From: an uncultured Acidobacteriota bacterium
GTDB lineage: Bacteria; Acidobacteriota; UBA6911; CAINFC01
NCBI GenBank assembly: GCA_903847975.1
Contig: CAINFC010000251.1
Span: forward strand, 1-64,000
DNA: 64,000 nt
Direction of reading: 5' to 3'
How positions within the stretch are numbered: the first letter of the stretch is position 1; every line of letters starts with the position of its first letter. The notes under the pieces were generated by a model. That model was not told where the DNA came from. It saw only the letters and a list, made by a program, of their open reading frames with translations, and made no database searches. Positions 1 to 64,000 of the stretch are shown here, one piece after another. Made by a program: the position numbers and the translations under genes.

Positions 1-376
1 CCTGAAAGGGCTTCGTAACAAAGCCCGGGGTTGGCGCGCCTCGCGCCTAACCCGGGTAGGGACACCCTTAGGCGACAACCCGGAAAGGGTTGCGCAAAAT
101 CCAGCCTACCCGGGGTAGCGCCTATGCGGCGCAACCCCGGGCTGTGTAGCGGAACCCCTTTGGGCTTCCTGCTACTTTTTGCCAGGCCATCTTTGCTGAT
201 GGCTTCGCAAAAAGCCCCCAACCTGTGGATTTCCGTTTGGGAAAGCCCTGAAAGGGCTTCGTAACACAGCCCGGGGTTGGCGCGCTTCGCGCCTACCCCG
301 GGTAGGGATACCCGCAGGCGACAACCCTGAAAGGGTTGCGCAAAATCCATCAATACCAGGTATTTGCGCAGCCCTT
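1..376. repeat. Composite inverted-repeat element, locus 1 (partly tandem)
   Basis: Two direct copies of one unit (about 1-95 and 242-345) flank an inverted copy of a second unit (about 104-165). Each unit is a set of hairpins: a small head such as GCCCTGAAAGGGC, a central stem with arms GCCCGGGGTTGGCGCG and CGCGCCTACCCCGGG, and a tail such as AACCCTGAAAGGGTTGCGCA. The inverted unit has a different central stem top (GCGCC...GGCGC). A further tail hairpin lies at about 365-389. The left end is cut by the window edge. A 77-codon frame through the repeat is an artefact of its GC-rich arms. The same structure recurs at 9.3, 17.0 and 20.8 kb. Confidence 0.85.
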
Positions 377-423
377 TCCGGGCTGTCAGGAAGAGGCGGA
401 GCTGGCTTGCCCCCCTCGCGCGG

Positions 424-1689
424 CTATCCCCAGTAAGGCTCGTCCTTGGCGACATGCTGCCGGATCCACTCCTCGTTGATTTCCAGGCCGAGGCCCGGGC
501 CGGAGGGCAGAGCCATGGCGCTGTTGCGGATAACCGGCTCCCTGCCGGGCAGGGCCATCTTTTCCTTGAACCCGCGGAATTCGCCGAGAGCGTTCTCGAT
601 GCGGAAGAAATTCTCGATGGCTCCTCCCAGGTGTACAGCGGCATAGAAGCGGATCAGCGAGCAGGGGCCGCTGTGCAGGCCCACCGGAACCCGCGACAGC
701 GCTGCGTAGTCGGCGATCTTGCGGATGCCGGTAATGCCGCCGGCATAGGCCGGGTCAGGATGAAGGATGTCAACCGCTCCGTTATCCAGGTAAGGCCTGA
801 ATCCGGCCACCAGCTCCACCTTTTCCCCGGTGAGGATCGGTACGCGGGTGGAGCGCTTCAGGTGCACCCAGGCTTCCGAGTAGACGAAGTTCAGGGGATC
901 CTCAAACCATGCCGGTTCGGCCGGTTCGATGGCTCTGGCCATGCCCACCGCGGTGGGCAGGTCGAACTGCCCGGAGCCGTGCATGGCGATATCAAAGTCG
1001 CTGCCGACCACCTTGCGCAGGATTTCATATGCCTTGGCCACCTTGCGCAGGTCATACCCGTCCGCGGTGGGCTGCCACGGGCCGCGGGCCGGGACTCCTT
1101 CAGCGCCGGAGGCCTCCCGAACGCGCTCCCGGGTGCCTGCCGAAAATTTGAAGATCCGGAATCCCTCCGGATTGTCCCTGGTCTTCTGGAACCAGTCCCG
1201 GACCTGGGCTTCATCCAGCAGGTTGCTGACCCGGCCGTGGGCATAGATCGGGGCGGCGGGGCGCGCCGGGCCGCCCATCAGGCGGTAGACGGGCTGGCCG
1301 AGGATCCTGCCGGCCAGGTCCCAGAGGGCGATGTCGATGCCGCTGATCAGCCCCACATGGGGGATGAACGGGTTCTGCGGCGAAGTCATCAGGTAAAAAA
1401 GATGCTCGATAGCCAGAGGGTCCTGGCCCTTCCAGATGCGCTCCATCTGCTCCAGGCGGGCGCGCGCCATGCGGGCGGTGCAGCCCGCTTCGCCGTAGCC
1501 CGCGATGCCGGCGTCGGTATCGATCCGGATGAGGCAGCCGTCGCCGACGTTGTCCAGCTGCAGGGCCCTGATGGCGGTGATTTTGACCGTCTTTTCGGCC
1601 GGTGCGGCCCAGGATCGATAGGTGGCCAGCCAGGGACCCGCCGTGGCGGCCATGGCTGTCTTGAGCAGGTCTCGACGACTCCAGTTCAT
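424..1689 (-). CDS. Exported enolase-superfamily protein (mandelate racemase/muconate lactonizing family)
   Basis: This 421-residue protein starts with a twin-arginine signal (SRRDLLK at residues 4-10, hydrophobic stretch to about 28), so it is probably folded in the cytoplasm and exported by Tat. The body has the MR/MLE fold pattern: an N-terminal capping domain followed by a barrel. The expected acid/base and metal residues are K181 (FKFSAG), D233 with H237 (FDIAMHG), E263 (WFEDPL), E289 (LTGEK) and H339 (GLHSG). Family members abstract a proton alpha to a carboxylate, usually as sugar-acid dehydratases or racemases. The substrate here cannot be read from sequence. Tat export is unusual for a sugar-acid dehydratase. 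It lies beside repeat locus 1 and upstream of a glycan-related gene set, which fits a role in sugar-acid breakdown, but that is inferred. Confidence 0.85.
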   Translation of the reverse strand: MNWSRRDLLKTAMAATAGPWLATYRSWAAPAEKTVKITAIRALQLDNVGDGCLIRIDTDAGIAGYGEAGCTARMARARLEQMERIWKGQDPLAIEHLFYLMTSPQNPFIPHVGLISGIDIALWDLAGRILGQPVYRLMGGPARPAAPIYAHGRVSNLLDEAQVRDWFQKTRDNPEGFRIFKFSAGTRERVREASGAEGVPARGPWQPTADGYDLRKVAKAYEILRKVVGSDFDIAMHGSGQFDLPTAVGMARAIEPAEPAWFEDPLNFVYSEAWVHLKRSTRVPILTGEKVELVAGFRPYLDNGAVDILHPDPAYAGGITGIRKIADYAALSRVPVGLHSGPCSLIRFYAAVHLGGAIENFFRIENALGEFRGFKEKMALPGREPVIRNSAMALPSGPGLGLEINEEWIRQHVAKDEPYWG

Positions 1690-1943
1690 CTTGTTACTCC
1701 CTTGGCAATCATGATTGGCAATGTCAAACAGTACACGAAAACAGGGAAGGCCCGTAGCGGAGCGGCTGCCCCGGCCGCCTGCGGTTGCTCCGGGCGATCA
1801 CATGGGGCAGATGCTATCACAAAGGCGTTCCGGCGGGAAGCGCGCCGCTGCGAGCAGTTCGCCGCCCGGCGTCCGTTTGGCAGGACCTCTCCGCGGATGG
1901 CCCGGCAATAAGTCCCTCTCCCCATCCGAAATGGGGTGATCGC

Positions 1944-2023
1944 TTCTTTCTTCCTTCCCTATCTTCCCGTCTTCCTGTGAAATGATAAGGCTTACAGGCA
2001 GAAAGGAAGAGCGGGAAGAAAGG
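1944..2023. repeat. Intergenic hairpin repeat, family B, copy 1
   Basis: Imperfect inverted repeat of about 80 bp. The left arm is pyrimidine-rich and ends in GTCTTCCTGTGA; the right arm starts TTACAGGCAGAAAGGAAG and is purine-rich. It lies in the gap between the enolase-superfamily gene and the metallo-hydrolase gene, both on the minus strand. Four related copies lie at about 3.8, 29.9, 48.3 and 56.2 kb. It could act as a terminator or be a miniature mobile element. The rest of the 1690-2100 gap shows no gene. Confidence 0.75.
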
Positions 2024-2100
2024 CGGCAGGGCTTGCCGCAGGGAGATCAGGCTTTCCGGCGGGCCGGCCCTTACCGCGGTATCTTCAGGCCGGCGTCCTC

Positions 2101-2955
2101 CTAGGCGGTCTCCAGAGGCAGGATGATGGCGCCGATGCCGTACACCATGATGGCCCTGCCGTTGGCCGAGGGCCAGGCGTCGGTATTGGTCATTTTACCC
2201 ACCAGGCGGAGGTCGCTCCCTTCCACCAGCCATTTCCCGCGGAGAATCCCCTCGGCGCAGGAAGCCACATTCTGAACGAAGCGCCAGTCCAGGTAGCCGA
2301 CGTCCACCCGGTCCAGGTTGGGGCTCATGAATCCGCCGTAGACGTTCTGCCAGTAGTGCCCGGTGTAAACCCGCAGTTCGTCCTTTTTCAGCAGGTACAC
2401 CGTGCCCCCGTTGGAGCGGCCGCGGACCGGGAAGGTGTCGACGATGCGCTCGCCACCACGATCGAACAACTTTTTGCCGGGCGCGAAGCGGGTGAAAATG
2501 GCGGGATCGACTTTATGCTGCTCCCGGGGGGCGTTGGCGTCTTCTCCGTCCGGCATCCAGAAAACGGCCTTCCGGTTGAGTAAAGCGCCCGTCATGCCGT
2601 CATGGTCCGGGTGCGCATGGGTCACGGTGATCTCCAGCGGCCGCTTGCCCGCCAGTCCGTAGATCAGCGTCCGGAACTCCTCGGCGGCGTTTTTGCGAGG
2701 GGCGATCAGGTCCTTTTCGCTGCCGTCCATGTAGTTGTTGCCGGTGTCGATCACCAGGGCCCGGCTCTTTCCGCAAACCAGGTACAGGTCGACGCCCCAG
2801 TCTCCGCCTTTTCCGGTGGTCACCCCCGGGTCGGTGATCTGGTAGATGCCGTCGGATATCTGGATGATTTTGTAGGATCCGTATGAGACGCTGTCTCCGG
2901 GCTTGACGAGCGAGGAAGCCGCCCCGCCATCCGGCGGTCCGGAGGCGGCCGGCAT
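2101..2955 (-). CDS. Metallo-beta-lactamase-fold hydrolase
   Basis: The protein carries the metal-binding signature THAHPDHDG (HxHxDH) and the upstream VIDTGN strand of MBL-fold hydrolases, so it is a probable zinc-dependent hydrolase of about 284 residues. The reading frame stays open upstream to 3120. A start there would run into the divergent outer-membrane gene, so the methionine at 2955 is preferred. No strong ribosome binding site precedes it, and a GTG at 3030 is an alternative. No convincing signal peptide is visible in this frame, although a hydrophobic stretch (MRFFLLL) lies in another frame just upstream. An N-terminal frameshift or sequencing error is therefore possible. Substrate unknown; lactonases, glyoxalase-like enzymes and thioesterases share the fold. 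Confidence 0.7.
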   Translation of the reverse strand: MPAASGPPDGGAASSLVKPGDSVSYGSYKIIQISDGIYQITDPGVTTGKGGDWGVDLYLVCGKSRALVIDTGNNYMDGSEKDLIAPRKNAAEEFRTLIYGLAGKRPLEITVTHAHPDHDGMTGALLNRKAVFWMPDGEDANAPREQHKVDPAIFTRFAPGKKLFDRGGERIVDTFPVRGRSNGGTVYLLKKDELRVYTGHYWQNVYGGFMSPNLDRVDVGYLDWRFVQNVASCAEGILRGKWLVEGSDLRLVGKMTNTDAWPSANGRAIMVYGIGAIILPLETA

Positions 2956-3113
2956 AGAAGGGGGAAACTTTTTTCGTTCCGGATTCGTAAGAGCAGGAAG
3001 AACCGCATCCGGGGAGCATCCGGATACCACATAGAGGTAAGTCAAAGCCGGGGGACGGCTTGCGGTCCGATCCCGGGTGCGAGGGGGGAAAAATGAGTAC
3101 AGGAGGAAACGGA

Positions 3114-3728
3114 ATGGCAAAGAAATGGTATTTGGCGCTGGTGCTGGCGATGCCGGTGGTGTTCTCTCTCCCGGCTTTGGCCGCAGGAGCGGAAGGGGGA
3201 CAGCGGGACGATCGTACGGAAGTTTTCGGAAGCTTTGGCTATGGCCGTCTCCTGCACGGGAGCCACAGCCTGGGCAGCGGGATGGACCTGGGCGGCGGCT
3301 TTGGAATTCGCCCTTTCCGCGGAAAATGGGACCGCCTCGGCCTGGAGGGATCGTTTCAGCAGCTCCGCTTTGACAGCGCCCGGGGTACCGTCAATTCCAG
3401 CGACGGGACGGCGAGCACCGTATCGGGAAACCTGCTCCTCCACTTCGGCCGCTCCCGTGTCCGCTTTTTCGTCACCGGGGGGGTGGGCGTGCTTTGGGCG
3501 GATTACCTGTCTTCGAATCCGTACGCCCGGAGCCCGAACGGTCCGCCGATTCCCGCGGAGCAAATCCGCGGCACCCAGTTCGCCTTTAATTTAGGCGCGG
3601 GCGTGAAGTGGAGGCTGGTCCGGGGATTGGCCCTGCGCCCCGAGTTCCGCATGTTCGACACCACTCCGGGAGCCGGCTACAATTGGACCGCCGTCCGTTT
3701 CTGGTGCGGTCTGGCCTATCATTTCTGA
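3114..3728 (+). CDS. Small outer-membrane beta-barrel protein
   Basis: A 204-residue protein with a Sec signal peptide (about residues 1-22, cut near ALA-AGA). The remainder is alternating hydrophobic/polar strands with glycine-rich turns, ending in a phenylalanine (YHF), as expected for insertion by the BAM complex. ATG at 3114 is chosen because AGGAGG at 3101-3106 sits seven bases upstream and the signal peptide begins there; an in-frame ATG at 3093 is possible. No OmpA-type peptidoglycan-binding domain is present. Its function is probably structural or a small porin. It is divergent from the metallo-hydrolase gene and precedes the TonB receptor. Confidence 0.75.
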   Translation: MAKKWYLALVLAMPVVFSLPALAAGAEGGQRDDRTEVFGSFGYGRLLHGSHSLGSGMDLGGGFGIRPFRGKWDRLGLEGSFQQLRFDSARGTVNSSDGTASTVSGNLLLHFGRSRVRFFVTGGVGVLWADYLSSNPYARSPNGPPIPAEQIRGTQFAFNLGAGVKWRLVRGLALRPEFRMFDTTPGAGYNWTAVRFWCGLAYHF

Positions 3729-3813
3729 GGAAGCGGCCATGGGAGCGCACCAAGGGCTGGACAAGCCAAAAGGAAGCTGATTGCCGCCATCTTCTTTCGA
3801 CCAGCCCCTTCGC

Positions 3814-3893
3814 CTTTCTTCCCGCTCTTCCTTTCTTCCTGTAAGCCCAGTCATTGCACAGGAAGAGGGGAAGATCAGGAAGGAAGAAAGAAG
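3814..3893. repeat. Intergenic hairpin repeat, family B, copy 2
   Basis: Left arm CTTTCTTCCTGTAA and right arm CACAGGAAGAGGGGAAG form an imperfect 80-bp hairpin extended by flanking pyrimidine/purine tracts. It lies downstream of the small outer-membrane protein gene and upstream of the TonB-receptor promoter, so termination of the former is plausible. Confidence 0.75.
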
Positions 3894-4118
3894 CAATCAG
3901 GGCATTCCGGCTGGGGAGAGGGCCTTTTTGCCGGTTTTTCCGGGAAGACAGCTTCGCAAAAAGTCGAAATTTCATTTTGTTCTATCGTCCCGTGCGGTAC
4001 ACACGCAAGTCCCGTAATGGACGGCAGAACATAACAATACATACTTTGAGCCGCGCTGTTCCGCGTGTCGGCATCCTCCCGGGTCGTCTTCCCCAAGGCC
4101 GGCGGCACGCTGCGGCAA

Positions 4119-4148
4119 TTGACATCCATAATACCGGATTGCTACAAT
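4119..4148 (+). promoter_or_regulatory. Sigma-70-type promoter for the TonB-dependent receptor gene
   Basis: A consensus TTGACA at 4119-4124, an 18-bp spacer and TACAAT at 4143-4148. Transcription from it would begin about 70 bases before the ATG at 4223, whose AAGGAG ribosome binding site is at 4211-4216. The stretch 3894-4118 holds nothing else recognised. Confidence 0.65.
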
Positions 4149-4222
4149 CGACTTCGCGGGGCAGAGTCGTTTCCATTAGGACGGATTCATTTCCAAACAA
4201 CAGGAGACCCAAGGAGAACGCC

Positions 4223-7200
4223 ATGAAGCTAACCGGCTGCTTTCTTTTCCTTATTCTTGCGTTTGTTTTCTTGATCGGCGAGCCTCTGCTGGCTCAGAAT
4301 CCCGTGGTTTCCGGCCGGGTGACCGATTCGTCCGATGCCGTGATTCCCGGCGCGACCGTCACTCTGACCGCCCGGGCCACGGGTATGAAGGCCACCACCC
4401 TGACCAACGAGGAGGGCTACTTCGTGCTGCCACCGGTCGCTCCCGGCGCCTATGAGGCTTCCGCCGCCATGCAGGGTTTTTCGGTCAGCCGGGTGGAAAG
4501 CCTGACCCTGGAGGTGGGCCAGTCGCGCACCCTGAACTTCAAGCTGCAGATCGGGGAACTGCAGCAATCGGTGACGGTCACCGATACCGCCCCCCTGCTG
4601 ACCGTCAACCGCGCCGACCGCGGCGCGGTGGTCGAAAACAAATTCGTGGCCAGCATTCCCCTCAATACCCGCAATCCGCTGTTCCTGCTGACCATGGCTC
4701 CCGGCATCGTGGCCTACCGCGGAGCCGGCGACAACATCCTCAGCCAGAACCAGACCGGCGGGTTCCGCATCAATGGGGGGCGCAGCGCCATGAACGAGTT
4801 CCTTCTGGACGGAGCGGCCAACACCGGGACCTACAACAACATGCTGTCGGCCATTCCGCAGATCGATGCCGTCCAGGAGTTCAAAGTGGCCACCAGCCCT
4901 TATGCCGCGGAATTCGGAAGAACCGGCGGGGGCGTGGTCAGCTACAGTATCAAGAGCGGGACCAACGATTTTCATGCCACGGTTCACGAGTTCCTGCGCA
5001 ACAGCGTGCTGGACGCCACCGGGTTCAACACCAATCGCGCCGGGCAGACCAAATCCAGCTTCAAGCGGAACCAGTTCGGATTTACCGCCGGGGGGCCGGT
5101 CTACCTTCCCAGGCTGTATAACGGCAAAAACCGGACCTTCTGGTTTGCGGCCTACGAGGGGCTCCGGGAGCGCAGCTTTTATCCCTTTACCGGGACGCTC
5201 CCCACCAGCCGGGAAAAGCAGGGGGATTTCTCCCAGTCCCTGGACACCAACGGCGCGCTGCTGAGAATCTACGATCCGGCGACCACCCGGCTGGATCCCA
5301 ACCGCCCCGCCGGAACCACCCGCTACATCCGCGACCTGTTTCCCAACAACACGGTTCCCTCCAACCGGATCAACCCGGTGGCCCTGAACATTCTGAAATA
5401 CTATCCCAGCCCCAACCAGGCGGGAAGCGGCCTGAGCAACACCAACAATTTCTTCATCGCCGGGGCCCGCTCGCTGGATGCCAACCGCGTGGATCTGCGC
5501 ATCGACCACCAGCTCACCGAAAAGCACATGCTCTTCTTCCGCTACGACTGGTTCAGCAATCGCAACGCCCAGCCCCTGCTGTATGGCAACTTCGCCTCGC
5601 CGATCGAGACCCCGAACCGGATCCCGGGGATCAACTGGACGGTGAATCACACCTGGACGCTCTCTTCCCGGAACATCCTGGAGCACCATTTCTCGATGGC
5701 CGAAAGCGGGACCAACCGCATACCGCTGAGCATGGGCTTCGACCTCACCTCTCTGGGCTTTCCCAAGTCCATGGCGGACGGCATCCGCATCCAGTACTTT
5801 CCCCAGATCACCATCAGCGGCCTTTCTCAGCTGGGGCCCACCGGGACGGCCTATAACCAGGTTGTTTCCAGGACCTGGCAGTATGCCCTGGCCCTCACCA
5901 GCCTGCGCGGGTCGCACACCTTCAAGGCGGGGGTCGATTACCGCCGCTTTCCGGTGAGCATCGACCAGCAGTCCCCGCTGCAGATGAGCTCCAGCGGGTC
6001 GTTTACCGCCGGACCCAATCCCCAGGCCGCCACCAGCGGAACCGGCCGGGGCCTGGCCGACCTGCTGCTGGGCGTCAGCAGCGTAACCTACAACCACCGC
6101 CCGCTGGAAAGGCACGAGCATCCTTACTATGCGTTCTATTTCCAGGATGAATACCGCATCACCTCGAAGCTCACCCTGACCATGGGGCTGCGCTACAGCC
6201 TGGAGCTGCCCCGCACCGAATTCGAAAACAAATACGTTTTTCTGGACACGGTCAGCGCTTCCCCGATCCAGGGGAAGGTGCCGGGGATCAGCACCATTGT
6301 CGGCGGGGTGGGCTTCGTGGGGGTCAGCGGGCTGGGGCGGCGCACCCAGCGCGCGGACACCAACAACTGGGATCCGCGCCTGGGGCTGGCCTGGGCCATG
6401 AACAGCAAGACCGTGGTCCGCAGCGGGGTCGGCCTTTTCCGCCACCCGATCGTTCCCAACACCGACAGCTCCCTGGGCTTCGCCCGGGCGACCACCTCGA
6501 TTTTTGCCCAGCCGGACGGCGTCACTCCGCTCTACAACCTTTCCAATCCCTTTCCCAACGGCTTCCAGCAGCCCACCGGCAACAGCCTGGGGCTCTCGAC
6601 CAACCTGGGCCAGGCCATCAACGGACCGCTCCGCCAGCAGCGCCTGGGCTACTCCACCAACTGGAGCCTGGACGTGCAGCGCCAGCTGCCCCTGGCGGTG
6701 ACCGTCGACCTGGGATACTCGGGGGCCGCCAGCGTGGCCCTGCCGCTGACCATCCAGTACAACCAGCTGACTCCCGCGCAGCTTAAGGAGGGAACGGCGC
6801 TCAACGCCACGGTGACCAATCCTTTCTACGGGGTCATCACCGACCCGACCTCCACCCTGGGCCGCACCACCATTCAGAAGGGGCTGCTGCTCAAGCCCTA
6901 CCCGCAGTTCACCAGCTTCTCCGGCAACCAGGTGCCGAACGGGCACGCCATTTACCACGCCTTCCAGTTCAAGGCCGAGCGGCGCTTTTCGCAGGGGCTG
7001 GCCGTACTCTTCGCTTACACCCACAGCAAGACCATCGACAATGTCGGCGACTCCAACTGGCAGCAGGGGCCTCCGGCCACGCCGAACATCTACTGCTTTT
7101 CGTGCGAGCGCGCCCTGAGCGTGCTGGACATTGCCGACGTGGTGCGCTTCAGCTACCGCTACGACCTGCCCCTGGGCAAGAGCCGGCGCTGGCTGCAGTC

Positions 7201-7681
7201 CGGCCCGCTGGCCCACATCATCGGTGGCTGGGCGGTGGCCGGCATGTACACCTGGGACAACGGGCTCCCCATTTCCGTGAGCGGCCCGAACGACTCCAAC
7301 TCGTTCGGCGGCAGCCAGCGCCCGGACGGCACCGGGCAGAAATCGCGGCTGGACGCGAGCCGGAAGTACGTCGACGGCGCGCCCTACTTCAATGCGGCGG
7401 CCTTTTCCCGCGCGCCGCAGTTTACCTTCGGCACCGCCTCGCGCACCGTGCCGGATGTCCGCGCTCCCGGCACCGTCAACTGGGATGTGCTGATCGAAAA
7501 GCGCTTCCGCTTTACCGAGCGGATCGGGATGGAATTCCGGGCCGAGCTCTACAACGCCCTGAATCAGGTCATTTTTGCCGGGCCGACCACCCTGATCACC
7601 TCCGCGGATTTCGGGAAGATCCGCCTGAACCAGGTCAACACCCCGCGGCAGGTGCAGTTCGGCATGCGCCTGACCTTCTGA
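4223..7681 (+). CDS. Oar-like TonB-dependent receptor with carboxypeptidase-regulatory domain
   Basis: A 1152-residue outer-membrane receptor. Signal peptide at residues 1-24 (cut after LLA-Q). A carboxypeptidase-regulatory/Cna-B-like domain spans about 27-115 (VSGRVTDSS... then a GYFVLPPVAPG turn). A plug follows at roughly 120-270, then a long beta-barrel ending in the C-terminal phenylalanine (MRLTF). This is the Oar-type architecture, abundant in Acidobacteriota and thought to import or bind large substrates using TonB energy. ATG 4223 is chosen over the longer open frame because of AAGGAG at 4211 and the signal peptide. It faces a sulfatase gene 45 bp downstream on the other strand. The neighbouring sulfatase and GH106-like genes suggest a glycan ligand, which is inferred. 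The TonB/ExbBD operon at 33.6-36.9 kb could supply energy. Confidence 0.92.
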   Translation: MKLTGCFLFLILAFVFLIGEPLLAQNPVVSGRVTDSSDAVIPGATVTLTARATGMKATTLTNEEGYFVLPPVAPGAYEASAAMQGFSVSRVESLTLEVGQSRTLNFKLQIGELQQSVTVTDTAPLLTVNRADRGAVVENKFVASIPLNTRNPLFLLTMAPGIVAYRGAGDNILSQNQTGGFRINGGRSAMNEFLLDGAANTGTYNNMLSAIPQIDAVQEFKVATSPYAAEFGRTGGGVVSYSIKSGTNDFHATVHEFLRNSVLDATGFNTNRAGQTKSSFKRNQFGFTAGGPVYLPRLYNGKNRTFWFAAYEGLRERSFYPFTGTLPTSREKQGDFSQSLDTNGALLRIYDPATTRLDPNRPAGTTRYIRDLFPNNTVPSNRINPVALNILKYYPSPNQAGSGLSNTNNFFIAGARSLDANRVDLRIDHQLTEKHMLFFRYDWFSNRNAQPLLYGNFASPIETPNRIPGINWTVNHTWTLSSRNILEHHFSMAESGTNRIPLSMGFDLTSLGFPKSMADGIRIQYFPQITISGLSQLGPTGTAYNQVVSRTWQYALALTSLRGSHTFKAGVDYRRFPVSIDQQSPLQMSSSGSFTAGPNPQAATSGTGRGLADLLLGVSSVTYNHRPLERHEHPYYAFYFQDEYRITSKLTLTMGLRYSLELPRTEFENKYVFLDTVSASPIQGKVPGISTIVGGVGFVGVSGLGRRTQRADTNNWDPRLGLAWAMNSKTVVRSGVGLFRHPIVPNTDSSLGFARATTSIFAQPDGVTPLYNLSNPFPNGFQQPTGNSLGLSTNLGQAINGPLRQQRLGYSTNWSLDVQRQLPLAVTVDLGYSGAASVALPLTIQYNQLTPAQLKEGTALNATVTNPFYGVITDPTSTLGRTTIQKGLLLKPYPQFTSFSGNQVPNGHAIYHAFQFKAERRFSQGLAVLFAYTHSKTIDNVGDSNWQQGPPATPNIYCFSCERALSVLDIADVVRFSYRYDLPLGKSRRWLQSGPLAHIIGGWAVAGMYTWDNGLPISVSGPNDSNSFGGSQRPDGTGQKSRLDASRKYVDGAPYFNAAAFSRAPQFTFGTASRTVPDVRAPGTVNWDVLIEKRFRFTERIGMEFRAELYNALNQVIFAGPTTLITSADFGKIRLNQVNTPRQVQFGMRLTF

Positions 7682-7726
7682 TTCCGCACTCCGCACCGGG
7701 AGCCGGGAAGCCGGCCGGGGCCGGGC

Positions 7727-9187
7727 TCAGGGGGCGGCTGCGGCCGCCGGCTCCTGGGGCCTGGCCCCGGGAGCATAGGAGATGCTGCCGTGGGGGGCCA
7801 GGGTGAAGCCGAACTTTTCCACGTAGTAGCCGGCCGGACGAAACTCGTCCCGGATCTGTCGCAGCGCCGACTGCAGCCGCCGCTCCATTTGAGCAGCCAG
7901 CGGGGCGCGGGAGGGCTGTTCGAGCAGGTTGTCCGTCTCCAGAGGATCCTGCCGATGGTCAAACAGCAGCCAGGGTCCGGAAAGCCTGCGCACGTAGGTG
8001 TAACGCGCGGTGCGGATGGCCCGGTATTCCTGGCCGGGCCCCTTTTCCACCCAGGGCGCAACCCCCATGAAGAGGGCTTCCCGGTCCGCATTCCGGCTTC
8101 CCCCGCGGCGCACCGCCGCCGAAAGGTCCCGGCCTTCCACGGCGGGCGGAACCGGCGCGCCGATCAGCGACAGCAGGGTGGGCATGATGTCGGGGGTGGT
8201 GATCGGGGTGTCGACCACCGCCCCGGATTTTCCCTGGACCGCCGGGTAGCGCAGCAGGAACGGCACATGCGCCGATTCGTCCCAGGCTACCTGCTTGGTG
8301 GTGGGCCGGATCCGGTGGGAGCCCATCATCTCTCCGTGGTCGGAGGTGAAAACCAGGATGGTATTCTGCTCCAGCCCGGTGTCCCGCAGTGCTTTCCACA
8401 AATCCCCCAGGCACTGGTCCAGGGCGGCGATGTGGGCGTAATACCCCTGGGCCTCGATGCGATTTTCCGGCGTTTGCATTTCCGGGGGCACGTTGGCGAG
8501 GAAGCGTATTTTTTCCGGCGGGAAGAGCGCTCGGAACTCATCGAGGGCGCTGGCGTGCGGGAAGTGGGGAATTCCGTAGGATATAAACAGGGCGAAAGGC
8601 TTGTCCTGGCGCCCGTGGGTTTGCAGGTATTCCCGGGCGTCCCGGGTCTGGGCGTAGGCGTCGTAGCCTTCCCAGGTCTGCATTTCCGGGGAGGCTCCGC
8701 TGTAGTAGTGGGACTTCCGGTAATCGTGATCGCACTCGGCCGCTCTCCAGTAGTCGAATCCCTGCCTCCGTTCCGGCGGGATGAAGGACTTGCGGCCGTG
8801 GCCGTCCAGGTGCCATTTGCCGATATAGCCCGTCTGGTAGCCGGCATCCCGGAGGACTTCCGCGATCGTCACTTCCCGGTCGGGGAGATGGGCGTCGTTT
8901 AAAAACATGCCGGTCGAGGTGGGGAACCGGCCGGTAAGCAGCGCGGCCCGGTAGGGGGTGCATACCGGGCACACCGATACGGCGTTGCGGAAGTTAAGGC
9001 TGGCCCGGGCAAGCGAATCCAGCTGCGGGGTGCGCACGTTGGGGTCTCCCCCGTAGCCGGTGGCCGAGGCGCGCAGCTGGTCGGCAAAGACGAACAGCAG
9101 ATTCGGCCGGCTTCGGGCCGCACCGGCGGCCGGAAAAACGGCAGCAGAAAAAAGGAGAAGCGTCAGGAGGATCGTACTTTTTTTCAT
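7727..9187 (-). CDS. Secreted sulfatase (formylglycine-dependent, S1 type)
   Basis: A 486-residue protein with a Sec signal peptide (about 1-23). It shows the sulfatase metal site near FADQLR and the activation signature C-x-P-x-R at C76-R80 (CTPYRAALLTG), where the cysteine is converted to formylglycine. The second family signature GKWHLDG follows. FTSDHGEMMG supplies further metal ligands. It hydrolyses sulfate esters, most likely on sulfated polysaccharides or sugars, in the periplasm or outside the cell. No formylglycine-generating enzyme is seen in the window. It converges on the TonB receptor gene. The specific sulfated substrate is not deducible. Confidence 0.93.
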   Translation of the reverse strand: MKKSTILLTLLLFSAAVFPAAGAARSRPNLLFVFADQLRASATGYGGDPNVRTPQLDSLARASLNFRNAVSVCPVCTPYRAALLTGRFPTSTGMFLNDAHLPDREVTIAEVLRDAGYQTGYIGKWHLDGHGRKSFIPPERRQGFDYWRAAECDHDYRKSHYYSGASPEMQTWEGYDAYAQTRDAREYLQTHGRQDKPFALFISYGIPHFPHASALDEFRALFPPEKIRFLANVPPEMQTPENRIEAQGYYAHIAALDQCLGDLWKALRDTGLEQNTILVFTSDHGEMMGSHRIRPTTKQVAWDESAHVPFLLRYPAVQGKSGAVVDTPITTPDIMPTLLSLIGAPVPPAVEGRDLSAAVRRGGSRNADREALFMGVAPWVEKGPGQEYRAIRTARYTYVRRLSGPWLLFDHRQDPLETDNLLEQPSRAPLAAQMERRLQSALRQIRDEFRPAGYYVEKFGFTLAPHGSISYAPGARPQEPAAAAAP

Positions 9188-9300
9188 AATCTGAATTCTA
9201 ACTCACATCGGTGCGGAGAGCCCATCGGTGGGCCGGGAAGGCGCAGCGGGCTTCCGGTCTTGACGGCGGCGGCTTCCCTTTTTATACTCATTCCGGCGGA

Positions 9301-9593
9301 CCTGAATGACGGAGCGGCAACAAGTCGAGAACCCCAAGGGGGTTCCGGATCACAGCCCGGGGTTGCGCCGCAGGCGCTACCCCGGGTAGGTGGGTTTGTT
9401 TGAGAATCAGCCCTGTAAGGGCTGCGCAGACACCTGGTACTGCCGGATTGAGCGCAACCCTTTCCGGGTTGTCCGGTCCGAACATTCCTACCCAGGGTAG
9501 GCGCGAAGAGCGCCAACCCTGGGCTGCGATCCGAAGCCCATTCAGGGCTTCCGCCAGGGCTCGACTTTTTACAGGAGCATCCTGAATGACGGA
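9301..9593. repeat. Composite inverted-repeat element, locus 2, flanked by 13-bp direct repeats
   Basis: Two hairpin units stand head-out in inverted orientation: one (about 9328-9425) with the GCGCC-GCAG-GGCGC central stem, the other (about 9440-9560, reversed) with GGCGCGAAGAGCGCC. Small heads GAACCCCAAGGGGGTTC and GAAGCCCATTCAGGGCTTC mark the outer ends. The exact 13-mer CCTGAATGACGGA occurs at 9301-9313 and again at 9581-9593, just outside the element, as expected for a target duplication. The element fills the gap between the sulfatase and the GH106-like gene. Confidence 0.85.
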
Positions 9594-9614
9594 ATCCGGT
9601 TCCAGGGAGAACTT

Positions 9615-11600
9615 ATGACCACCAGACGACACCCGGCTTGCTTTATGTTCTTTTTCATGGCGGCTTTTCTGTTCGGCATCCTTTCCGGCGCTTTCCGGGG
9701 CTTCGCTGCGGACGGGCCCTTCCTGGGAGAATTCCGCGACCCGCCCCGGGAGTTTTCGGTCATGCCCTTCTGGTTCTGGAACGACGACCTGCAGGACCGG
9801 GAAATCGTCCGGCAGATCGCCGATTTCGAGGCCCACGGCGTTTACGGCTTTGTGATCCACCCGCGCGTCGGGCTGCCACGGGACATCGGCTGGATGTCGC
9901 CGCGCATGATCCACGCCATGAACGTCGCCCTGGAGGAGGCCAAACGCCGCCGCATGTACGTGGTTCTCTATGACGAGGGGATGTACCCCTCCGGCTCCGC
10001 CTCGGGCCAGGTGGTGGCCCGTAATCCCGGGCACGCCGCCCGCGGGCTGGTGAAGGTGGCCCTGAAGGGGGACGAGAAGCTGCCGCTCGGGCCGGGGCAG
10101 AAGCTGGTGAAGGAGATCCGGAATGCGGACGGCAGCCGCAGCGCCATCGTCGAAAAGCCATCCCAGGGAATCATCCGCGGGCTGCACTACATCGGGGACG
10201 AGGCCGGCCCCCTGAAGGAGGACTCGCCGCCGGCCGGCGATATCCTCAACCCGGAGGCGGTGGACAGTTTCATGGAGCTGGTCTACGACCGCTTCGCCCG
10301 GGAGTTCGGCTCCTATTTCGGCTCCACCATCCTGGGGATTTTTACGGACGAGCCGTCGCCGCTGGGCCGCGGCGGGGTGAAGGGGATGCTTCCCGGGAAC
10401 GCCGCCCTGCTGCCGCAGATTGAACGCATCCTGGGCTACTCCATCGAGCCGCACCTGGCCGAGCTCTGGGACGGCGGTTCCGCCGATGCCGCCCGCTACC
10501 GGGAGGACTACCACCGCGCCATCAGCATCTGCCTGGAGGAAAATTACTACCGGCGGCTGAGCCGCTGGTGCGCCGATCACAGGATCGCCCTGACCGGCCA
10601 CCCGGCCTCCTCGATGGATATCGGCGCAGAGCGCTACTTTCAGATTCCCGGGCAGGACCTGGTCTGGCGTTACGTGGTTCCGGGGAAGAGCGCCCTGGAG
10701 GGCCAGCACTCCACTATGGCCAAGTGTGCCAGCAGCGCCATGATCCACCTGCTGCGGAGGCGCAACGCCAACGAGCTCTACGGGGCCTACGGGCACAACC
10801 TGACCTTCGAGGAGATGCAGTGGCTTGCCGGCTGGGGGCTGGTCCGGGGGCACAACCTGCTGTACCCTCATGCCTTTTACTACTCGGTGCGCGGTCCGCG
10901 CCGGGACGAGCGCCCCCCGGACGTGGGGCCCAACTCCGGCTGGTGGGACCGGTACCGCCCCTATGCCGATTTCTGCCGCCGCCTCTGCTGGCTGAACACC
11001 GACTCGCAGCACCGCGCCGAGGTGGCCATCCTGGCCGATGCCAACCGGCTGCCGGACCAGTCGGCCAGGGTGTGCTTTCAGAACCAGATCGATTTCAACT
11101 ACCTGGAAGTCCGGCACCTGTGGGAAGAGGCCCGGGTGGAAAAGGACGGCGTGCGCCTGGCCGGGATGGTCTATCGCGCGGTGGTCCTGGACGGCTGGAC
11201 ATCGCTGCCGGAAAAAGCCCTGCCCGCGCTGCGGCAGTTGGCCCGCCAGGGGCGGCTGATTTTCTGGAAGGAGCCGCTCGCGCAGCTTTCGGGGCCCCAA
11301 ACGGCTGTGGCTTCCTCCGCCGGGCAGCTGACGGCCGCGCTGCGCTCCCTGGTCAGGCCCGACCTGGTGCTGCAGCCCGCCTCGGAAAACATCCGCTACC
11401 GGCACGTGGTCAAAAACGGGCAGCATGTCTACATGCTTTTCAATGAGGAGAACAGCCCGGTCGAGGCAAAAGTCCAGGTGTCCGCCAGGGGCGGGCGCCG
11501 CTGGCTGGATCCGTTTCGCGGCGAGGTGGACGGCACGGCAGCGGGAGAAAAAGTGCTTTTCCGCCCGTACGAAATGAAGCTGCTCCAGGTCAGCCCCTGA
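9615..11600 (+). CDS. GH106-like glycoside hydrolase (possible alpha-L-rhamnosidase family), exported
   Basis: A 661-residue protein with a hydrophobic signal segment (about 8-31). It then shows the GH106-type opening: a VMPFWFWNDDL strand, GVYGFVIHPRVGL and YVVLYDEGMYPSGSASG, typical of these (beta/alpha)8 enzymes where a short glycine/proline-rich loop follows the Y-D-E strand. Later segments GIFTDEPSP and ALTGHPASS carry likely catalytic-pocket acids. Family members remove terminal rhamnose or related sugars from plant or microbial polysaccharides. Full GH106 enzymes are often about 1000 residues, so this is a shorter version lacking C-terminal jelly-roll domains. The start codon is 22 bp from the repeat element's right-hand direct repeat, so its promoter may lie inside the repeat. 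Sugar specificity is uncertain. Confidence 0.75.
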   Translation: MTTRRHPACFMFFFMAAFLFGILSGAFRGFAADGPFLGEFRDPPREFSVMPFWFWNDDLQDREIVRQIADFEAHGVYGFVIHPRVGLPRDIGWMSPRMIHAMNVALEEAKRRRMYVVLYDEGMYPSGSASGQVVARNPGHAARGLVKVALKGDEKLPLGPGQKLVKEIRNADGSRSAIVEKPSQGIIRGLHYIGDEAGPLKEDSPPAGDILNPEAVDSFMELVYDRFAREFGSYFGSTILGIFTDEPSPLGRGGVKGMLPGNAALLPQIERILGYSIEPHLAELWDGGSADAARYREDYHRAISICLEENYYRRLSRWCADHRIALTGHPASSMDIGAERYFQIPGQDLVWRYVVPGKSALEGQHSTMAKCASSAMIHLLRRRNANELYGAYGHNLTFEEMQWLAGWGLVRGHNLLYPHAFYYSVRGPRRDERPPDVGPNSGWWDRYRPYADFCRRLCWLNTDSQHRAEVAILADANRLPDQSARVCFQNQIDFNYLEVRHLWEEARVEKDGVRLAGMVYRAVVLDGWTSLPEKALPALRQLARQGRLIFWKEPLAQLSGPQTAVASSAGQLTAALRSLVRPDLVLQPASENIRYRHVVKNGQHVYMLFNEENSPVEAKVQVSARGGRRWLDPFRGEVDGTAAGEKVLFRPYEMKLLQVSP

Positions 11601-11602
11601 TC

Positions 11603-11619
11603 CCTTTTCCGGGAAAAGG
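11603..11619. terminator. Possible bidirectional terminator hairpin
   Basis: CCTTTTC/GAAAAGG hairpin with a tight CGG loop in the 43-bp gap between two convergent genes. The A- and T-rich stem sides give short U-runs in either direction. The GC part of the stem is small, so it is weak. Confidence 0.4.
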
Positions 11620-11643
11620 ACCAGGGGGCCGGAAAACGGGAGA

Positions 11644-12555
11644 CTACCTGGCTTTGGGGGCGAGCATGGCCTGGCGGATCGTGGAAAGCTCCTGGAAAAT
11701 TTTATCCGCTTCGGCTTTCATTTTGGCCCCTTTCAGTTTTCCGCTGCGGCAGTCGACGGCAAACGCGGTCAGCTTGCGATAAAAGGTCAGCTTGTCGGGC
11801 GACTCGCACTTCAGCCCGAGCCTGGCATCGGCTTGGGCGAAGGCCTCGAAAACCTTCAGAGCCGTCTGCGGCCAGTACTCCGCCAGGGTGGCCTTCTGCT
11901 TGACGCGTAGGTCGCGTATCCTGTCCCAGATGTCCCCCTTGGGGTCGTTGGCCGTGAAATAGCCCATCAGGTAAGCGGTCTCGATGGCAAACCCGTACAG
12001 GCTGTCCTCCAGGTAGTGCGCGGTTTCCGGGGTGGAAAGGGCTGTCGGCAGGGAGGCCGCGAATTCGTCGGCCAGTTCGTTCAGCATGGCCAGGACATCG
12101 GCGGTTTCGGGCTGGCCGGCCGCCTTGCGCAGGGCGGCAAAGGTGTGTCCGGCCCAGTCGGCCTGGGAGCGCAGATCCAGGGTGGTGAAAATCTCGTCCA
12201 GGTTGCGGCTGATCAGGGCCAGGTCCTGGTGCTTGCGGAAGGCGATGGCGTAGGCGGCGTCGAACTGCTTCATGCCGGCATACTGGCGGAGCTGGCATTT
12301 GCTCCAGGTCGGGTCGGGTTTGACCGGGGCGACCAGCTGGGGCTGGTAGGAGATGCCGATTTCCTTAAGCCGATAAACATTGCCGTAGAGGTCCCGCAGG
12401 TTTTCGGTCTTGAGGATTCTGGGTACTTCCGCCGACAGGGTCTTCAGTGCCGCGGCGACATCCCGGGCCGGGTCGGCGGCGGGTTTCTGGGCGGAAATGG
12501 CCGCCGGGGAAAGTAGGAAAAGGGCGATAACCGCAGCCGCGAACCGTTTTCTCAT
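11644..12555 (-). CDS. Secreted helical protein of unknown function
   Basis: A 303-residue protein with a clear Sec signal peptide (about 1-22, cut near ISA-Q). The mature part is predicted mostly helical, with many leucine/alanine heptad-like stretches and the Cys-containing segments WSKCQLRQY, LKCESPDK and VDCRSGK. No catalytic motif or known family was recognised. It is convergent with the GH106-like gene and divergent from the ATP-citrate-lyase-like pair, so it is probably transcribed alone. A periplasmic location is inferred from the signal peptide. Confidence 0.7.
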   Translation of the reverse strand: MRKRFAAAVIALFLLSPAAISAQKPAADPARDVAAALKTLSAEVPRILKTENLRDLYGNVYRLKEIGISYQPQLVAPVKPDPTWSKCQLRQYAGMKQFDAAYAIAFRKHQDLALISRNLDEIFTTLDLRSQADWAGHTFAALRKAAGQPETADVLAMLNELADEFAASLPTALSTPETAHYLEDSLYGFAIETAYLMGYFTANDPKGDIWDRIRDLRVKQKATLAEYWPQTALKVFEAFAQADARLGLKCESPDKLTFYRKLTAFAVDCRSGKLKGAKMKAEADKIFQELSTIRQAMLAPKAR

Positions 12556-12941
12556 GGGGTCTTCTCCTTCATTCTTTTTAATCAGGCGTTCAATATTAAT
12601 TAATGAGAACAGGTCATCCGCGGAAAGTTTACGGCAGGTCCGGCAAGGGAATCAAGCTTCCGGCTTCCCCCGCAACAGTTTCGCTATCGCATTCGAGGCG
12701 TGTCCCCGTGGTGAGGAGGTCGCGTGTCGTGTTGTTCATGGTAACCGGCAGGTTTCGATAGCGATAGCGATAGCTAGAAATGCGGGGGGGGCGGAGCGGG
12801 AGGGTCTCCGCGGCGAGGCAACTTGCGCTTTTGCCTACGATTGAATAGACTATTAGCCGTTCGAGGGAACGGGGATGCGGTCCCGATTGGGGGAAAGCAG
12901 TTCCCGCGACCCATTTTTAATTTTTTAGAGTCAGAACCGAT
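12556..12941. other. Intergenic region with GCGATA hexamer repeat
   Basis: This 386-bp gap has an AT-rich stretch (about 12590-12605) that probably holds the promoter of the minus-strand secreted protein. It also contains a short tandem hexamer array (CGATAGCGATAGCGATAGC, 12755-12773) with an inverted echo CGCTATCG at 12673-12680, and a run of eight G (12783-12790). No gene was found. The ATP-citrate-lyase-like gene at 12942 has no strong ribosome binding site. Confidence 0.6.
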
Positions 12942-14210
12942 ATGCAGATTTCCGGACTGAAGTACGGTGCCAGGATTCTGGATCTGATCGAATTCCCCTA
13001 TGCCCCCTTCCTGACGGCCGACGCCACCAAAGAGCAGATCCAGCAACTTCTCAACCAGCACAGGAAGCTGGTGGTCAAGCCCTTTTTCTCCGGCGGGGTG
13101 GGGAAAAAAGGCAAAGCCGGGCTGGTGCGCATCGTCGACAACCTGGTCGACGCCCTGCAGGCCAAAAAAGAACTTTATTTCGCCAGCCACCAGTACGGCT
13201 CCAAGACCGTCACGGCCAGCGGGGTGACCTTCGAGGCCTTCGTCCCCTCGGAGATCGAAGTCTACTTCAGCATCGCCGCTTCCACCACCTTCCGCAAGCC
13301 CATTTTCACCCTCAGCCCGTTCGGAGGCGTGGACATCGAGGCCCTGCCCGCCGGCAAAAAGCAGGTCACCTGGATCGACCCGTTCATCGGGCTGAAATCG
13401 TTCGACATCACCAACGCGCTGACCGACCTCGGCTGCCCGGAAGCCTACATCTCCCCGCTGGTGCAGAATCTGCCCAAGCTATGGAGCCTGTACGACAACT
13501 ACGGCCTGCTTACCCTGGAGCTCAACCCCATCCGCATGCTGAAAAGCGACAACCGGCTGATCCCCGTGGCCTGCGACCTGAAGGCCCAGTTCGACCAGGA
13601 CAACCCGGCCTGGAAAAGGCTGGGCCTGCCGGCTACGGTGTTTCAGTCCGACATCACCCCGTTCGAATCGGAAATCAACGAGCTGCGCACCTACCAGGGG
13701 CAGAGCGACGTCCTGGAGCTCAATGCCCGGGGCACCATCATCCCGTTCATGTTCGGCGGCGGCGCCAATTCCGCGGCCACCGAAACGCTGGGCAGCTCGG
13801 CCATCTTCGCCTCCGATTTCGGGGGCAACCCGCCCTATGAAAAGATGTACGAGATCAGCCGGATCGTTTTCAAGCACTGGCTGCCGAAGGCCTCGGTCCT
13901 GCTGATCATCGGCGGCAAGGCCAACAACACCGACATCTACGTCACCTTCAAGGGGATTTTCGATGCCCTGCGGGACCACTTCACCCGTTACGGCAAGACC
14001 CCCATCTACACCGTGGTTGGCCGCGGCGGCCCCAACCTGATCAAAGGCATGTTCTACGGCAAGGACATCCTGGACACCTTCCGCCTGCCCTACCGGATGT
14101 TCGGTTACGACACTTCCATGATCCAGGTGCTGGAGCACGCCCGGCGCATCGACGCCTGGTGGCGGGAGGAGGGGCGGATGGAATATCAGACGAAAAGGTT
14201 TGACGCATGA
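12942..14210 (+). CDS. ATP-citrate lyase-like small subunit (ATP-grasp / succinyl-CoA-synthetase beta-like)
   Basis: A 422-residue homologue of the N-terminal part of eukaryotic ATP-citrate lyase and of bacterial AclB. Matching blocks run in order: the ATP-grasp strand KLVVKPFFSGG near 42-52, LTLELNPIRML (metal-binding N/D pair) near 188-198, IIPFMFGGGANSAATET, VLLIIGGKANNTDIYVTFKG and VVGRGGPN. In the family this half binds ATP and citrate and phosphorylates the catalytic histidine of the partner subunit. The stop codon overlaps the next start (ATGA at 14207-14210), so both subunits should be translationally coupled. Genuine citrate cleavage is an inference. A related acyl-CoA synthetase on another carboxylate is possible because the partner's lyase domain is divergent. 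Confidence 0.85.
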   Translation: MQISGLKYGARILDLIEFPYAPFLTADATKEQIQQLLNQHRKLVVKPFFSGGVGKKGKAGLVRIVDNLVDALQAKKELYFASHQYGSKTVTASGVTFEAFVPSEIEVYFSIAASTTFRKPIFTLSPFGGVDIEALPAGKKQVTWIDPFIGLKSFDITNALTDLGCPEAYISPLVQNLPKLWSLYDNYGLLTLELNPIRMLKSDNRLIPVACDLKAQFDQDNPAWKRLGLPATVFQSDITPFESEINELRTYQGQSDVLELNARGTIIPFMFGGGANSAATETLGSSAIFASDFGGNPPYEKMYEISRIVFKHWLPKASVLLIIGGKANNTDIYVTFKGIFDALRDHFTRYGKTPIYTVVGRGGPNLIKGMFYGKDILDTFRLPYRMFGYDTSMIQVLEHARRIDAWWREEGRMEYQTKRFDA

Positions 14211-16930
14211 GGCAGCAGAAGACAAAACCATTTCCCTATTATGTCGGGATCCACTCCCTCGAGGAGCTGGTCACCCGCGATTCGCGCGTTTGCGTGGTCA
14301 ACATCCTCGGCAACGAAAGCCGCAAGGTGACCCCGGTCTCCCACGAGTACAGCGGCGGGAACGTGGTCGCCGGGGTGCAGTACGGCCGTCGGGGGGAGCT
14401 GGAGACCCGCCTGGGCCCCATCCCGGTCTACAGCAGCATTCGCGACGTGATGGACCAGGGCCTTTTCTTCGATATCGGTGTCATCTACCTGCCCCCGCTG
14501 GCCGTCAGCCAGGCGGTGGCGGAGCTGGTCCGCTACAATGAAAACCTGAAGCGGGTGGTCATCATTACCGAGAAGGTTCCCACCCGCGACTCGCGCAACT
14601 GCCGGTTTGTCTGCCAGGAATCGGGGGTCGACCTGGTGGGCGCCAACTGCCTGGGGATGGCCAACGTCTGGGACCAGGTGCGGGTCGGCGGCGCCCTGGG
14701 GGGCGACAGCCCGGCCGAGGCGCTGTCGCGCGGGTCGGTGGCCATTCACTCCAATTCGGGCAATTTCACCACCACCATCGCCGAGTACCTGCGCTCCGCC
14801 GGATTCGGCATCAGCACCGCGGTCAGCTCCGGCAAGGACGTCTACATCCATTTTGCCCTGCCGGAATTTCTCTACGCCGCCCAGAACGACCCGCGCACCC
14901 GGGCGGTGGCGCTCTACGTGGAGCCCGGCGGCTACTATGAAAAGCAGGCCCTGGACTGGATCGCCGAGCGGCGCTTCGGCTTCAACAAGCCCATCATCGT
15001 CTGCGTCACCGGCCGGTGGAAGAAGGACCTGCAGCGCTCCTGCGGCCATGCCGGGGCCCTGGCCGGCAGCGGCGACGACGCCGAGTCCAAGGAAAAGTGG
15101 TTCGACGACTACTTCGGGCTGCCGGTCTTCGATCCGGCCGCGGCGGCCGTCGGCCGGCGCGGGGTGCGCATCGCCTCCATCCAGCACTTCCCGGAGGCGA
15201 TGAAGGCGGTCTTCGCCGCGATGGGCGAAGAGCCCGATTTTCCGAGCCGGGGCGATCTGTCGCTGAAGCTGTGGATCGGCGACACCCTGCTGAAGCCGCC
15301 GCCGGCGCTGGATCTGCCGGTGGTCCGGGCCATGCCGCCCTACGACCAGCAGATCAAGGAGATCAACAAGCAGGTCGGCGCCCACTACCTGCGGCAGAAC
15401 ATGGCCGACAAGTCCGGCGCCTCGCGCATGGACGCCATGACCCAGGTCAGCGAGCTGCACGGACGCTCCATCCTGGAGCTGTCGCGCTACACCATGGAGG
15501 AAAACATCTACTTCAGCCTGGCCAAGATCATGCCCGAGCCCCGGGATATTCCCACGCTGAATCTGCTGCTGAACCTGTTCCTGAAAATGGACGAGCGGCG
15601 CATGGACCTGGTGGACGTGGCCCGCAACAACGGCTGCACGCCCAACGCCTACATCGGCTCCCAGATCGCGCTGATCGGCAACCGCGCGCTGCTGGCCAAA
15701 GCGACCGTCTACACCCGGTTTCTGATCGATCTGATCCGCGAGTTCGAAATCAGCGAGCTGGTGCAGGAATTTCCCGCGGCGGTGGACGAGTACCTGCAGG
15801 CCCACCTGCTGACCGCGGAGCCGGTGCGCAAGACCGACGTCTCCGAGCTGCTGCGCAAGGAGATCATCAAGGCTTCCCCCGCCGTTTTCCCGATCCGGGT
15901 GCTGCAGCACATCCTGCAGCTGGCGGAGGCCAGGGACCTGGGGATCCGCGACCAGTACGAGTTCCTGCTGGGGGGCATCGGGGTGGCGCTCTTCTGGAAG
16001 CCCATGCTGGAAAAGCGTATCAGCCGGAAGGTGGTCGAGGACGCGGTCACCTACTTTTACATCATCAGCCGGATCGTGGCCTATTCGGTCATCGACCGGG
16101 AGCACAACCGCTTCTGGCACGAGCTGATCGATGCCCGCATTTCCAACCTGCACAACAGCTTTACCGAAAATGCCTTCGCCATACTTTTCAACCGCAAGCC
16201 GGACGAAACGGAATTGTTCGAATTCAAGGCGCTGATCGGGCTGACCCTGACCAACGGCCCGGGAACCCTTTCCGCCAAGGGGGCCAAGGAATCGGTCAGC
16301 GCCCGCAATCACATCGCCACCTCCTTTCTCGGCTTTCTCACCAACACCGGGCTGGCCCACGGAGGCAATGGTTTCGAGGCCATCGCTTTTCTGCTGGAGC
16401 ATTTTGCCGGCGACCGCTGGGAGCCCGGCCGCGAGGATGCGGCGGTGAATCTGCAGGAAATGGCCCGCGAGGCGGCCCGGCGCTACCGCGACTACCGCCG
16501 GAAGACCAAGGAGGAGAATGCCCAGCCGGTCCGGCCCATTCCCTGCGTCAACCACCCGGTGTTCAAGGGGAACGACATCAACATCGACCCGCGGGAGGAT
16601 TTTATCCGCAAGGAGATGGCGGCGCGGGGCATCTACAACCTGTTTCACGAGTTCTATCACCAGCTGGTCCTGGCCCTGTTCCAGGAAGGGGTCACCAAGA
16701 ACGTGTTCTGCGTCAATATCGACGCGGTGCTGGCGGTGATCATCCTGAAGCTGGTCTGGCAGGACCGGCGGGAGGGGCGCATCAGCGAAAAGATGATCCA
16801 GGATCTGTCGTTCACCCAGTTCCTGTACGGGCGGGCGATCGGCGTGGCCGCCGAGATCGCCGACCACCGCGACCGCGGGCAGGATATGGACTGCCGCACG
16901 CCGCAGGACAAGATCCAGTTCGTCGTCTGA
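14207..16930 (+). CDS. ATP-citrate lyase-like large subunit with long divergent citrate-synthase domain
   Basis: A 907-residue protein. Residues about 1-330 are succinyl-CoA-synthetase-alpha-like: a CoA-binding region with HSNSGNFTTT near 181-190, and the phosphohistidine motif GHAGALAGSGDDAESK with H281. Residues about 360-907 resemble the citrate-synthase-like lyase domain: SFTENAFAILF, LTLTNGPGTLSAKGAKES, FLTNTGLAHGGNGFEA, NHPVFKGNDINIDPRE with H783, and FCVNIDAVLAV with D839. Bacterial AclA is about 610 residues, so about 300 residues are extra, mainly in the middle. The histidine of the usual DHGP motif is replaced by asparagine (N683), and the arginine after the GH motif is proline. It may make acetyl-CoA and oxaloacetate from citrate, or act on another 3-hydroxy acid. 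It overlaps the small-subunit gene by four bases. Confidence 0.8.
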   Translation: MRQQKTKPFPYYVGIHSLEELVTRDSRVCVVNILGNESRKVTPVSHEYSGGNVVAGVQYGRRGELETRLGPIPVYSSIRDVMDQGLFFDIGVIYLPPLAVSQAVAELVRYNENLKRVVIITEKVPTRDSRNCRFVCQESGVDLVGANCLGMANVWDQVRVGGALGGDSPAEALSRGSVAIHSNSGNFTTTIAEYLRSAGFGISTAVSSGKDVYIHFALPEFLYAAQNDPRTRAVALYVEPGGYYEKQALDWIAERRFGFNKPIIVCVTGRWKKDLQRSCGHAGALAGSGDDAESKEKWFDDYFGLPVFDPAAAAVGRRGVRIASIQHFPEAMKAVFAAMGEEPDFPSRGDLSLKLWIGDTLLKPPPALDLPVVRAMPPYDQQIKEINKQVGAHYLRQNMADKSGASRMDAMTQVSELHGRSILELSRYTMEENIYFSLAKIMPEPRDIPTLNLLLNLFLKMDERRMDLVDVARNNGCTPNAYIGSQIALIGNRALLAKATVYTRFLIDLIREFEISELVQEFPAAVDEYLQAHLLTAEPVRKTDVSELLRKEIIKASPAVFPIRVLQHILQLAEARDLGIRDQYEFLLGGIGVALFWKPMLEKRISRKVVEDAVTYFYIISRIVAYSVIDREHNRFWHELIDARISNLHNSFTENAFAILFNRKPDETELFEFKALIGLTLTNGPGTLSAKGAKESVSARNHIATSFLGFLTNTGLAHGGNGFEAIAFLLEHFAGDRWEPGREDAAVNLQEMAREAARRYRDYRRKTKEENAQPVRPIPCVNHPVFKGNDINIDPREDFIRKEMAARGIYNLFHEFYHQLVLALFQEGVTKNVFCVNIDAVLAVIILKLVWQDRREGRISEKMIQDLSFTQFLYGRAIGVAAEIADHRDRGQDMDCRTPQDKIQFVV

Positions 16931-16945
16931 TCGTCCCCGCCCGAA

Positions 16946-17278
16946 CCGGACGTGCAAGCCGTTAAGGATTTGTATTTGGCCGGGTTCTCGCGGAAGCCCT
17001 GAAGGGGCTTCGGATCGCAGCCCGGGGTTGGCGCGCTTCGCGCCTACCCCGGGTAGGGATTGTCCAGCCATGGCGTGTGTTTGCGCAGCCCTTTCCGGGC
17101 AGGAATTCAAACAAATCCGCCCACCCGGGGTAGCGCCTAAGCGGCGCAACCCCGGGCTGTGATCCGGAACCCCTTTCGGGGTTCTGAGGTTTTTTGCGAG
17201 ATTATCTTTGCTGGTGGGTCGGTAAAAAAATCGGGCTGGCGCCTTCCGGACGTGCGGGCCGTTAAGGATTTGTATTTG
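16946..17278. repeat. Composite inverted-repeat element, locus 3, within 33-bp direct repeats
   Basis: A unit with the GGCGCGCTTCGCGCC central stem (about 16992-17060) is followed by an inverted unit with GCGCC...GGCGC (about 17120-17190). The whole is bracketed by near-identical 33-bp segments at 16946-16978 and 17246-17278, beginning CCGGACGTGC and ending GGATTTGTATTTG. They differ at two adjacent bases (AA versus GG) and are offset by exactly 300 bp. The left copy begins 16 bp after the stop of the citrate-lyase-like gene. The tail at about 17185-17230 (TTTTTTGC, ATCTTTGCTG) resembles the one at locus 1 (about 174-215). Confidence 0.85.
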
Positions 17279-17308
17279 ATAGGGCCGGAATTATGGCCCT
17301 GGCTTTGA

Positions 17309-17337
17309 TTGACAAAGACATGGCCTGCTGGTACGAT
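17309..17337 (+). promoter_or_regulatory. Sigma-70-type promoter for the histidine kinase leader
   Basis: TTGACA at 17309-17314, a 17-bp spacer and TACGAT at 17332-17337. Transcription would start near 17344, giving a leader of about 360 nt before the kinase ATG. That leader contains the small ORF at 17543 and the poly-C tract. The rest of the leader (17345-17540) shows no recognised riboswitch. Confidence 0.6.
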
Positions 17338-17542
17338 TAGTCGCTCAGATATAAAAAGAATACCATCTATGTCCTCATTGCATGGCCGGGATTCTTCTCC
17401 AATATTCTGAGCGAAACATCAATCCGCCGTTTTCGGACAGCCGACAGCTCCGGACCGGCAAGATGAGCCATTGACGTCCTTTCTGGCTTCGCGGGGCAAA
17501 GGCGCAGAAGTTCCAAAATGTGGCTTTAAGGGAGGAATGGCT

Positions 17543-17707
17543 ATGAGCCATGCCCGAGAGAGTCTGCGGCCTGTTGCGAAAATCACCGCGCCGGATTGCG
17601 GAATGCCGCTGCACATGAATATGGATGGCGGCCATGGCCCCCCCCCCCCCCCCCCCGAATTTCCTGCGGAGTCAGAACAAAATTACAAAGGGATGGAGAC
17701 AAAATGA
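17543..17707 (+). CDS. Small upstream ORF (54 aa) with poly-proline run, coupled to the kinase gene
   Basis: GGAGG at 17531-17535 lies seven bases before ATG 17543. The frame encodes 54 residues with six consecutive prolines (from the poly-C tract), and its TGA (17705-17707) overlaps the kinase ATG at 17704 in an ATGA arrangement. No homology is recognised, and most of the peptide has low sequence character. The placement suggests a translated leader that feeds ribosomes to the kinase start. Poly-proline is a known ribosome-stalling sequence relieved by EF-P. If the C tract gains or loses bases, the frame changes and one register reads straight into the kinase. Whether it is translated is unproven. 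Confidence 0.45.
   Translation: MSHARESLRPVAKITAPDCGMPLHMNMDGGHGPPPPPPEFPAESEQNYKGMETK
17638..17656 (+). repeat. 19-nt poly-C homopolymer tract
   Basis: Nineteen consecutive C residues lie 47 bp upstream of the kinase ATG, inside the small leader ORF. Such tracts are slippage-prone and are used elsewhere for phase variation. The exact length is also the kind of base call that sequencing gets wrong. Confidence 0.9.
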
Positions 17708-20700
17708 GGATTCTCCATCTGGAAGACGATCCGGCCGATGCGCAACTGGTCGGTGAAACACTCCGCTCCGGGGGGTTGGAAGCGGAAATCACGGTAACCG
17801 GAACAAGGGAAGGCTTTCTGGAGGAGCTGGAGAAAGCTCTTCCGGAGGTGGTGCTGGCTGATTACCTGCTACCGGGATTCACCGGCCTGGATGCTATCGC
17901 GCTCTTCGGCGATCGCATCAACGAAGTTCCCTTTATTATGGTAACCGGGTCACTCGGGGAAGACACGGCCGTCGAGCTCTTCCGGATGGGCATTACCGAT
18001 TACATTCTTAAAAACCGGCTGGATAAACTTTGCCCGGCGATAAGCCGCGCGGTACGGGAGAGAGAGCAGGCCCGGCAGGTCGAGATCGAACACAGGGAGC
18101 GGCTGCGATACGAAAACCGACTCCGGCTGGCAACGGAGGCGTCCGGAATCGGTTTCTTTTCCTGGGATTTGGGAACGGGACAGGAGCTATTGTCCGACGC
18201 CGCCCTCCAAATCCTGGGGGGATCGCCGGACAGCAGGGTGACTTTTCAGGACTGGCTGGCGTCGGTCCACCCGGAAGACCGGGAGACAATAGAACGAATG
18301 CTGAACCGGGCCATCAGGGAGGACCGTGATTTCCAGGCCGAATATCGAATCCGGCTGCCGGACGGAGCGGTCCGATGGATTTCCGCTCTCGGGCGTTCCA
18401 CCCAGAGACCAGACGATTCCTCGCGGCGCATCGAAGGGGTGATTTTGGACATCACCGACCGTAAAATGGCCGAAGAGGAAAGCCACACGCTCACTACCGG
18501 GCTGGAGCAGCTGGTGGAGCAACGCACGGCGGAGCTGCACGCCAGCGAGGAAAAGTACCGTTCCATGGTGGAAATAACCAGCGACTGCATCTGGGAGTGC
18601 GATGAAAAGGGACGGTTAACCTATCTGAGTCCCCGGTTTCACGATCTTTCCGGTTACCGGCCCGATGATTTCATCGGAAAGAGTTTCCGTGAACTTGTGC
18701 GGCAGGACCAATCCGAACAGTTCGTGGAAAAAGCCATGGATCTGATCCATGGCCGGCGGCCCGGCCATGGCCTCGAATTTGTCCTCAGGCGTCCGGACGC
18801 AAAATATACGGTCGTCGAGGTCAGCGGTGTGCCGATCTTCGATGCCGACGGCGCTTTCCGGGGGATGAGGGGAATCAGCCGTGACATCACCGAGCGCCGC
18901 CAGCTCCAGGACCGGATGGAACAGCTGCTGCTGGAGCGGCACGCTCTTCTCGCCCGGATTCCGGTCGGAGTATTCCAGTACCGGTGTGCTGCCGATGGCC
19001 GCAACCGTTTCGAATATGTCAGCCCGAACTTCTGCTCGTGGTTCGGAGAAACCCACGAGCGGATTCTGGAGGATCCGCGAACCGTATACCGGGCCATTCA
19101 CCCGGATGACCTGGGCTCCCTCCTGGCAGAGATGTCGCGAGTAAAATTTCTGGTGAAGCCTTTTTCCTGGACGGGGCGCCTGCGGAACGGAGAGGAAATC
19201 CGCTGGGTGCAGATCGGATCGATTCCGACTTTACAGGCCAACGGGGATATGATCGGGAACGGGACGGTGGTCGACGTAACCGAAAGGGTTCGGCTGGAGG
19301 AGGAGCTTCGGCAGGCGCGGCTGGCATCGGATGCTGCCAACCTCGCCAAAAGCGAGTTCCTGTCCAACATGAGCCATGAGATCCGTACGCCCCTGAACGG
19401 GATTCTGGGCATGACCCAGATCCTGGGCCTGACCAGTCTGGATCGCGACCAGCAGGAATGCCTGCAGACCCTGCGCCGGAGCTCGCAAAGCCTGCTCTCG
19501 CTGATCAACGGCGTGCTGGACCTCTCCAAGATCGAAGCGGGGCAGATGCACCTGGAGGAGACCGATTTCTTCCTGCGGGCCAGCCTGCAGGAGGTGATGC
19601 AGACGCAGGTTTCCCTGGTCGGCGCAAAGGGACTCCGGCTGGAAACCGAAATCCCGGCGTCCGTGCCCGATGATATCCGTGGGGACTCCCTGCGGCTGAG
19701 GCAGATCCTTCTGAATCTCCTCGGGAATGCCATCAAGTTTACCGAGGCCGGGCGGATCCGCATCTCCGTGAGCGCCTGCGAGCGGAAGGGGAAGCGGGCT
19801 CTTTTTCTTTTCCGCGTGTCCGACAGCGGGATCGGAATTGCCCCGGAGGCCATGGAGCGGATTTTTCAGCCCTTCAGCCAGGCCGACGGTTCGACCACCC
19901 GTCTTTACGGGGGCACCGGGCTGGGGCTGCCTATCAGCCGCCGCCTGGCGGAGCTGATGGGCGGCAGGCTCTGGGCGGAAAGCGCGCCGGGCGAGGGCAG
20001 TACATTTTTCCTGGAGGTGCCGTTCGGAATTTCCGGGACGAAATTGCGCTCCCGGGTGGGCCAGGACGATTTGTGGCGGCAGGACACCTGGGAGGGTCCG
20101 TCCCTGCGTATCCTGCTGGTCGACGACGAGCCGACCAACCGGCTGGTTACGGCGCGGTACCTGGGCCTGTCCGGACACACCGTGCTGGAATCGCCCGATG
20201 GAGAGGATGCCCTGGAAAAGCTGAGGGCTGAGCCGGTGGACCTGATTCTGATGGATATCCAGATGCCGAAAATGAGCGGGATCGAAGCGGTACGGAGAAT
20301 CCGGGAAAGGGAGGGGGAGACCGGCCGGCATACTCCGCTGATCGCGCTTACCGCGCGGGCCCTGCGGCACGAGCAGGAGCAGATCCTCGGCGAAGGGTTC
20401 GAGGGCTATGTTTCAAAACCGGTCGACTTCCGCGTGCTGTTCCGGGAGATCCGCCGCTGCCTCGGGATCGACAGCGCGGAAGCCGTGGAGGCTTCGGAGG
20501 TGCCGGTCGTGCCGGAGCGGATGGCGATTTCGGAACGGGACAAGGCGGAGCTGATCCCGCTCCTCGCCCGGATCGGGGAAATGCTGGGCGGCCACCGCCT
20601 GGAAGTCTTCGACCGGATTGAGGAGCTGGAGCGGTTGCTGCCGGACCGGGAAACGGTCGGCGCGTTGCGGATGCAGGCCCGGAAATACGATTTCAAAGCA

Positions 20701-20751
20701 GCGGCCAAACAACTGGCCGAGCTGCACCGCGAGCTCGACCTCCCCGAATGA
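17704..20751 (+). CDS. Hybrid histidine kinase: receiver-PAS-PAS-PAS-HisKA-HATPase-receiver
   Basis: A 1015-residue cytoplasmic sensor kinase with no membrane segment. An N-terminal receiver (about 1-120, phospho-acceptor D53 in VVLADYLLPG) is followed by three PAS/PAC repeats (about 135-265, 310-430 and 440-560; PAC ends such as GVILDITDRK and GISRDITERR). The HisKA H-box is FLSNMSHEIRTPLNG with H558. The HATPase shows N- and G-boxes (NLLGNAIKF, DSGIGIA, GGTGLGL). A C-terminal receiver has D851 (LILMDIQMP) and lysine in VSKPVD. A final helical stretch of about 80 residues lacks a clear phosphotransfer histidine. It probably relays an intracellular signal to an unlinked regulator. ATG 17704 follows GGGATGGAG and is overlapped by the stop of the small upstream ORF. 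Confidence 0.93.
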   Translation: MRILHLEDDPADAQLVGETLRSGGLEAEITVTGTREGFLEELEKALPEVVLADYLLPGFTGLDAIALFGDRINEVPFIMVTGSLGEDTAVELFRMGITDYILKNRLDKLCPAISRAVREREQARQVEIEHRERLRYENRLRLATEASGIGFFSWDLGTGQELLSDAALQILGGSPDSRVTFQDWLASVHPEDRETIERMLNRAIREDRDFQAEYRIRLPDGAVRWISALGRSTQRPDDSSRRIEGVILDITDRKMAEEESHTLTTGLEQLVEQRTAELHASEEKYRSMVEITSDCIWECDEKGRLTYLSPRFHDLSGYRPDDFIGKSFRELVRQDQSEQFVEKAMDLIHGRRPGHGLEFVLRRPDAKYTVVEVSGVPIFDADGAFRGMRGISRDITERRQLQDRMEQLLLERHALLARIPVGVFQYRCAADGRNRFEYVSPNFCSWFGETHERILEDPRTVYRAIHPDDLGSLLAEMSRVKFLVKPFSWTGRLRNGEEIRWVQIGSIPTLQANGDMIGNGTVVDVTERVRLEEELRQARLASDAANLAKSEFLSNMSHEIRTPLNGILGMTQILGLTSLDRDQQECLQTLRRSSQSLLSLINGVLDLSKIEAGQMHLEETDFFLRASLQEVMQTQVSLVGAKGLRLETEIPASVPDDIRGDSLRLRQILLNLLGNAIKFTEAGRIRISVSACERKGKRALFLFRVSDSGIGIAPEAMERIFQPFSQADGSTTRLYGGTGLGLPISRRLAELMGGRLWAESAPGEGSTFFLEVPFGISGTKLRSRVGQDDLWRQDTWEGPSLRILLVDDEPTNRLVTARYLGLSGHTVLESPDGEDALEKLRAEPVDLILMDIQMPKMSGIEAVRRIREREGETGRHTPLIALTARALRHEQEQILGEGFEGYVSKPVDFRVLFREIRRCLGIDSAEAVEASEVPVVPERMAISERDKAELIPLLARIGEMLGGHRLEVFDRIEELERLLPDRETVGALRMQARKYDFKAAAKQLAELHRELDLPE

Positions 20752-20791
20752 CGCCGCTGGCATCGCCACCGTGCGTCTTCCTGGCGCTGTT

Positions 20792-21013
20792 GCAAAAAGG
20801 CGAGAACCCAGAAAGGGGTTCCGTATCGCAGCCCGGGGTTGCGCCGTATAGGCGCTACCTCGGGTAGGCCGATTTTATTGAAAAACAGCCCTGAAAGGGC
20901 TGCGCAACCCTTTCAGGGTTGACGCCTGCGGGTGTTCCTACCCGGGGTAGGCGCGCTTCGCGCCAACCCCGGGCTGTGTTACGAAGCCCTTTCAGACTTT
21001 GGTAGCTTTTTGC
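20792..21013. repeat. Composite inverted-repeat element, locus 4
   Basis: A unit with the GCGCCGTATAGGCGC central stem (about 20803-20880), tail hairpin GCAGCCCTGAAAGGGCTGC near 20896, then the inverted partner unit with GGCGCGCTTCGCGCC (about 20930-20995). The outer ends carry an 8-bp inverted repeat, GCAAAAAG at 20792-20799 and CTTTTTGC at 21006-21013. It lies between the convergent kinase and TPR genes and ends 8 bp before the TPR stop codon. Confidence 0.85.
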
Positions 21014-21020
21014 AGCTTCG

Positions 21021-21764
21021 TCAGGGAAAGTATTTCTGAAGCGATTCGGCCAGGGGACTCTGCTTCTCCTTGAGCTCCGCGAATTCCTTCAGCGCCGATT
21101 CGCGGTCTCCCAGGCGAAGGCTGGCCAGGACCAGGGCATACCGAATCCGCTCCTGGTCCGGCTTCACTTCCAGAGCCCGGCGGAACACCTCTACCTCCGC
21201 TGCAAAATTCTTTTGGCGTTCGTAAACGGCGGCAAGCTGGATATAAGCTTCCAGGAAATCGCCGCGGATGGAAATCGCCTTTTCCAAAGCCTCCACCGCT
21301 CTCGGCCAGCTCTTCAGCTTGGAATAGGTAATACCCAGGTTGTACAACGCTTCAAAATAATCCGGCTGGATCTGCACCGCCCGTGCATAGCATTCCGCAG
21401 CGTAGGATGGCTTTCCCTGGCGGGAATATACCGCACCAAGGTTGTAGTAGGCGAGACAGAAGTCCGGCTTCAGCCGCAGGGCGCTTTTCAGGAATTGCTC
21501 TGCTTCTTCCAGGGAGTTCAGATGCAGATAGGTCAACCCCAGATTCAGGTGAACCTCCGGCATATCCGGCTTGACCTGATTGGCCCGAAGATGCGCTTCC
21601 AAAGCTCCGGCGTGGTCTGACAGCTGACCGAGGCACACCCCGATCTGGTTCCAGGAAAGGAAGTCGTTGGGATCCTCCTGGACGGCTTGCTGGTAAAAAC
21701 TTAAAGCTTTCTGGTAATTGGCGATACTGAAAAAAATCTGTCCCTGAAAGTAGGCTTTGCCCAT
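21021..21764 (-). CDS. TPR repeat protein
   Basis: A 247-residue protein almost entirely made of tetratricopeptide repeats, about six units of 34 residues with the usual W/L/G/Y/A/P pattern (for example YYNLGAVYSRQGK and LYNLGITYSKLK). No signal peptide or membrane segment. TPR domains are protein-interaction scaffolds; no enzymatic part is attached. It is divergent from the large TPR-CHAT gene across a 127-bp AT-rich gap, so the two could share regulation and perhaps interact, which is inferred from position only. Confidence 0.85.
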   Translation of the reverse strand: MGKAYFQGQIFFSIANYQKALSFYQQAVQEDPNDFLSWNQIGVCLGQLSDHAGALEAHLRANQVKPDMPEVHLNLGLTYLHLNSLEEAEQFLKSALRLKPDFCLAYYNLGAVYSRQGKPSYAAECYARAVQIQPDYFEALYNLGITYSKLKSWPRAVEALEKAISIRGDFLEAYIQLAAVYERQKNFAAEVEVFRRALEVKPDQERIRYALVLASLRLGDRESALKEFAELKEKQSPLAESLQKYFP

Positions 21765-21891
21765 CGTTTGACCTCGAGACCGAATCGATTTTCTTTTTTA
21801 TTTTTCAAATTATATAATTCCTTGAAAATAAAATACAGGGACTGACAAACTTAGTATTAATAAGAATATCCACTCATTTCCTTAAAGTCAA
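21765..21891. promoter_or_regulatory. AT-rich divergent promoter region
   Basis: This gap is strikingly AT-rich against its GC-rich neighbours. On the minus strand it reads TATAAT near 21812 as a probable -10 box for the TPR gene. On the plus strand a CTGACA near 21841 with AATATC 17 bp on is a weaker candidate for the CHAT gene. No strong ribosome binding site is seen before ATG 21892. Confidence 0.4.
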
Positions 21892-24800
21892 ATGGCAACA
21901 TTTTCCAATCCTCCTCTCCGGGAACTGCCAGAGAGGAACAGGGCACGGTTCCTGCTTCTTATCTGCCTTGTTTTCTGCGTCCCTGGCAAGGCGTCCCCGG
22001 TCCCGGAGAATAGGGATTCGCCTTGCGAGATCGACACGGCCGGAATCATCTCCGTTCGATTCGAGGACTCCGCTTTCCTGAGCGGTTATATGAAAAGCGA
22101 CCGGGCCCGGGTCTGCGTCTGGATGGTGAAGAAATTCCGGGAATTTATCGATGGACAGGAGCACGATGGGATTCACCGGGAAGGGGTCGCGTTGTCCAGT
22201 CAGATTTCCGCCGTGGTGGAAGCGTGGAACCGGGCCTATCCGGGTCATGAGCCTCCCATCCCCTGGATGGCAGCCCGGGCCTGGGACCAGAAAAAACGAC
22301 GACAGTGGCTTTCCGTCAAGGAGCGTGTGGACCAGGCCAACCAACGCTACCACCAGGGGAACTTTCGGGAAGCGTTTGCCGTCTGGCAGGAAGCTTTGCC
22401 CGTATTGCTGGATGCGTCGGACCGGCGCGCCGCCGCCGCTATTCGAATGAATTTCGGCCTGTATTTTTATGAATCGGGCCGCCTGGGAGTCGCTAAAAGA
22501 CATCTGCAGGAGGCTTTGGGCGTATTCCGGGACCTCTTGTTCGACCAGGGAATCCGGGATTGCCTGATCAACCAGTCGCTGGTGGAAGAAATGCAGGGCA
22601 ACTATTCCAAAGCCGTCCAGCTCCTGACCGAAGCGTGGAATCTGAACCACACCTTGTGTGACGCGGAAACCGAAGGCCGGATTCTGGGCAACCTGGCGGC
22701 GGTAGCCCTGGAAAGCGGGTACCTGGTGGAATCGGAGAATCTTCATCGGGCCGCTCTGGAATGGAGAATCCGATCGGGAGATGAGGAAGGCCGGGCGACG
22801 GACTTAAGTAATTTGGGGAAAATTTACGACGAGCGCGGATTTTACCAGACCGCCTATCAATACTTCGAACAATCCCTCCGGCTTCGAAGAGCGCAACAGG
22901 ACCGGGAAGGGGAATCCGACAGCCTGATCAACCTGGCCGGTGCTCTGAACCACATCGGCAAACTCGACGAAGCTATGAAATTCGTATTGTCGGCCCTGGA
23001 AGCGGTCCGCCCGCTCGACAGCCCGAACCGCCTTTTGTACCTCCACGCGCAGGCGGGTGAGCTTTACCTGGACCAGGGGGAAATCTCCGAGGCGGAAATC
23101 CACCTGCAGGCAGCCCTGGCTCTGGCCCGGGATCACCGCTTTCCAAAGGAGCAGGCCCGGATCTGGAAAATGATGGCACGGGCGGCCCAGCAGCAAGGCA
23201 GGCACCAGCAGGCTGTCGAAGGGCTCTCCCGGGCGCTTGCCTACTTCCGTCAGAACGAAAATCCGCTGGAAGCCGCTCATTCCCTGCTCGAACTCAGCAG
23301 GGCATTTTACCTGCAGGGCGACTATCGGCAGTCGGCTCTCCAGCTTGTCGAGGGATGGAAGGTGGCGGAAGAGATCGGTGCCGTAAAGCTGCTGGCGGAA
23401 ATCCACCTGCTGCTGGGACAGATCGCGCTGGCACGGGAGAAGCCGGGCATCGCCCGGCAATATTTTCAACTCGCCTGTTCGGAAGCCCTTCAGACCGGCT
23501 CCTTTCAGATCCGCTGGCAGGCCGCCGCCTTCCTGTCCCGTGCCTTCCAGGAGCAGGGGCGGCTGCCGGCCGCCATGCACTACCTGACGCAGGCCGTCCG
23601 CTGGGTCACCCTCCAGGAGTCCGACCTGTCCCGCGAGTCGCTGGCCACTCATTTCTGGGACGACAAGGCCTACCTTTTCCAGAGAATGAGCCGGCTGTTG
23701 GACGAACAGGGAATGGATGCCGCCGCCTGGCAATGGATCGACAGCATGAAGGGTCGCCGTCTCAAGCGAAAGGCGGACGAGGAAATCCCGCCGCATGAGG
23801 CAGGCAGACCGAACGGTGGAAAGCCGGACGGCGAGCTCGCCAAGGCCATTCAATCCCTGCAGACCCGGCTCCAGGGTATTCACGATCAGGACATTCTCAC
23901 CCAGGCCGGCCGGGGCCTGGAGATCGAAGCGATTTTGCCTCCGGCGCCAACACCCTCCCGCCCGAGTGCCGGACGGTATCCCATCGATGCGGAGGGAGAA
24001 CCGGCGGAAGCCTGGATTCGGCGCCTCCAGTCGTCGCTGCTGCCCGATGAAGCCCTGCTGGACTATGCTTTCTGCGAGAAAAATCTGCAGGTCTGGATCC
24101 TGGGATCCGACTTTCTGGCGCATCGGGAACTGGCCATTTCTCCGGAAAAGACCGCTGATTTGCTCTCCCGATCCGGCCTGCTTGTTTCCCAGGGGACGGG
24201 CTCCGAGAGGTCAGAGCGGGAAGGCACGGAATTGCCGCTGCTCGATTCGGTTCCGCTGTTCCAGCTCCACGAGGAAATATGGAAGCCGATTGCGGATATC
24301 CTGCCCCCCACGACGAAAAATCTGGTCATCGTTCCGGACGGATGGCTCCATCTTCTTCCTTTTGAGATTCTTCCCGTCGAACCCCCGGGACCGCTGCAAG
24401 AAACCTCCGGCCCGGCGAGGCTGATCGACCGCTACGCCGTTTCCTACTTGCCTTCCGCTTCCCTGTTGCTCAAACGGGACGACGCCCCCATGCCTGCGGC
24501 CGATTCCGTTGCGGTGTCGGTGCTGTCCGCCTTCCGGCCTGCAGCATCCGGCTCGATTGCCGTGGGAGGCGAAGTCCCGACCCTGGGCCGGTTGTTCCCA
24601 AAAGCAAATTTCTTCCCGAGCTTCCGGGACTGGAAGAGCCGGACCCAGGGGAACCCGGATACCGGCGGCCTTTTGCACATCGCCTCCCACTACCTTCCGG
24701 ATCCCAGAAAGCCGGCAGCCTCCCGTTTTTTCTTCGAGCCCGGAGCCGACCCCATAGAAAACTTCTATGCGGCGGAAGCCGTATTCCTGCCCCTGCGGGC

Positions 24801-25233
24801 CCGCCTCGCTGTCCTCAGCGCCTGCAGTACGGCACAAGGGCAGGTCGCTTCCGGAGAAGGGCTGCTGCACATGGGGCGCAGCCTGCTTCTGGCGGGAGTT
24901 CAATCGATTATCGTATCCTCCTGGCCGGTTGAAGAAAACAGCACTGCGGCGCTCATGACCTCCTTTTACCGGCTTCTGGCCCTCGGCACGGACAGCCGAC
25001 AGGCCTTGCGACAAGCCAAACTGGAAATCCGGGGGAATGCCGCCTGGAGCCATCCGTTTTTCTGGAGCCCGTTCCGGCTCATCGGCAACCCGTGCCGGCT
25101 GCAGCACCCGGCCGCCGCAGAGCCGGAACGGCCGGCCGTTTTGCAGGGAGCAGGAGGGCTCCTCCTGGCAGCGGTAGCCCTGACGGCAACTTTTTTTGCC
25201 TGGAAGGCCCGGCGGCGGCGAAAAGTGGTTTAA
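21892..25233 (+). CDS. Membrane-anchored TPR-CHAT protease-like protein
   Basis: A 1113-residue protein. It has a hydrophobic N-terminal segment (about 19-35, probably a signal or anchor) and a long run of TPR units from about 150 to 620 (for example TDLSNLGKIYDERGFYQTA). A linker leads to a C-terminal CHAT (caspase HetF-associated with TPRs) domain at about 700-1075. The expected dyad is H933 in LLHIASHY and C978 in LSACSTAQG, followed by the family signature SGEGLLHMGRSLLLAG and SSWPVEENST. A single transmembrane helix (about 1087-1103) and a basic tail end the protein. CHAT domains are cysteine peptidases in several defence and cell-death systems, but many have no known role. The usual HG is HY here. 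No CRISPR or gasdermin gene is nearby. Confidence 0.9.
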   Translation: MATFSNPPLRELPERNRARFLLLICLVFCVPGKASPVPENRDSPCEIDTAGIISVRFEDSAFLSGYMKSDRARVCVWMVKKFREFIDGQEHDGIHREGVALSSQISAVVEAWNRAYPGHEPPIPWMAARAWDQKKRRQWLSVKERVDQANQRYHQGNFREAFAVWQEALPVLLDASDRRAAAAIRMNFGLYFYESGRLGVAKRHLQEALGVFRDLLFDQGIRDCLINQSLVEEMQGNYSKAVQLLTEAWNLNHTLCDAETEGRILGNLAAVALESGYLVESENLHRAALEWRIRSGDEEGRATDLSNLGKIYDERGFYQTAYQYFEQSLRLRRAQQDREGESDSLINLAGALNHIGKLDEAMKFVLSALEAVRPLDSPNRLLYLHAQAGELYLDQGEISEAEIHLQAALALARDHRFPKEQARIWKMMARAAQQQGRHQQAVEGLSRALAYFRQNENPLEAAHSLLELSRAFYLQGDYRQSALQLVEGWKVAEEIGAVKLLAEIHLLLGQIALAREKPGIARQYFQLACSEALQTGSFQIRWQAAAFLSRAFQEQGRLPAAMHYLTQAVRWVTLQESDLSRESLATHFWDDKAYLFQRMSRLLDEQGMDAAAWQWIDSMKGRRLKRKADEEIPPHEAGRPNGGKPDGELAKAIQSLQTRLQGIHDQDILTQAGRGLEIEAILPPAPTPSRPSAGRYPIDAEGEPAEAWIRRLQSSLLPDEALLDYAFCEKNLQVWILGSDFLAHRELAISPEKTADLLSRSGLLVSQGTGSERSEREGTELPLLDSVPLFQLHEEIWKPIADILPPTTKNLVIVPDGWLHLLPFEILPVEPPGPLQETSGPARLIDRYAVSYLPSASLLLKRDDAPMPAADSVAVSVLSAFRPAASGSIAVGGEVPTLGRLFPKANFFPSFRDWKSRTQGNPDTGGLLHIASHYLPDPRKPAASRFFFEPGADPIENFYAAEAVFLPLRARLAVLSACSTAQGQVASGEGLLHMGRSLLLAGVQSIIVSSWPVEENSTAALMTSFYRLLALGTDSRQALRQAKLEIRGNAAWSHPFFWSPFRLIGNPCRLQHPAAAEPERPAVLQGAGGLLLAAVALTATFFAWKARRRRKVV

Positions 25234-25284
25234 TATTTCCTGACCGCCACGAACCCGTTCATTTGCTGTGCCAGGGAGGCATTT

Positions 25285-29713
<4,429 letters not shown>

Positions 29714-29880
29714 GATTCCCTCTCTTCCGTTTTATTACAATATCCGGTCTGACACGCCGGGCCTTCCAATATTACAACGATTGCCGGCACGAAATTGCGA
29801 AAGATTTTGCCCGGGGATTATAACCGATGAAACCGGTAAAAGTCCTACCTCGGATTATCCATTCGCCGGCTGCTTCCTGA

Positions 29881-29910
29881 GGTCTTCCCGATCTTCCCGT
29901 CTTCCTGTGA
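29881..29910. repeat. Family B hairpin repeat, half copy (copy 3)
   Basis: Only the left arm is present here (CTTCCCGATCTTCCCGTCTT followed by CCTGTGA). It matches the left arms of the other copies almost exactly, but no inverted right arm follows. It lies upstream of the promoter at 29952 in a 335-bp gap that otherwise holds only the recA upstream region. Confidence 0.65.
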
Positions 29911-29951
29911 AAAGACCGGGTTCAGCCGGGCCATTCAATTCCCTGCTGTTC

Positions 29952-29980
29952 TTGACCGCTTTTCCCTGCCGGTTCATAAT
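29952..29980 (+). promoter_or_regulatory. Sigma-70-type promoter
   Basis: TTGACC (29952-29957), a 17-bp spacer and CATAAT (29975-29980). It serves the secreted protein at 30049, whose GGGAGG ribosome binding site is at about 30038. Confidence 0.6.
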
Positions 29981-30048
29981 CACTCTTATATCCCGTAAGT
30001 GGGAGACACGCATGTCCTTACCTAAATTTTTACACCGGGAGGTGTTCC

Positions 30049-30561
30049 ATGAAATCTTTCTGTACGTTTGTTTGCTGTCTGGTTCTGCTCCTCGGCATGG
30101 CCTGGTCGCAGACGCCGCAGAGCCCGGAGCTGAAAAAGCTGGATGAACTCTCCGGAAAGTGGACCTGTTCCGGAGAGTCCCGAATTACGCCGGGGATAAA
30201 AACCTCCGCCTCTTTCGAATGTTCCTGGGAGAAGTCGGGAAAAATCCTCTTCTGTCAGCAGCAGTTTCAGGTGGATAAAACCGCCAGCGCCGACATCATG
30301 GCATTTACTTTTGATACTTCCTCGCAGATTTATGTCGGGACCACCCTTTCGTCCATAGGTTTTCCGGCCGTTTATACCGGCAGCATACAGGACGGAAAAT
30401 GGAATTTCGCGCGGGAAGGTACCTGGCAGGGAAAGATGGCCAAATACGAGTTTTCCCGTGTCAACATCGGCAAAGGGGAAGCGACCTTCGCCTGGCGGCG
30501 TTCCGTGGCCGGCGGCCCATGGGTGCCGACCAGCGAAGGAAAGTGCACCCGAAGCAATTGA
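30049..30561 (+). CDS. Small secreted DUF1579-like protein
   Basis: A 170-residue protein with a signal peptide (about 1-20, cut near AWS-Q). The mature part is a predicted beta-rich, lipocalin-like fold: LDELSGKWTCSGES followed by repeated short strands. It resembles the DUF1579 group and similar small heme/lipid-binding-like domains of unknown function. GGGAGG precedes the ATG by about 6 bases. A single-gene unit with its own promoter, upstream of rpmB. Confidence 0.65.
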   Translation: MKSFCTFVCCLVLLLGMAWSQTPQSPELKKLDELSGKWTCSGESRITPGIKTSASFECSWEKSGKILFCQQQFQVDKTASADIMAFTFDTSSQIYVGTTLSSIGFPAVYTGSIQDGKWNFAREGTWQGKMAKYEFSRVNIGKGEATFAWRRSVAGGPWVPTSEGKCTRSN

Positions 30562-30602
30562 GACTGCAGACGGGCGGTAGGGTAATCATCCGGGCACAGG
30601 AC

Positions 30603-30631
30603 TTGCAATCGCTGTCCATTGGTGCTAGAAT
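30603..30631 (+). promoter_or_regulatory. Sigma-70-type promoter for rpmB
   Basis: TTGCAA (30603-30608), a 17-bp spacer and TAGAAT (30626-30631), about 27 bp before the rpmB ATG. GGAG at 30648 is the ribosome binding site. Confidence 0.7.
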
Positions 30632-30657
30632 TGAGATCCTTTTTTTCGGAGATAAAC

Positions 30658-30849
30658 ATGGCAAAAGTATGTTCGTTATGCGGCAAGGGACCCCAGTTCG
30701 GGCACAACGTGAGTCATGCCCACAACCTGACCAAGCGACGGTTCAATCCCAACCTGCAGGAAGTGCGTGCGGTGGTTGGCGGCGGCAGCCGGCGCATCAA
30801 GGTCTGCACCCGCTGCCTGCGTTCCGGAAAGGTCCAGAAGAAGGTTTAG
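30658..30849 (+). CDS. rpmB: 50S ribosomal protein L28
   Basis: A 63-residue L28 of the large ribosomal subunit. It has the zinc-binding cysteine pairs (CSLCGKGP near the N-terminus, CTRCLRS near the C-terminus) and the family segment [21 protein letters not shown] 30658 is chosen because it starts MAKVC, the normal L28 beginning, and has a GGAG ribosome binding site; the open frame begins earlier. The stop codon lies within the left arm of a downstream hairpin. Confidence 0.96.
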
Positions 30850-30870
30850 GCTCTGGAGAGCCTAAACCTT
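30841..30870 (+). terminator. Perfect 12-bp hairpin at the end of rpmB
   Basis: AAGGTTTAGGCT and AGCCTAAACCTT pair perfectly around a CTGGAG loop. The rpmB stop codon is inside the left arm. No U-tract follows on the plus strand, so it may need Rho or protect the 3' end. It also faces the 3' end of ridA from the other strand. Confidence 0.6.
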
Positions 30871-30886
30871 CTCTGCCCCCCCTTCC

Positions 30887-31276
30887 TTAGCCTTCTTTGC
30901 CCGCCAGAGCGATTACATCAATTTCCACCCCTGCATCCCGGGGCAGTCGGGCGGCCTGAACGGTCGCGCGAGCCGGGGCCTGCGAACCCAGATACCGGGC
31001 ATACACTTCGTTCATGGCTACGAAATTCGCCATGTCCGCCAGGTAGACTGTTGATTTGACCACGGCATCCAGGGAGGTACCCGCAGCTTTCAGAATGGCG
31101 CTCAGGTTGAGCAGCACGCGCTCGGTCTGCGCGGTAATATCTCCGCCGATCAATTGACCGGTTTCCGGATCGAGGGGAATCTGACCGGACACGAATACCA
31201 GGCCGTTGGCGACAACCGCCTGGGAATAAGGGCCGATGGCTGCCGGTGCCTCGTGGGTGCGGACGATTTTTTTCAT
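30887..31276 (-). CDS. ridA: RidA-family reactive intermediate deaminase
   Basis: A 129-residue RidA/YjgF protein that hydrolyses reactive enamine/imine intermediates such as 2-aminoacrylate. The arginine-bearing C-terminal motif APARATVQAARLPRDAGVEIDVIA and the LVFVSGQIPLDPETG strand are both present. It lies 23 bp downstream of the RelA/SpoT homologue on the same strand, so the two are likely cotranscribed. Confidence 0.95.
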   Translation of the reverse strand: MKKIVRTHEAPAAIGPYSQAVVANGLVFVSGQIPLDPETGQLIGGDITAQTERVLLNLSAILKAAGTSLDAVVKSTVYLADMANFVAMNEVYARYLGSQAPARATVQAARLPRDAGVEIDVIALAGKEG

Positions 31277-31299
31277 TCGGTTTTTCCTTTTTCTTTGGG

Positions 31300-33486
<2,187 letters not shown>

Positions 33487-33499
33487 AGTGTGTATTATA
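33487..33499 (-). promoter_or_regulatory. -10 box directly abutting the RelA/SpoT start codon
   Basis: On the minus strand TATAAT (33494-33499) is followed by seven bases and then the ATG at 33486, so transcription would begin at or next to the A of the start codon. No ribosome binding site is visible. The matching -35 is weak (TTGTCC at a short 13-bp spacing). Confidence 0.5.
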
Positions 33500-33535
33500 C
33501 CCAAGGCCGGGAGGACAACCGTCCCGCGGCCGATC

Positions 33536-33562
33536 AAAAAAAAAGCGCTCCCGGGGGAGCGC
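33536..33562 (-). terminator. Rho-independent terminator of the tonB-exb operon
   Basis: On the minus strand GCGCTCC-CCCG-GGAGCGC is followed by nine T residues (33536-33544 read as A on the plus strand). It lies downstream of the TPR lipoprotein gene, the last gene of the tonB-exbB-exbD-exbD operon. Confidence 0.85.
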
Positions 33563-33600
33563 TTTGCAAATAGCGGGTGGGTACAGGTTTAAGACGGGTG

Positions 33601-34380
33601 TTAATCCTTTTTCAGATTAAGAACCCGAGTATCCTTGGCTTCCTTGGCAGCCTTTTCCAGCTCCATCGCCTTCAGGGCAACCGAATCGGCCTTCAGCAGG
33701 ATCTGATTCTTCTCCGAGTCGCTGGTCATGAATTTGGCTTTCTCGCGGTAGAGAAGATTCAGATAATGCATGGCCTCAAAATAGCTGGCCTTCATCTTGA
33801 TGGAATCCTCGAGAGCCTTGATTCCCTCGTCGATGACGGCGTTGATTTCGGTCTTCTGGGAAGGCGTAATGTCGCCGACTTTTTCTCCGGTCAACCCGGT
33901 GGCATCGATGGAAATATCATAGTCGATGACGCCGATTCGATACAAGGCCTCGTAGTTTTTCGGATCCTTGCTGATAATTTTCCGGCACCACTCCTTCGAT
34001 TTGTCATATTGCTTCAGCTGGTAATAAAGCTGAGCGATATAGACCATCGCGCTGGCATTGCCCGGATTTTTCTGCAGGACCGTTTCGAAACCCCGAATGG
34101 CATCCTCGGCATATTTGATATTGGCCGGCTCCGTGGAACCGGGTACAAACAGGGCGGCATAGGAGGTCGCCATGTAGCTGTAGGGCTCCAGGAAGGTAGG
34201 ATCTAATGCAATGGCATTCTTGAAATATTTGATGGCATCGCTGTACTTCTGTTCCTTGAAGGAACCCACTCCTTTATTCAGCTCCCCGCGGGACTGCAGC
34301 TTGTCGTAAAACGAGCAGCCGGCGCCGGTAAGAAGCAGAGTGGCCAGAAGCAGAACGACCACGGCTTTACTGTGAGACAT
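33601..34380 (-). CDS. TPR lipoprotein, last gene of the tonB operon
   Basis: A 259-residue lipoprotein: signal peptide with lipobox LTGAGC (lipidated cysteine near 22) followed by TPR units (YSDAIKYFKNAIALDPTF, PGNASAMVYIAQLYYQLKQYDKSKEWC) and a charged helical C-terminus. It sits 82 bp after exbD in the tonB-exbB-exbD-exbD operon and is followed by the operon terminator. Periplasmic TPR lipoproteins commonly assemble outer-membrane or envelope machines. A role in organising the TonB complex is plausible but inferred. Confidence 0.85.
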   Translation of the reverse strand: MSHSKAVVVLLLATLLLTGAGCSFYDKLQSRGELNKGVGSFKEQKYSDAIKYFKNAIALDPTFLEPYSYMATSYAALFVPGSTEPANIKYAEDAIRGFETVLQKNPGNASAMVYIAQLYYQLKQYDKSKEWCRKIISKDPKNYEALYRIGVIDYDISIDATGLTGEKVGDITPSQKTEINAVIDEGIKALEDSIKMKASYFEAMHYLNLLYREKAKFMTSDSEKNQILLKADSVALKAMELEKAAKEAKDTRVLNLKKD

Positions 34381-34462
34381 ATGAACTCCAGACGATTGGA
34401 TGATTACGGATTAATCAGGACCATTTCCGCTTGGGTATCGGAATACGCCATCGCAACCGGGC

Positions 34463-34873
34463 TTAATTGATCTCGGTCAGCAGACCGACATCCCCTACGC
34501 CCGCCCCTTTGGCGATATCAATAATCTTGACCACATCGCCGTAGAGCAACTTGGAACTCGCGGAAATAAACATGTTTTTGTTTGCCCTGGCCTTGTAGAT
34601 ATCCAGCAGCTTGTTGCCCAGAGTCTCCAGGGTAATCGGGTCGGCATTGACCTTAAGATTCAATCTCTCATCCATCGAAACGACGATGACCGAGGGATCC
34701 ACCTGTGCCTGCTGGTCTTTCGGCGAAGGTTGAGGAACCTTCACGTCCAGGTCCAGCTGTTGTGCCGGCGAAACTACCATGAAGATAATCAGGAGCACGA
34801 GCAAGATGTCGATGTAAGGGGTGATATTGGGGCTGGCCATAGCCTTGCCCTTTTTCCCAACATCCATTGCCAT
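34463..34873 (-). CDS. exbD: ExbD/TolR biopolymer transport protein (second copy)
   Basis: A 136-residue inner-membrane protein with a single N-terminal transmembrane helix (about 24-41), in which the essential aspartate sits (PYIDILLVLLIIF), and a periplasmic domain. It works with ExbB to convert the proton gradient into TonB motion. It is the second of two tandem exbD genes, distinct in sequence from the first, and follows it by 66 bp. Confidence 0.93.
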   Translation of the reverse strand: MAMDVGKKGKAMASPNITPYIDILLVLLIIFMVVSPAQQLDLDVKVPQPSPKDQQAQVDPSVIVVSMDERLNLKVNADPITLETLGNKLLDIYKARANKNMFISASSKLLYGDVVKIIDIAKGAGVGDVGLLTEIN

Positions 34874-34939
34874 ATTATTTAAACTCCCGTTATAGTAATT
34901 TAATTCGAAAGAAGACGCCGGCCGAAGTCGGCGTCCATC

Positions 34940-35353
34940 CTACTTGACTTTTTCCGTCATCAGGCCGATGCGATCGATCCCCGCCGTGCGGCAGGAATTC
35001 ACCACATCGACAACGCGGCCGTACGGTACAGCCTGATCGCTCTTGATGAACAGCCACTTTTCGCTCTTGTTGGCAAACCATTCGGTCAGCCGGGAAACGA
35101 GCTCGTTGTCGTTTATGGGGTTTTTGTTGAAGTAGGTACGCCCTTCACGGGTCAAGGCAATCATGGCCGCATCTTCCCGATCCGCTTCCGGCGCATCCAG
35201 GGGGTTGACGGCCTTGGGCAGGTTGACCGTGATGCCTTCCTGGATCAATGGTGCGGTGATCATGAAAATGATCAGCAGCACCAGCATGATATCGGCCATC
35301 GGAGTTACGTTGATCTCCGAATTGACCTTCTTGCTGAGATGCTTATTTCCCAC
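34940..35353 (-). CDS. exbD: ExbD/TolR biopolymer transport protein (first copy)
   Basis: A 137-residue ExbD with the membrane segment MADIMLVLLIIFMITAPL (aspartate within the helix start) and a periplasmic domain. No ATG is available at the expected place. GTG at 35353 starts VGNKHLSKKVNSEINVTP, overlaps the exbB stop by 11 bp and has AAAGG eight bases upstream, so it is the preferred start. The open frame running further upstream is translation of exbB DNA in another frame. Confidence 0.92.
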   Translation of the reverse strand: MGNKHLSKKVNSEINVTPMADIMLVLLIIFMITAPLIQEGITVNLPKAVNPLDAPEADREDAAMIALTREGRTYFNKNPINDNELVSRLTEWFANKSEKWLFIKSDQAVPYGRVVDVVNSCRTAGIDRIGLMTEKVK

Positions 35354-36026
35354 CGGATTTGCCTTTCTGCTGGATGAAATAGTCCACCAGCTCACTGGAG
35401 GAGTTGTCCATTTCCACGGTAAAGCTATCGATCTTGGTAGTGAAGTAGTTGTAGAAAACCACGGCGATGACCGCAACCAGAATTCCGAAAGCGGTGGTGA
35501 TCAGCGCTTCAGCGATACCGGCCGCGACAGCAGCGATACCGGCCGACTGGGCGGCGCTCATGCCCATAAACGCGTTGATGATGCCGAAGGTGGTTCCGAA
35601 CAGGCCGATAAACGGGGAGGTGCTGGCGATGGTGGCCAAACCGCCCAGTCCGCGCTTGAAGTCTTCCAGGGTAATGGCAGTGGCTCTTTCCAGGGCGCGC
35701 TTGGAAGCTTCCACCGCCTCACCCGGAATATCCTTGCTCTGCTGATGAGCGCGGAACTCCTGCAGCCCGGAATAGATCACCTTCGCCAGGTGGCTCTTGT
35801 TGTACTGCTCGGCGACGGCCAGCGCGTCGTCAAAACGATTTTCCTTGAGGGCCTGTGTCAGGGGCTCTACGAGTTCGCGAGACTGCTTCTTCGCCTTGTA
35901 ATAGGTCAAGAAACGCTCAACGGCAACACTAATCGACCAAACCGACATGACAAAAAGAACGAGGGCAACGCTCTTTGCCACCATACCCATCTGATTCCAC
36001 AGATCTATCAAAGTAAGATTCTGCAT
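35343..36026 (-). CDS. exbB: ExbB/TolQ proton-channel protein
   Basis: A 227-residue ExbB/TolQ/MotA-family inner-membrane protein with three predicted transmembrane helices: about 17-36, and the pair near 125-145 and 160-185. The conserved channel segment GLGGLATIASTSPFIGLFGTTFGI is present. It uses proton flow with ExbD to energise TonB. The gene follows tonB by 53 bp and overlaps exbD. Confidence 0.95.
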   Translation of the reverse strand: MQNLTLIDLWNQMGMVAKSVALVLFVMSVWSISVAVERFLTYYKAKKQSRELVEPLTQALKENRFDDALAVAEQYNKSHLAKVIYSGLQEFRAHQQSKDIPGEAVEASKRALERATAITLEDFKRGLGGLATIASTSPFIGLFGTTFGIINAFMGMSAAQSAGIAAVAAGIAEALITTAFGILVAVIAVVFYNYFTTKIDSFTVEMDNSSSELVDYFIQQKGKSGGK

Positions 36027-36079
36027 TTTAAATTAGCCTCCAAAACGGTTGAAAATAATGACGACAGCCCGCACAAGGG

Positions 36080-36859
36080 CTACCTCAAGTTGAAAATTAC
36101 GGTTACCGTAGCAATCACGGGCACCGGTTCACCATTAAGTAATGTAGGGGAGTAGCGCCATTGCCGGACCGCTTCGATGGCGGCGTTATCCAGCAGGGGA
36201 TTGCCACGCACTACCTTGATATCGTTCACCTGTCCGGTCTCATCCACCGTGACCTGCAGCAACACTACACCCTGAACACGGGCACGCTTCGCCAGCTCCG
36301 GATAGGTTGGCTCGACACGCTTAATGAGTTTGGATTCCTGCACACTGCCACCAACTCGAATAGGATCGCGCTTTTTAGGCTTGGGTGGCGGCGGCGGCGG
36401 CGGGGCCGTACCTCCCGATCCAAGGGAACTGACCACTCCGCCAGCGATTCCGCCGGGAACTCCGCCAGCCATACCGCCGGGCATACCGCCGGGAACTCCA
36501 CCGACCTGTCCCATCTGGGCGGTCAGGTCAATATCATCCTGCGGAGGGGGAATTTCTTTGGGAATTTCCGTGGGAGCAACAAACTGATTGGGATCAACCA
36601 CCACGCGCTGAACCACAGGAGCCCGCGCCTGGGAAGGCGGTGGTGGCGGTGGGGGCGGCGGCGGGGGGGGTGGCGGCGGTGCCACCAGAAAAGTCAGCAC
36701 CTCGTTTTCCGGAAGCACCTGAAACCAGATCAGAGGGCCGATCACTATGCCGATAATAATGAGTACATGAAGAAACAGGGATACGCAGGCCATCGCCAGC
36801 TGGCGGATCATGGCTTTCGCGCCTCCCGGGCCGGACGTTAATAATGCACTTTCTAACAT
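36080..36859 (-). CDS. tonB: TonB energy transducer with unusually proline- and glycine-rich linker
   Basis: A 259-residue TonB. It has one N-terminal transmembrane helix (about 22-45), 15 consecutive prolines (about 61-75) and a GGxPGG-type glycine-rich stretch (about 117-145). A second proline run follows, then the TonB C-terminal domain (PTYPELAKRARVQGVV and VRQWRYSPTLLNGEPV). It transmits energy to outer-membrane receptors such as the Oar-like one at 4.2 kb. GGAGG precedes ATG 36859, and a consensus promoter lies at 36940-36968. First gene of the operon tonB-exbB-exbD-exbD-TPR lipoprotein. Confidence 0.95.
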   Translation of the reverse strand: MLESALLTSGPGGAKAMIRQLAMACVSLFLHVLIIIGIVIGPLIWFQVLPENEVLTFLVAPPPPPPPPPPPPPPPSQARAPVVQRVVVDPNQFVAPTEIPKEIPPPQDDIDLTAQMGQVGGVPGGMPGGMAGGVPGGIAGGVVSSLGSGGTAPPPPPPPKPKKRDPIRVGGSVQESKLIKRVEPTYPELAKRARVQGVVLLQVTVDETGQVNDIKVVRGNPLLDNAAIEAVRQWRYSPTLLNGEPVPVIATVTVIFNLR

Positions 36860-36939
36860 GGTATTTCACCTTCCTCCAGACCCAGTCAATCCAGGTAACT
36901 CAGACAAAAAGAGCTCCCCGGGTTGGCTTTGGTTGCTTT

Positions 36940-36968
36940 ATCTTATTATCGAAATCTTTGACTGTCAA
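36940..36968 (-). promoter_or_regulatory. Promoter of the tonB operon
   Basis: On the minus strand TTGACA (36963-36968), a 17-bp spacer and TAAGAT (36940-36945), about 80 bp upstream of the tonB start. No iron-box-like operator was recognised. Confidence 0.65.
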
Positions 36969-37028
36969 GATAATTTTAACAGCGTATTCCGATTTTCTAA
37001 TAAAAAAGAATTGGTAACCTACCGTTTC

Positions 37029-38225
37029 CTACCTTTTCCCTTCCAGATTGCGCTTGACGAAAGAATCCCAGGCAAGCACGATCGGACTGGCTATAGCTAT
37101 CGAGGAGTAGGTACCCACAATAATGCCGATGACCAGCGCGAACGAAAAACCATCCAGCACTTCCCCGCCGAACAGGAATATCGAAATCACGGCCAGAAAG
37201 GTCAAACCGGAAGTCAAAATGGTCCGGTTCAGGGTCTGGTTAATGCTGGCGTTCATAATCTGCAGAAAGCTCTCTTTCCGAAGCAGGCGAAGGTTTTCGC
37301 GGATCCGGTCGTAGATGACAATCGTATCATTCACGCTATATCCTACAAGGGTGAGAAGCGATGCAATTACAATCAGGCTGATTTCCCTGCCAGTCAGGAG
37401 GAAAAAGCCCAGGGTAATGACAACGTCGTGAAAGAGGGCGACCACAGCCCCGATCCCATAGCTCCAGCTCTTGAACCGGAAAGCAATATAGACCAGCATA
37501 CCGGCCAGCGAGAAAAGCACGGCATAGGCAGCCTTTTCGCGTAAATCCTTTCCGACAATCGCCCCGATTGCCTGCACGCCCTGCACGGAGAAGGCTCCGG
37601 CATAGAACTTCTCCTTGATTTTCGACAAGGCGGCATCGGAAACCGACTCCACCCCGCGAAGATCGTCCGTCGACTTCAAAACGCCCAAAGTCTTTCTCTT
37701 TTCCAAAATCCGGGCGGCCAGGGCATCGTAGGCCGCCGTCTGCTCCGAAAGGGTTTTCACCGGCTTGATATTGAGCGGATCCTGCGCCAGCATAGCCGCC
37801 GACAACCCGGCTACCCCCAGATCCCCGTCATTCAAATCGATCCGGTCGGAGCCGGCCGCATCCGAAGGAAAGCTGGCCTTCAGGGCCTCCTTGATCAGCC
37901 GGGTCTGCCCTTCCACTGAATCGGATTCTCCCGCCTGCTTTTCCATTTTGATCTGAACCCGGTTTTCGGCAGCCTTCCCGAAGGTCTGCAGGAAGGGAGT
38001 CACGCCGGGAAGCTTGGTCTCCAGCGCGGAGCGCAGCTTGCCGAGGTCGGGAGGCTGCTGGAACTGCACCTGGGCCACGGTTCCTCCGGTGAAATCGATG
38101 CCCAGAATAAACCCTCCCCGGACCAGAAACATCACCGCGGACATCAGAATCAGGGCTCCGGAAACCAGGAAAAAGTATCCGCGTTTGCCGAGCCAGTCAA
38201 ATTGCACGTTTCGAAAAATTTCCAT
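37029..38225 (-). CDS. secF: Protein translocase subunit SecF with enlarged periplasmic domain
   Basis: A 398-residue SecF, the proton-driven partner of SecD in Sec export. Transmembrane segments lie at about 17-37 and in a cluster from 235 to 390. The family motif GIDFTGGTVAQVQF is near 43-56, and the conserved loop VGYSVNDTIVIYDRIREN follows. E. coli SecF is 323 residues; the extra length is in the periplasmic P1 region (about 60-230), which includes a helical hairpin. It lies 172 bp downstream of secD in a tgt-yajC-secD-secF order. Confidence 0.95.
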   Translation of the reverse strand: MEIFRNVQFDWLGKRGYFFLVSGALILMSAVMFLVRGGFILGIDFTGGTVAQVQFQQPPDLGKLRSALETKLPGVTPFLQTFGKAAENRVQIKMEKQAGESDSVEGQTRLIKEALKASFPSDAAGSDRIDLNDGDLGVAGLSAAMLAQDPLNIKPVKTLSEQTAAYDALAARILEKRKTLGVLKSTDDLRGVESVSDAALSKIKEKFYAGAFSVQGVQAIGAIVGKDLREKAAYAVLFSLAGMLVYIAFRFKSWSYGIGAVVALFHDVVITLGFFLLTGREISLIVIASLLTLVGYSVNDTIVIYDRIRENLRLLRKESFLQIMNASINQTLNRTILTSGLTFLAVISIFLFGGEVLDGFSFALVIGIIVGTYSSIAIASPIVLAWDSFVKRNLEGKR

Positions 38226-38397
38226 GGAATCTCCAAACCACCTTAAATCACAACCGGCCTTCTCAGCAGCAAGAGGAAGAGGGAAGCCATGAGATTTTCA
38301 CTCCAATTAGACACCGGTTCCCCTTAAAAGTTCCTTGCTTTGCCCCGGAAAAAAGGATTGAACTTCGAAAGCCTGTTTGCGTTTTTAGAATCGATAT

Positions 38398-39999
38398 CTA
38401 GATTGAAATTTTTTCCACCTGGCGGTTTCCGAACACAAATTCAAACACCGTCCGGGAAACAAAAATGGAGGTAAACATATTGGCGATAAGACCCACTGCC
38501 AGCGTAACCGCGAACCCTCGGATCGGCCCGGTTCCGAACTGGAAAAGGAACGCGGAGGAGATCAGGGCGGTCAGGTGGGTGTCGAAAATGGTCCAGAAAA
38601 CCCGCCCGAACCCCAGATCGATTGCCGTCCGTACGGTCTTGCCGTTGCGAAGCTCTTCCTTGATTCGCTCGTAGATCAGCACATTGGAGTCCACGCCGAC
38701 GCCGATGGTCAGGATAACCCCGGCGATCCCGGGCAGAGTGAGCACCGCGCCGAAATAGCCCAGGGCGCCGAGAAGCATGATCAGGTTGACGACCAGGGCA
38801 AAAATGGCGTTGAAGCCGGTCATTCGGTAGTAGATGATCATGGCGGCAATCACCAGGGCCAGCCCGATCAGACAGGCGATAACTCCCTGGCGGATGGAAT
38901 CATAGCCCAGGGAGGGACCGACGCTGTTTTCGCTGATGATGCGAATGGAAGCGGGCAGAGCACCGGAGCGCAGCACCAGCGCCAGATCCTCCGCCGACTG
39001 CATGGTAAAAGTCTGGCTGGTGATGACCGCGCTCTCCGAAAACTTGGTCTGGATGACCGGGGCCGACATAACGCGATTATCGAGCACGATGGCCATCTGC
39101 CGGCCCACATTGGCCGCTGTAGTGCTGCCCGCCAGCCGTGCGCCCTCGGAGTTAAGGAAAAACTCTACCTGAGGACGGTTGAACCGGTCCATGCTGCGCC
39201 GCGCCGTCTTGAGGTGCTGCCCGGAAATGGAGGCCGCCTTGCGAACCACCATGTACTGAACGCCGGCGCTGGCAGCGCCATTTTCGCTGTCGCGGCCGGA
39301 GTAAGGCAGAAGCTCCAGGTCGGAGGGAATGGAGCCCGAGTAGGCCTGCATAGCGGATTCGCGGGTTGGGAAAGGCCCGCCCTTATCGGCGGGAACCAGC
39401 TTCAGAGCCAGCTGAGCCGTATTCTGGATAATTTCCTTCACCCGACCGGGATCGTCCACGCCGGGCAGCTCGACGATGATCTGGTCGGCTACCACCGCCC
39501 CGCTGCTGCCGTAAATCTGCAGAACCGGCTCCCGCACACCCATGGCATCCACGCGCTGGCGGATCGTCTCCAGGGCCTGCCGCACCGTCAGCTCCTGCGT
39601 CTGGCGGATAAAGGAGCTCTTCATGGACATCATCCAGACCTGACGCCCTTCCTGGTTGGAGGTGCGAATATCCCACACCCCGGAATAATTGCCTTCCAGG
39701 TAAGCGTCGATATCCGGTTTTTTGTCGGCAAGGGCGGTTGTGACTTCCAGCTTCCCCTCATCCATCCGCTTGAAAGTAATGGGGATGGATTTTTCACGCA
39801 GTTCCGTGGTGATCCGCTCCCCGGCCTGATCCGCCTCGGCATTGATGGCATCCGCGGTCATTACCTGGAGCGTCAGGTGGATGCCGCCTTGCAGATCCAA
39901 GCCCAGCTTGATCTTGTCCTGCAACGGGAAAAAGAGGTAGACACACAGGCCGATCACGCCGACGATGGTCAACAAACGCCACTTAAGGTTCTTTTTCAT
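38398..39999 (-). CDS. secD: Protein translocase subunit SecD
   Basis: A 533-residue SecD with an N-terminal membrane helix (about 8-25), the KLGLDLQGGIHLTLQV motif, a large periplasmic domain (about 45-350) and five clustered membrane helices at the C-terminus, including GVGVDSNVLIYERIKEEL. It pulls proteins out of SecYEG using the proton-motive force. Located between yajC and secF. Confidence 0.97.
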   Translation of the reverse strand: MKKNLKWRLLTIVGVIGLCVYLFFPLQDKIKLGLDLQGGIHLTLQVMTADAINAEADQAGERITTELREKSIPITFKRMDEGKLEVTTALADKKPDIDAYLEGNYSGVWDIRTSNQEGRQVWMMSMKSSFIRQTQELTVRQALETIRQRVDAMGVREPVLQIYGSSGAVVADQIIVELPGVDDPGRVKEIIQNTAQLALKLVPADKGGPFPTRESAMQAYSGSIPSDLELLPYSGRDSENGAASAGVQYMVVRKAASISGQHLKTARRSMDRFNRPQVEFFLNSEGARLAGSTTAANVGRQMAIVLDNRVMSAPVIQTKFSESAVITSQTFTMQSAEDLALVLRSGALPASIRIISENSVGPSLGYDSIRQGVIACLIGLALVIAAMIIYYRMTGFNAIFALVVNLIMLLGALGYFGAVLTLPGIAGVILTIGVGVDSNVLIYERIKEELRNGKTVRTAIDLGFGRVFWTIFDTHLTALISSAFLFQFGTGPIRGFAVTLAVGLIANMFTSIFVSRTVFEFVFGNRQVEKISI

Positions 40000-40084
40000 G
40001 ACTCTTTTCGGAAAATGAAATTAAAAGCTATGTTCTTGAAAAAAGAGGAGACAGTTTCACGGATTCCCCGCCGCCTGGGCCGCT

Positions 40085-40417
40085 TTAGCCTTGCTTTTCT
40101 TCCGACTGCAGGCCTGCAATAGCGCTTTTGGCGATCTCAATTTTGACCTGGTCGGAGATTTTCAGATGAAAGCTGTTTTCCTTGATGCCGGCAATCGTTC
40201 CGAAAATCCCACTGCTGGTGATGACCCGGTCTCCGTTTTTCAGGTTGGCAATCATAGCATCCATCTTTTTCTGGCGCTTGCGCGCCGGCATGACCAGGAG
40301 GAAGTAAAAAATGACCACGATGGCCACCATGGGAAGCATGCTGACCAGCATTTCATTGGTGGAAGCCTGCTGGGCTAAAAATGAAAGTGCCATATTATTT
40401 ACCGTTTCCAATAGCAA
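40085..40417 (-). CDS. yajC: Preprotein translocase accessory subunit YajC
   Basis: A small protein with one transmembrane helix (IVVIFYFLLVMPARKRQKK) and the YajC core DRVITSSGIFGTIAGI. It joins the SecDF complex. A TTG at 40417 with GGGAG upstream or an ATG at 40393 could start it; the longer TTG form (110 residues) is listed. Lies 85 bp before secD. Confidence 0.93.
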   Translation of the reverse strand: MLLETVNNMALSFLAQQASTNEMLVSMLPMVAIVVIFYFLLVMPARKRQKKMDAMIANLKNGDRVITSSGIFGTIAGIKENSFHLKISDQVKIEIAKSAIAGLQSEEKQG

Positions 40418-40502
40418 AACCGACTCCCGGGAGTCCTCCTACCGTGCGAAAACCGGCAGGAATCCCGGCAATTTCTCACAACTCAGCACGGATCCGTGCA
40501 TT

Positions 40503-42523
<2,021 letters not shown>

Positions 42524-42583
42524 ACCCGAAAACGAATCTCCCGCGCACCGCCGCTCGGGGAATCACTCTCTGGAGGAAGGATC

Positions 42584-43405
42584 ATGAGCCTCATAAAACA
42601 GAAGATAGCCATCATCGGAACCGGCAAGATGGGTTCGATTCTGCTGCAATCCATGCTGAATCAAAATCTCCTTTCCGCGGACCAGCTGAAGGCCACCGAC
42701 AAGGCGGCGGACAAAGGGCTACCCGCCCGCATGGCGCTCCCTGTTCCGGTGGGCTCAAACAACCCGGAAGCCGCGGCCTGGGCCGACATCATTTTGCTCT
42801 GCGTCAAGCCGCAGGTGGTAAAGACGGTTGTCGAAGAAATAAGGCCCCAACTGGAAGAAAGCAAGCTGCTGATATCCATCGCCGCTTCCGTCCCCACCGG
42901 CCTGATTGAGAAGGCCGCAGGAATTTCCGTGCCGGTGGTCCGCGCCATGCCCAACACGGCCTGCTCCATCGGCTCCGGGATGACCGGAATTTGCAGGGGG
43001 CGCTTCGCCAACGAGGAACACCTGGCCATGACCCGCTCCATTTTCAATACTTTCGGCCGCTCGGTAATCATCGAAGAGGGCCTGATGGACGCGGTGACCG
43101 GTCTTTCCGGAAGCGGCCCGGCGTTTGTCTACATTATTCTCGAGTCGCTGGCGGAAGCCGGTGTGAAGGTCGGACTGCCGCGCGATATCGCCACCGAGCT
43201 GGCCGCACAGACGGTCCTGGGCGCTGCCCAGATGGTGCTGGAAACGGGCCACCATCCGGCACTGCTCAAGGACGCGGTAACCACTCCTGCCGGCTGCACC
43301 ATTGACGGAATTCTGGAGCTGGAGGAAGGGAAGCTCCGGGTCACCTTGATCAAAGCCGTAGTCAAAGCCGCCGAAAGAGCCCGCCAGCTGGTGCATTCCC
43401 ACTGA
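42584..43405 (+). CDS. proC: Pyrroline-5-carboxylate reductase
   Basis: A 273-residue ProC catalysing the last step of proline synthesis with NAD(P)H. N-terminal Rossmann motif IAIIGTGKMGSILL, the CVKPQVV strand, AMPNTACSIGSG, and the C-terminal signature TPAGCTIDGILELEEGKLRV are all present. GGAGG precedes ATG. Alone in its strand context between the methyltransferase and the MFS gene. Confidence 0.96.
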   Translation: MSLIKQKIAIIGTGKMGSILLQSMLNQNLLSADQLKATDKAADKGLPARMALPVPVGSNNPEAAAWADIILLCVKPQVVKTVVEEIRPQLEESKLLISIAASVPTGLIEKAAGISVPVVRAMPNTACSIGSGMTGICRGRFANEEHLAMTRSIFNTFGRSVIIEEGLMDAVTGLSGSGPAFVYIILESLAEAGVKVGLPRDIATELAAQTVLGAAQMVLETGHHPALLKDAVTTPAGCTIDGILELEEGKLRVTLIKAVVKAAERARQLVHSH

Positions 43406-43472
43406 CGGCCATACGGCACCATAAGCTTGGAAAACCTCAGGAGATGACGGAGCCAACGGAAAGGAATCAGCC

Positions 43473-44651
43473 GTGTCCAACCAATATCGACCTTTCATCG
43501 CCCTAACCGCTTTCCTGGCGCTGTTCGCCACCGTGGGCCTCGGCTACTACGGGCTCAGCTTTTTCTACGACTTCATGGTCCAGGAATTCGGCTGGACCCG
43601 GGGCCAGGTGACCTCCGGAAACGCGGTCGGCAAAATTCTGATCGGTCCCCTGTTCGGCTTTCTGGCCGGGTGGCTCATCGACCGCTTTGGACCGCGCCGG
43701 CTCATGCTGGCCGGGCTTTTGTTCGGCGGATGCGCTTTGGCCGGCCTGGGGTCTATCGCCACCCTTCCTTTCTTCTATCTGTTTTTTGTCATGAATTCCC
43801 TGTCGTATGTGTGCGGGGGGCCTTTGCCCAACCAGGTCCTGCTGGCCCGCTGGTTCGATCGCTCCCGAGGCGTCGCCATGGGGTTCGCCTACCTGGGAAT
43901 CGGCATCGGGGGCGCCCTGGCCCAGCCGCTGGCTCATTTCCTGACGGTGCAGTTCGGATGGCACAGCGCCCTGATTCTATTGGGAGGGCTTTTCCTCCTT
44001 ATTTCCATCCCGGCCGCCCTTTTCATTCGGGACGCGCCACCGGATTTCCGCGCTGCCGGACCCCAGAGCCCCACTCCTATCCTGCCCATATTGCGGCGCC
44101 CTTCCTTCTACATGCTGGCGGTAGGCAGCATGTGCTCCATCGGCGCCGTGGGGGGAACCATGCTGAACCTGAAGCTGTTCCTTTCCCTGGACCGCAAGCT
44201 GCCGCAGCTGGAAATCGCCGGGATGCTTTCCCTGGTGCTGATCTTCTCGCTGGCCGGGCGCATCCTGATGGGATTTCTGGCGGACCGCATCCCCAAAAAA
44301 TATGTCATGCTCATCATCTACCTGCTGGTGGCCGGGGCACTGCCGTTGCTGCTGCTCCCCCAGCCGCCGCTGGTCCTTTTCGCTGTCATTTTCGGGATCG
44401 GGCTCGGCGGAGACTACATGATCATCCCCCTGATGGCCGCCGATCTCTTCGGGGTGCGCGTCATGGGCCGGGTGATGGGCATCGTCCTGACCGCAGACGG
44501 AGTTGCGGAGGCGGTGGTTCCCTGGGTGGTCGGCGGGCTGCGGGACACTACGGGGAGCTATGCCTACGGCTTTTCTTTTCTGATTTTTCTGGCCGCCGCC
44601 GGAGCGGCGGTCATTGCCTTTCTGCCAAAAAAGGGGATGCCAAACGAATGA
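43473..44651 (+). CDS. MFS transporter coupled to the acyltransferase-ligase gene
   Basis: A 392-residue major facilitator protein with 12 predicted membrane helices and the loop 2-3 motif GWLIDRFGPRRLM. It resembles monocarboxylate/oxalate-formate-type carriers (GGPLPNQVLLARWFDRSRGVAMGFAYLGIGIGG). A GTG at 43473 preceded by AAAGGA is the start. The stop overlaps the start of the next gene (ATGA at 44648-44651). In E. coli the lysophospholipid flippase LplT (also MFS) precedes aas, so a similar lipid role is possible. The sequence type argues for an organic anion carrier instead. Confidence 0.85.
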   Translation: MSNQYRPFIALTAFLALFATVGLGYYGLSFFYDFMVQEFGWTRGQVTSGNAVGKILIGPLFGFLAGWLIDRFGPRRLMLAGLLFGGCALAGLGSIATLPFFYLFFVMNSLSYVCGGPLPNQVLLARWFDRSRGVAMGFAYLGIGIGGALAQPLAHFLTVQFGWHSALILLGGLFLLISIPAALFIRDAPPDFRAAGPQSPTPILPILRRPSFYMLAVGSMCSIGAVGGTMLNLKLFLSLDRKLPQLEIAGMLSLVLIFSLAGRILMGFLADRIPKKYVMLIIYLLVAGALPLLLLPQPPLVLFAVIFGIGLGGDYMIIPLMAADLFGVRVMGRVMGIVLTADGVAEAVVPWVVGGLRDTTGSYAYGFSFLIFLAAAGAAVIAFLPKKGMPNE

Positions 44652-47332
44652 GCCCGATAAATCGCAATCCCTTTCCCTCCTCCCTGTGGGGCTACCTGTA
44701 CGTTCTCCTGGTACAGACCCTGTTGCCCTTGCGCTACCGGATCCGCACCACCGGCCTTAAGGAGGTGGCCCGAAAGGGAAGAAGCAAAATTCTTTTCCTG
44801 CCCAACCACCCGGCGCTGATCGACCCGGTGGCGGTTCTGTCCCTCCTCTACCCCGGGTTCCGGCCCCGCTCCCTGGCGGACGAATACCAGATCAACCGCC
44901 CGCTGATTTCCTTTTTTTCCAGGAAGATGGGAGTGCTGCCGCTGCCCAACCTGGAACGGCAGGGCCTGGAAGGCATGGAGCGGACCCGCACCGTGCTGCA
45001 GGAAGCCATCGCCGGCCTGGCCCGGGGCGAAAATCTTCTCCTGTACCCCTCCGGACGAATCAAGCGCCAGAAGGAGGAAAAAATCGGGGCGGCCAGCGCG
45101 GTCAAAACGATCCTGACCGCGGTTCCCGACGCTCGCATCGTAATGGTTTGCCAGAGCGGGTTCTGGGGGAGCCAGTTCAGCTTCGGATTCAACGGCACGC
45201 GCCCGGACGCGGGACGCGTCCTGCTGAGCGGAATCAGGACCCTGCTGCTGAACGGCGTCTTCTTCCTGCCCCGCCGGAAGGTAACCTGCGAGCTAATCGA
45301 GCCGGACGATTTCCCGCGGGACGCCGACCTGCTCTCCATGAACCGGTGGATGGAAGACTTCTACAATCGCCAGATGCAGCCGAACACCTACGTTCCCTAC
45401 CGGTTCTGGGAGCGGGGTAAAGCCCAGGTGATTCCGGAACCGGCTCACTCCGGCATGTCGGGGGACCTGAGCTCCGTGCCGGAAAGCATCCAGCTGCAGG
45501 TCCTGCAAAAACTTGCCGAGCAGAGCGGCCACCCCTCTCCCGCTCCCGGACACTACCTCGCCCAGGATCTCGGCATGGACAGCCTGGCAATCGCCGAACT
45601 GGTCGCCTGGATCTCCACGGAGTTCGGACATTCCCTGGGAACCCCGGAAAGCCTGAAAACGGTATCGGACGTAATCCTGGCTGCCGCCGGGAAAGGCTTT
45701 TCCGCCCTCGAATCGGACCTGAAATCGCCCAGCATCCAATGGTGCCGGCAGGCGGTGAACCAGTCTCCCCTCCCCATCCTGCGCGGGGAAACGATCACCC
45801 AGGTCTTTGTAAGACAGGCCCGACGCCGCCCCAACCGCATTATCGCCACCGATCAGCGCAGCGGAGAAGTGACCTACCGGCGCATCACCACCGGGATTCT
45901 TCTGCTTCGGCCAATCCTGGAAAAAATCGCCGGGCCGTACATCGGAATCATGCTGCCCGCCTCCGTCGGGGCCGCCCTTTTCTACATTTCCACGCTGTTT
46001 TCGGGCAAAACCCCGGTCATGCTCAACTGGACCACCGGATCCCGGCATCTGGGCCACTCCATCCGGCTGCTCGGAATATCCAAAGTGATTACCTCGCGCG
46101 CCCTGATCCTGAAGCTGGCTTCCCAGGGAATCCAGCTTCAGGAACTGGAAGCCCATTTCCTTTACGCCGAGGATCTGCTGCCCCGGTTTTCCCGCTTTCA
46201 GAAGCTGATCGCCCTTTGCCGGTCCTACTTCTCCTGGCAGCAGCTGGCCGGCCGCCGGCCGCCGGAAACGGCCGTGGTTCTTTTCACCAGCGGATCGGAA
46301 AGCCTTCCCAAGGCGGTCCCCCTTTCCCACGCCAACATCCTGTCGAATGTTTACGCCTTGGCTTGCGACATCGTCCCGCTGAAAAACAGCGATGTTTTTC
46401 TGGGGATGCTGCCTCCATTTCACTCCTTCGGGATGACCGCCAATCTCATTACCTGCCTCTGCCTTGGAATTCCGACCGTCTTCCATCCCAACCCGATGGA
46501 ATCAACCGTGCTGGCCGCACTGATCGAATCGTTCCAGTGCTCCATCCTGATCGGCACTCCCACTTTTCTCAACGGGATCGTCCGGGCAGCCCGTCCGGAG
46601 CAGCTGCGCTCCCTGCGCCTGGCCGTCACCGGGGCGGAACGATGTCCCGAGTCCCTGTACGAAGCCATCCGGAAATTCTGCCCCCAGGCGCGGATCCTGG
46701 AAGGATACGGCATCACGGAATGCTCACCGGTCATTTCCGCCAATCAATGGGAGTGGCAAATCGAGGGCAGCATCGGCTGGCTGCTACCCAATTTTGAAGG
46801 CATGATCGTTCACCCGGAGACCCTGAAGCCGGTCCCGGTGGGAGAAAAAGGGCTGCTGCTGGTCCGCGGGCCCTGCGTATTTTCCGGCTACCTGCACTAT
46901 GAAGGAGAGTCGCCTTTTGTGGAAATCCAAGGGAACCGCTGGTACCGGACCGGGGACCTGGTGCGCCAGGACCCCTATGGCGCCCTGTTTTTCGAAGGCC
47001 GGCTGAAGCGGTTCGTCAAGCTGGGGGGCGAAATGATATCCCTTCCGGCAATCGAATCGGTGCTCAGCCGGCATTTTCCACCCGACGAAAAGAGCGGGCC
47101 TCAAATTGCCGTCGAGTCCCTGGGGCGCAACGAGGAGCCGGAAATCACCCTGTTCTCCTGCGGGGAACAGGATCGCACGCGCATCAACCAGCTGCTGCGC
47201 GATGCCGGGCTGAGCGCGCTGCACAATATCCGCCAAATCATTGTGGTGGAATCCATCCCTCTGCTGGGCACCGGCAAAACCGATTACCGGAAGCTGAAAG
47301 AGGAGTACGCCTCTTCCCGGCCGGCGACTTAG
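44648..47332 (+). CDS. Acyltransferase - acyl carrier - acyl-ACP synthetase fusion (Aas-like)
   Basis: An 894-residue three-part protein. Residues about 40-260 form a PlsC-type acyltransferase with the HX4D motif (H54 to D59 in NHPALID) and YPSGR. Residues about 275-345 form an acyl-carrier domain with the phosphopantetheine serine S312 in LGMDSLAIAEL. Residues about 380-890 form an AMP-forming ligase (VVLFTSGSESLPKAVPLSH, EGYGITECSP, YRTGDLV, lysine in LGTGKTDYRK). The E. coli Aas has only the first and last parts and reacylates lysophospholipids; the built-in carrier could hold the activated acyl chain. Translationally coupled to the MFS gene upstream. Reaction and substrate are inferred. 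Confidence 0.88.
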   Translation: MSPINRNPFPSSLWGYLYVLLVQTLLPLRYRIRTTGLKEVARKGRSKILFLPNHPALIDPVAVLSLLYPGFRPRSLADEYQINRPLISFFSRKMGVLPLPNLERQGLEGMERTRTVLQEAIAGLARGENLLLYPSGRIKRQKEEKIGAASAVKTILTAVPDARIVMVCQSGFWGSQFSFGFNGTRPDAGRVLLSGIRTLLLNGVFFLPRRKVTCELIEPDDFPRDADLLSMNRWMEDFYNRQMQPNTYVPYRFWERGKAQVIPEPAHSGMSGDLSSVPESIQLQVLQKLAEQSGHPSPAPGHYLAQDLGMDSLAIAELVAWISTEFGHSLGTPESLKTVSDVILAAAGKGFSALESDLKSPSIQWCRQAVNQSPLPILRGETITQVFVRQARRRPNRIIATDQRSGEVTYRRITTGILLLRPILEKIAGPYIGIMLPASVGAALFYISTLFSGKTPVMLNWTTGSRHLGHSIRLLGISKVITSRALILKLASQGIQLQELEAHFLYAEDLLPRFSRFQKLIALCRSYFSWQQLAGRRPPETAVVLFTSGSESLPKAVPLSHANILSNVYALACDIVPLKNSDVFLGMLPPFHSFGMTANLITCLCLGIPTVFHPNPMESTVLAALIESFQCSILIGTPTFLNGIVRAARPEQLRSLRLAVTGAERCPESLYEAIRKFCPQARILEGYGITECSPVISANQWEWQIEGSIGWLLPNFEGMIVHPETLKPVPVGEKGLLLVRGPCVFSGYLHYEGESPFVEIQGNRWYRTGDLVRQDPYGALFFEGRLKRFVKLGGEMISLPAIESVLSRHFPPDEKSGPQIAVESLGRNEEPEITLFSCGEQDRTRINQLLRDAGLSALHNIRQIIVVESIPLLGTGKTDYRKLKEEYASSRPAT

Positions 47333-47333
47333 G

Positions 47334-47378
47334 CTTCCGGGCAGGAGCCCAAACGGATTCGGGCTCCTGCCCGGGAAG
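47334..47378 (+). terminator. Long stable intergenic hairpin
   Basis: CTTCC-GGGCAGGAGCCC pairs with GGGCTCCTGCCCGGGAAG with a single bulge around an AAACGGATTC loop, directly after the stop of the fusion gene. There is no T-run, so it is a Rho-type or partial terminator before the EEP gene 27 bp on. Confidence 0.6.
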
Positions 47379-47404
47379 AGAAGAATGGAAGCTTGGGAGG
47401 TAAT

Positions 47405-48238
47405 ATGAATTGGAAACGCCTGGCACTTATTCCGGCTCTGGCCGGCCTTTTTATCCTGGCCCCTGTGGCCCGGACGTTGCGGGTCATGACCTTCAACGTG
47501 AGATATCCGTCTCCCGGCGACGGCAGCAATCTCTGGGACCTGCGGCGCGACCTGCTGGTTCGGACCATCCACAAATTCCGGCCCGACATTCTCGGCACCC
47601 AGGAACTGTTTCAGCTCCAGGGGGAGTACATCGCCGGGAAGCTTCCGGGATATGCCTGGTTTGGCATCAGCCGCTACGGAAACCATGAAAACGAGCACAT
47701 GGGAATTTTTTACCGCAAGGACCGTTTTCGCATTGTGGACTCCGGCAACTTCTGGCTTTCCCAGACGCCGGATGTTCCCGGCAGCCAGTCCTGGGGAACC
47801 GACCTGCCCCGGATGGTCACCTGGGCCCTGTTTGAAACCGGGGGGAAACAGCGGTTCTACTTTTTCAATACCCATTTCCCGCACCGGCAGCAGGACGCCG
47901 CCGCCCGCCTGGAATGCGCCAGGGTGCTCGCGGACAGGCTGAAGCAGCTTCCCGGGGAAGTGCCCGTGGTGCTGACCGGGGACTTCAATACCGGCGCCGA
48001 CAGCGAGCCTTACGGGATTCTTACCGGGGATTTGCAGGACGCCTGGAAGAGTGCGGCGATCAGAACCGGTCCGGAAGGGACGACGCACGGCTTCTCCGGA
48101 ACGCCCGGGCGCCGCCGCATCGACTGGATTCTATATCGCGGGTTCCGGGGAACGAAGCAGGCGGAAACCGTCGTTTATCATAAGGGAAAGAGCTACCCTT
48201 CCGATCATTTCCCGGTAACCGCCATCCTGTACCGCTGA
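47405..48238 (+). CDS. Endonuclease/exonuclease/phosphatase-family hydrolase, exported
   Basis: A 277-residue protein of the EEP superfamily (Mg-dependent phosphodiesterases such as sphingomyelinases, sugar-phosphate phosphatases and DNase I). Motifs are VMTFNVRY, ILGTQELFQLQ (the metal glutamate), FFNTHFPH, VVLTGDFNTG and SDHFPV with the catalytic histidine. A hydrophobic N-terminus (about 5-22) suggests secretion. GGGAGG precedes ATG 47405. Substrate unknown. Confidence 0.88.
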   Translation: MNWKRLALIPALAGLFILAPVARTLRVMTFNVRYPSPGDGSNLWDLRRDLLVRTIHKFRPDILGTQELFQLQGEYIAGKLPGYAWFGISRYGNHENEHMGIFYRKDRFRIVDSGNFWLSQTPDVPGSQSWGTDLPRMVTWALFETGGKQRFYFFNTHFPHRQQDAAARLECARVLADRLKQLPGEVPVVLTGDFNTGADSEPYGILTGDLQDAWKSAAIRTGPEGTTHGFSGTPGRRRIDWILYRGFRGTKQAETVVYHKGKSYPSDHFPVTAILYR

Positions 48239-48263
48239 TCCCGGAGCGGACAGCGACCTGCAC

Positions 48264-48354
48264 CTTTCTTTCGCTGTTCTTCCCGATCTCCCTGTCTTCC
48301 TGTAAGCACGGCCGTTTTACAGGAAGACGGGAAGACCAGGAAGGAAAAAAGAAG
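48264..48354. repeat. Family B hairpin repeat, copy 4
   Basis: Near-perfect inner arms GTCTTCCTGTAA and TTACAGGAAGAC around a CACGGCCGT-type loop, with extended pyrimidine and purine arms. Located after the EEP-hydrolase gene, probably terminating it. Confidence 0.8.
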
Positions 48355-48528
48355 CCCTCTCAGGGAAGATAGCCCGATTCCGGTAGCTGCGATCACAAAG
48401 CAGCCACTTTCCGCTCGCATCCTTTAAGATCGTGTAGAATGGCCGATAGGATGAATGGACAGCACCAAAAAACTTTTTTACAGTTCAAAACAGGGAAACC
48501 GGTCCGCTGAGGACCAAGAGGTGGCAAC

Positions 48529-48828
48529 ATGCCGATCATCAACAGCGCATCCTCCACGGCGATGCAGTCCTGGCAGCAGGCCCTGAGTGTTACCGCGAAC
48601 AACGTGGCTAACGTGAACACGGAAGGGTTCGAGCCGCAGCGCCCCATGTTTCAGGAAACGGAGCAGGGAGGGGTTATGGTAACTGCCGAGCCTACCGGGG
48701 AAAGCCGGGTTTCCATCAGCGAAGAGGCAGTTCGCCTCTCCATGATTTCCCGTGGTTCGGAAGCCAACCTGAAGGCCATCAAAGTACAGGATGAAACCAG
48801 CGGAACTCTGCTGAACATGGTTGGATGA
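48529..48828 (+). CDS. Minimal flagellar-rod-like protein (FlgC/FlgG ends only)
   Basis: A 99-residue protein consisting of only the two conserved ends of axial rod/hook proteins. The N-terminal rod motif is LSVTANNVANVNTEGFEPQR (about 18-37). The C-terminal helix is EEAVRLSMISRGSEANLKAI and continues to GTLLNMVG (about 64-99). FlgC is about 135-150 residues, so the variable core is nearly absent. GAGGTGG precedes the ATG. No other flagellar gene lies within the window. It may be a functional short FlgC relative, a protein of a non-flagellar assembly, or a remnant; the intact frame argues against decay. Confidence 0.8.
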   Translation: MPIINSASSTAMQSWQQALSVTANNVANVNTEGFEPQRPMFQETEQGGVMVTAEPTGESRVSISEEAVRLSMISRGSEANLKAIKVQDETSGTLLNMVG

Positions 48829-48895
48829 TGGACCTGCCGGCGATCCTGCCCCTGATCCCTCCGTTGCAGGGGCGGATCGCCGGTCCGGGTTTTGT

Positions 48896-49930
48896 TCAGC
48901 GCCGCCCCGGACCGGCGCGGTTCAGCTGGTGGCGCAAATAGGCGCAGATGATGAGGCCATCGGTCCAGTTGAAGGGAAAGCGCCCCAGGGTATAGTGGCC
49001 GCAGGGCAGATGGATCTGCCGAAGGGGCACCCGACAGCGGCGGGACTCTCTTACGAAATCGCGGGTCTGTTCCGGCAGAAAAGTGTAGTCGTAGCGGGCG
49101 GAAATGAGCAGCGCGGGGCGCTTCTGCCCCTGCAGCCTTTCGATCAGAGGCCAAGGACTTATCGCCGCCCAGAATCCGCGCAGTTCCTCCAGGCTGATCT
49201 CCCCCTCGATCCCCTCCCGCACGTGGGGGGTGGTATTTCCGTACCAGACCACATCGGCAAACCAGCTGCTGCCGAGGTTGTAAACCACGGAGGCAATCCG
49301 CGGTTCGTGGACGAAAGCCAGAAAGCCGATGCAGGCTCCCAGGCTCGTTCCGCTCAGCCCGATCGGACCATGTCCCTGGCGAATCAGCCACTCGACCGCC
49401 AGCCGCACATCCAGAACCGCCTGGCGGTTGGCCTGCAGGGTGCGGCCGATATTGGCATCCACGATATAGTCGGCGCGATTCAGGCCGATGGGGCGGCGGC
49501 GCTCATGATACGGGAGGCTGAGCCGCAGGGCGCTCAGCCCGAAGCGATTCATCAGCCGGCAGAGGGTCAGGTGACTTTCCTCATCCGCGTTCCACTGCGG
49601 CAGGACCACCACCGCCGCCCTGCTTTTACGGCAGGGGAAATAGCGGGCGTAGACCGTGTTGTTCTCCGGGTAGGGGCTTTGCACGGCGCTGCGGAACTCC
49701 AGCACGCCATCCCGCAACCGGAAATCCGGTACCTCCGTGAAGGAATAAAAATCCGCGGAATTTCGAAGGGCGTCCCGGGAATAACGCCGCATTTCCTGCC
49801 GGGGATCGGACTGCGGATCGATTCCCTCCAGAAATTCCAGCCCCCAGTCAAACGGACGCTTGCGGCGGGTGGTAACCCGCAGGTTGAGCTCCTGCTCCCA
49901 TTCCGTCATCCACCGACCGAAAAATCCCAT
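48896..49930 (-). CDS. Alpha/beta hydrolase (Abhydrolase_18-like)
   Basis: A protein of about 344 residues with an alpha/beta-hydrolase core. The nucleophile elbow is LSGTSLGA, an aspartate lies in ISARYDYTFLP and the histidine in PCGHYTLGRFPF. ATG 49930 is chosen because the longer frame (to 50017) would overlap the upstream gene. It has no signal peptide. It follows the Spy-like gene by 10 bp in the sigma-factor cluster. Substrate unknown. Confidence 0.78.
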   Translation of the reverse strand: MGFFGRWMTEWEQELNLRVTTRRKRPFDWGLEFLEGIDPQSDPRQEMRRYSRDALRNSADFYSFTEVPDFRLRDGVLEFRSAVQSPYPENNTVYARYFPCRKSRAAVVVLPQWNADEESHLTLCRLMNRFGLSALRLSLPYHERRRPIGLNRADYIVDANIGRTLQANRQAVLDVRLAVEWLIRQGHGPIGLSGTSLGACIGFLAFVHEPRIASVVYNLGSSWFADVVWYGNTTPHVREGIEGEISLEELRGFWAAISPWPLIERLQGQKRPALLISARYDYTFLPEQTRDFVRESRRCRVPLRQIHLPCGHYTLGRFPFNWTDGLIICAYLRHQLNRAGPGRR

Positions 49931-49940
49931 GGGGTCGCGG

Positions 49941-50432
49941 TCAGGGATTCGGATTGGACTCGGGAAGCGGTTCCTGGCCTGGGCGGGACGGCTTGAGGCG
50001 CTGTCGGGGAACGGCACCCGGCAGACGACCGGCTTCTTCCCGTCGGGCGCGAATTCCCTGGAGCTTCTGCCACTGCTCCCGGGTAATCATCTTGCGGATG
50101 TCCACCAGCATGGCGACCATGGCGCGAGCCATCCGGGCCCGGGCGGATTCCAGACGGTCCGCCTGGGCCAGAACCTTCTCCTTGTCGGGCGAATCGCTGT
50201 CCATCAAGGTACCCAGATCCACCTGTTCCTTTTCCACCGCCGCTTTCAGGTCGATCATCGCCCTGGCGTTCAGGCGGTAGAGGTTTTCGATCTGATCGAT
50301 CTGATCGTTGCGCAGCCCCACCTCACGGATCACCGGTTCCAGCCGCCACCATTTTCCTGCCGGCAGGCTCTGGGAAGCCAGTGTTTCCGCTGCAAGAAGA
50401 AGAAAAAACAGTCCTACCATAAATCTCTTCAT
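49941..50432 (-). CDS. Spy/CpxP-like periplasmic protein
   Basis: A 163-residue protein with a signal peptide (about 1-20, cut near LAS-Q). The helical mature part has the LTxxQ-type signature (GLRNDQIDQIENL and ITREQWQKLQGI) of periplasmic stress/chaperone proteins such as Spy and CpxP. ATG 50432 has AAGGAG just upstream; the longer open frame is a shadow of the anti-sigma gene. The proline-rich C-terminal tail (about 140-163) is unusual. Lies 50 bp after the anti-sigma gene, so probably part of an ECF-controlled envelope-stress unit. Confidence 0.8.
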   Translation of the reverse strand: MKRFMVGLFFLLLAAETLASQSLPAGKWWRLEPVIREVGLRNDQIDQIENLYRLNARAMIDLKAAVEKEQVDLGTLMDSDSPDKEKVLAQADRLESARARMARAMVAMLVDIRKMITREQWQKLQGIRARREEAGRLPGAVPRQRLKPSRPGQEPLPESNPNP

Positions 50433-50482
50433 GTCCGACTCCTTCCCGGGCCCCAACTTGCCCGGCAGGCTTTTCTCTTTTG

Positions 50483-50974
50483 TCACGGCTGGTCCTCTTC
50501 GAAAAACAGCTCGCCGAGTTCCCCTCCCGGCGATTGCCCGAGGAGCCGGTCGATATCCGTCCAGAGCTGGTCTTCCGTAGAATCTTCGGCAAAATCGGCG
50601 ATGAAATTGGCGGCCAGCTCGACCTGATCCGGAAGCACCGGATTCCATTGGTTTCCATACCACCCGACCAGACAGGCCATTATCACAGTCCCGGCCAAAG
50701 CCAGAAAAGGCCTCCAGAGGAAAAGACCTCCGGAAGCGGCCGAATCCCGAATTTCCGACCGGATTTTTGTTTCGAATTTCTGCCAGAAAACTTCCGGCAG
50801 GCCATCGACGGTTTTCCCGGCACGTTGGCCCTGCTCCCGGAAAACAGCCTGCCAGCGGAGGCCTTCCTGCCGGCACAGGGGACAATCGTTCCAGTGCCGT
50901 AAGGCTTCGTCCCCGGCGCCCTCCCCGGAAAGACAGGACCAAAGTTCCGCCAAATCAAGATGTTTCGCTTTCAT
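50483..50974 (-). CDS. Membrane anti-sigma factor
   Basis: A 163-residue protein with a short N-terminal cytoplasmic domain carrying a zinc-finger-like H-x3-C-x2-C motif (HWNDCPLC, near 27-34) and one transmembrane helix (about 87-106). A periplasmic tail follows. It lies 34 bp downstream of an ECF sigma gene, the usual position of the cognate anti-sigma factor. The start MKAKHLDL at 50974 is chosen to avoid overlap with the sigma gene. Confidence 0.83.
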   Translation of the reverse strand: MKAKHLDLAELWSCLSGEGAGDEALRHWNDCPLCRQEGLRWQAVFREQGQRAGKTVDGLPEVFWQKFETKIRSEIRDSAASGGLFLWRPFLALAGTVIMACLVGWYGNQWNPVLPDQVELAANFIADFAEDSTEDQLWTDIDRLLGQSPGGELGELFFEEDQP

Positions 50975-51008
50975 GTTGTTTCGGCCCGTGCCTTTTTTCC
51001 CTCTTAAG

Positions 51009-51662
51009 TCATCCGGCCCAACGCGAGGATTGCTCCGGGGCCAGGTCCGCCAGAAGGCCACGAAGCTGCATCCGGGCACGATGGGCCTGGACCTTTACCG
51101 TGCCCGGTTCCATCCCCAGGATCCGGCCAATCTCAACCACGGAAAGCCCCTCCAGGTAAAGGAGCACAAATACGCTCTTCTGACGGGGAGAAAGCTTTTC
51201 CAGCGCTTTCTGCAACCGGCTGCCAATCTCCTTCTGCCATACGGTTTCGTACTGCCGGGCTTCCACCCCCAGCCGGTCCAGCTCGCTTTTCTGCTCCTCC
51301 TCCCGGCCCGCCTTTTCGCGGCGGGCCAGCGGTGAAAAAAACAGCCGCCAGCGCCGCTGCTTCATGCAGTCCAGGCAGAGATGCGAGACGATACGGGAAA
51401 GCCAGGTGCCGACGGCCGCCTCCCCCCGAAACCCGAACCGGCTCTTATACGCCCGCAGAAAAGCCTCCTGAACCACCTGCTCCGCCTCCGATAAATTCCC
51501 CAGCATGTGCAGCGCAAGTCGGAGAAGTTTTCTCTGGAACAGGGGAACCAGCCGTCCGAACTCTTCCGCATCGTCGGAAAGCAGCCAGCCGCGCAACCGG
51601 GATTCCTCGATGGCGGAACCTGTTCCCTTCTCCGGGATAGTCTCTTCGCTCACATTCTTCAT
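51009..51662 (-). CDS. ECF RNA polymerase sigma factor
   Basis: A 217-residue ECF sigma-70 factor: sigma-2 region with the RpoE-type segment GNLSEAEQVVQEAFLRAYK (about 55-73) and the -10-reading stretch GTWLSRIVSHLCLD. Sigma-4 carries the helix-turn-helix LSVVEIGRILGMEPGTVKVQ (about 173-192). It directs transcription of a stress or envelope regulon and is followed by its probable anti-sigma factor. It starts 33 bp downstream of the fucose-isomerase-like gene on the same strand. Confidence 0.93.
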   Translation of the reverse strand: MKNVSEETIPEKGTGSAIEESRLRGWLLSDDAEEFGRLVPLFQRKLLRLALHMLGNLSEAEQVVQEAFLRAYKSRFGFRGEAAVGTWLSRIVSHLCLDCMKQRRWRLFFSPLARREKAGREEEQKSELDRLGVEARQYETVWQKEIGSRLQKALEKLSPRQKSVFVLLYLEGLSVVEIGRILGMEPGTVKVQAHRARMQLRGLLADLAPEQSSRWAG

Positions 51663-51695
51663 AGACGAGGAAGCCCGGCTGCGGTTTACGGCAAT

Positions 51696-53105
51696 TTATT
51701 CGTGCCAGTACATATCCCAGTCGAGGTAATTGCTCAACGCTTCATGCACCATGTCGGCCACCGAGGAAAGGTTGGCGGCCACATGGTGCTCAAAGCCGTT
51801 CTCGCAGATGAAGCGCAGCAGATCCTGCATATCCGGAATCTCCACCACGCCGTAGCCCCCGAAGGTATCCACCGGGTCCTCCGTAAAGGTGCCCTCGCCG
51901 AGGTACCCGCAGATGTCCCCTTCCAGGTCGTTGGTGGACAGCCGCAGATAGGTCATCGGCCCCGGCCGGATCCGGCCCACGCAGGTGCCGTAGGAATTTT
52001 CCTTGCCGACCGCCCCGGCGATGATTTCCTGAAAGTCCATGCGCACATTCTGGAAGAAGGACTTGGGCAGGTTGCTGCAATGGAAGCAGACCGCCTTATC
52101 CGGATCGTCCCCGTAGTTGTTGTTCCAGTCCAGCAGCGCGCTGGGCGTTCCGGAAGCCAGCTGGAGGGCATACATGCCGATGGTGCCGCAGATATCCACC
52201 TCGCAGGCGCTCGGCAGCAGCGCATCGCTCATCATGCTCATCACCGAGCAGGGAACGATGCCGTAGTACTCCTCGATGGAGGTCCAGCACTGCACGGCGC
52301 TGATCTGCAGGTCCGCCTCCTTCATCCAGCTTTCGATGACCGTGGCCAGCCGGGCCATTTTGAGCAGCGCTTCCGCGCTCACCCCCTGGGTGGGAATGTA
52401 GTTCCGGATCGCCTGCAGCTTCTGGCGCACCGAATCATCGCTGTCTTTCAGCCGCTGGGCGCGGCCGAAAATTTCGGAAAGGTCGACGGTTTCGACGCTG
52501 ATCCCGTAGGCCTCCAGAAGCTTTTCGCTGTAGCGGACGGTATTAAAGGCCGTCGGCCGGGCGCCGATGGCCCCCACCCGCAGGTTGCGCAGACCTTTGA
52601 CCACCCGGCAGACTCCGCCGAACCATTCCAGATCCTTGGCAAACTCCGCGGAATCGAGTCGTTCGGTGTGCAGGGTCGTCAGGGAATAGGGAATTCCATA
52701 TTGGGCCAGATTGTTGCAGACCGACATCTTGCCGCAAAAGCTGTCGCGGCGGTCCTGAATGCTCATCCGCACGGACTGATCCGGCGTAGCCTGGATGAGC
52801 ACCGGCACATCCAGCTCGCTTAACCGCAGCGTTTCCGCCACAGCCCGCTCATCCCCGAAGTTGGGCAGGGTGACAATCACACCGTCCAGGTCCTTTTTTC
52901 GGGAGGCGAAAAGGGCCGCGCACTTCTTGGCCTCCTCCCGGGTTTCCACCGCCCCGTACTTGCTGTCTTCCGGGCCGAGAACCACCGCCTCGATTCCGGC
53001 CGTTTCCAGCACCCGGATGATCTCCTCCCGGCCCGTCTTGGCCAGGTGATCCGGGAAAAAGCCGCGGTTGCCGACGATAATCCCCATACTCATTTTCTTT
53101 TTCAT
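51696..53105 (-). CDS. L-fucose isomerase-family protein
   Basis: A 469-residue protein of the L-fucose/L-arabinose isomerase family. Visible are the N-terminal Rossmann-like segment (MGIIVGNRGFF), RRDSFCGKMSVCNNL, SAVQCWTSIEEYYGIVPCSVM, and the Mn-ligand-bearing region EVDICGTIGMYAL. Members interconvert aldoses and ketoses; some act on sulfo-sugars. ATG 53105 is chosen from AAAGG upstream; an open frame continues well beyond but has no family similarity. Substrate identity is uncertain. Divergent from PNP across a 274-bp gap, which has no gene. Confidence 0.8.
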   Translation of the reverse strand: MKKKMSMGIIVGNRGFFPDHLAKTGREEIIRVLETAGIEAVVLGPEDSKYGAVETREEAKKCAALFASRKKDLDGVIVTLPNFGDERAVAETLRLSELDVPVLIQATPDQSVRMSIQDRRDSFCGKMSVCNNLAQYGIPYSLTTLHTERLDSAEFAKDLEWFGGVCRVVKGLRNLRVGAIGARPTAFNTVRYSEKLLEAYGISVETVDLSEIFGRAQRLKDSDDSVRQKLQAIRNYIPTQGVSAEALLKMARLATVIESWMKEADLQISAVQCWTSIEEYYGIVPCSVMSMMSDALLPSACEVDICGTIGMYALQLASGTPSALLDWNNNYGDDPDKAVCFHCSNLPKSFFQNVRMDFQEIIAGAVGKENSYGTCVGRIRPGPMTYLRLSTNDLEGDICGYLGEGTFTEDPVDTFGGYGVVEIPDMQDLLRFICENGFEHHVAANLSSVADMVHEALSNYLDWDMYWHE

Positions 53106-53379
53106 TTCTGCATGCCTTTCCTTGAAACCGGAGGAGCCGGAACCCGCGAATTCCCTGGTGTCGTTTTCTTCCTTCGACGGATGCGCCGTGGGTATCCTGT
53201 ATCTTCCGCTTTTTTCATTGGTGTTGCCCCGTTCATTTAGGGTAACTTTTAGAACCGGTAAAATGCCGTACTGTGATGTAGGAAATAAGGTTAACAAATT
53301 CGCACCGGGCAGGCAAGGGAGAGAGGACCGGCTCATCCGGCCAAGGGTGCAGCCAAAGAAGGCAGGAGCCGTCGGAACT

Positions 53380-54225
53380 ATGGAAAGCGTCGTCACCGAA
53401 ATGCGCAAGATTGAGGAGGCCGCCGGATATCTGAAGAAACGGGGAATCCCCGAGACCGGATCGGGTGTCATCCTGGGCTCCGGCCTGGGAGACTTTATCT
53501 CCCGCCTGGACCCCGGCCGGCAGGAAGTTCCCTTCGGTGAAATCCCTCATTTTCCGGCCTCCTCGGTCATCGGGCACGCCGGAAAACTCGTCTGGGGCCG
53601 CCTGGCCGGCGCGCCTCTGGCGGTTCTGGCAGGCAGAGTTCATCTGTATGAAGGTCGCCGCATGGCCGAGGTGGCCTTCCCCACGCGGGTTCTGCATCGG
53701 CTGGGGGTCCGCCGGCTGATCGTCACCAATGCCGCCGGCGGAATCAATCGTTCTTTCCGTCCGGGAGACCTCATGCTGATCAGCGACCACATCAATCTGC
53801 TCGGCGGCAACCCTTTGACCGGACCCAACCTGGATGACTTCGGACCGCGGTTCCCGGACATGAGCGAGGCCTACAGCCGGAGGTTGCGACACCTGGCCCG
53901 GTCCGCGGCAGCGGCCATGGGCCTGCTGCTTCGCGAGGGAGTATACCTGGCCACGGCCGGCCCCAGCTATGAAACTCCGGCGGAAATTGAGATGTTTCGA
54001 AGGATGGGAGCCGACGCCGTCGGGATGTCCACCGTCCCGGAAGTCATTGCCGCCAACCATGCCGGGATGGAAGTCCTGGGTGTTTCCTGCATCACCAACA
54101 TGGCGGCCGGCGTTCTGCCCTGCAAGCTGGTGCATGAAGAAGTGCTGGCCACCACAGCCCGCGTGCAGCAGGATTTCTGCCGCCTGCTGGCCGATACCAT
54201 CGGTCTGCTCTGCCGAAAGGAATAA
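53380..54225 (+). CDS. Purine nucleoside phosphorylase
   Basis: A 281-residue trimeric-type PNP splitting inosine or guanosine to base and ribose-1-phosphate. GSGLGDFI (about 31-38), the phosphate-binding HAGKLVWG, AGRVHLYEG, TNAAGGIN, and the base-binding GPSYETPAEIEM and ITNMAAGVL segments are all present. ATG 53380 is preceded by AGGAG. It leads the salvage run PNP-cdd-amidohydrolase. Confidence 0.94.
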   Translation: MESVVTEMRKIEEAAGYLKKRGIPETGSGVILGSGLGDFISRLDPGRQEVPFGEIPHFPASSVIGHAGKLVWGRLAGAPLAVLAGRVHLYEGRRMAEVAFPTRVLHRLGVRRLIVTNAAGGINRSFRPGDLMLISDHINLLGGNPLTGPNLDDFGPRFPDMSEAYSRRLRHLARSAAAAMGLLLREGVYLATAGPSYETPAEIEMFRRMGADAVGMSTVPEVIAANHAGMEVLGVSCITNMAAGVLPCKLVHEEVLATTARVQQDFCRLLADTIGLLCRKE

Positions 54226-54229
54226 ACGG

Positions 54230-54691
54230 ATGCCCCCCGCCAAAGCCAACATTTTCTTACCCCGGAGAAAGAGCCGGAAAAAAGAAGCGGCCCCCAGCCC
54301 CCTTGCCGAGCTGATCGATCGGGCCTGGGAAGTGCGCAACCACGCAGTGGCCGACTACAGCGGCTTCCGGGTCGGCGCCGCCCTGCGCGCCGCGAGCGGC
54401 ACGGTATTCACCGGCTGCAATGTGGAGAATGCCACCTACGGCCTGACGGTATGCGCCGAGAGGGTGGCGGTGCTCAAAGCCCTGTCGGAGGGGATCCGCA
54501 GCTTCCAGGAAATCGCCATCGTCACTTCGGCCGCCAGGCTGACTCCGCCCTGCGGGGCCTGCCGACAGATTCTCTGGGAATTCTGCGGGAACATCACTTT
54601 GCACCTGGCCAACCAGGAGGGCCAGTACCGCCGCCTGAAGCTGGCCTCTCTTTTCCCCAGCCCTTTTGACCACTCCCATTTCAAAAAATAA
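54230..54691 (+). CDS. cdd: Cytidine deaminase
   Basis: A 153-residue zinc enzyme converting cytidine and deoxycytidine to uridine forms. Zinc site: VCAERVA (catalytic CxE) and PPCGACRQIL (second and third cysteines). A poorly conserved basic N-terminus of about 25 residues precedes the core. It follows PNP by 4 bp, so the two are cotranscribed. Confidence 0.93.
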   Translation: MPPAKANIFLPRRKSRKKEAAPSPLAELIDRAWEVRNHAVADYSGFRVGAALRAASGTVFTGCNVENATYGLTVCAERVAVLKALSEGIRSFQEIAIVTSAARLTPPCGACRQILWEFCGNITLHLANQEGQYRRLKLASLFPSPFDHSHFKK

Positions 54692-54722
54692 CCGCCGTGG
54701 ATTTTCCAGCGAGAGTGCGCTT

Positions 54723-56147
54723 ATGTTCTTATCGAGATTGAGACTTTTCTTCCGGCACCGGCGGATCGGCCCGGCGATCGGGCTTCTGGCCGCTATGACC
54801 TTCTGCTCCGGCGCGCCCCCGGAAAGCGTCGACCTCCTGATTACCGGAGGTCTGGTGGTTACCATGGACCCCCAGGGACACATTTACGAAAACGGAGCGG
54901 TGGCCATCGGCGGAGACCGGATCCTGGCGGTCGGGCCGGCGGCGGACCTGAAAAGCCGCTTCCGCCCCAGGACCTCGCTCCGCGCCGACGGCCAGGTGAT
55001 CCTGCCGGGGCTGGTGAACACCCACAATCATGTCCCCATGACTTTGCTGCGGGGCATCTCCGACGACCTCCCGCTGATGGACTGGCTGACGCGCTATATC
55101 TTTCCGGCCGAAGCCGCCTTTGTGGATGCCGAGTTCGTCCGCTGGGGAACCCGTCTGGCCTGCGCCGAGATGATCCGCAGCGGAACGACCACCTTCGCCG
55201 ACATGTACTACTTTGAGGATGTGGTCGCCGAAGCCGCCCGCAGTGCCGGAATGCGCGCCATTGCCGGCCAGACCATCCTCGATTTTCCGGCTCCCGACCA
55301 CAAGACCACCGCCGCGGCCCTGGCCTGGACCGAGGGCTTCCTGCAGCGCTGGGGAAAGGACCCGCTGATCCGCCCGGCGGTAGCTCCGCATGCGCCATTC
55401 ACCGTTTCCCCCGAAAACCTGAAAGCCTGCAGCGCCCTGTCCGCGAAATACCAGGCGCCGCTGGAAATTCACGTCAGCGAAACCCGGGCGGAACAGGCCC
55501 AGATCCTGGAAAAATACAAGACCACCCCCACCCGGCACCTTCATGCCCTGGGCGTGCTCTCCGAGCGGGTGATAGCCGCCCACTGCGTCTGGGCGGACGA
55601 GGAAGATACGCGTCTGCTCCACCAGTATGGCGTGGGCATCGCCCACAACCCGGAGAGCAACATGAAGCTGGCCTCCGGCGTGGCTCCCATCGCCCGCATG
55701 CTGCGCATGGGCATGGCGGTCGGAGTGGGAACCGACGGTCCGGCCAGCAACAACGATCTGAATCTCTGGGAGGCCATGGATCTTACCGGAAAGCTGCAGA
55801 AGCTCCACAGCAACGACACCACGGTGCTTCCGGCCGAGCAGGTGGTGCGCATGGCAACGATCCTGGGGGCCCGGGCCTTGCACATGGACGCCATGATCGG
55901 CTCGCTGGAAGCAGGAAAGAAAGCGGACCTGATCTGCCTGGAAATGCGGCGCCCGCACCTCATGCCGCTCTACAACATCTACTCGCACCTGGTGAATGCT
56001 TACAAGGGGAGCGATGTTTCCCGGACCATCATCGCCGGCCGGGTGCTTTTCGAGAAGGGGCGGCTGCTGACTCTGGACGAGCCACAGGTCCTGGCGAAAG
56101 CTTACGAATACCAGCAGAAAATAGCGGCCCGCTTCACCAGGCGCTGA
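54723..56147 (+). CDS. Amidohydrolase resembling MTA/SAH deaminase
   Basis: A 474-residue amidohydrolase with the metal ligands HNHVPMTLLRG, HVSETRAEQ and AAHCVWADEED, and the GTDGPASNNDLNLWE motif typical of 5-methylthioadenosine/S-adenosylhomocysteine deaminases. The first about 30 residues are basic then hydrophobic (FCSGAPP), suggesting a signal or anchor, which is odd for this usually cytoplasmic enzyme; a later start could exist. It closes the salvage run after cdd (31 bp gap). Confidence 0.85.
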   Translation: MFLSRLRLFFRHRRIGPAIGLLAAMTFCSGAPPESVDLLITGGLVVTMDPQGHIYENGAVAIGGDRILAVGPAADLKSRFRPRTSLRADGQVILPGLVNTHNHVPMTLLRGISDDLPLMDWLTRYIFPAEAAFVDAEFVRWGTRLACAEMIRSGTTTFADMYYFEDVVAEAARSAGMRAIAGQTILDFPAPDHKTTAAALAWTEGFLQRWGKDPLIRPAVAPHAPFTVSPENLKACSALSAKYQAPLEIHVSETRAEQAQILEKYKTTPTRHLHALGVLSERVIAAHCVWADEEDTRLLHQYGVGIAHNPESNMKLASGVAPIARMLRMGMAVGVGTDGPASNNDLNLWEAMDLTGKLQKLHSNDTTVLPAEQVVRMATILGARALHMDAMIGSLEAGKKADLICLEMRRPHLMPLYNIYSHLVNAYKGSDVSRTIIAGRVLFEKGRLLTLDEPQVLAKAYEYQQKIAARFTRR

Positions 56148-56180
56148 GGTTTTTCCCGCGAGGCTTTCCCACACGGAAGG

Positions 56181-56259
56181 ATCCTTCCCGCGCTTCCCCG
56201 CTTCCTGTGAGGCTGTTTCTTCCGCACAGGAAGATCGGGAAGAACCGCGGAGAAGATCC
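56181..56259. repeat. Family B hairpin repeat, copy 5
   Basis: Left arm AGGATCCTTCCCGCGCTTCC... to CTTCCTGTGA; right arm CACAGGAAGATCGGGAAG. It fills the gap between the convergent amidohydrolase and BON-domain genes and ends right at the BON stop codon, so a bidirectional terminator role is plausible. Confidence 0.75.
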
Positions 56260-56832
56260 TTACTTTTCGGTACGCAGTTCGTTGTTCACCTGGAAGACGC
56301 CGAATACCCCATTGGCCATGATGCCCGCCAGGTTCTTGTCCGCCTGGTTGGCGACGATTCCCGCCAGGGTCACGTGGCCGTTTTTGACGATCACGTGTAT
56401 GGTGGGCACCGCCCTCATGCCGTATCGATCCAGTCCGGGCCGGCCGTAGATGGCACGGTAGGTGGCCATGCGGATGCGGTCATCCATCGGGGAAAGAGGC
56501 AGAACCTCAATCCGGTTGATGACCCGGCTGACGCCGGGAATGCGCTCCACCACTCTTTGCGCATCGCTGCGCAGGACCGGCCGGACCACCTGCCCCGAGA
56601 GGATCACCGTGCCGTCCTCCGCGGTCCGAAACTCCAGGTTGTCAAAAACACCATAATAGGAAAGCATGACCAGCTCGTGTCTTACCTTCTCCTCCAGGGG
56701 CTTTAAGGTCGACGGCGACCGCAGGGTCACGTTGTTCGCCAGTACCGACCCGACCCATGCCAGGCATATCAGAATTGCCAGGGCCCTCCGGGCCGTTGCT
56801 GCTGGCTGCTGCTGTTTCATTTTCGCGTTCAT
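56260..56832 (-). CDS. Exported BON-domain protein
   Basis: A 190-residue protein with a signal peptide (about 10-33, cut near VLA-N) and two BON domains (about 40-100: AEDGTVILSGQVVRPV; about 110-185: VKNGHVTLAGIVANQAD). BON domains bind membranes or peptidoglycan-proximal lipids; OsmY is the best-known example. The ATG at 56832 is chosen over the one at 56838 because AGGAG is only one or two bases from the first and about eight from the second. Confidence 0.85.
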   Translation of the reverse strand: MNAKMKQQQPAATARRALAILICLAWVGSVLANNVTLRSPSTLKPLEEKVRHELVMLSYYGVFDNLEFRTAEDGTVILSGQVVRPVLRSDAQRVVERIPGVSRVINRIEVLPLSPMDDRIRMATYRAIYGRPGLDRYGMRAVPTIHVIVKNGHVTLAGIVANQADKNLAGIMANGVFGVFQVNNELRTEK

Positions 56833-56955
56833 GTTCATTCTCCTTTTCTTTTTTCCTATCCGCTTCTGTAATTGTTAGATATTCGAAAAAAGGAGAATGG
56901 TCATCCGCATTCCGAATTTTCCCGGCGGGAAGTCCGCGCAGGACCGCGGCAGCGC

Positions 56956-58692
56956 CTACTCTTCGATACGGTAGAGGATGCCGCGCCCGGAATCCAATCC
57001 GATCTGCCCTCCGTGGATAAGAGTCCGGGTTGCATCCGGGACATTCAGTATTCCCGGAATCTCCAGCCGCCGGCAGTAGGATTCGGCAAAGGAGCCTTCG
57101 CCGCCCTCCTCGGTGACCAGGGCCGCCGGGCGGGTCTCCGAAGAGAGCAAGGGCGCCTCCAGCCTTTTAAGCACCAGGACGTCTCCTTCCTCCAGCCGGC
57201 CGAGCGCCTGCCCGGTCCCCTCCGCCAGAAAGACGCGGCCCGTCCGCCGGACCGCGGGTCCCACACCGTGACCACGAAGAAAAACGTGCCCGAGAACCTC
57301 CACCTGGATGGCGTTGGTGCTCCCTTTGGCCGATACCGGCAGCCCGGCGGTAATCACCACCAGGTCTCCCGTCGAGACCAGCCCCGAGCGGAGGGCCAGC
57401 GGCGTGACCCCGGCCGTCAGGAAATCGTCCGCCTCCTCCGGTCCCGCCAGCAGCGGGAACACGCCCCAGGAGAGCGCCAGGCGGCGGCGGGCCTCCGCCG
57501 TGCGGGTGACGGCCAGAATGGGCGCTTTCGGCTTATAGCGGGACATCAGCCGCGCCGTGCGCCCCGAATCAGTCAGAACCACAATTCCCCCGGCTCCCAG
57601 CTCCGCGGACATCCGGCAGGTGGCCTCGGAGATGGAATTGACCACGTTGCGCGGAAAGCTGTATTCCGGGCTTGGCCGGCTGTGCAGCAGAACCTCCGCC
57701 GCCCGGCAGATCCGGCTCATCATGGACACCGCTTCCACCGGGTACTGCCCGGTAGCCGTTTCCCCGGAAAGCATGACGGCGTCGGTTCCGTCCAGGATCG
57801 CATTGGCCACATCCGAAACCTCCGCCCGCGTGGGAGTCGGATTCCGTATCATGGAGTCCAGCATCTGGGTAGCGGTAATGACCGGCTTGCTCATCCGATT
57901 GCAGATGCGGATGATTTCTTTCTGCACCAGGGGCACCTGCTCCAGCGGCGATTCCACGCCCAGGTCGCCGCGGGCCACCATGGCCCCGTCGGCAGCCGTC
58001 AGGATGGCCTCCAGGTGCTCAATGGCATCCCGCATCTCGATTTTTGCCAGGACCGGAACAGCCCGCCTCTCCGCCGCCAGGAGCTGCCGGAGCTCCGCCA
58101 GGTCCTCCGGCCGCCGCACGAAGGACAGGGCGATGAAATCCACACCCAGCTTCAAGCCGAAAAGAGCGTCCTCCCTGTCTTTTTCGGTCATGGCGGAAAC
58201 ATGCAGCCGGGAGTCGGGAAAGTTGACCCCCTTGTGCGATTTCACCAATCCACCCACCTGGACTTGGCATAGCACTTCGCTCCCCTGCACCTTTTCCACA
58301 CAGAGCCGCATCAGACCGTCCTCTATGAGAACCGGTTCCCCCGGCTTCAAATCATCCGCCAGCTGCGGATAGGAGATGGAAAGAATTTCCGGGGAACAGG
58401 GCGCCGGAGCCCCGGTCAGCCGGATCCGGTCTCCCGCCCGGATCGGAATTCCCTCCCCGGGAATTTCCCCGACGCGGATCTTCGGACCGCACAGGTCCTG
58501 CAGGATCGCCAGCGGTGCGTCCATTTCCGCGGAAATCCGGCGGAGGAGATGGAAGACCTCCGCATGCATGGCATGCGTTCCATGGGAGAAATTGAGCCGG
58601 GCGACATTCATTCCCGCCTCCACCATGGCGCGGATGGTTCCCTCCCGGCTGCATGCCGGTCCGATCGTACATACGATTTTTGTTTTTTTCAT
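56956..58692 (-). CDS. pyk: Pyruvate kinase with C-terminal PEP-utilising-type extension
   Basis: A 578-residue pyruvate kinase converting PEP and ADP to pyruvate and ATP. Motifs TIGPACS, MNVARLNFSHG, MVARGDLGVE, TATQMLDSMI and LSGETATGQYP are intact. Residues about 470-578 form an extra domain with the VLKRLEAPLLSS and GIPGILNVPDATR pattern of PEP-utilising enzymes, as in Bacillus pyruvate kinases. Located between two nucleoside genes but on the opposite strand. Confidence 0.95.
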   Translation of the reverse strand: MKKTKIVCTIGPACSREGTIRAMVEAGMNVARLNFSHGTHAMHAEVFHLLRRISAEMDAPLAILQDLCGPKIRVGEIPGEGIPIRAGDRIRLTGAPAPCSPEILSISYPQLADDLKPGEPVLIEDGLMRLCVEKVQGSEVLCQVQVGGLVKSHKGVNFPDSRLHVSAMTEKDREDALFGLKLGVDFIALSFVRRPEDLAELRQLLAAERRAVPVLAKIEMRDAIEHLEAILTAADGAMVARGDLGVESPLEQVPLVQKEIIRICNRMSKPVITATQMLDSMIRNPTPTRAEVSDVANAILDGTDAVMLSGETATGQYPVEAVSMMSRICRAAEVLLHSRPSPEYSFPRNVVNSISEATCRMSAELGAGGIVVLTDSGRTARLMSRYKPKAPILAVTRTAEARRRLALSWGVFPLLAGPEEADDFLTAGVTPLALRSGLVSTGDLVVITAGLPVSAKGSTNAIQVEVLGHVFLRGHGVGPAVRRTGRVFLAEGTGQALGRLEEGDVLVLKRLEAPLLSSETRPAALVTEEGGEGSFAESYCRRLEIPGILNVPDATRTLIHGGQIGLDSGRGILYRIEE

Positions 58693-58774
58693 GACGAGCT
58701 CTCCTGTGTTTCCCTGCGTCTGTCATTCTATCCCAGCCGCTGCCGGCCGTCGACCGCACCTCACCGGCCGTTTC

Positions 58775-58803
58775 TTGATCCGATCCGCGATGCCTGATAT
58801 AGT
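58775..58803 (+). promoter_or_regulatory. Sigma-70-type promoter for phosphopentomutase
   Basis: TTGATC (58775-58780), a 17-bp spacer and TATAGT (58798-58803), 18 bp before the ATG. GGGAGGG at about 58810 is the ribosome binding site. Confidence 0.6.
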
Positions 58804-58820
58804 AGCTGCGGGAGGGCAGA

Positions 58821-59987
58821 ATGGCATTCGAAAGATTTATCCTGATCGTTCTGGACAGCGTGGGAATCGGGGCCATGCCGGATGCCGGCCGGTTCGGCGA
58901 CCTGGGCGCGGATACCCTGGGCCATATCCTGGAACAGTGTCCGGTGGAACTGCCTCACCTCGCCCGCCTGGGCCTGGGCAATATCCGCTCCTTCCCCGGT
59001 CTACCCCCATGCCCCAGGCCGCTGGCGTGCTTCGGCATGGCCGCCCTGGCATCCAACGGCAAGGACACCACCTGCGGCCACTGGGAAATCGCGGGGATTA
59101 TCCTGGAAAAGCCTTTCCCTACCTATCCCCGGGGATTTCCTCCGGAAATCATGAATCCCTTCGAAAAAGCCATCGGCCGGACCACGCTGGGAAACTATCC
59201 CGCTTCCGGAACGGAAATCATCGCCCTGCTCGGGGAAGAGCATATGCGCACCGGGCAGCCGATCGTGTACACTTCCGCCGACAGCGTGTTCCAGGTGGCG
59301 GCCCATGAAGAGGTGATTCCCCTTGGGGAGCAGTATCGCATTTGCCGGGTGGCGCGGGAGCTTCTCCGCGGCCCCCACGAAGTGGGCCGGGTTATCGCCC
59401 GCCCCTTTACCGGCTCTCCGGGCGCGTTCCGGCGAACCGCCGGGCGCAAGGATTTTGCCGTCCCCCCCCCGCGGGCCACCGTCCTGGATCAGCTGAAGGC
59501 CTCCGGTCTGGCGGTTGCCGGGGTGGGCAAGATCGCCTCGATCTACTGCGACCAGGGCATCACCCGGGAGCACAAGACATCCGACAACCACGCGGGAATC
59601 GAGGGAACCCTGGCAATGATGCGGGAAGTGGAGCGCGGCCTGATCTTTACCAACCTGGTGGATTTCGACATGCTCTACGGCCACCGCAACGATGCCCCGG
59701 GCTATGCGGCCGCCCTGGCCGCATTCGACGCCCGGCTCCCGGAGCTGCAAGCCGCTTTACAGCCCGGCGATTGCATGCTCCTCACCGCAGACCACGGCTG
59801 CGATCCGACCACGCCCGGCACGGACCACACCCGGGAATACGTGCCCATCCTGGCTTTCGGACCGCGGGTGCCCGGCGGGCGGTCTCTGGGCAGGCGCGAT
59901 TCACTGGCCGACATCGGCCAGACCCTGGCGCAGAACTTCGGCCTTCGCCTGGATTCCGGTTCCAGCTTCCTTTCCGCGCTGCTGTGA
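58821..59987 (+). CDS. deoB: Phosphopentomutase
   Basis: A 388-residue DeoB that interconverts ribose-1-phosphate and ribose-5-phosphate. Metal site [13 protein letters not shown] at the start; [21 protein letters not shown] and [15 protein letters not shown] at the C-terminal half. It takes the ribose-1-phosphate made by PNP into central metabolism, linking with the cluster at 53-56 kb. Confidence 0.96.
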
Positions 59988-60002
59988 AGCGCCGGCTGCC
60001 GG

Positions 60003-61151
60003 TCAGGCGAGGGGAGGAATTTCCATCCAGCGGCGCTCGGACCAGCTTTGCAGGGCAACCTCCGCCAGCTGCACCCCCTTGGCGCCTTCCAGCAGATTCC
60101 AGCGATAGGGGGCGTCGATGGCTACATGGCGCAGGAAAAGCTCCCACTGGGCTTTGAAGGCATTCTCATAGTTACGGTTGTTGGGGACCTCCTGCCAGCC
60201 GGAAAAGTAGTCGATCGGACTTTCCTCGTCCGGATTCCACACCGGCCTTGGCGTGGCGGCATCCGGCTGCACCCAGCAGCGCCGCAGCCCGGCCACGGCC
60301 GAACCGAGGGTTCCATCAACATGCAGGGTGAGCAGGTCATCCCGACGCACGCGGACGCACCAGGAGGAATTGAAATGCACCAGGACCTTGTTCTCCAGCT
60401 CGAATGTGGCATAGGCAGCGTCGTCGGCAGTGCAGGCAAACGCGCGCCCCTGTTCGTCGACCCTCTCCGGGATGTGCGTCGCCCCGACCGCGGAGACCGC
60501 CTTAATCCCGCCGAAAAGGTCGTGGATGATGTACCGCCAATGGGCAAACATGTCCAGAATCAGGCTGCCGCCCTCCTCCCGCCGGTAATTCCAGGAAGGC
60601 CGCTGGCAGGGCTGCTGCTTGCCGTCAAACACCCAGTATCCGAATTCGCCCCGCACGGAAAGAATCCGGCCAAAGAAACCGCTGTCCCGCAAATAGCGCA
60701 GCTTCATCAGGCCGGGAAGCCAAAGCTTGTCCTGGACCACACCATGCTTCACCCCCGCCTTCTCGGCCTCCTGGTAAAGCCCCAGGGCATCCCTGGCATT
60801 GGTGGCCGTAGGCTTTTCGCAGTAAATGTGCTTGCCGGCCCGGATGGCCCGGCGGACCGCATCCACCCGCAAATCGGTCACCTGGGCATCGAAATAGATC
60901 GAATAGGCGGGATCGGACAGGCAGGCATCCAGGTCGGTACTATAATATTCGAGCTGGTTGGCTTTTGCCAGGAGAGCGAGCCTGGCGGCATTGCGCCCGA
61001 CCAGGATCACTTCGGGCATCAGCACCTCCTCCGGGCCCAGGGGAAGCCCGCCTTGCCTGCGTATGGCCAATAGAGAGCGGACCAGGTGCTGATTGGCTCC
61101 CATCCGGCCGGTTACCCCATTCATGATAATTCCGATTTTCCTGGTATTCAA
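60003..61151 (-). CDS. Gfo/Idh/MocA-family oxidoreductase
   Basis: A 382-residue NAD(P)-dependent sugar dehydrogenase-like protein: N-terminal Rossmann motif (IIMNGVTGRMG, slightly unusual), the conserved EKPTATNARDA with the catalytic lysine, and a C-terminal beta domain. TTG at 61151 with AGGAGG 8 bp upstream is the start. It lies 12 bp downstream of fcl, so it probably acts on a sugar or nucleotide sugar of the same pathway. Substrate unknown. Confidence 0.85.
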   Translation of the reverse strand: MNTRKIGIIMNGVTGRMGANQHLVRSLLAIRRQGGLPLGPEEVLMPEVILVGRNAARLALLAKANQLEYYSTDLDACLSDPAYSIYFDAQVTDLRVDAVRRAIRAGKHIYCEKPTATNARDALGLYQEAEKAGVKHGVVQDKLWLPGLMKLRYLRDSGFFGRILSVRGEFGYWVFDGKQQPCQRPSWNYRREEGGSLILDMFAHWRYIIHDLFGGIKAVSAVGATHIPERVDEQGRAFACTADDAAYATFELENKVLVHFNSSWCVRVRRDDLLTLHVDGTLGSAVAGLRRCWVQPDAATPRPVWNPDEESPIDYFSGWQEVPNNRNYENAFKAQWELFLRHVAIDAPYRWNLLEGAKGVQLAEVALQSWSERRWMEIPPLA

Positions 61152-61163
61152 AGCGTATTCCTC

Positions 61164-62129
61164 CTATTGAATTGAGCCCGCTGCAAGGCGTTGTAAAAAA
61201 TCTCCATAAGCGATTTTGATCCCTTCCTCCAATGGGGTTTTGGGAGACCAGCCGAAAGCTCGCATGCGGCTGCTGTCCAGTATTTTCCGCATGGTTCCGT
61301 CCGGCCGCGTGGGATCACATACCATTGGTCCGGAAAATCCCACGACGCGGGCGGTAAGCGCCGTCAGGTCCCGGATGCTGATTTCCTCTCCTGCCCCGAT
61401 ATTAATAAAAGGGCACCCCGTCCCCGCCAGGTCTCCGTAAGATAAATGCTCCAGCAGATAAAGGCAAGCCTCCGCCAGATCGTCCACATACAGAAATTCC
61501 CTCAGCGGGCTTCCGGTACCCCAGATCACGATCTCCTTCTCCTGCCGCACCTTGGCCCAGTGGCATTTGCGAATCAAAGCCGGCAGCACGTGGCTGTTTT
61601 CCGGGTCGTAATTATCCTGGATGCCATACAGGTTACAGGGCATGGCAGCAATAAAATCGCAGCCGAACTGCCGGGCGTAATATTCGCACATTTTCAATCC
61701 GGAAATTTTTGCCAGGGCATAGGCTTCATTGGTTCGTTCCAGGTAGCCCGAGAGCAGATGCTCTTCCCTCAGGGGCTGCGGGGCTTCTTTCGGGTAGATA
61801 CAGGAGCTTCCCAGGAAAAGCAGTTTTTTTACTCCGATCCGATAGGCACCATGAATCAGGTTGCATGCGATCATCAGGTTGTCATAAAGGAAATCCGCCG
61901 GGTAGGAATGATTGGCGAGAATACCGCCGACTCGGGCGGCAGCAATCATGATATATTCGGGCCGCTCCCTTTGCAGGAAATCCAACACCGCCTGCTGCTC
62001 CCGCAGGTCCAGTCCCGGATAGGGACGCTCCAAGATACTGCCGTAGCCGGCAGAGCGCAAACGACGTACGATGGCAGATCCGACCATGCCAAGGTGGCCG
62101 GCCACAAAGATTTTAGACTGCCTGTCCAT
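61164..62129 (-). CDS. fcl: GDP-L-fucose synthase
   Basis: A 321-residue short-chain dehydrogenase (GHLGMVGSAIVRRL near 11-24; catalytic YALAK; PCNLYG) that epimerises and reduces GDP-4-keto-6-deoxymannose to GDP-L-fucose. Its ATG at 62129 overlaps the gmd stop (TGATG), so the two are translated together. A longer upstream frame is gmd DNA in another frame. Confidence 0.93.
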   Translation of the reverse strand: MDRQSKIFVAGHLGMVGSAIVRRLRSAGYGSILERPYPGLDLREQQAVLDFLQRERPEYIMIAAARVGGILANHSYPADFLYDNLMIACNLIHGAYRIGVKKLLFLGSSCIYPKEAPQPLREEHLLSGYLERTNEAYALAKISGLKMCEYYARQFGCDFIAAMPCNLYGIQDNYDPENSHVLPALIRKCHWAKVRQEKEIVIWGTGSPLREFLYVDDLAEACLYLLEHLSYGDLAGTGCPFINIGAGEEISIRDLTALTARVVGFSGPMVCDPTRPDGTMRKILDSSRMRAFGWSPKTPLEEGIKIAYGDFLQRLAAGSIQ

Positions 62130-63181
62130 CAGTTTTCCTCCCCCGGCAGCGGCACATGCAGGCGCCGGCAGTCGGCCCGAACCATGATCCTCACCAACTC
62201 GGCGAACGTCACTTCGGGCTCCCAGCCCAGTTTCGTTTTGGCTTTGGCAGGATCGCCGATGAGCAGATCCACCTCCGTGGGCCGGAAATACCGCGGATCC
62301 ACCCGGACCAGCACCCGGCCGCTGCAGGAATCCACGCCGACCTCCTCCACTCCGCAACCTTTCCAGACCATGGAAATGCCCGCCTCCAGGAAGGCTTTCT
62401 CAACGAACTCCCTTACCGAGTGTGTTTCTCCGGTGGCCACTACGAAATCGTCCGGCTGCGGCTGCTGGACCATCATCCACATCATGCGCACATAATCCGG
62501 TGCGTACCCCCAATCCCGCTTGGCATCCATGTTTCCCATGTAAAGGCAGCTTTGGGTCCCGGCCAGGATCTGGGCAACCCCCATGGTGATCTTTCGGGTC
62601 ACAAACGTTTCTCCCCGGCGCGGAGATTCGTGGTTGAACAGAATTCCGTTGGAGGCATGCAGCCCGTAGGCTTCGCGATAATTGACCACCATCCAGTAGG
62701 CATAGAGTTTTGCCACGGCATAGGGGGACCGGGGATAAAACGGTGTTTTTTCCGTTTGAGGAATTTCCTGAACCCGGCCGAAAAGCTCGGAAGTGCTGGC
62801 CTGGTAGAAGCGTGTTTCGATACCGGTCTCTTTGATGGCATCCAGAAAGCGCAGCGTGCCCACGCCATCGACCTCGGCCGTGTACTCCGGCACCTCGAAG
62901 GACACTTTGACATGAGACTGGGCCGCCAGATTATAGATCTCATCCGGCCGGATTTTCTCCAGCAGCCGGTTGAGATTCGAGGAATCGGTCAGATCTCCGT
63001 AGTGCAGATACAGCTTTACATCCGGGTTGTGGGGATCGGTGTAAAGATGATCGATGCGGGCCGTGTTGAACTGGCTGGCCCGGCGGATAATCCCGTGAAC
63101 CTCGTACCCCTTTTCCAGCAGAAATTCCGCCAGGTAGGATCCGTCCTGGCCGGTAACTCCGGAAATCAAAGCCTTTTTCAT
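62129..63181 (-). CDS. gmd: GDP-mannose 4,6-dehydratase
   Basis: A 350-residue enzyme making GDP-4-keto-6-deoxymannose. The Rossmann [19 protein letters not shown] motif, [11 protein letters not shown] and [16 protein letters not shown] are diagnostic. With fcl it supplies GDP-L-fucose for surface polysaccharides. The gene set gmd-fcl-Gfo/Idh reads on the minus strand from 63181. Confidence 0.95.
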
Positions 63182-63425
63182 GATTGCGTCCTTACATAAT
63201 GCCCCAAAGATTTCACCGGCGGGGATTCGGATGCATTCCCCGGAAAAAGGAGAAATGATATCATTAATATTTTCAGGAGGATGAAAAACATCCGTTCATC
63301 GGTTTTGCTGCTTCAGGCTCGGGGGCATGAGCAAGATTGTTTCGCCAGTCAGGCCATTCTCTGAAAAAGCGGGCGAGGAGAATGGATATCTTACTTTCTT
63401 TATAGGGACGATTCATCGCTGAAGT
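63182..63425. promoter_or_regulatory. Divergent intergenic region with 12-bp palindrome
   Basis: The gap between gmd and the sugar transferase contains the perfect palindrome AATGATATCATT (63254-63265), within an AT-rich stretch that is a fair site for a repressor or promoter. A 27-codon frame at 63281 has AGGAGG directly touching its ATG and is not called. Confidence 0.4.
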
Positions 63426-64000
63426 ATGTTGAAGCAACGATCCCGGTCCTACCAGTTTCTGCAGTTGAGCGGCGACATTCTCATCACTGCACTTTGCCTC
63501 CCCCTTGCCTACCTGCTCCGGCGTCAGCTGCCCTTGTGGATGCCGGACAGCATCGCGGAATTATTTCACCCGGAACTGCGTCCCCTGGAGCACTACCTGC
63601 TCCTGCTGGCGCTGATTTTGCCCGCCTGGGGAATCGCACTCTATTTTCACGGAGCGCACCGGCTGCTGCCGACCGAATCCGGCAAGGAGTATCTGCGCGG
63701 CCTGATCAACCTGGAAGTCACCGGGGCGTTCATTCTGGGATTCCTTTCCTTTATTTTAAGGCTGGACCTCAGCCGCCCAATCCTTTTTCTATTCCTGGTT
63801 CTCAACCTTCTGCTTCTCTGCCTGTACCGTCTTCTGGTGGCGTGGTTTATCCGCAGAAGGTCCTACCGGGACTTCCAGCTGCGCCGCATCGTCATCATCG
63901 GAACCAATGAAACCGCCCTTCGGATTGCGGATCGGATAAAAAAATACTGCTTTTACGGAATCAAGCTGGCCGGACACCTGACTTTTACGGGAGAGCTGCC
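63426..64000 (+). CDS. N-terminal part of an exopolysaccharide sugar transferase (cut by window edge)
   Basis: An open frame from ATG 63426 running off the end of the window (191 residues seen). It shows four or five membrane helices in the first 145 residues and then the beginning of a nucleotide/CoA-binding-like domain (RRIVIIGTNETALRIADRIKK). This is the N-terminal plan of polyprenol-phosphate sugar transferases such as WcaJ/ExoY-type enzymes that start exopolysaccharide repeat units. It is divergent from the GDP-fucose genes, which fits a polysaccharide cluster continuing to the right. No strong ribosome binding site. Confidence 0.75.
   Translation, partial: MLKQRSRSYQFLQLSGDILITALCLPLAYLLRRQLPLWMPDSIAELFHPELRPLEHYLLLLALILPAWGIALYFHGAHRLLPTESGKEYLRGLINLEVTGAFILGFLSFILRLDLSRPILFLFLVLNLLLLCLYRLLVAWFIRRRSYRDFQLRRIVIIGTNETALRIADRIKKYCFYGIKLAGHLTFTGEL

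Follow-up and report, generated by a model that had tools for sequence, protein, structure and literature searches.

We asked which enzyme is encoded by two overlapping genes on the forward strand of the window, that is, the whole 64-kb stretch of DNA that was analysed, and what accounts for the length of its large subunit. The initial annotation described the pair as a divergent, two-subunit, ATP-citrate-lyase-like enzyme and as a possible new subclass; the description stands, but the new subclass does not, since a type II ATP-citrate lyase (ACL) had already been proposed. As annotated, the two ORFs encode 422 and 907 aa. The small-subunit gene (12942..14210; of the type of AclB or of the large subunit of citryl-CoA synthetase, CCS) contains ATP-grasp and citrate-binding domains, as assigned from the ORF, Pfam and PDB matches, and the large-subunit gene (14207..16930), assigned from the ORF, Pfam, homologues and a fold match, is of the type II AclA kind. 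The stop codon of the first overlaps the start codon of the second by four bases, ATGA (14207..14210), an arrangement consistent with translational coupling, and the gene order is kept in relatives. An antisense ORF of 987 aa (14186-17149) and similar antisense frames in relatives are regarded as shadow frames that the GC-rich gene produces.

The small subunit matched the Pfam family Citrate_bind (PF16114) with 62.9 bits against a gathering score of 26.8 and ATP-grasp_2 (PF08442) above its cut-off, and it aligned with the ACLs and CCS of the PDB, in keeping with its previous assignment to the ATP-grasp half of ACL. The large subunit begins with its synthetase part (aa 1-340; 14207..15226), which contains CoA_binding and Succ_CoA_lig domains, both above their Pfam cut-offs, and matches the PDB chain 6hxq_A. 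Downstream lies the predicted catalytic lyase domain, which is citrate-synthase-like (aa 636-907; 16112..16927); in NCBIfam, aa 651-854 weakly matched citryl-CoA lyase, and the profile alignment of the C-terminal domain with the citryl-CoA lyase 6hxp had an E of 2.5e-4. A separate citryl-CoA lyase gene is thus not the arrangement here, as the lyase domain sits within the large subunit. In Pfam, the window's large subunit had no match to citrate synthase (PF00285), because its lyase domain is too divergent; 12 of 23 large-subunit homologues matched this family, at E values up to 1. Among solved sequences, CCS of Hydrogenobacter is the closest to both synthetase parts, its small subunit (6hxq_A) matching the window's large subunit with E=6.3e-37 and its large subunit matching the window's small subunit with E=5.5e-34, such that the type I ACL of Chlorobium ranks behind (E=7.5e-17 and 1.3e-14 for the large and small subunits, respectively). 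When the whole-chain model of the large subunit was compared with known structures, as the initial annotation had suggested, the top fold match was the alpha subunit of Chlorobium ACL.

The sequence and the sites of published primers place the pair in the type II ACL family, which was proposed for the Riftia symbiont by Hugler and Sievert (2011), as cited in PMC3522073, and is discussed in passages of Thiel et al. (2012; PMC3522073) and Rubin-Blum et al. (2019; PMC6315080). Known members are those of the Riftia, Tevnia, Lamellibrachia and Escarpia symbionts, of Thioflavicoccus mobilis, and of Magnetococcus, for which Mmc1_3638 and Mmc1_3639 are the postulated genes in a passage of PMC6783814. 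The same passage reports citrate cleavage in Magnetococcus with type II as its sole candidate enzyme, and a passage of PMC3522073 mentions rTCA activity in the Riftia symbionts. The primers acl2F1 and acl2R1, which target the type II large subunit according to part of PMC3522073, correspond to the peptides VAKEEWF and NGFEAIA. Across the 64-kb window, both match best inside the large-subunit gene, each with 4 mismatches (acl2F1 at 15082..15103 and the reverse complement of acl2R1 at 16367..16387, with an identical NGFEAIA peptide), in the expected order and orientation and 1306 bp apart; at 3 mismatches or fewer there was no match anywhere in the window. One relative, L003, has a single mismatch to acl2R1. 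It is by these primer sites and by the published descriptions that we liken the pair to the enzymes of Magnetococcus and the tubeworm symbionts; it shares with them two subunits, the order of the primer-site peptides in the large subunit, and a 2-oxoacid:ferredoxin oxidoreductase in the same genomes, but unlike their hosts, the host of the window is not known as an autotroph. We found no characterised homologue with ordinary activity, and no purified type II enzyme appeared in the literature passages searched.

When a single genome of each species was scanned, 23 loci were recovered, and at 22 of these the homologue of the large subunit is near full length (47-83% identity); the taxa include KSB1, Ignavibacteriae/Melioribacteraceae, Bacteroidetes, Calditrichota, Krumholzibacteriia and SAR324. 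The small-subunit gene lies directly 5' of the large-subunit homologue wherever the contig extends that far. A tblastn search of plasmids gave 19 records. In 18 of them the match spans 80% or more of the protein, with identities of 41-47%; the genera are Sinorhizobium, Paraburkholderia, Microvirga, Caballeronia, Aminobacter, Gemmobacter and Polymorphobacter. As the same two-gene layout was found in 22 other genomes and on plasmids, the pair is not a chance arrangement. Only one of 99 relatives has a full-length homologue, so that simple vertical inheritance within the phylum of the host looks unlikely.

As had been noticed, the large subunit exceeds Chlorobium AclA (617 aa in 6hxj_B) by about 300 residues. 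Most of the added length corresponds to aa 400-635 (15404..16111), which hhalign and fold matching identify as a degenerate second lyase-like domain. When profiles built from the first 23 homologues were compared, aa 376-635 matched aa 632-907 with a probability of 83.5% (E=8e-6), and hhalign of aa 400-635 against 636-907, with 31 sequences including the plasmid homologues, gave 97.2/97.4% (E=3.5e-11/1.6e-11) over 204 collinear columns; the controls (reversed, eight column-shuffled, and the N-terminal domain) all remained at 0.1-0.4%. A search of PDB chains with the sequence profile of aa 400-635 alone returned no match. Folded by itself with AlphaFold, aa 376-635 gave a model (pLDDT 80, pTM 0.74) whose 26 best PDB matches are all modules of citryl-CoA lyase or of the ACL lyase, with probabilities of 0.99-1.00, TM up to about 0.5 and E from 3e-3. 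The fold match and the alignment with aa 636-907 ruled out an unrelated insertion. In the homologue alignment, none of the motifs HGGNG, NHPVFKG and NID is conserved in this first copy. The extra residues are thus largely a tandem, degenerate and catalytically dead copy of the protein's own lyase domain, and the large subunit consists of a synthetase domain, a dead lyase-like domain and a live one. The dead copy, having lost its catalytic residues, probably pairs with the active copy and may replace part of the lyase-domain assembly known from type I ACL. The literature passages on type II ACL describe neither the duplication nor the altered histidine set discussed below, and they contain no explanation for the size of the enzyme.

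The residues singled out in the initial annotation were all recovered. The predicted phosphohistidine of the GHAGA motif (His281; codon 15047..15049), His783 of NHPVFKG (16553..16555), Asp839 of NID (16721..16723) and Asn683 of NGPG (16253..16255), which occupies the position of the DHGP histidine, are invariant in the 23 homologues together with R796, and are the same in the plasmid homologues. A second conserved histidine that the annotation had missed, His718 of AHGGNGFEA (16358..16360), is likewise invariant in both sets, and the N683/H718/H783/R796/D839 set is kept from KSB1 to the rhizobial plasmids. In the alignment with the citryl-CoA lyase 6hxp, DHG stands opposite NGP and AHGG opposite AHGG. 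We take the DHGP histidine to be ACLY H900 and pig citrate synthase H238, the NHPVFKG histidine to be ACLY H975 and CS H320, the DPRE arginine to be CS R329, and the NID aspartate to be ACLY D1026 and CS D375; the AHGG histidine is presumably CS H274 (PLHG-type), with no equivalent in ACLY. By these correspondences, the family has Asn at the H238 position and a remaining set that is citrate-synthase-like, such that the predicted lyase site lacks the ACLY-type histidine and has the citrate-synthase-type H718 with H783, R796 and D839. The whole-chain AlphaFold model of the large subunit (pLDDT 75, pTM 0.57) has poor confidence at the active-site loops 685-699, 715-720 and 783-787, and is no reliable guide to the clustering of the predicted site residues.

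The architecture is that of type I ACL (Chlorobium AclAB, human ACLY) in its ATP-grasp and citrate-binding domains, its CoA-binding/ligase part with the GHAGA histidine and its C-terminal lyase. Type I has a single lyase domain with the DHGP histidine, whereas the window enzyme has two lyase-like domains, Asn683 and the citrate-synthase-type His718, and it is the second, degenerate domain that makes its large subunit longer. It has the AHGG histidine in common with citryl-CoA lyase, but unlike CCS and citryl-CoA lyase its lyase is duplicated and fused to a synthetase subunit, with the DHG histidine changed to Asn. With citrate synthase it shares the fold family of the lyase domain and the His-His-Asp-Arg set; unlike that enzyme, it is coupled to an ATP-dependent synthetase and has Asn at the pig H238 position.

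The pair is quite probably a type II ACL, for which we infer the reaction citrate + CoA + ATP -> acetyl-CoA + oxaloacetate + ADP + Pi. The ATP-grasp subunit would phosphorylate H281 on the large subunit, and citrate bound in the Citrate_bind domain would be activated by this phosphoryl group; CoA would then give citryl-CoA, to be cleaved by the C-terminal lyase domain through H718, H783, R796 and D839, with Asn683 in place of the DHGP histidine.

The initial annotation had left the substrate between citrate or citryl-CoA and another 3-hydroxyacyl-CoA, of which citrate is now the better supported by the citrate-binding domain, the tricarboxylate uptake genes on plasmids and a citrate synthase neighbour. 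On the proteobacterial plasmids, one neighbourhood contains a tripartite tricarboxylate transporter, thioesterase and two-component genes; the Gemmobacter copy is adjoined by tcuAB (tricarballylate), transporter and thioesterase genes; and another neighbourhood has a 2-hydroxycarboxylate transporter gene. In the single full-length carrier among the 99 relatives, the operon and a citrate (Si)-synthase gene are arranged tail to tail. These neighbours point to citrate, which is very probably the substrate. Around the pair in the window lie sulfatase, rhamnosidase-like and hybrid kinase genes, which, like the neighbours at most non-proteobacterial loci, show no link to citrate, and the KSB1, Ignavibacteria and Bacteroidota loci have no informative neighbours in common. 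A type II-like acyl-CoA synthetase/lyase acting on another substrate, such as 2-methylcitrate, a tricarballylate-related acid, citramalate or malate, is an unlikely reading: Asn683 in place of a substrate-site histidine, the tcuAB genes beside the Gemmobacter copy and the C4-dicarboxylate transporter gene dctA close to the Paraburkholderia copies would fit it, but the Citrate_bind domain above its cut-off, the citrate synthase neighbour in one relative and the citrate cleavage of Magnetococcus (part of PMC6783814) argue against it. So do the small-subunit segments ANNTD and GRGGP, invariant in 19 homologues; in this part of the protein, the conserved ANNT and RGGPN line up with residues of the human ACLY citrate pocket.

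As for the direction, the window's genome has one citrate synthase gene, clustered with genes for 2-oxoacid:ferredoxin oxidoreductase, succinyl-CoA synthetase, aconitase and malic enzyme. The alpha subunit of 2-oxoacid:ferredoxin oxidoreductase, an enzyme common among anaerobes, was found in all 16 carrier genomes tested, in 12 of them above the family cut-off, and at one locus (L017) a gene for this oxidoreductase lies 3' of the pair. Aconitase is present in seven genomes that have no strong citrate synthase match, which suggests a reductive or reversible use of the enzyme there, although these are MAGs and possibly incomplete. Six carrier genomes, among them those of the four closest homologues, have aconitase and show no canonical citrate synthase; two of the six have annotated HMGL-family proteins, which proved to be isopropylmalate synthase, citramalate synthase and HMG-CoA lyase rather than a Re-citrate synthase. 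These six genomes and their HMGL-family proteins would also fit a mainly synthetic direction, with citrate made with ATP gain in hosts that lack citrate synthase. We consider this quite improbable, as the window's genome and most other carriers tested have citrate synthase, and a reductive direction accounts for the same genes. In the window's genome, the enzyme most likely works in the citrate-cleaving direction, for acetyl-CoA supply or as a segment of a reductive TCA cycle. An inactive lyase half, which would make the pair only a synthetase of citryl-CoA or another acyl-CoA, might be suggested by the lost DHGP histidine and one entirely dead lyase-like domain, but is highly improbable, since the invariance of H718, H783, R796 and D839 across very distant homologues indicates selection on the lyase site.

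The family itself was already known, and what is added here is the duplication of the lyase and the altered histidine set. We tentatively propose, while regarding the combined view as somewhat doubtful, that the type II ACLs are a lineage that arose by tandem duplication of the lyase. One of the copies would have degenerated into a dead partner and a citrate-synthase-type site would have been retained or regained in the other, the result being a pseudo-dimeric form that stands between citryl-CoA lyase and citrate synthase; on the same view, the family would serve plasmid-spread citrate catabolism in heterotrophs at least as much as carbon fixation. The dead duplicate and the citrate-synthase-like site would make concrete predictions on the assembly of type II ACL, and they bear on the origin of citrate synthase and on the site of citryl-CoA cleavage in ACL, which is disputed according to a passage of PMC10115795. 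Type II ACL serves as a marker for carbon fixation, yet it is still called putative in the literature found. The plasmid copies beside tricarboxylate uptake genes in soil and plant-associated heterotrophs indicate that the presence of the gene is not proof of autotrophy.

No canonical citrate synthase was seen in six of the genomes carrying a homologous pair of type II ATP-citrate lyase (ACL) genes (G100-G103, G105 and G109, with loci L003-L006, L008 and L012, respectively), among them the genomes of the four closest homologues. Aconitase is present in all six, and in two of these genomes the annotated members of the HMGL family are isopropylmalate synthase, citramalate synthase and HMG-CoA lyase. 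In the relative G097, the type II ACL operon and a citrate (Si)-synthase gene lie tail to tail (6748-12195 of locus L046), such that enzymes of opposing reactions are encoded by adjoining genes.

On the Aminobacter plasmid pUSP3, typed as conjugative, a CBASS phospholipase gene and a nucleotidyltransferase gene are located just downstream of the ACL pair (L062, 15465-18210). In SAR324, as read from translations, a gene resembling that of sulfate adenylyltransferase lies on one side of the pair and dsrAB-like genes lie on the other (L024, 3888-13752), which suggests that this carrier has a sulfur-based metabolism.

An open frame of 987 aa runs antisense to the large subunit in the window (14186-17149, minus strand), and antisense frames across this gene are partly open in several relatives too; we set it aside as a gene, taking it as a shadow of the high GC content. 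Downstream of the pair, a hybrid histidine kinase of 1051 aa is encoded (17596-20751), and the upstream genes for a TonB-dependent outer-membrane protein, a sulfatase and a GH106-like rhamnosidase (3854-12555) suggest that the host is a polysaccharide degrader.
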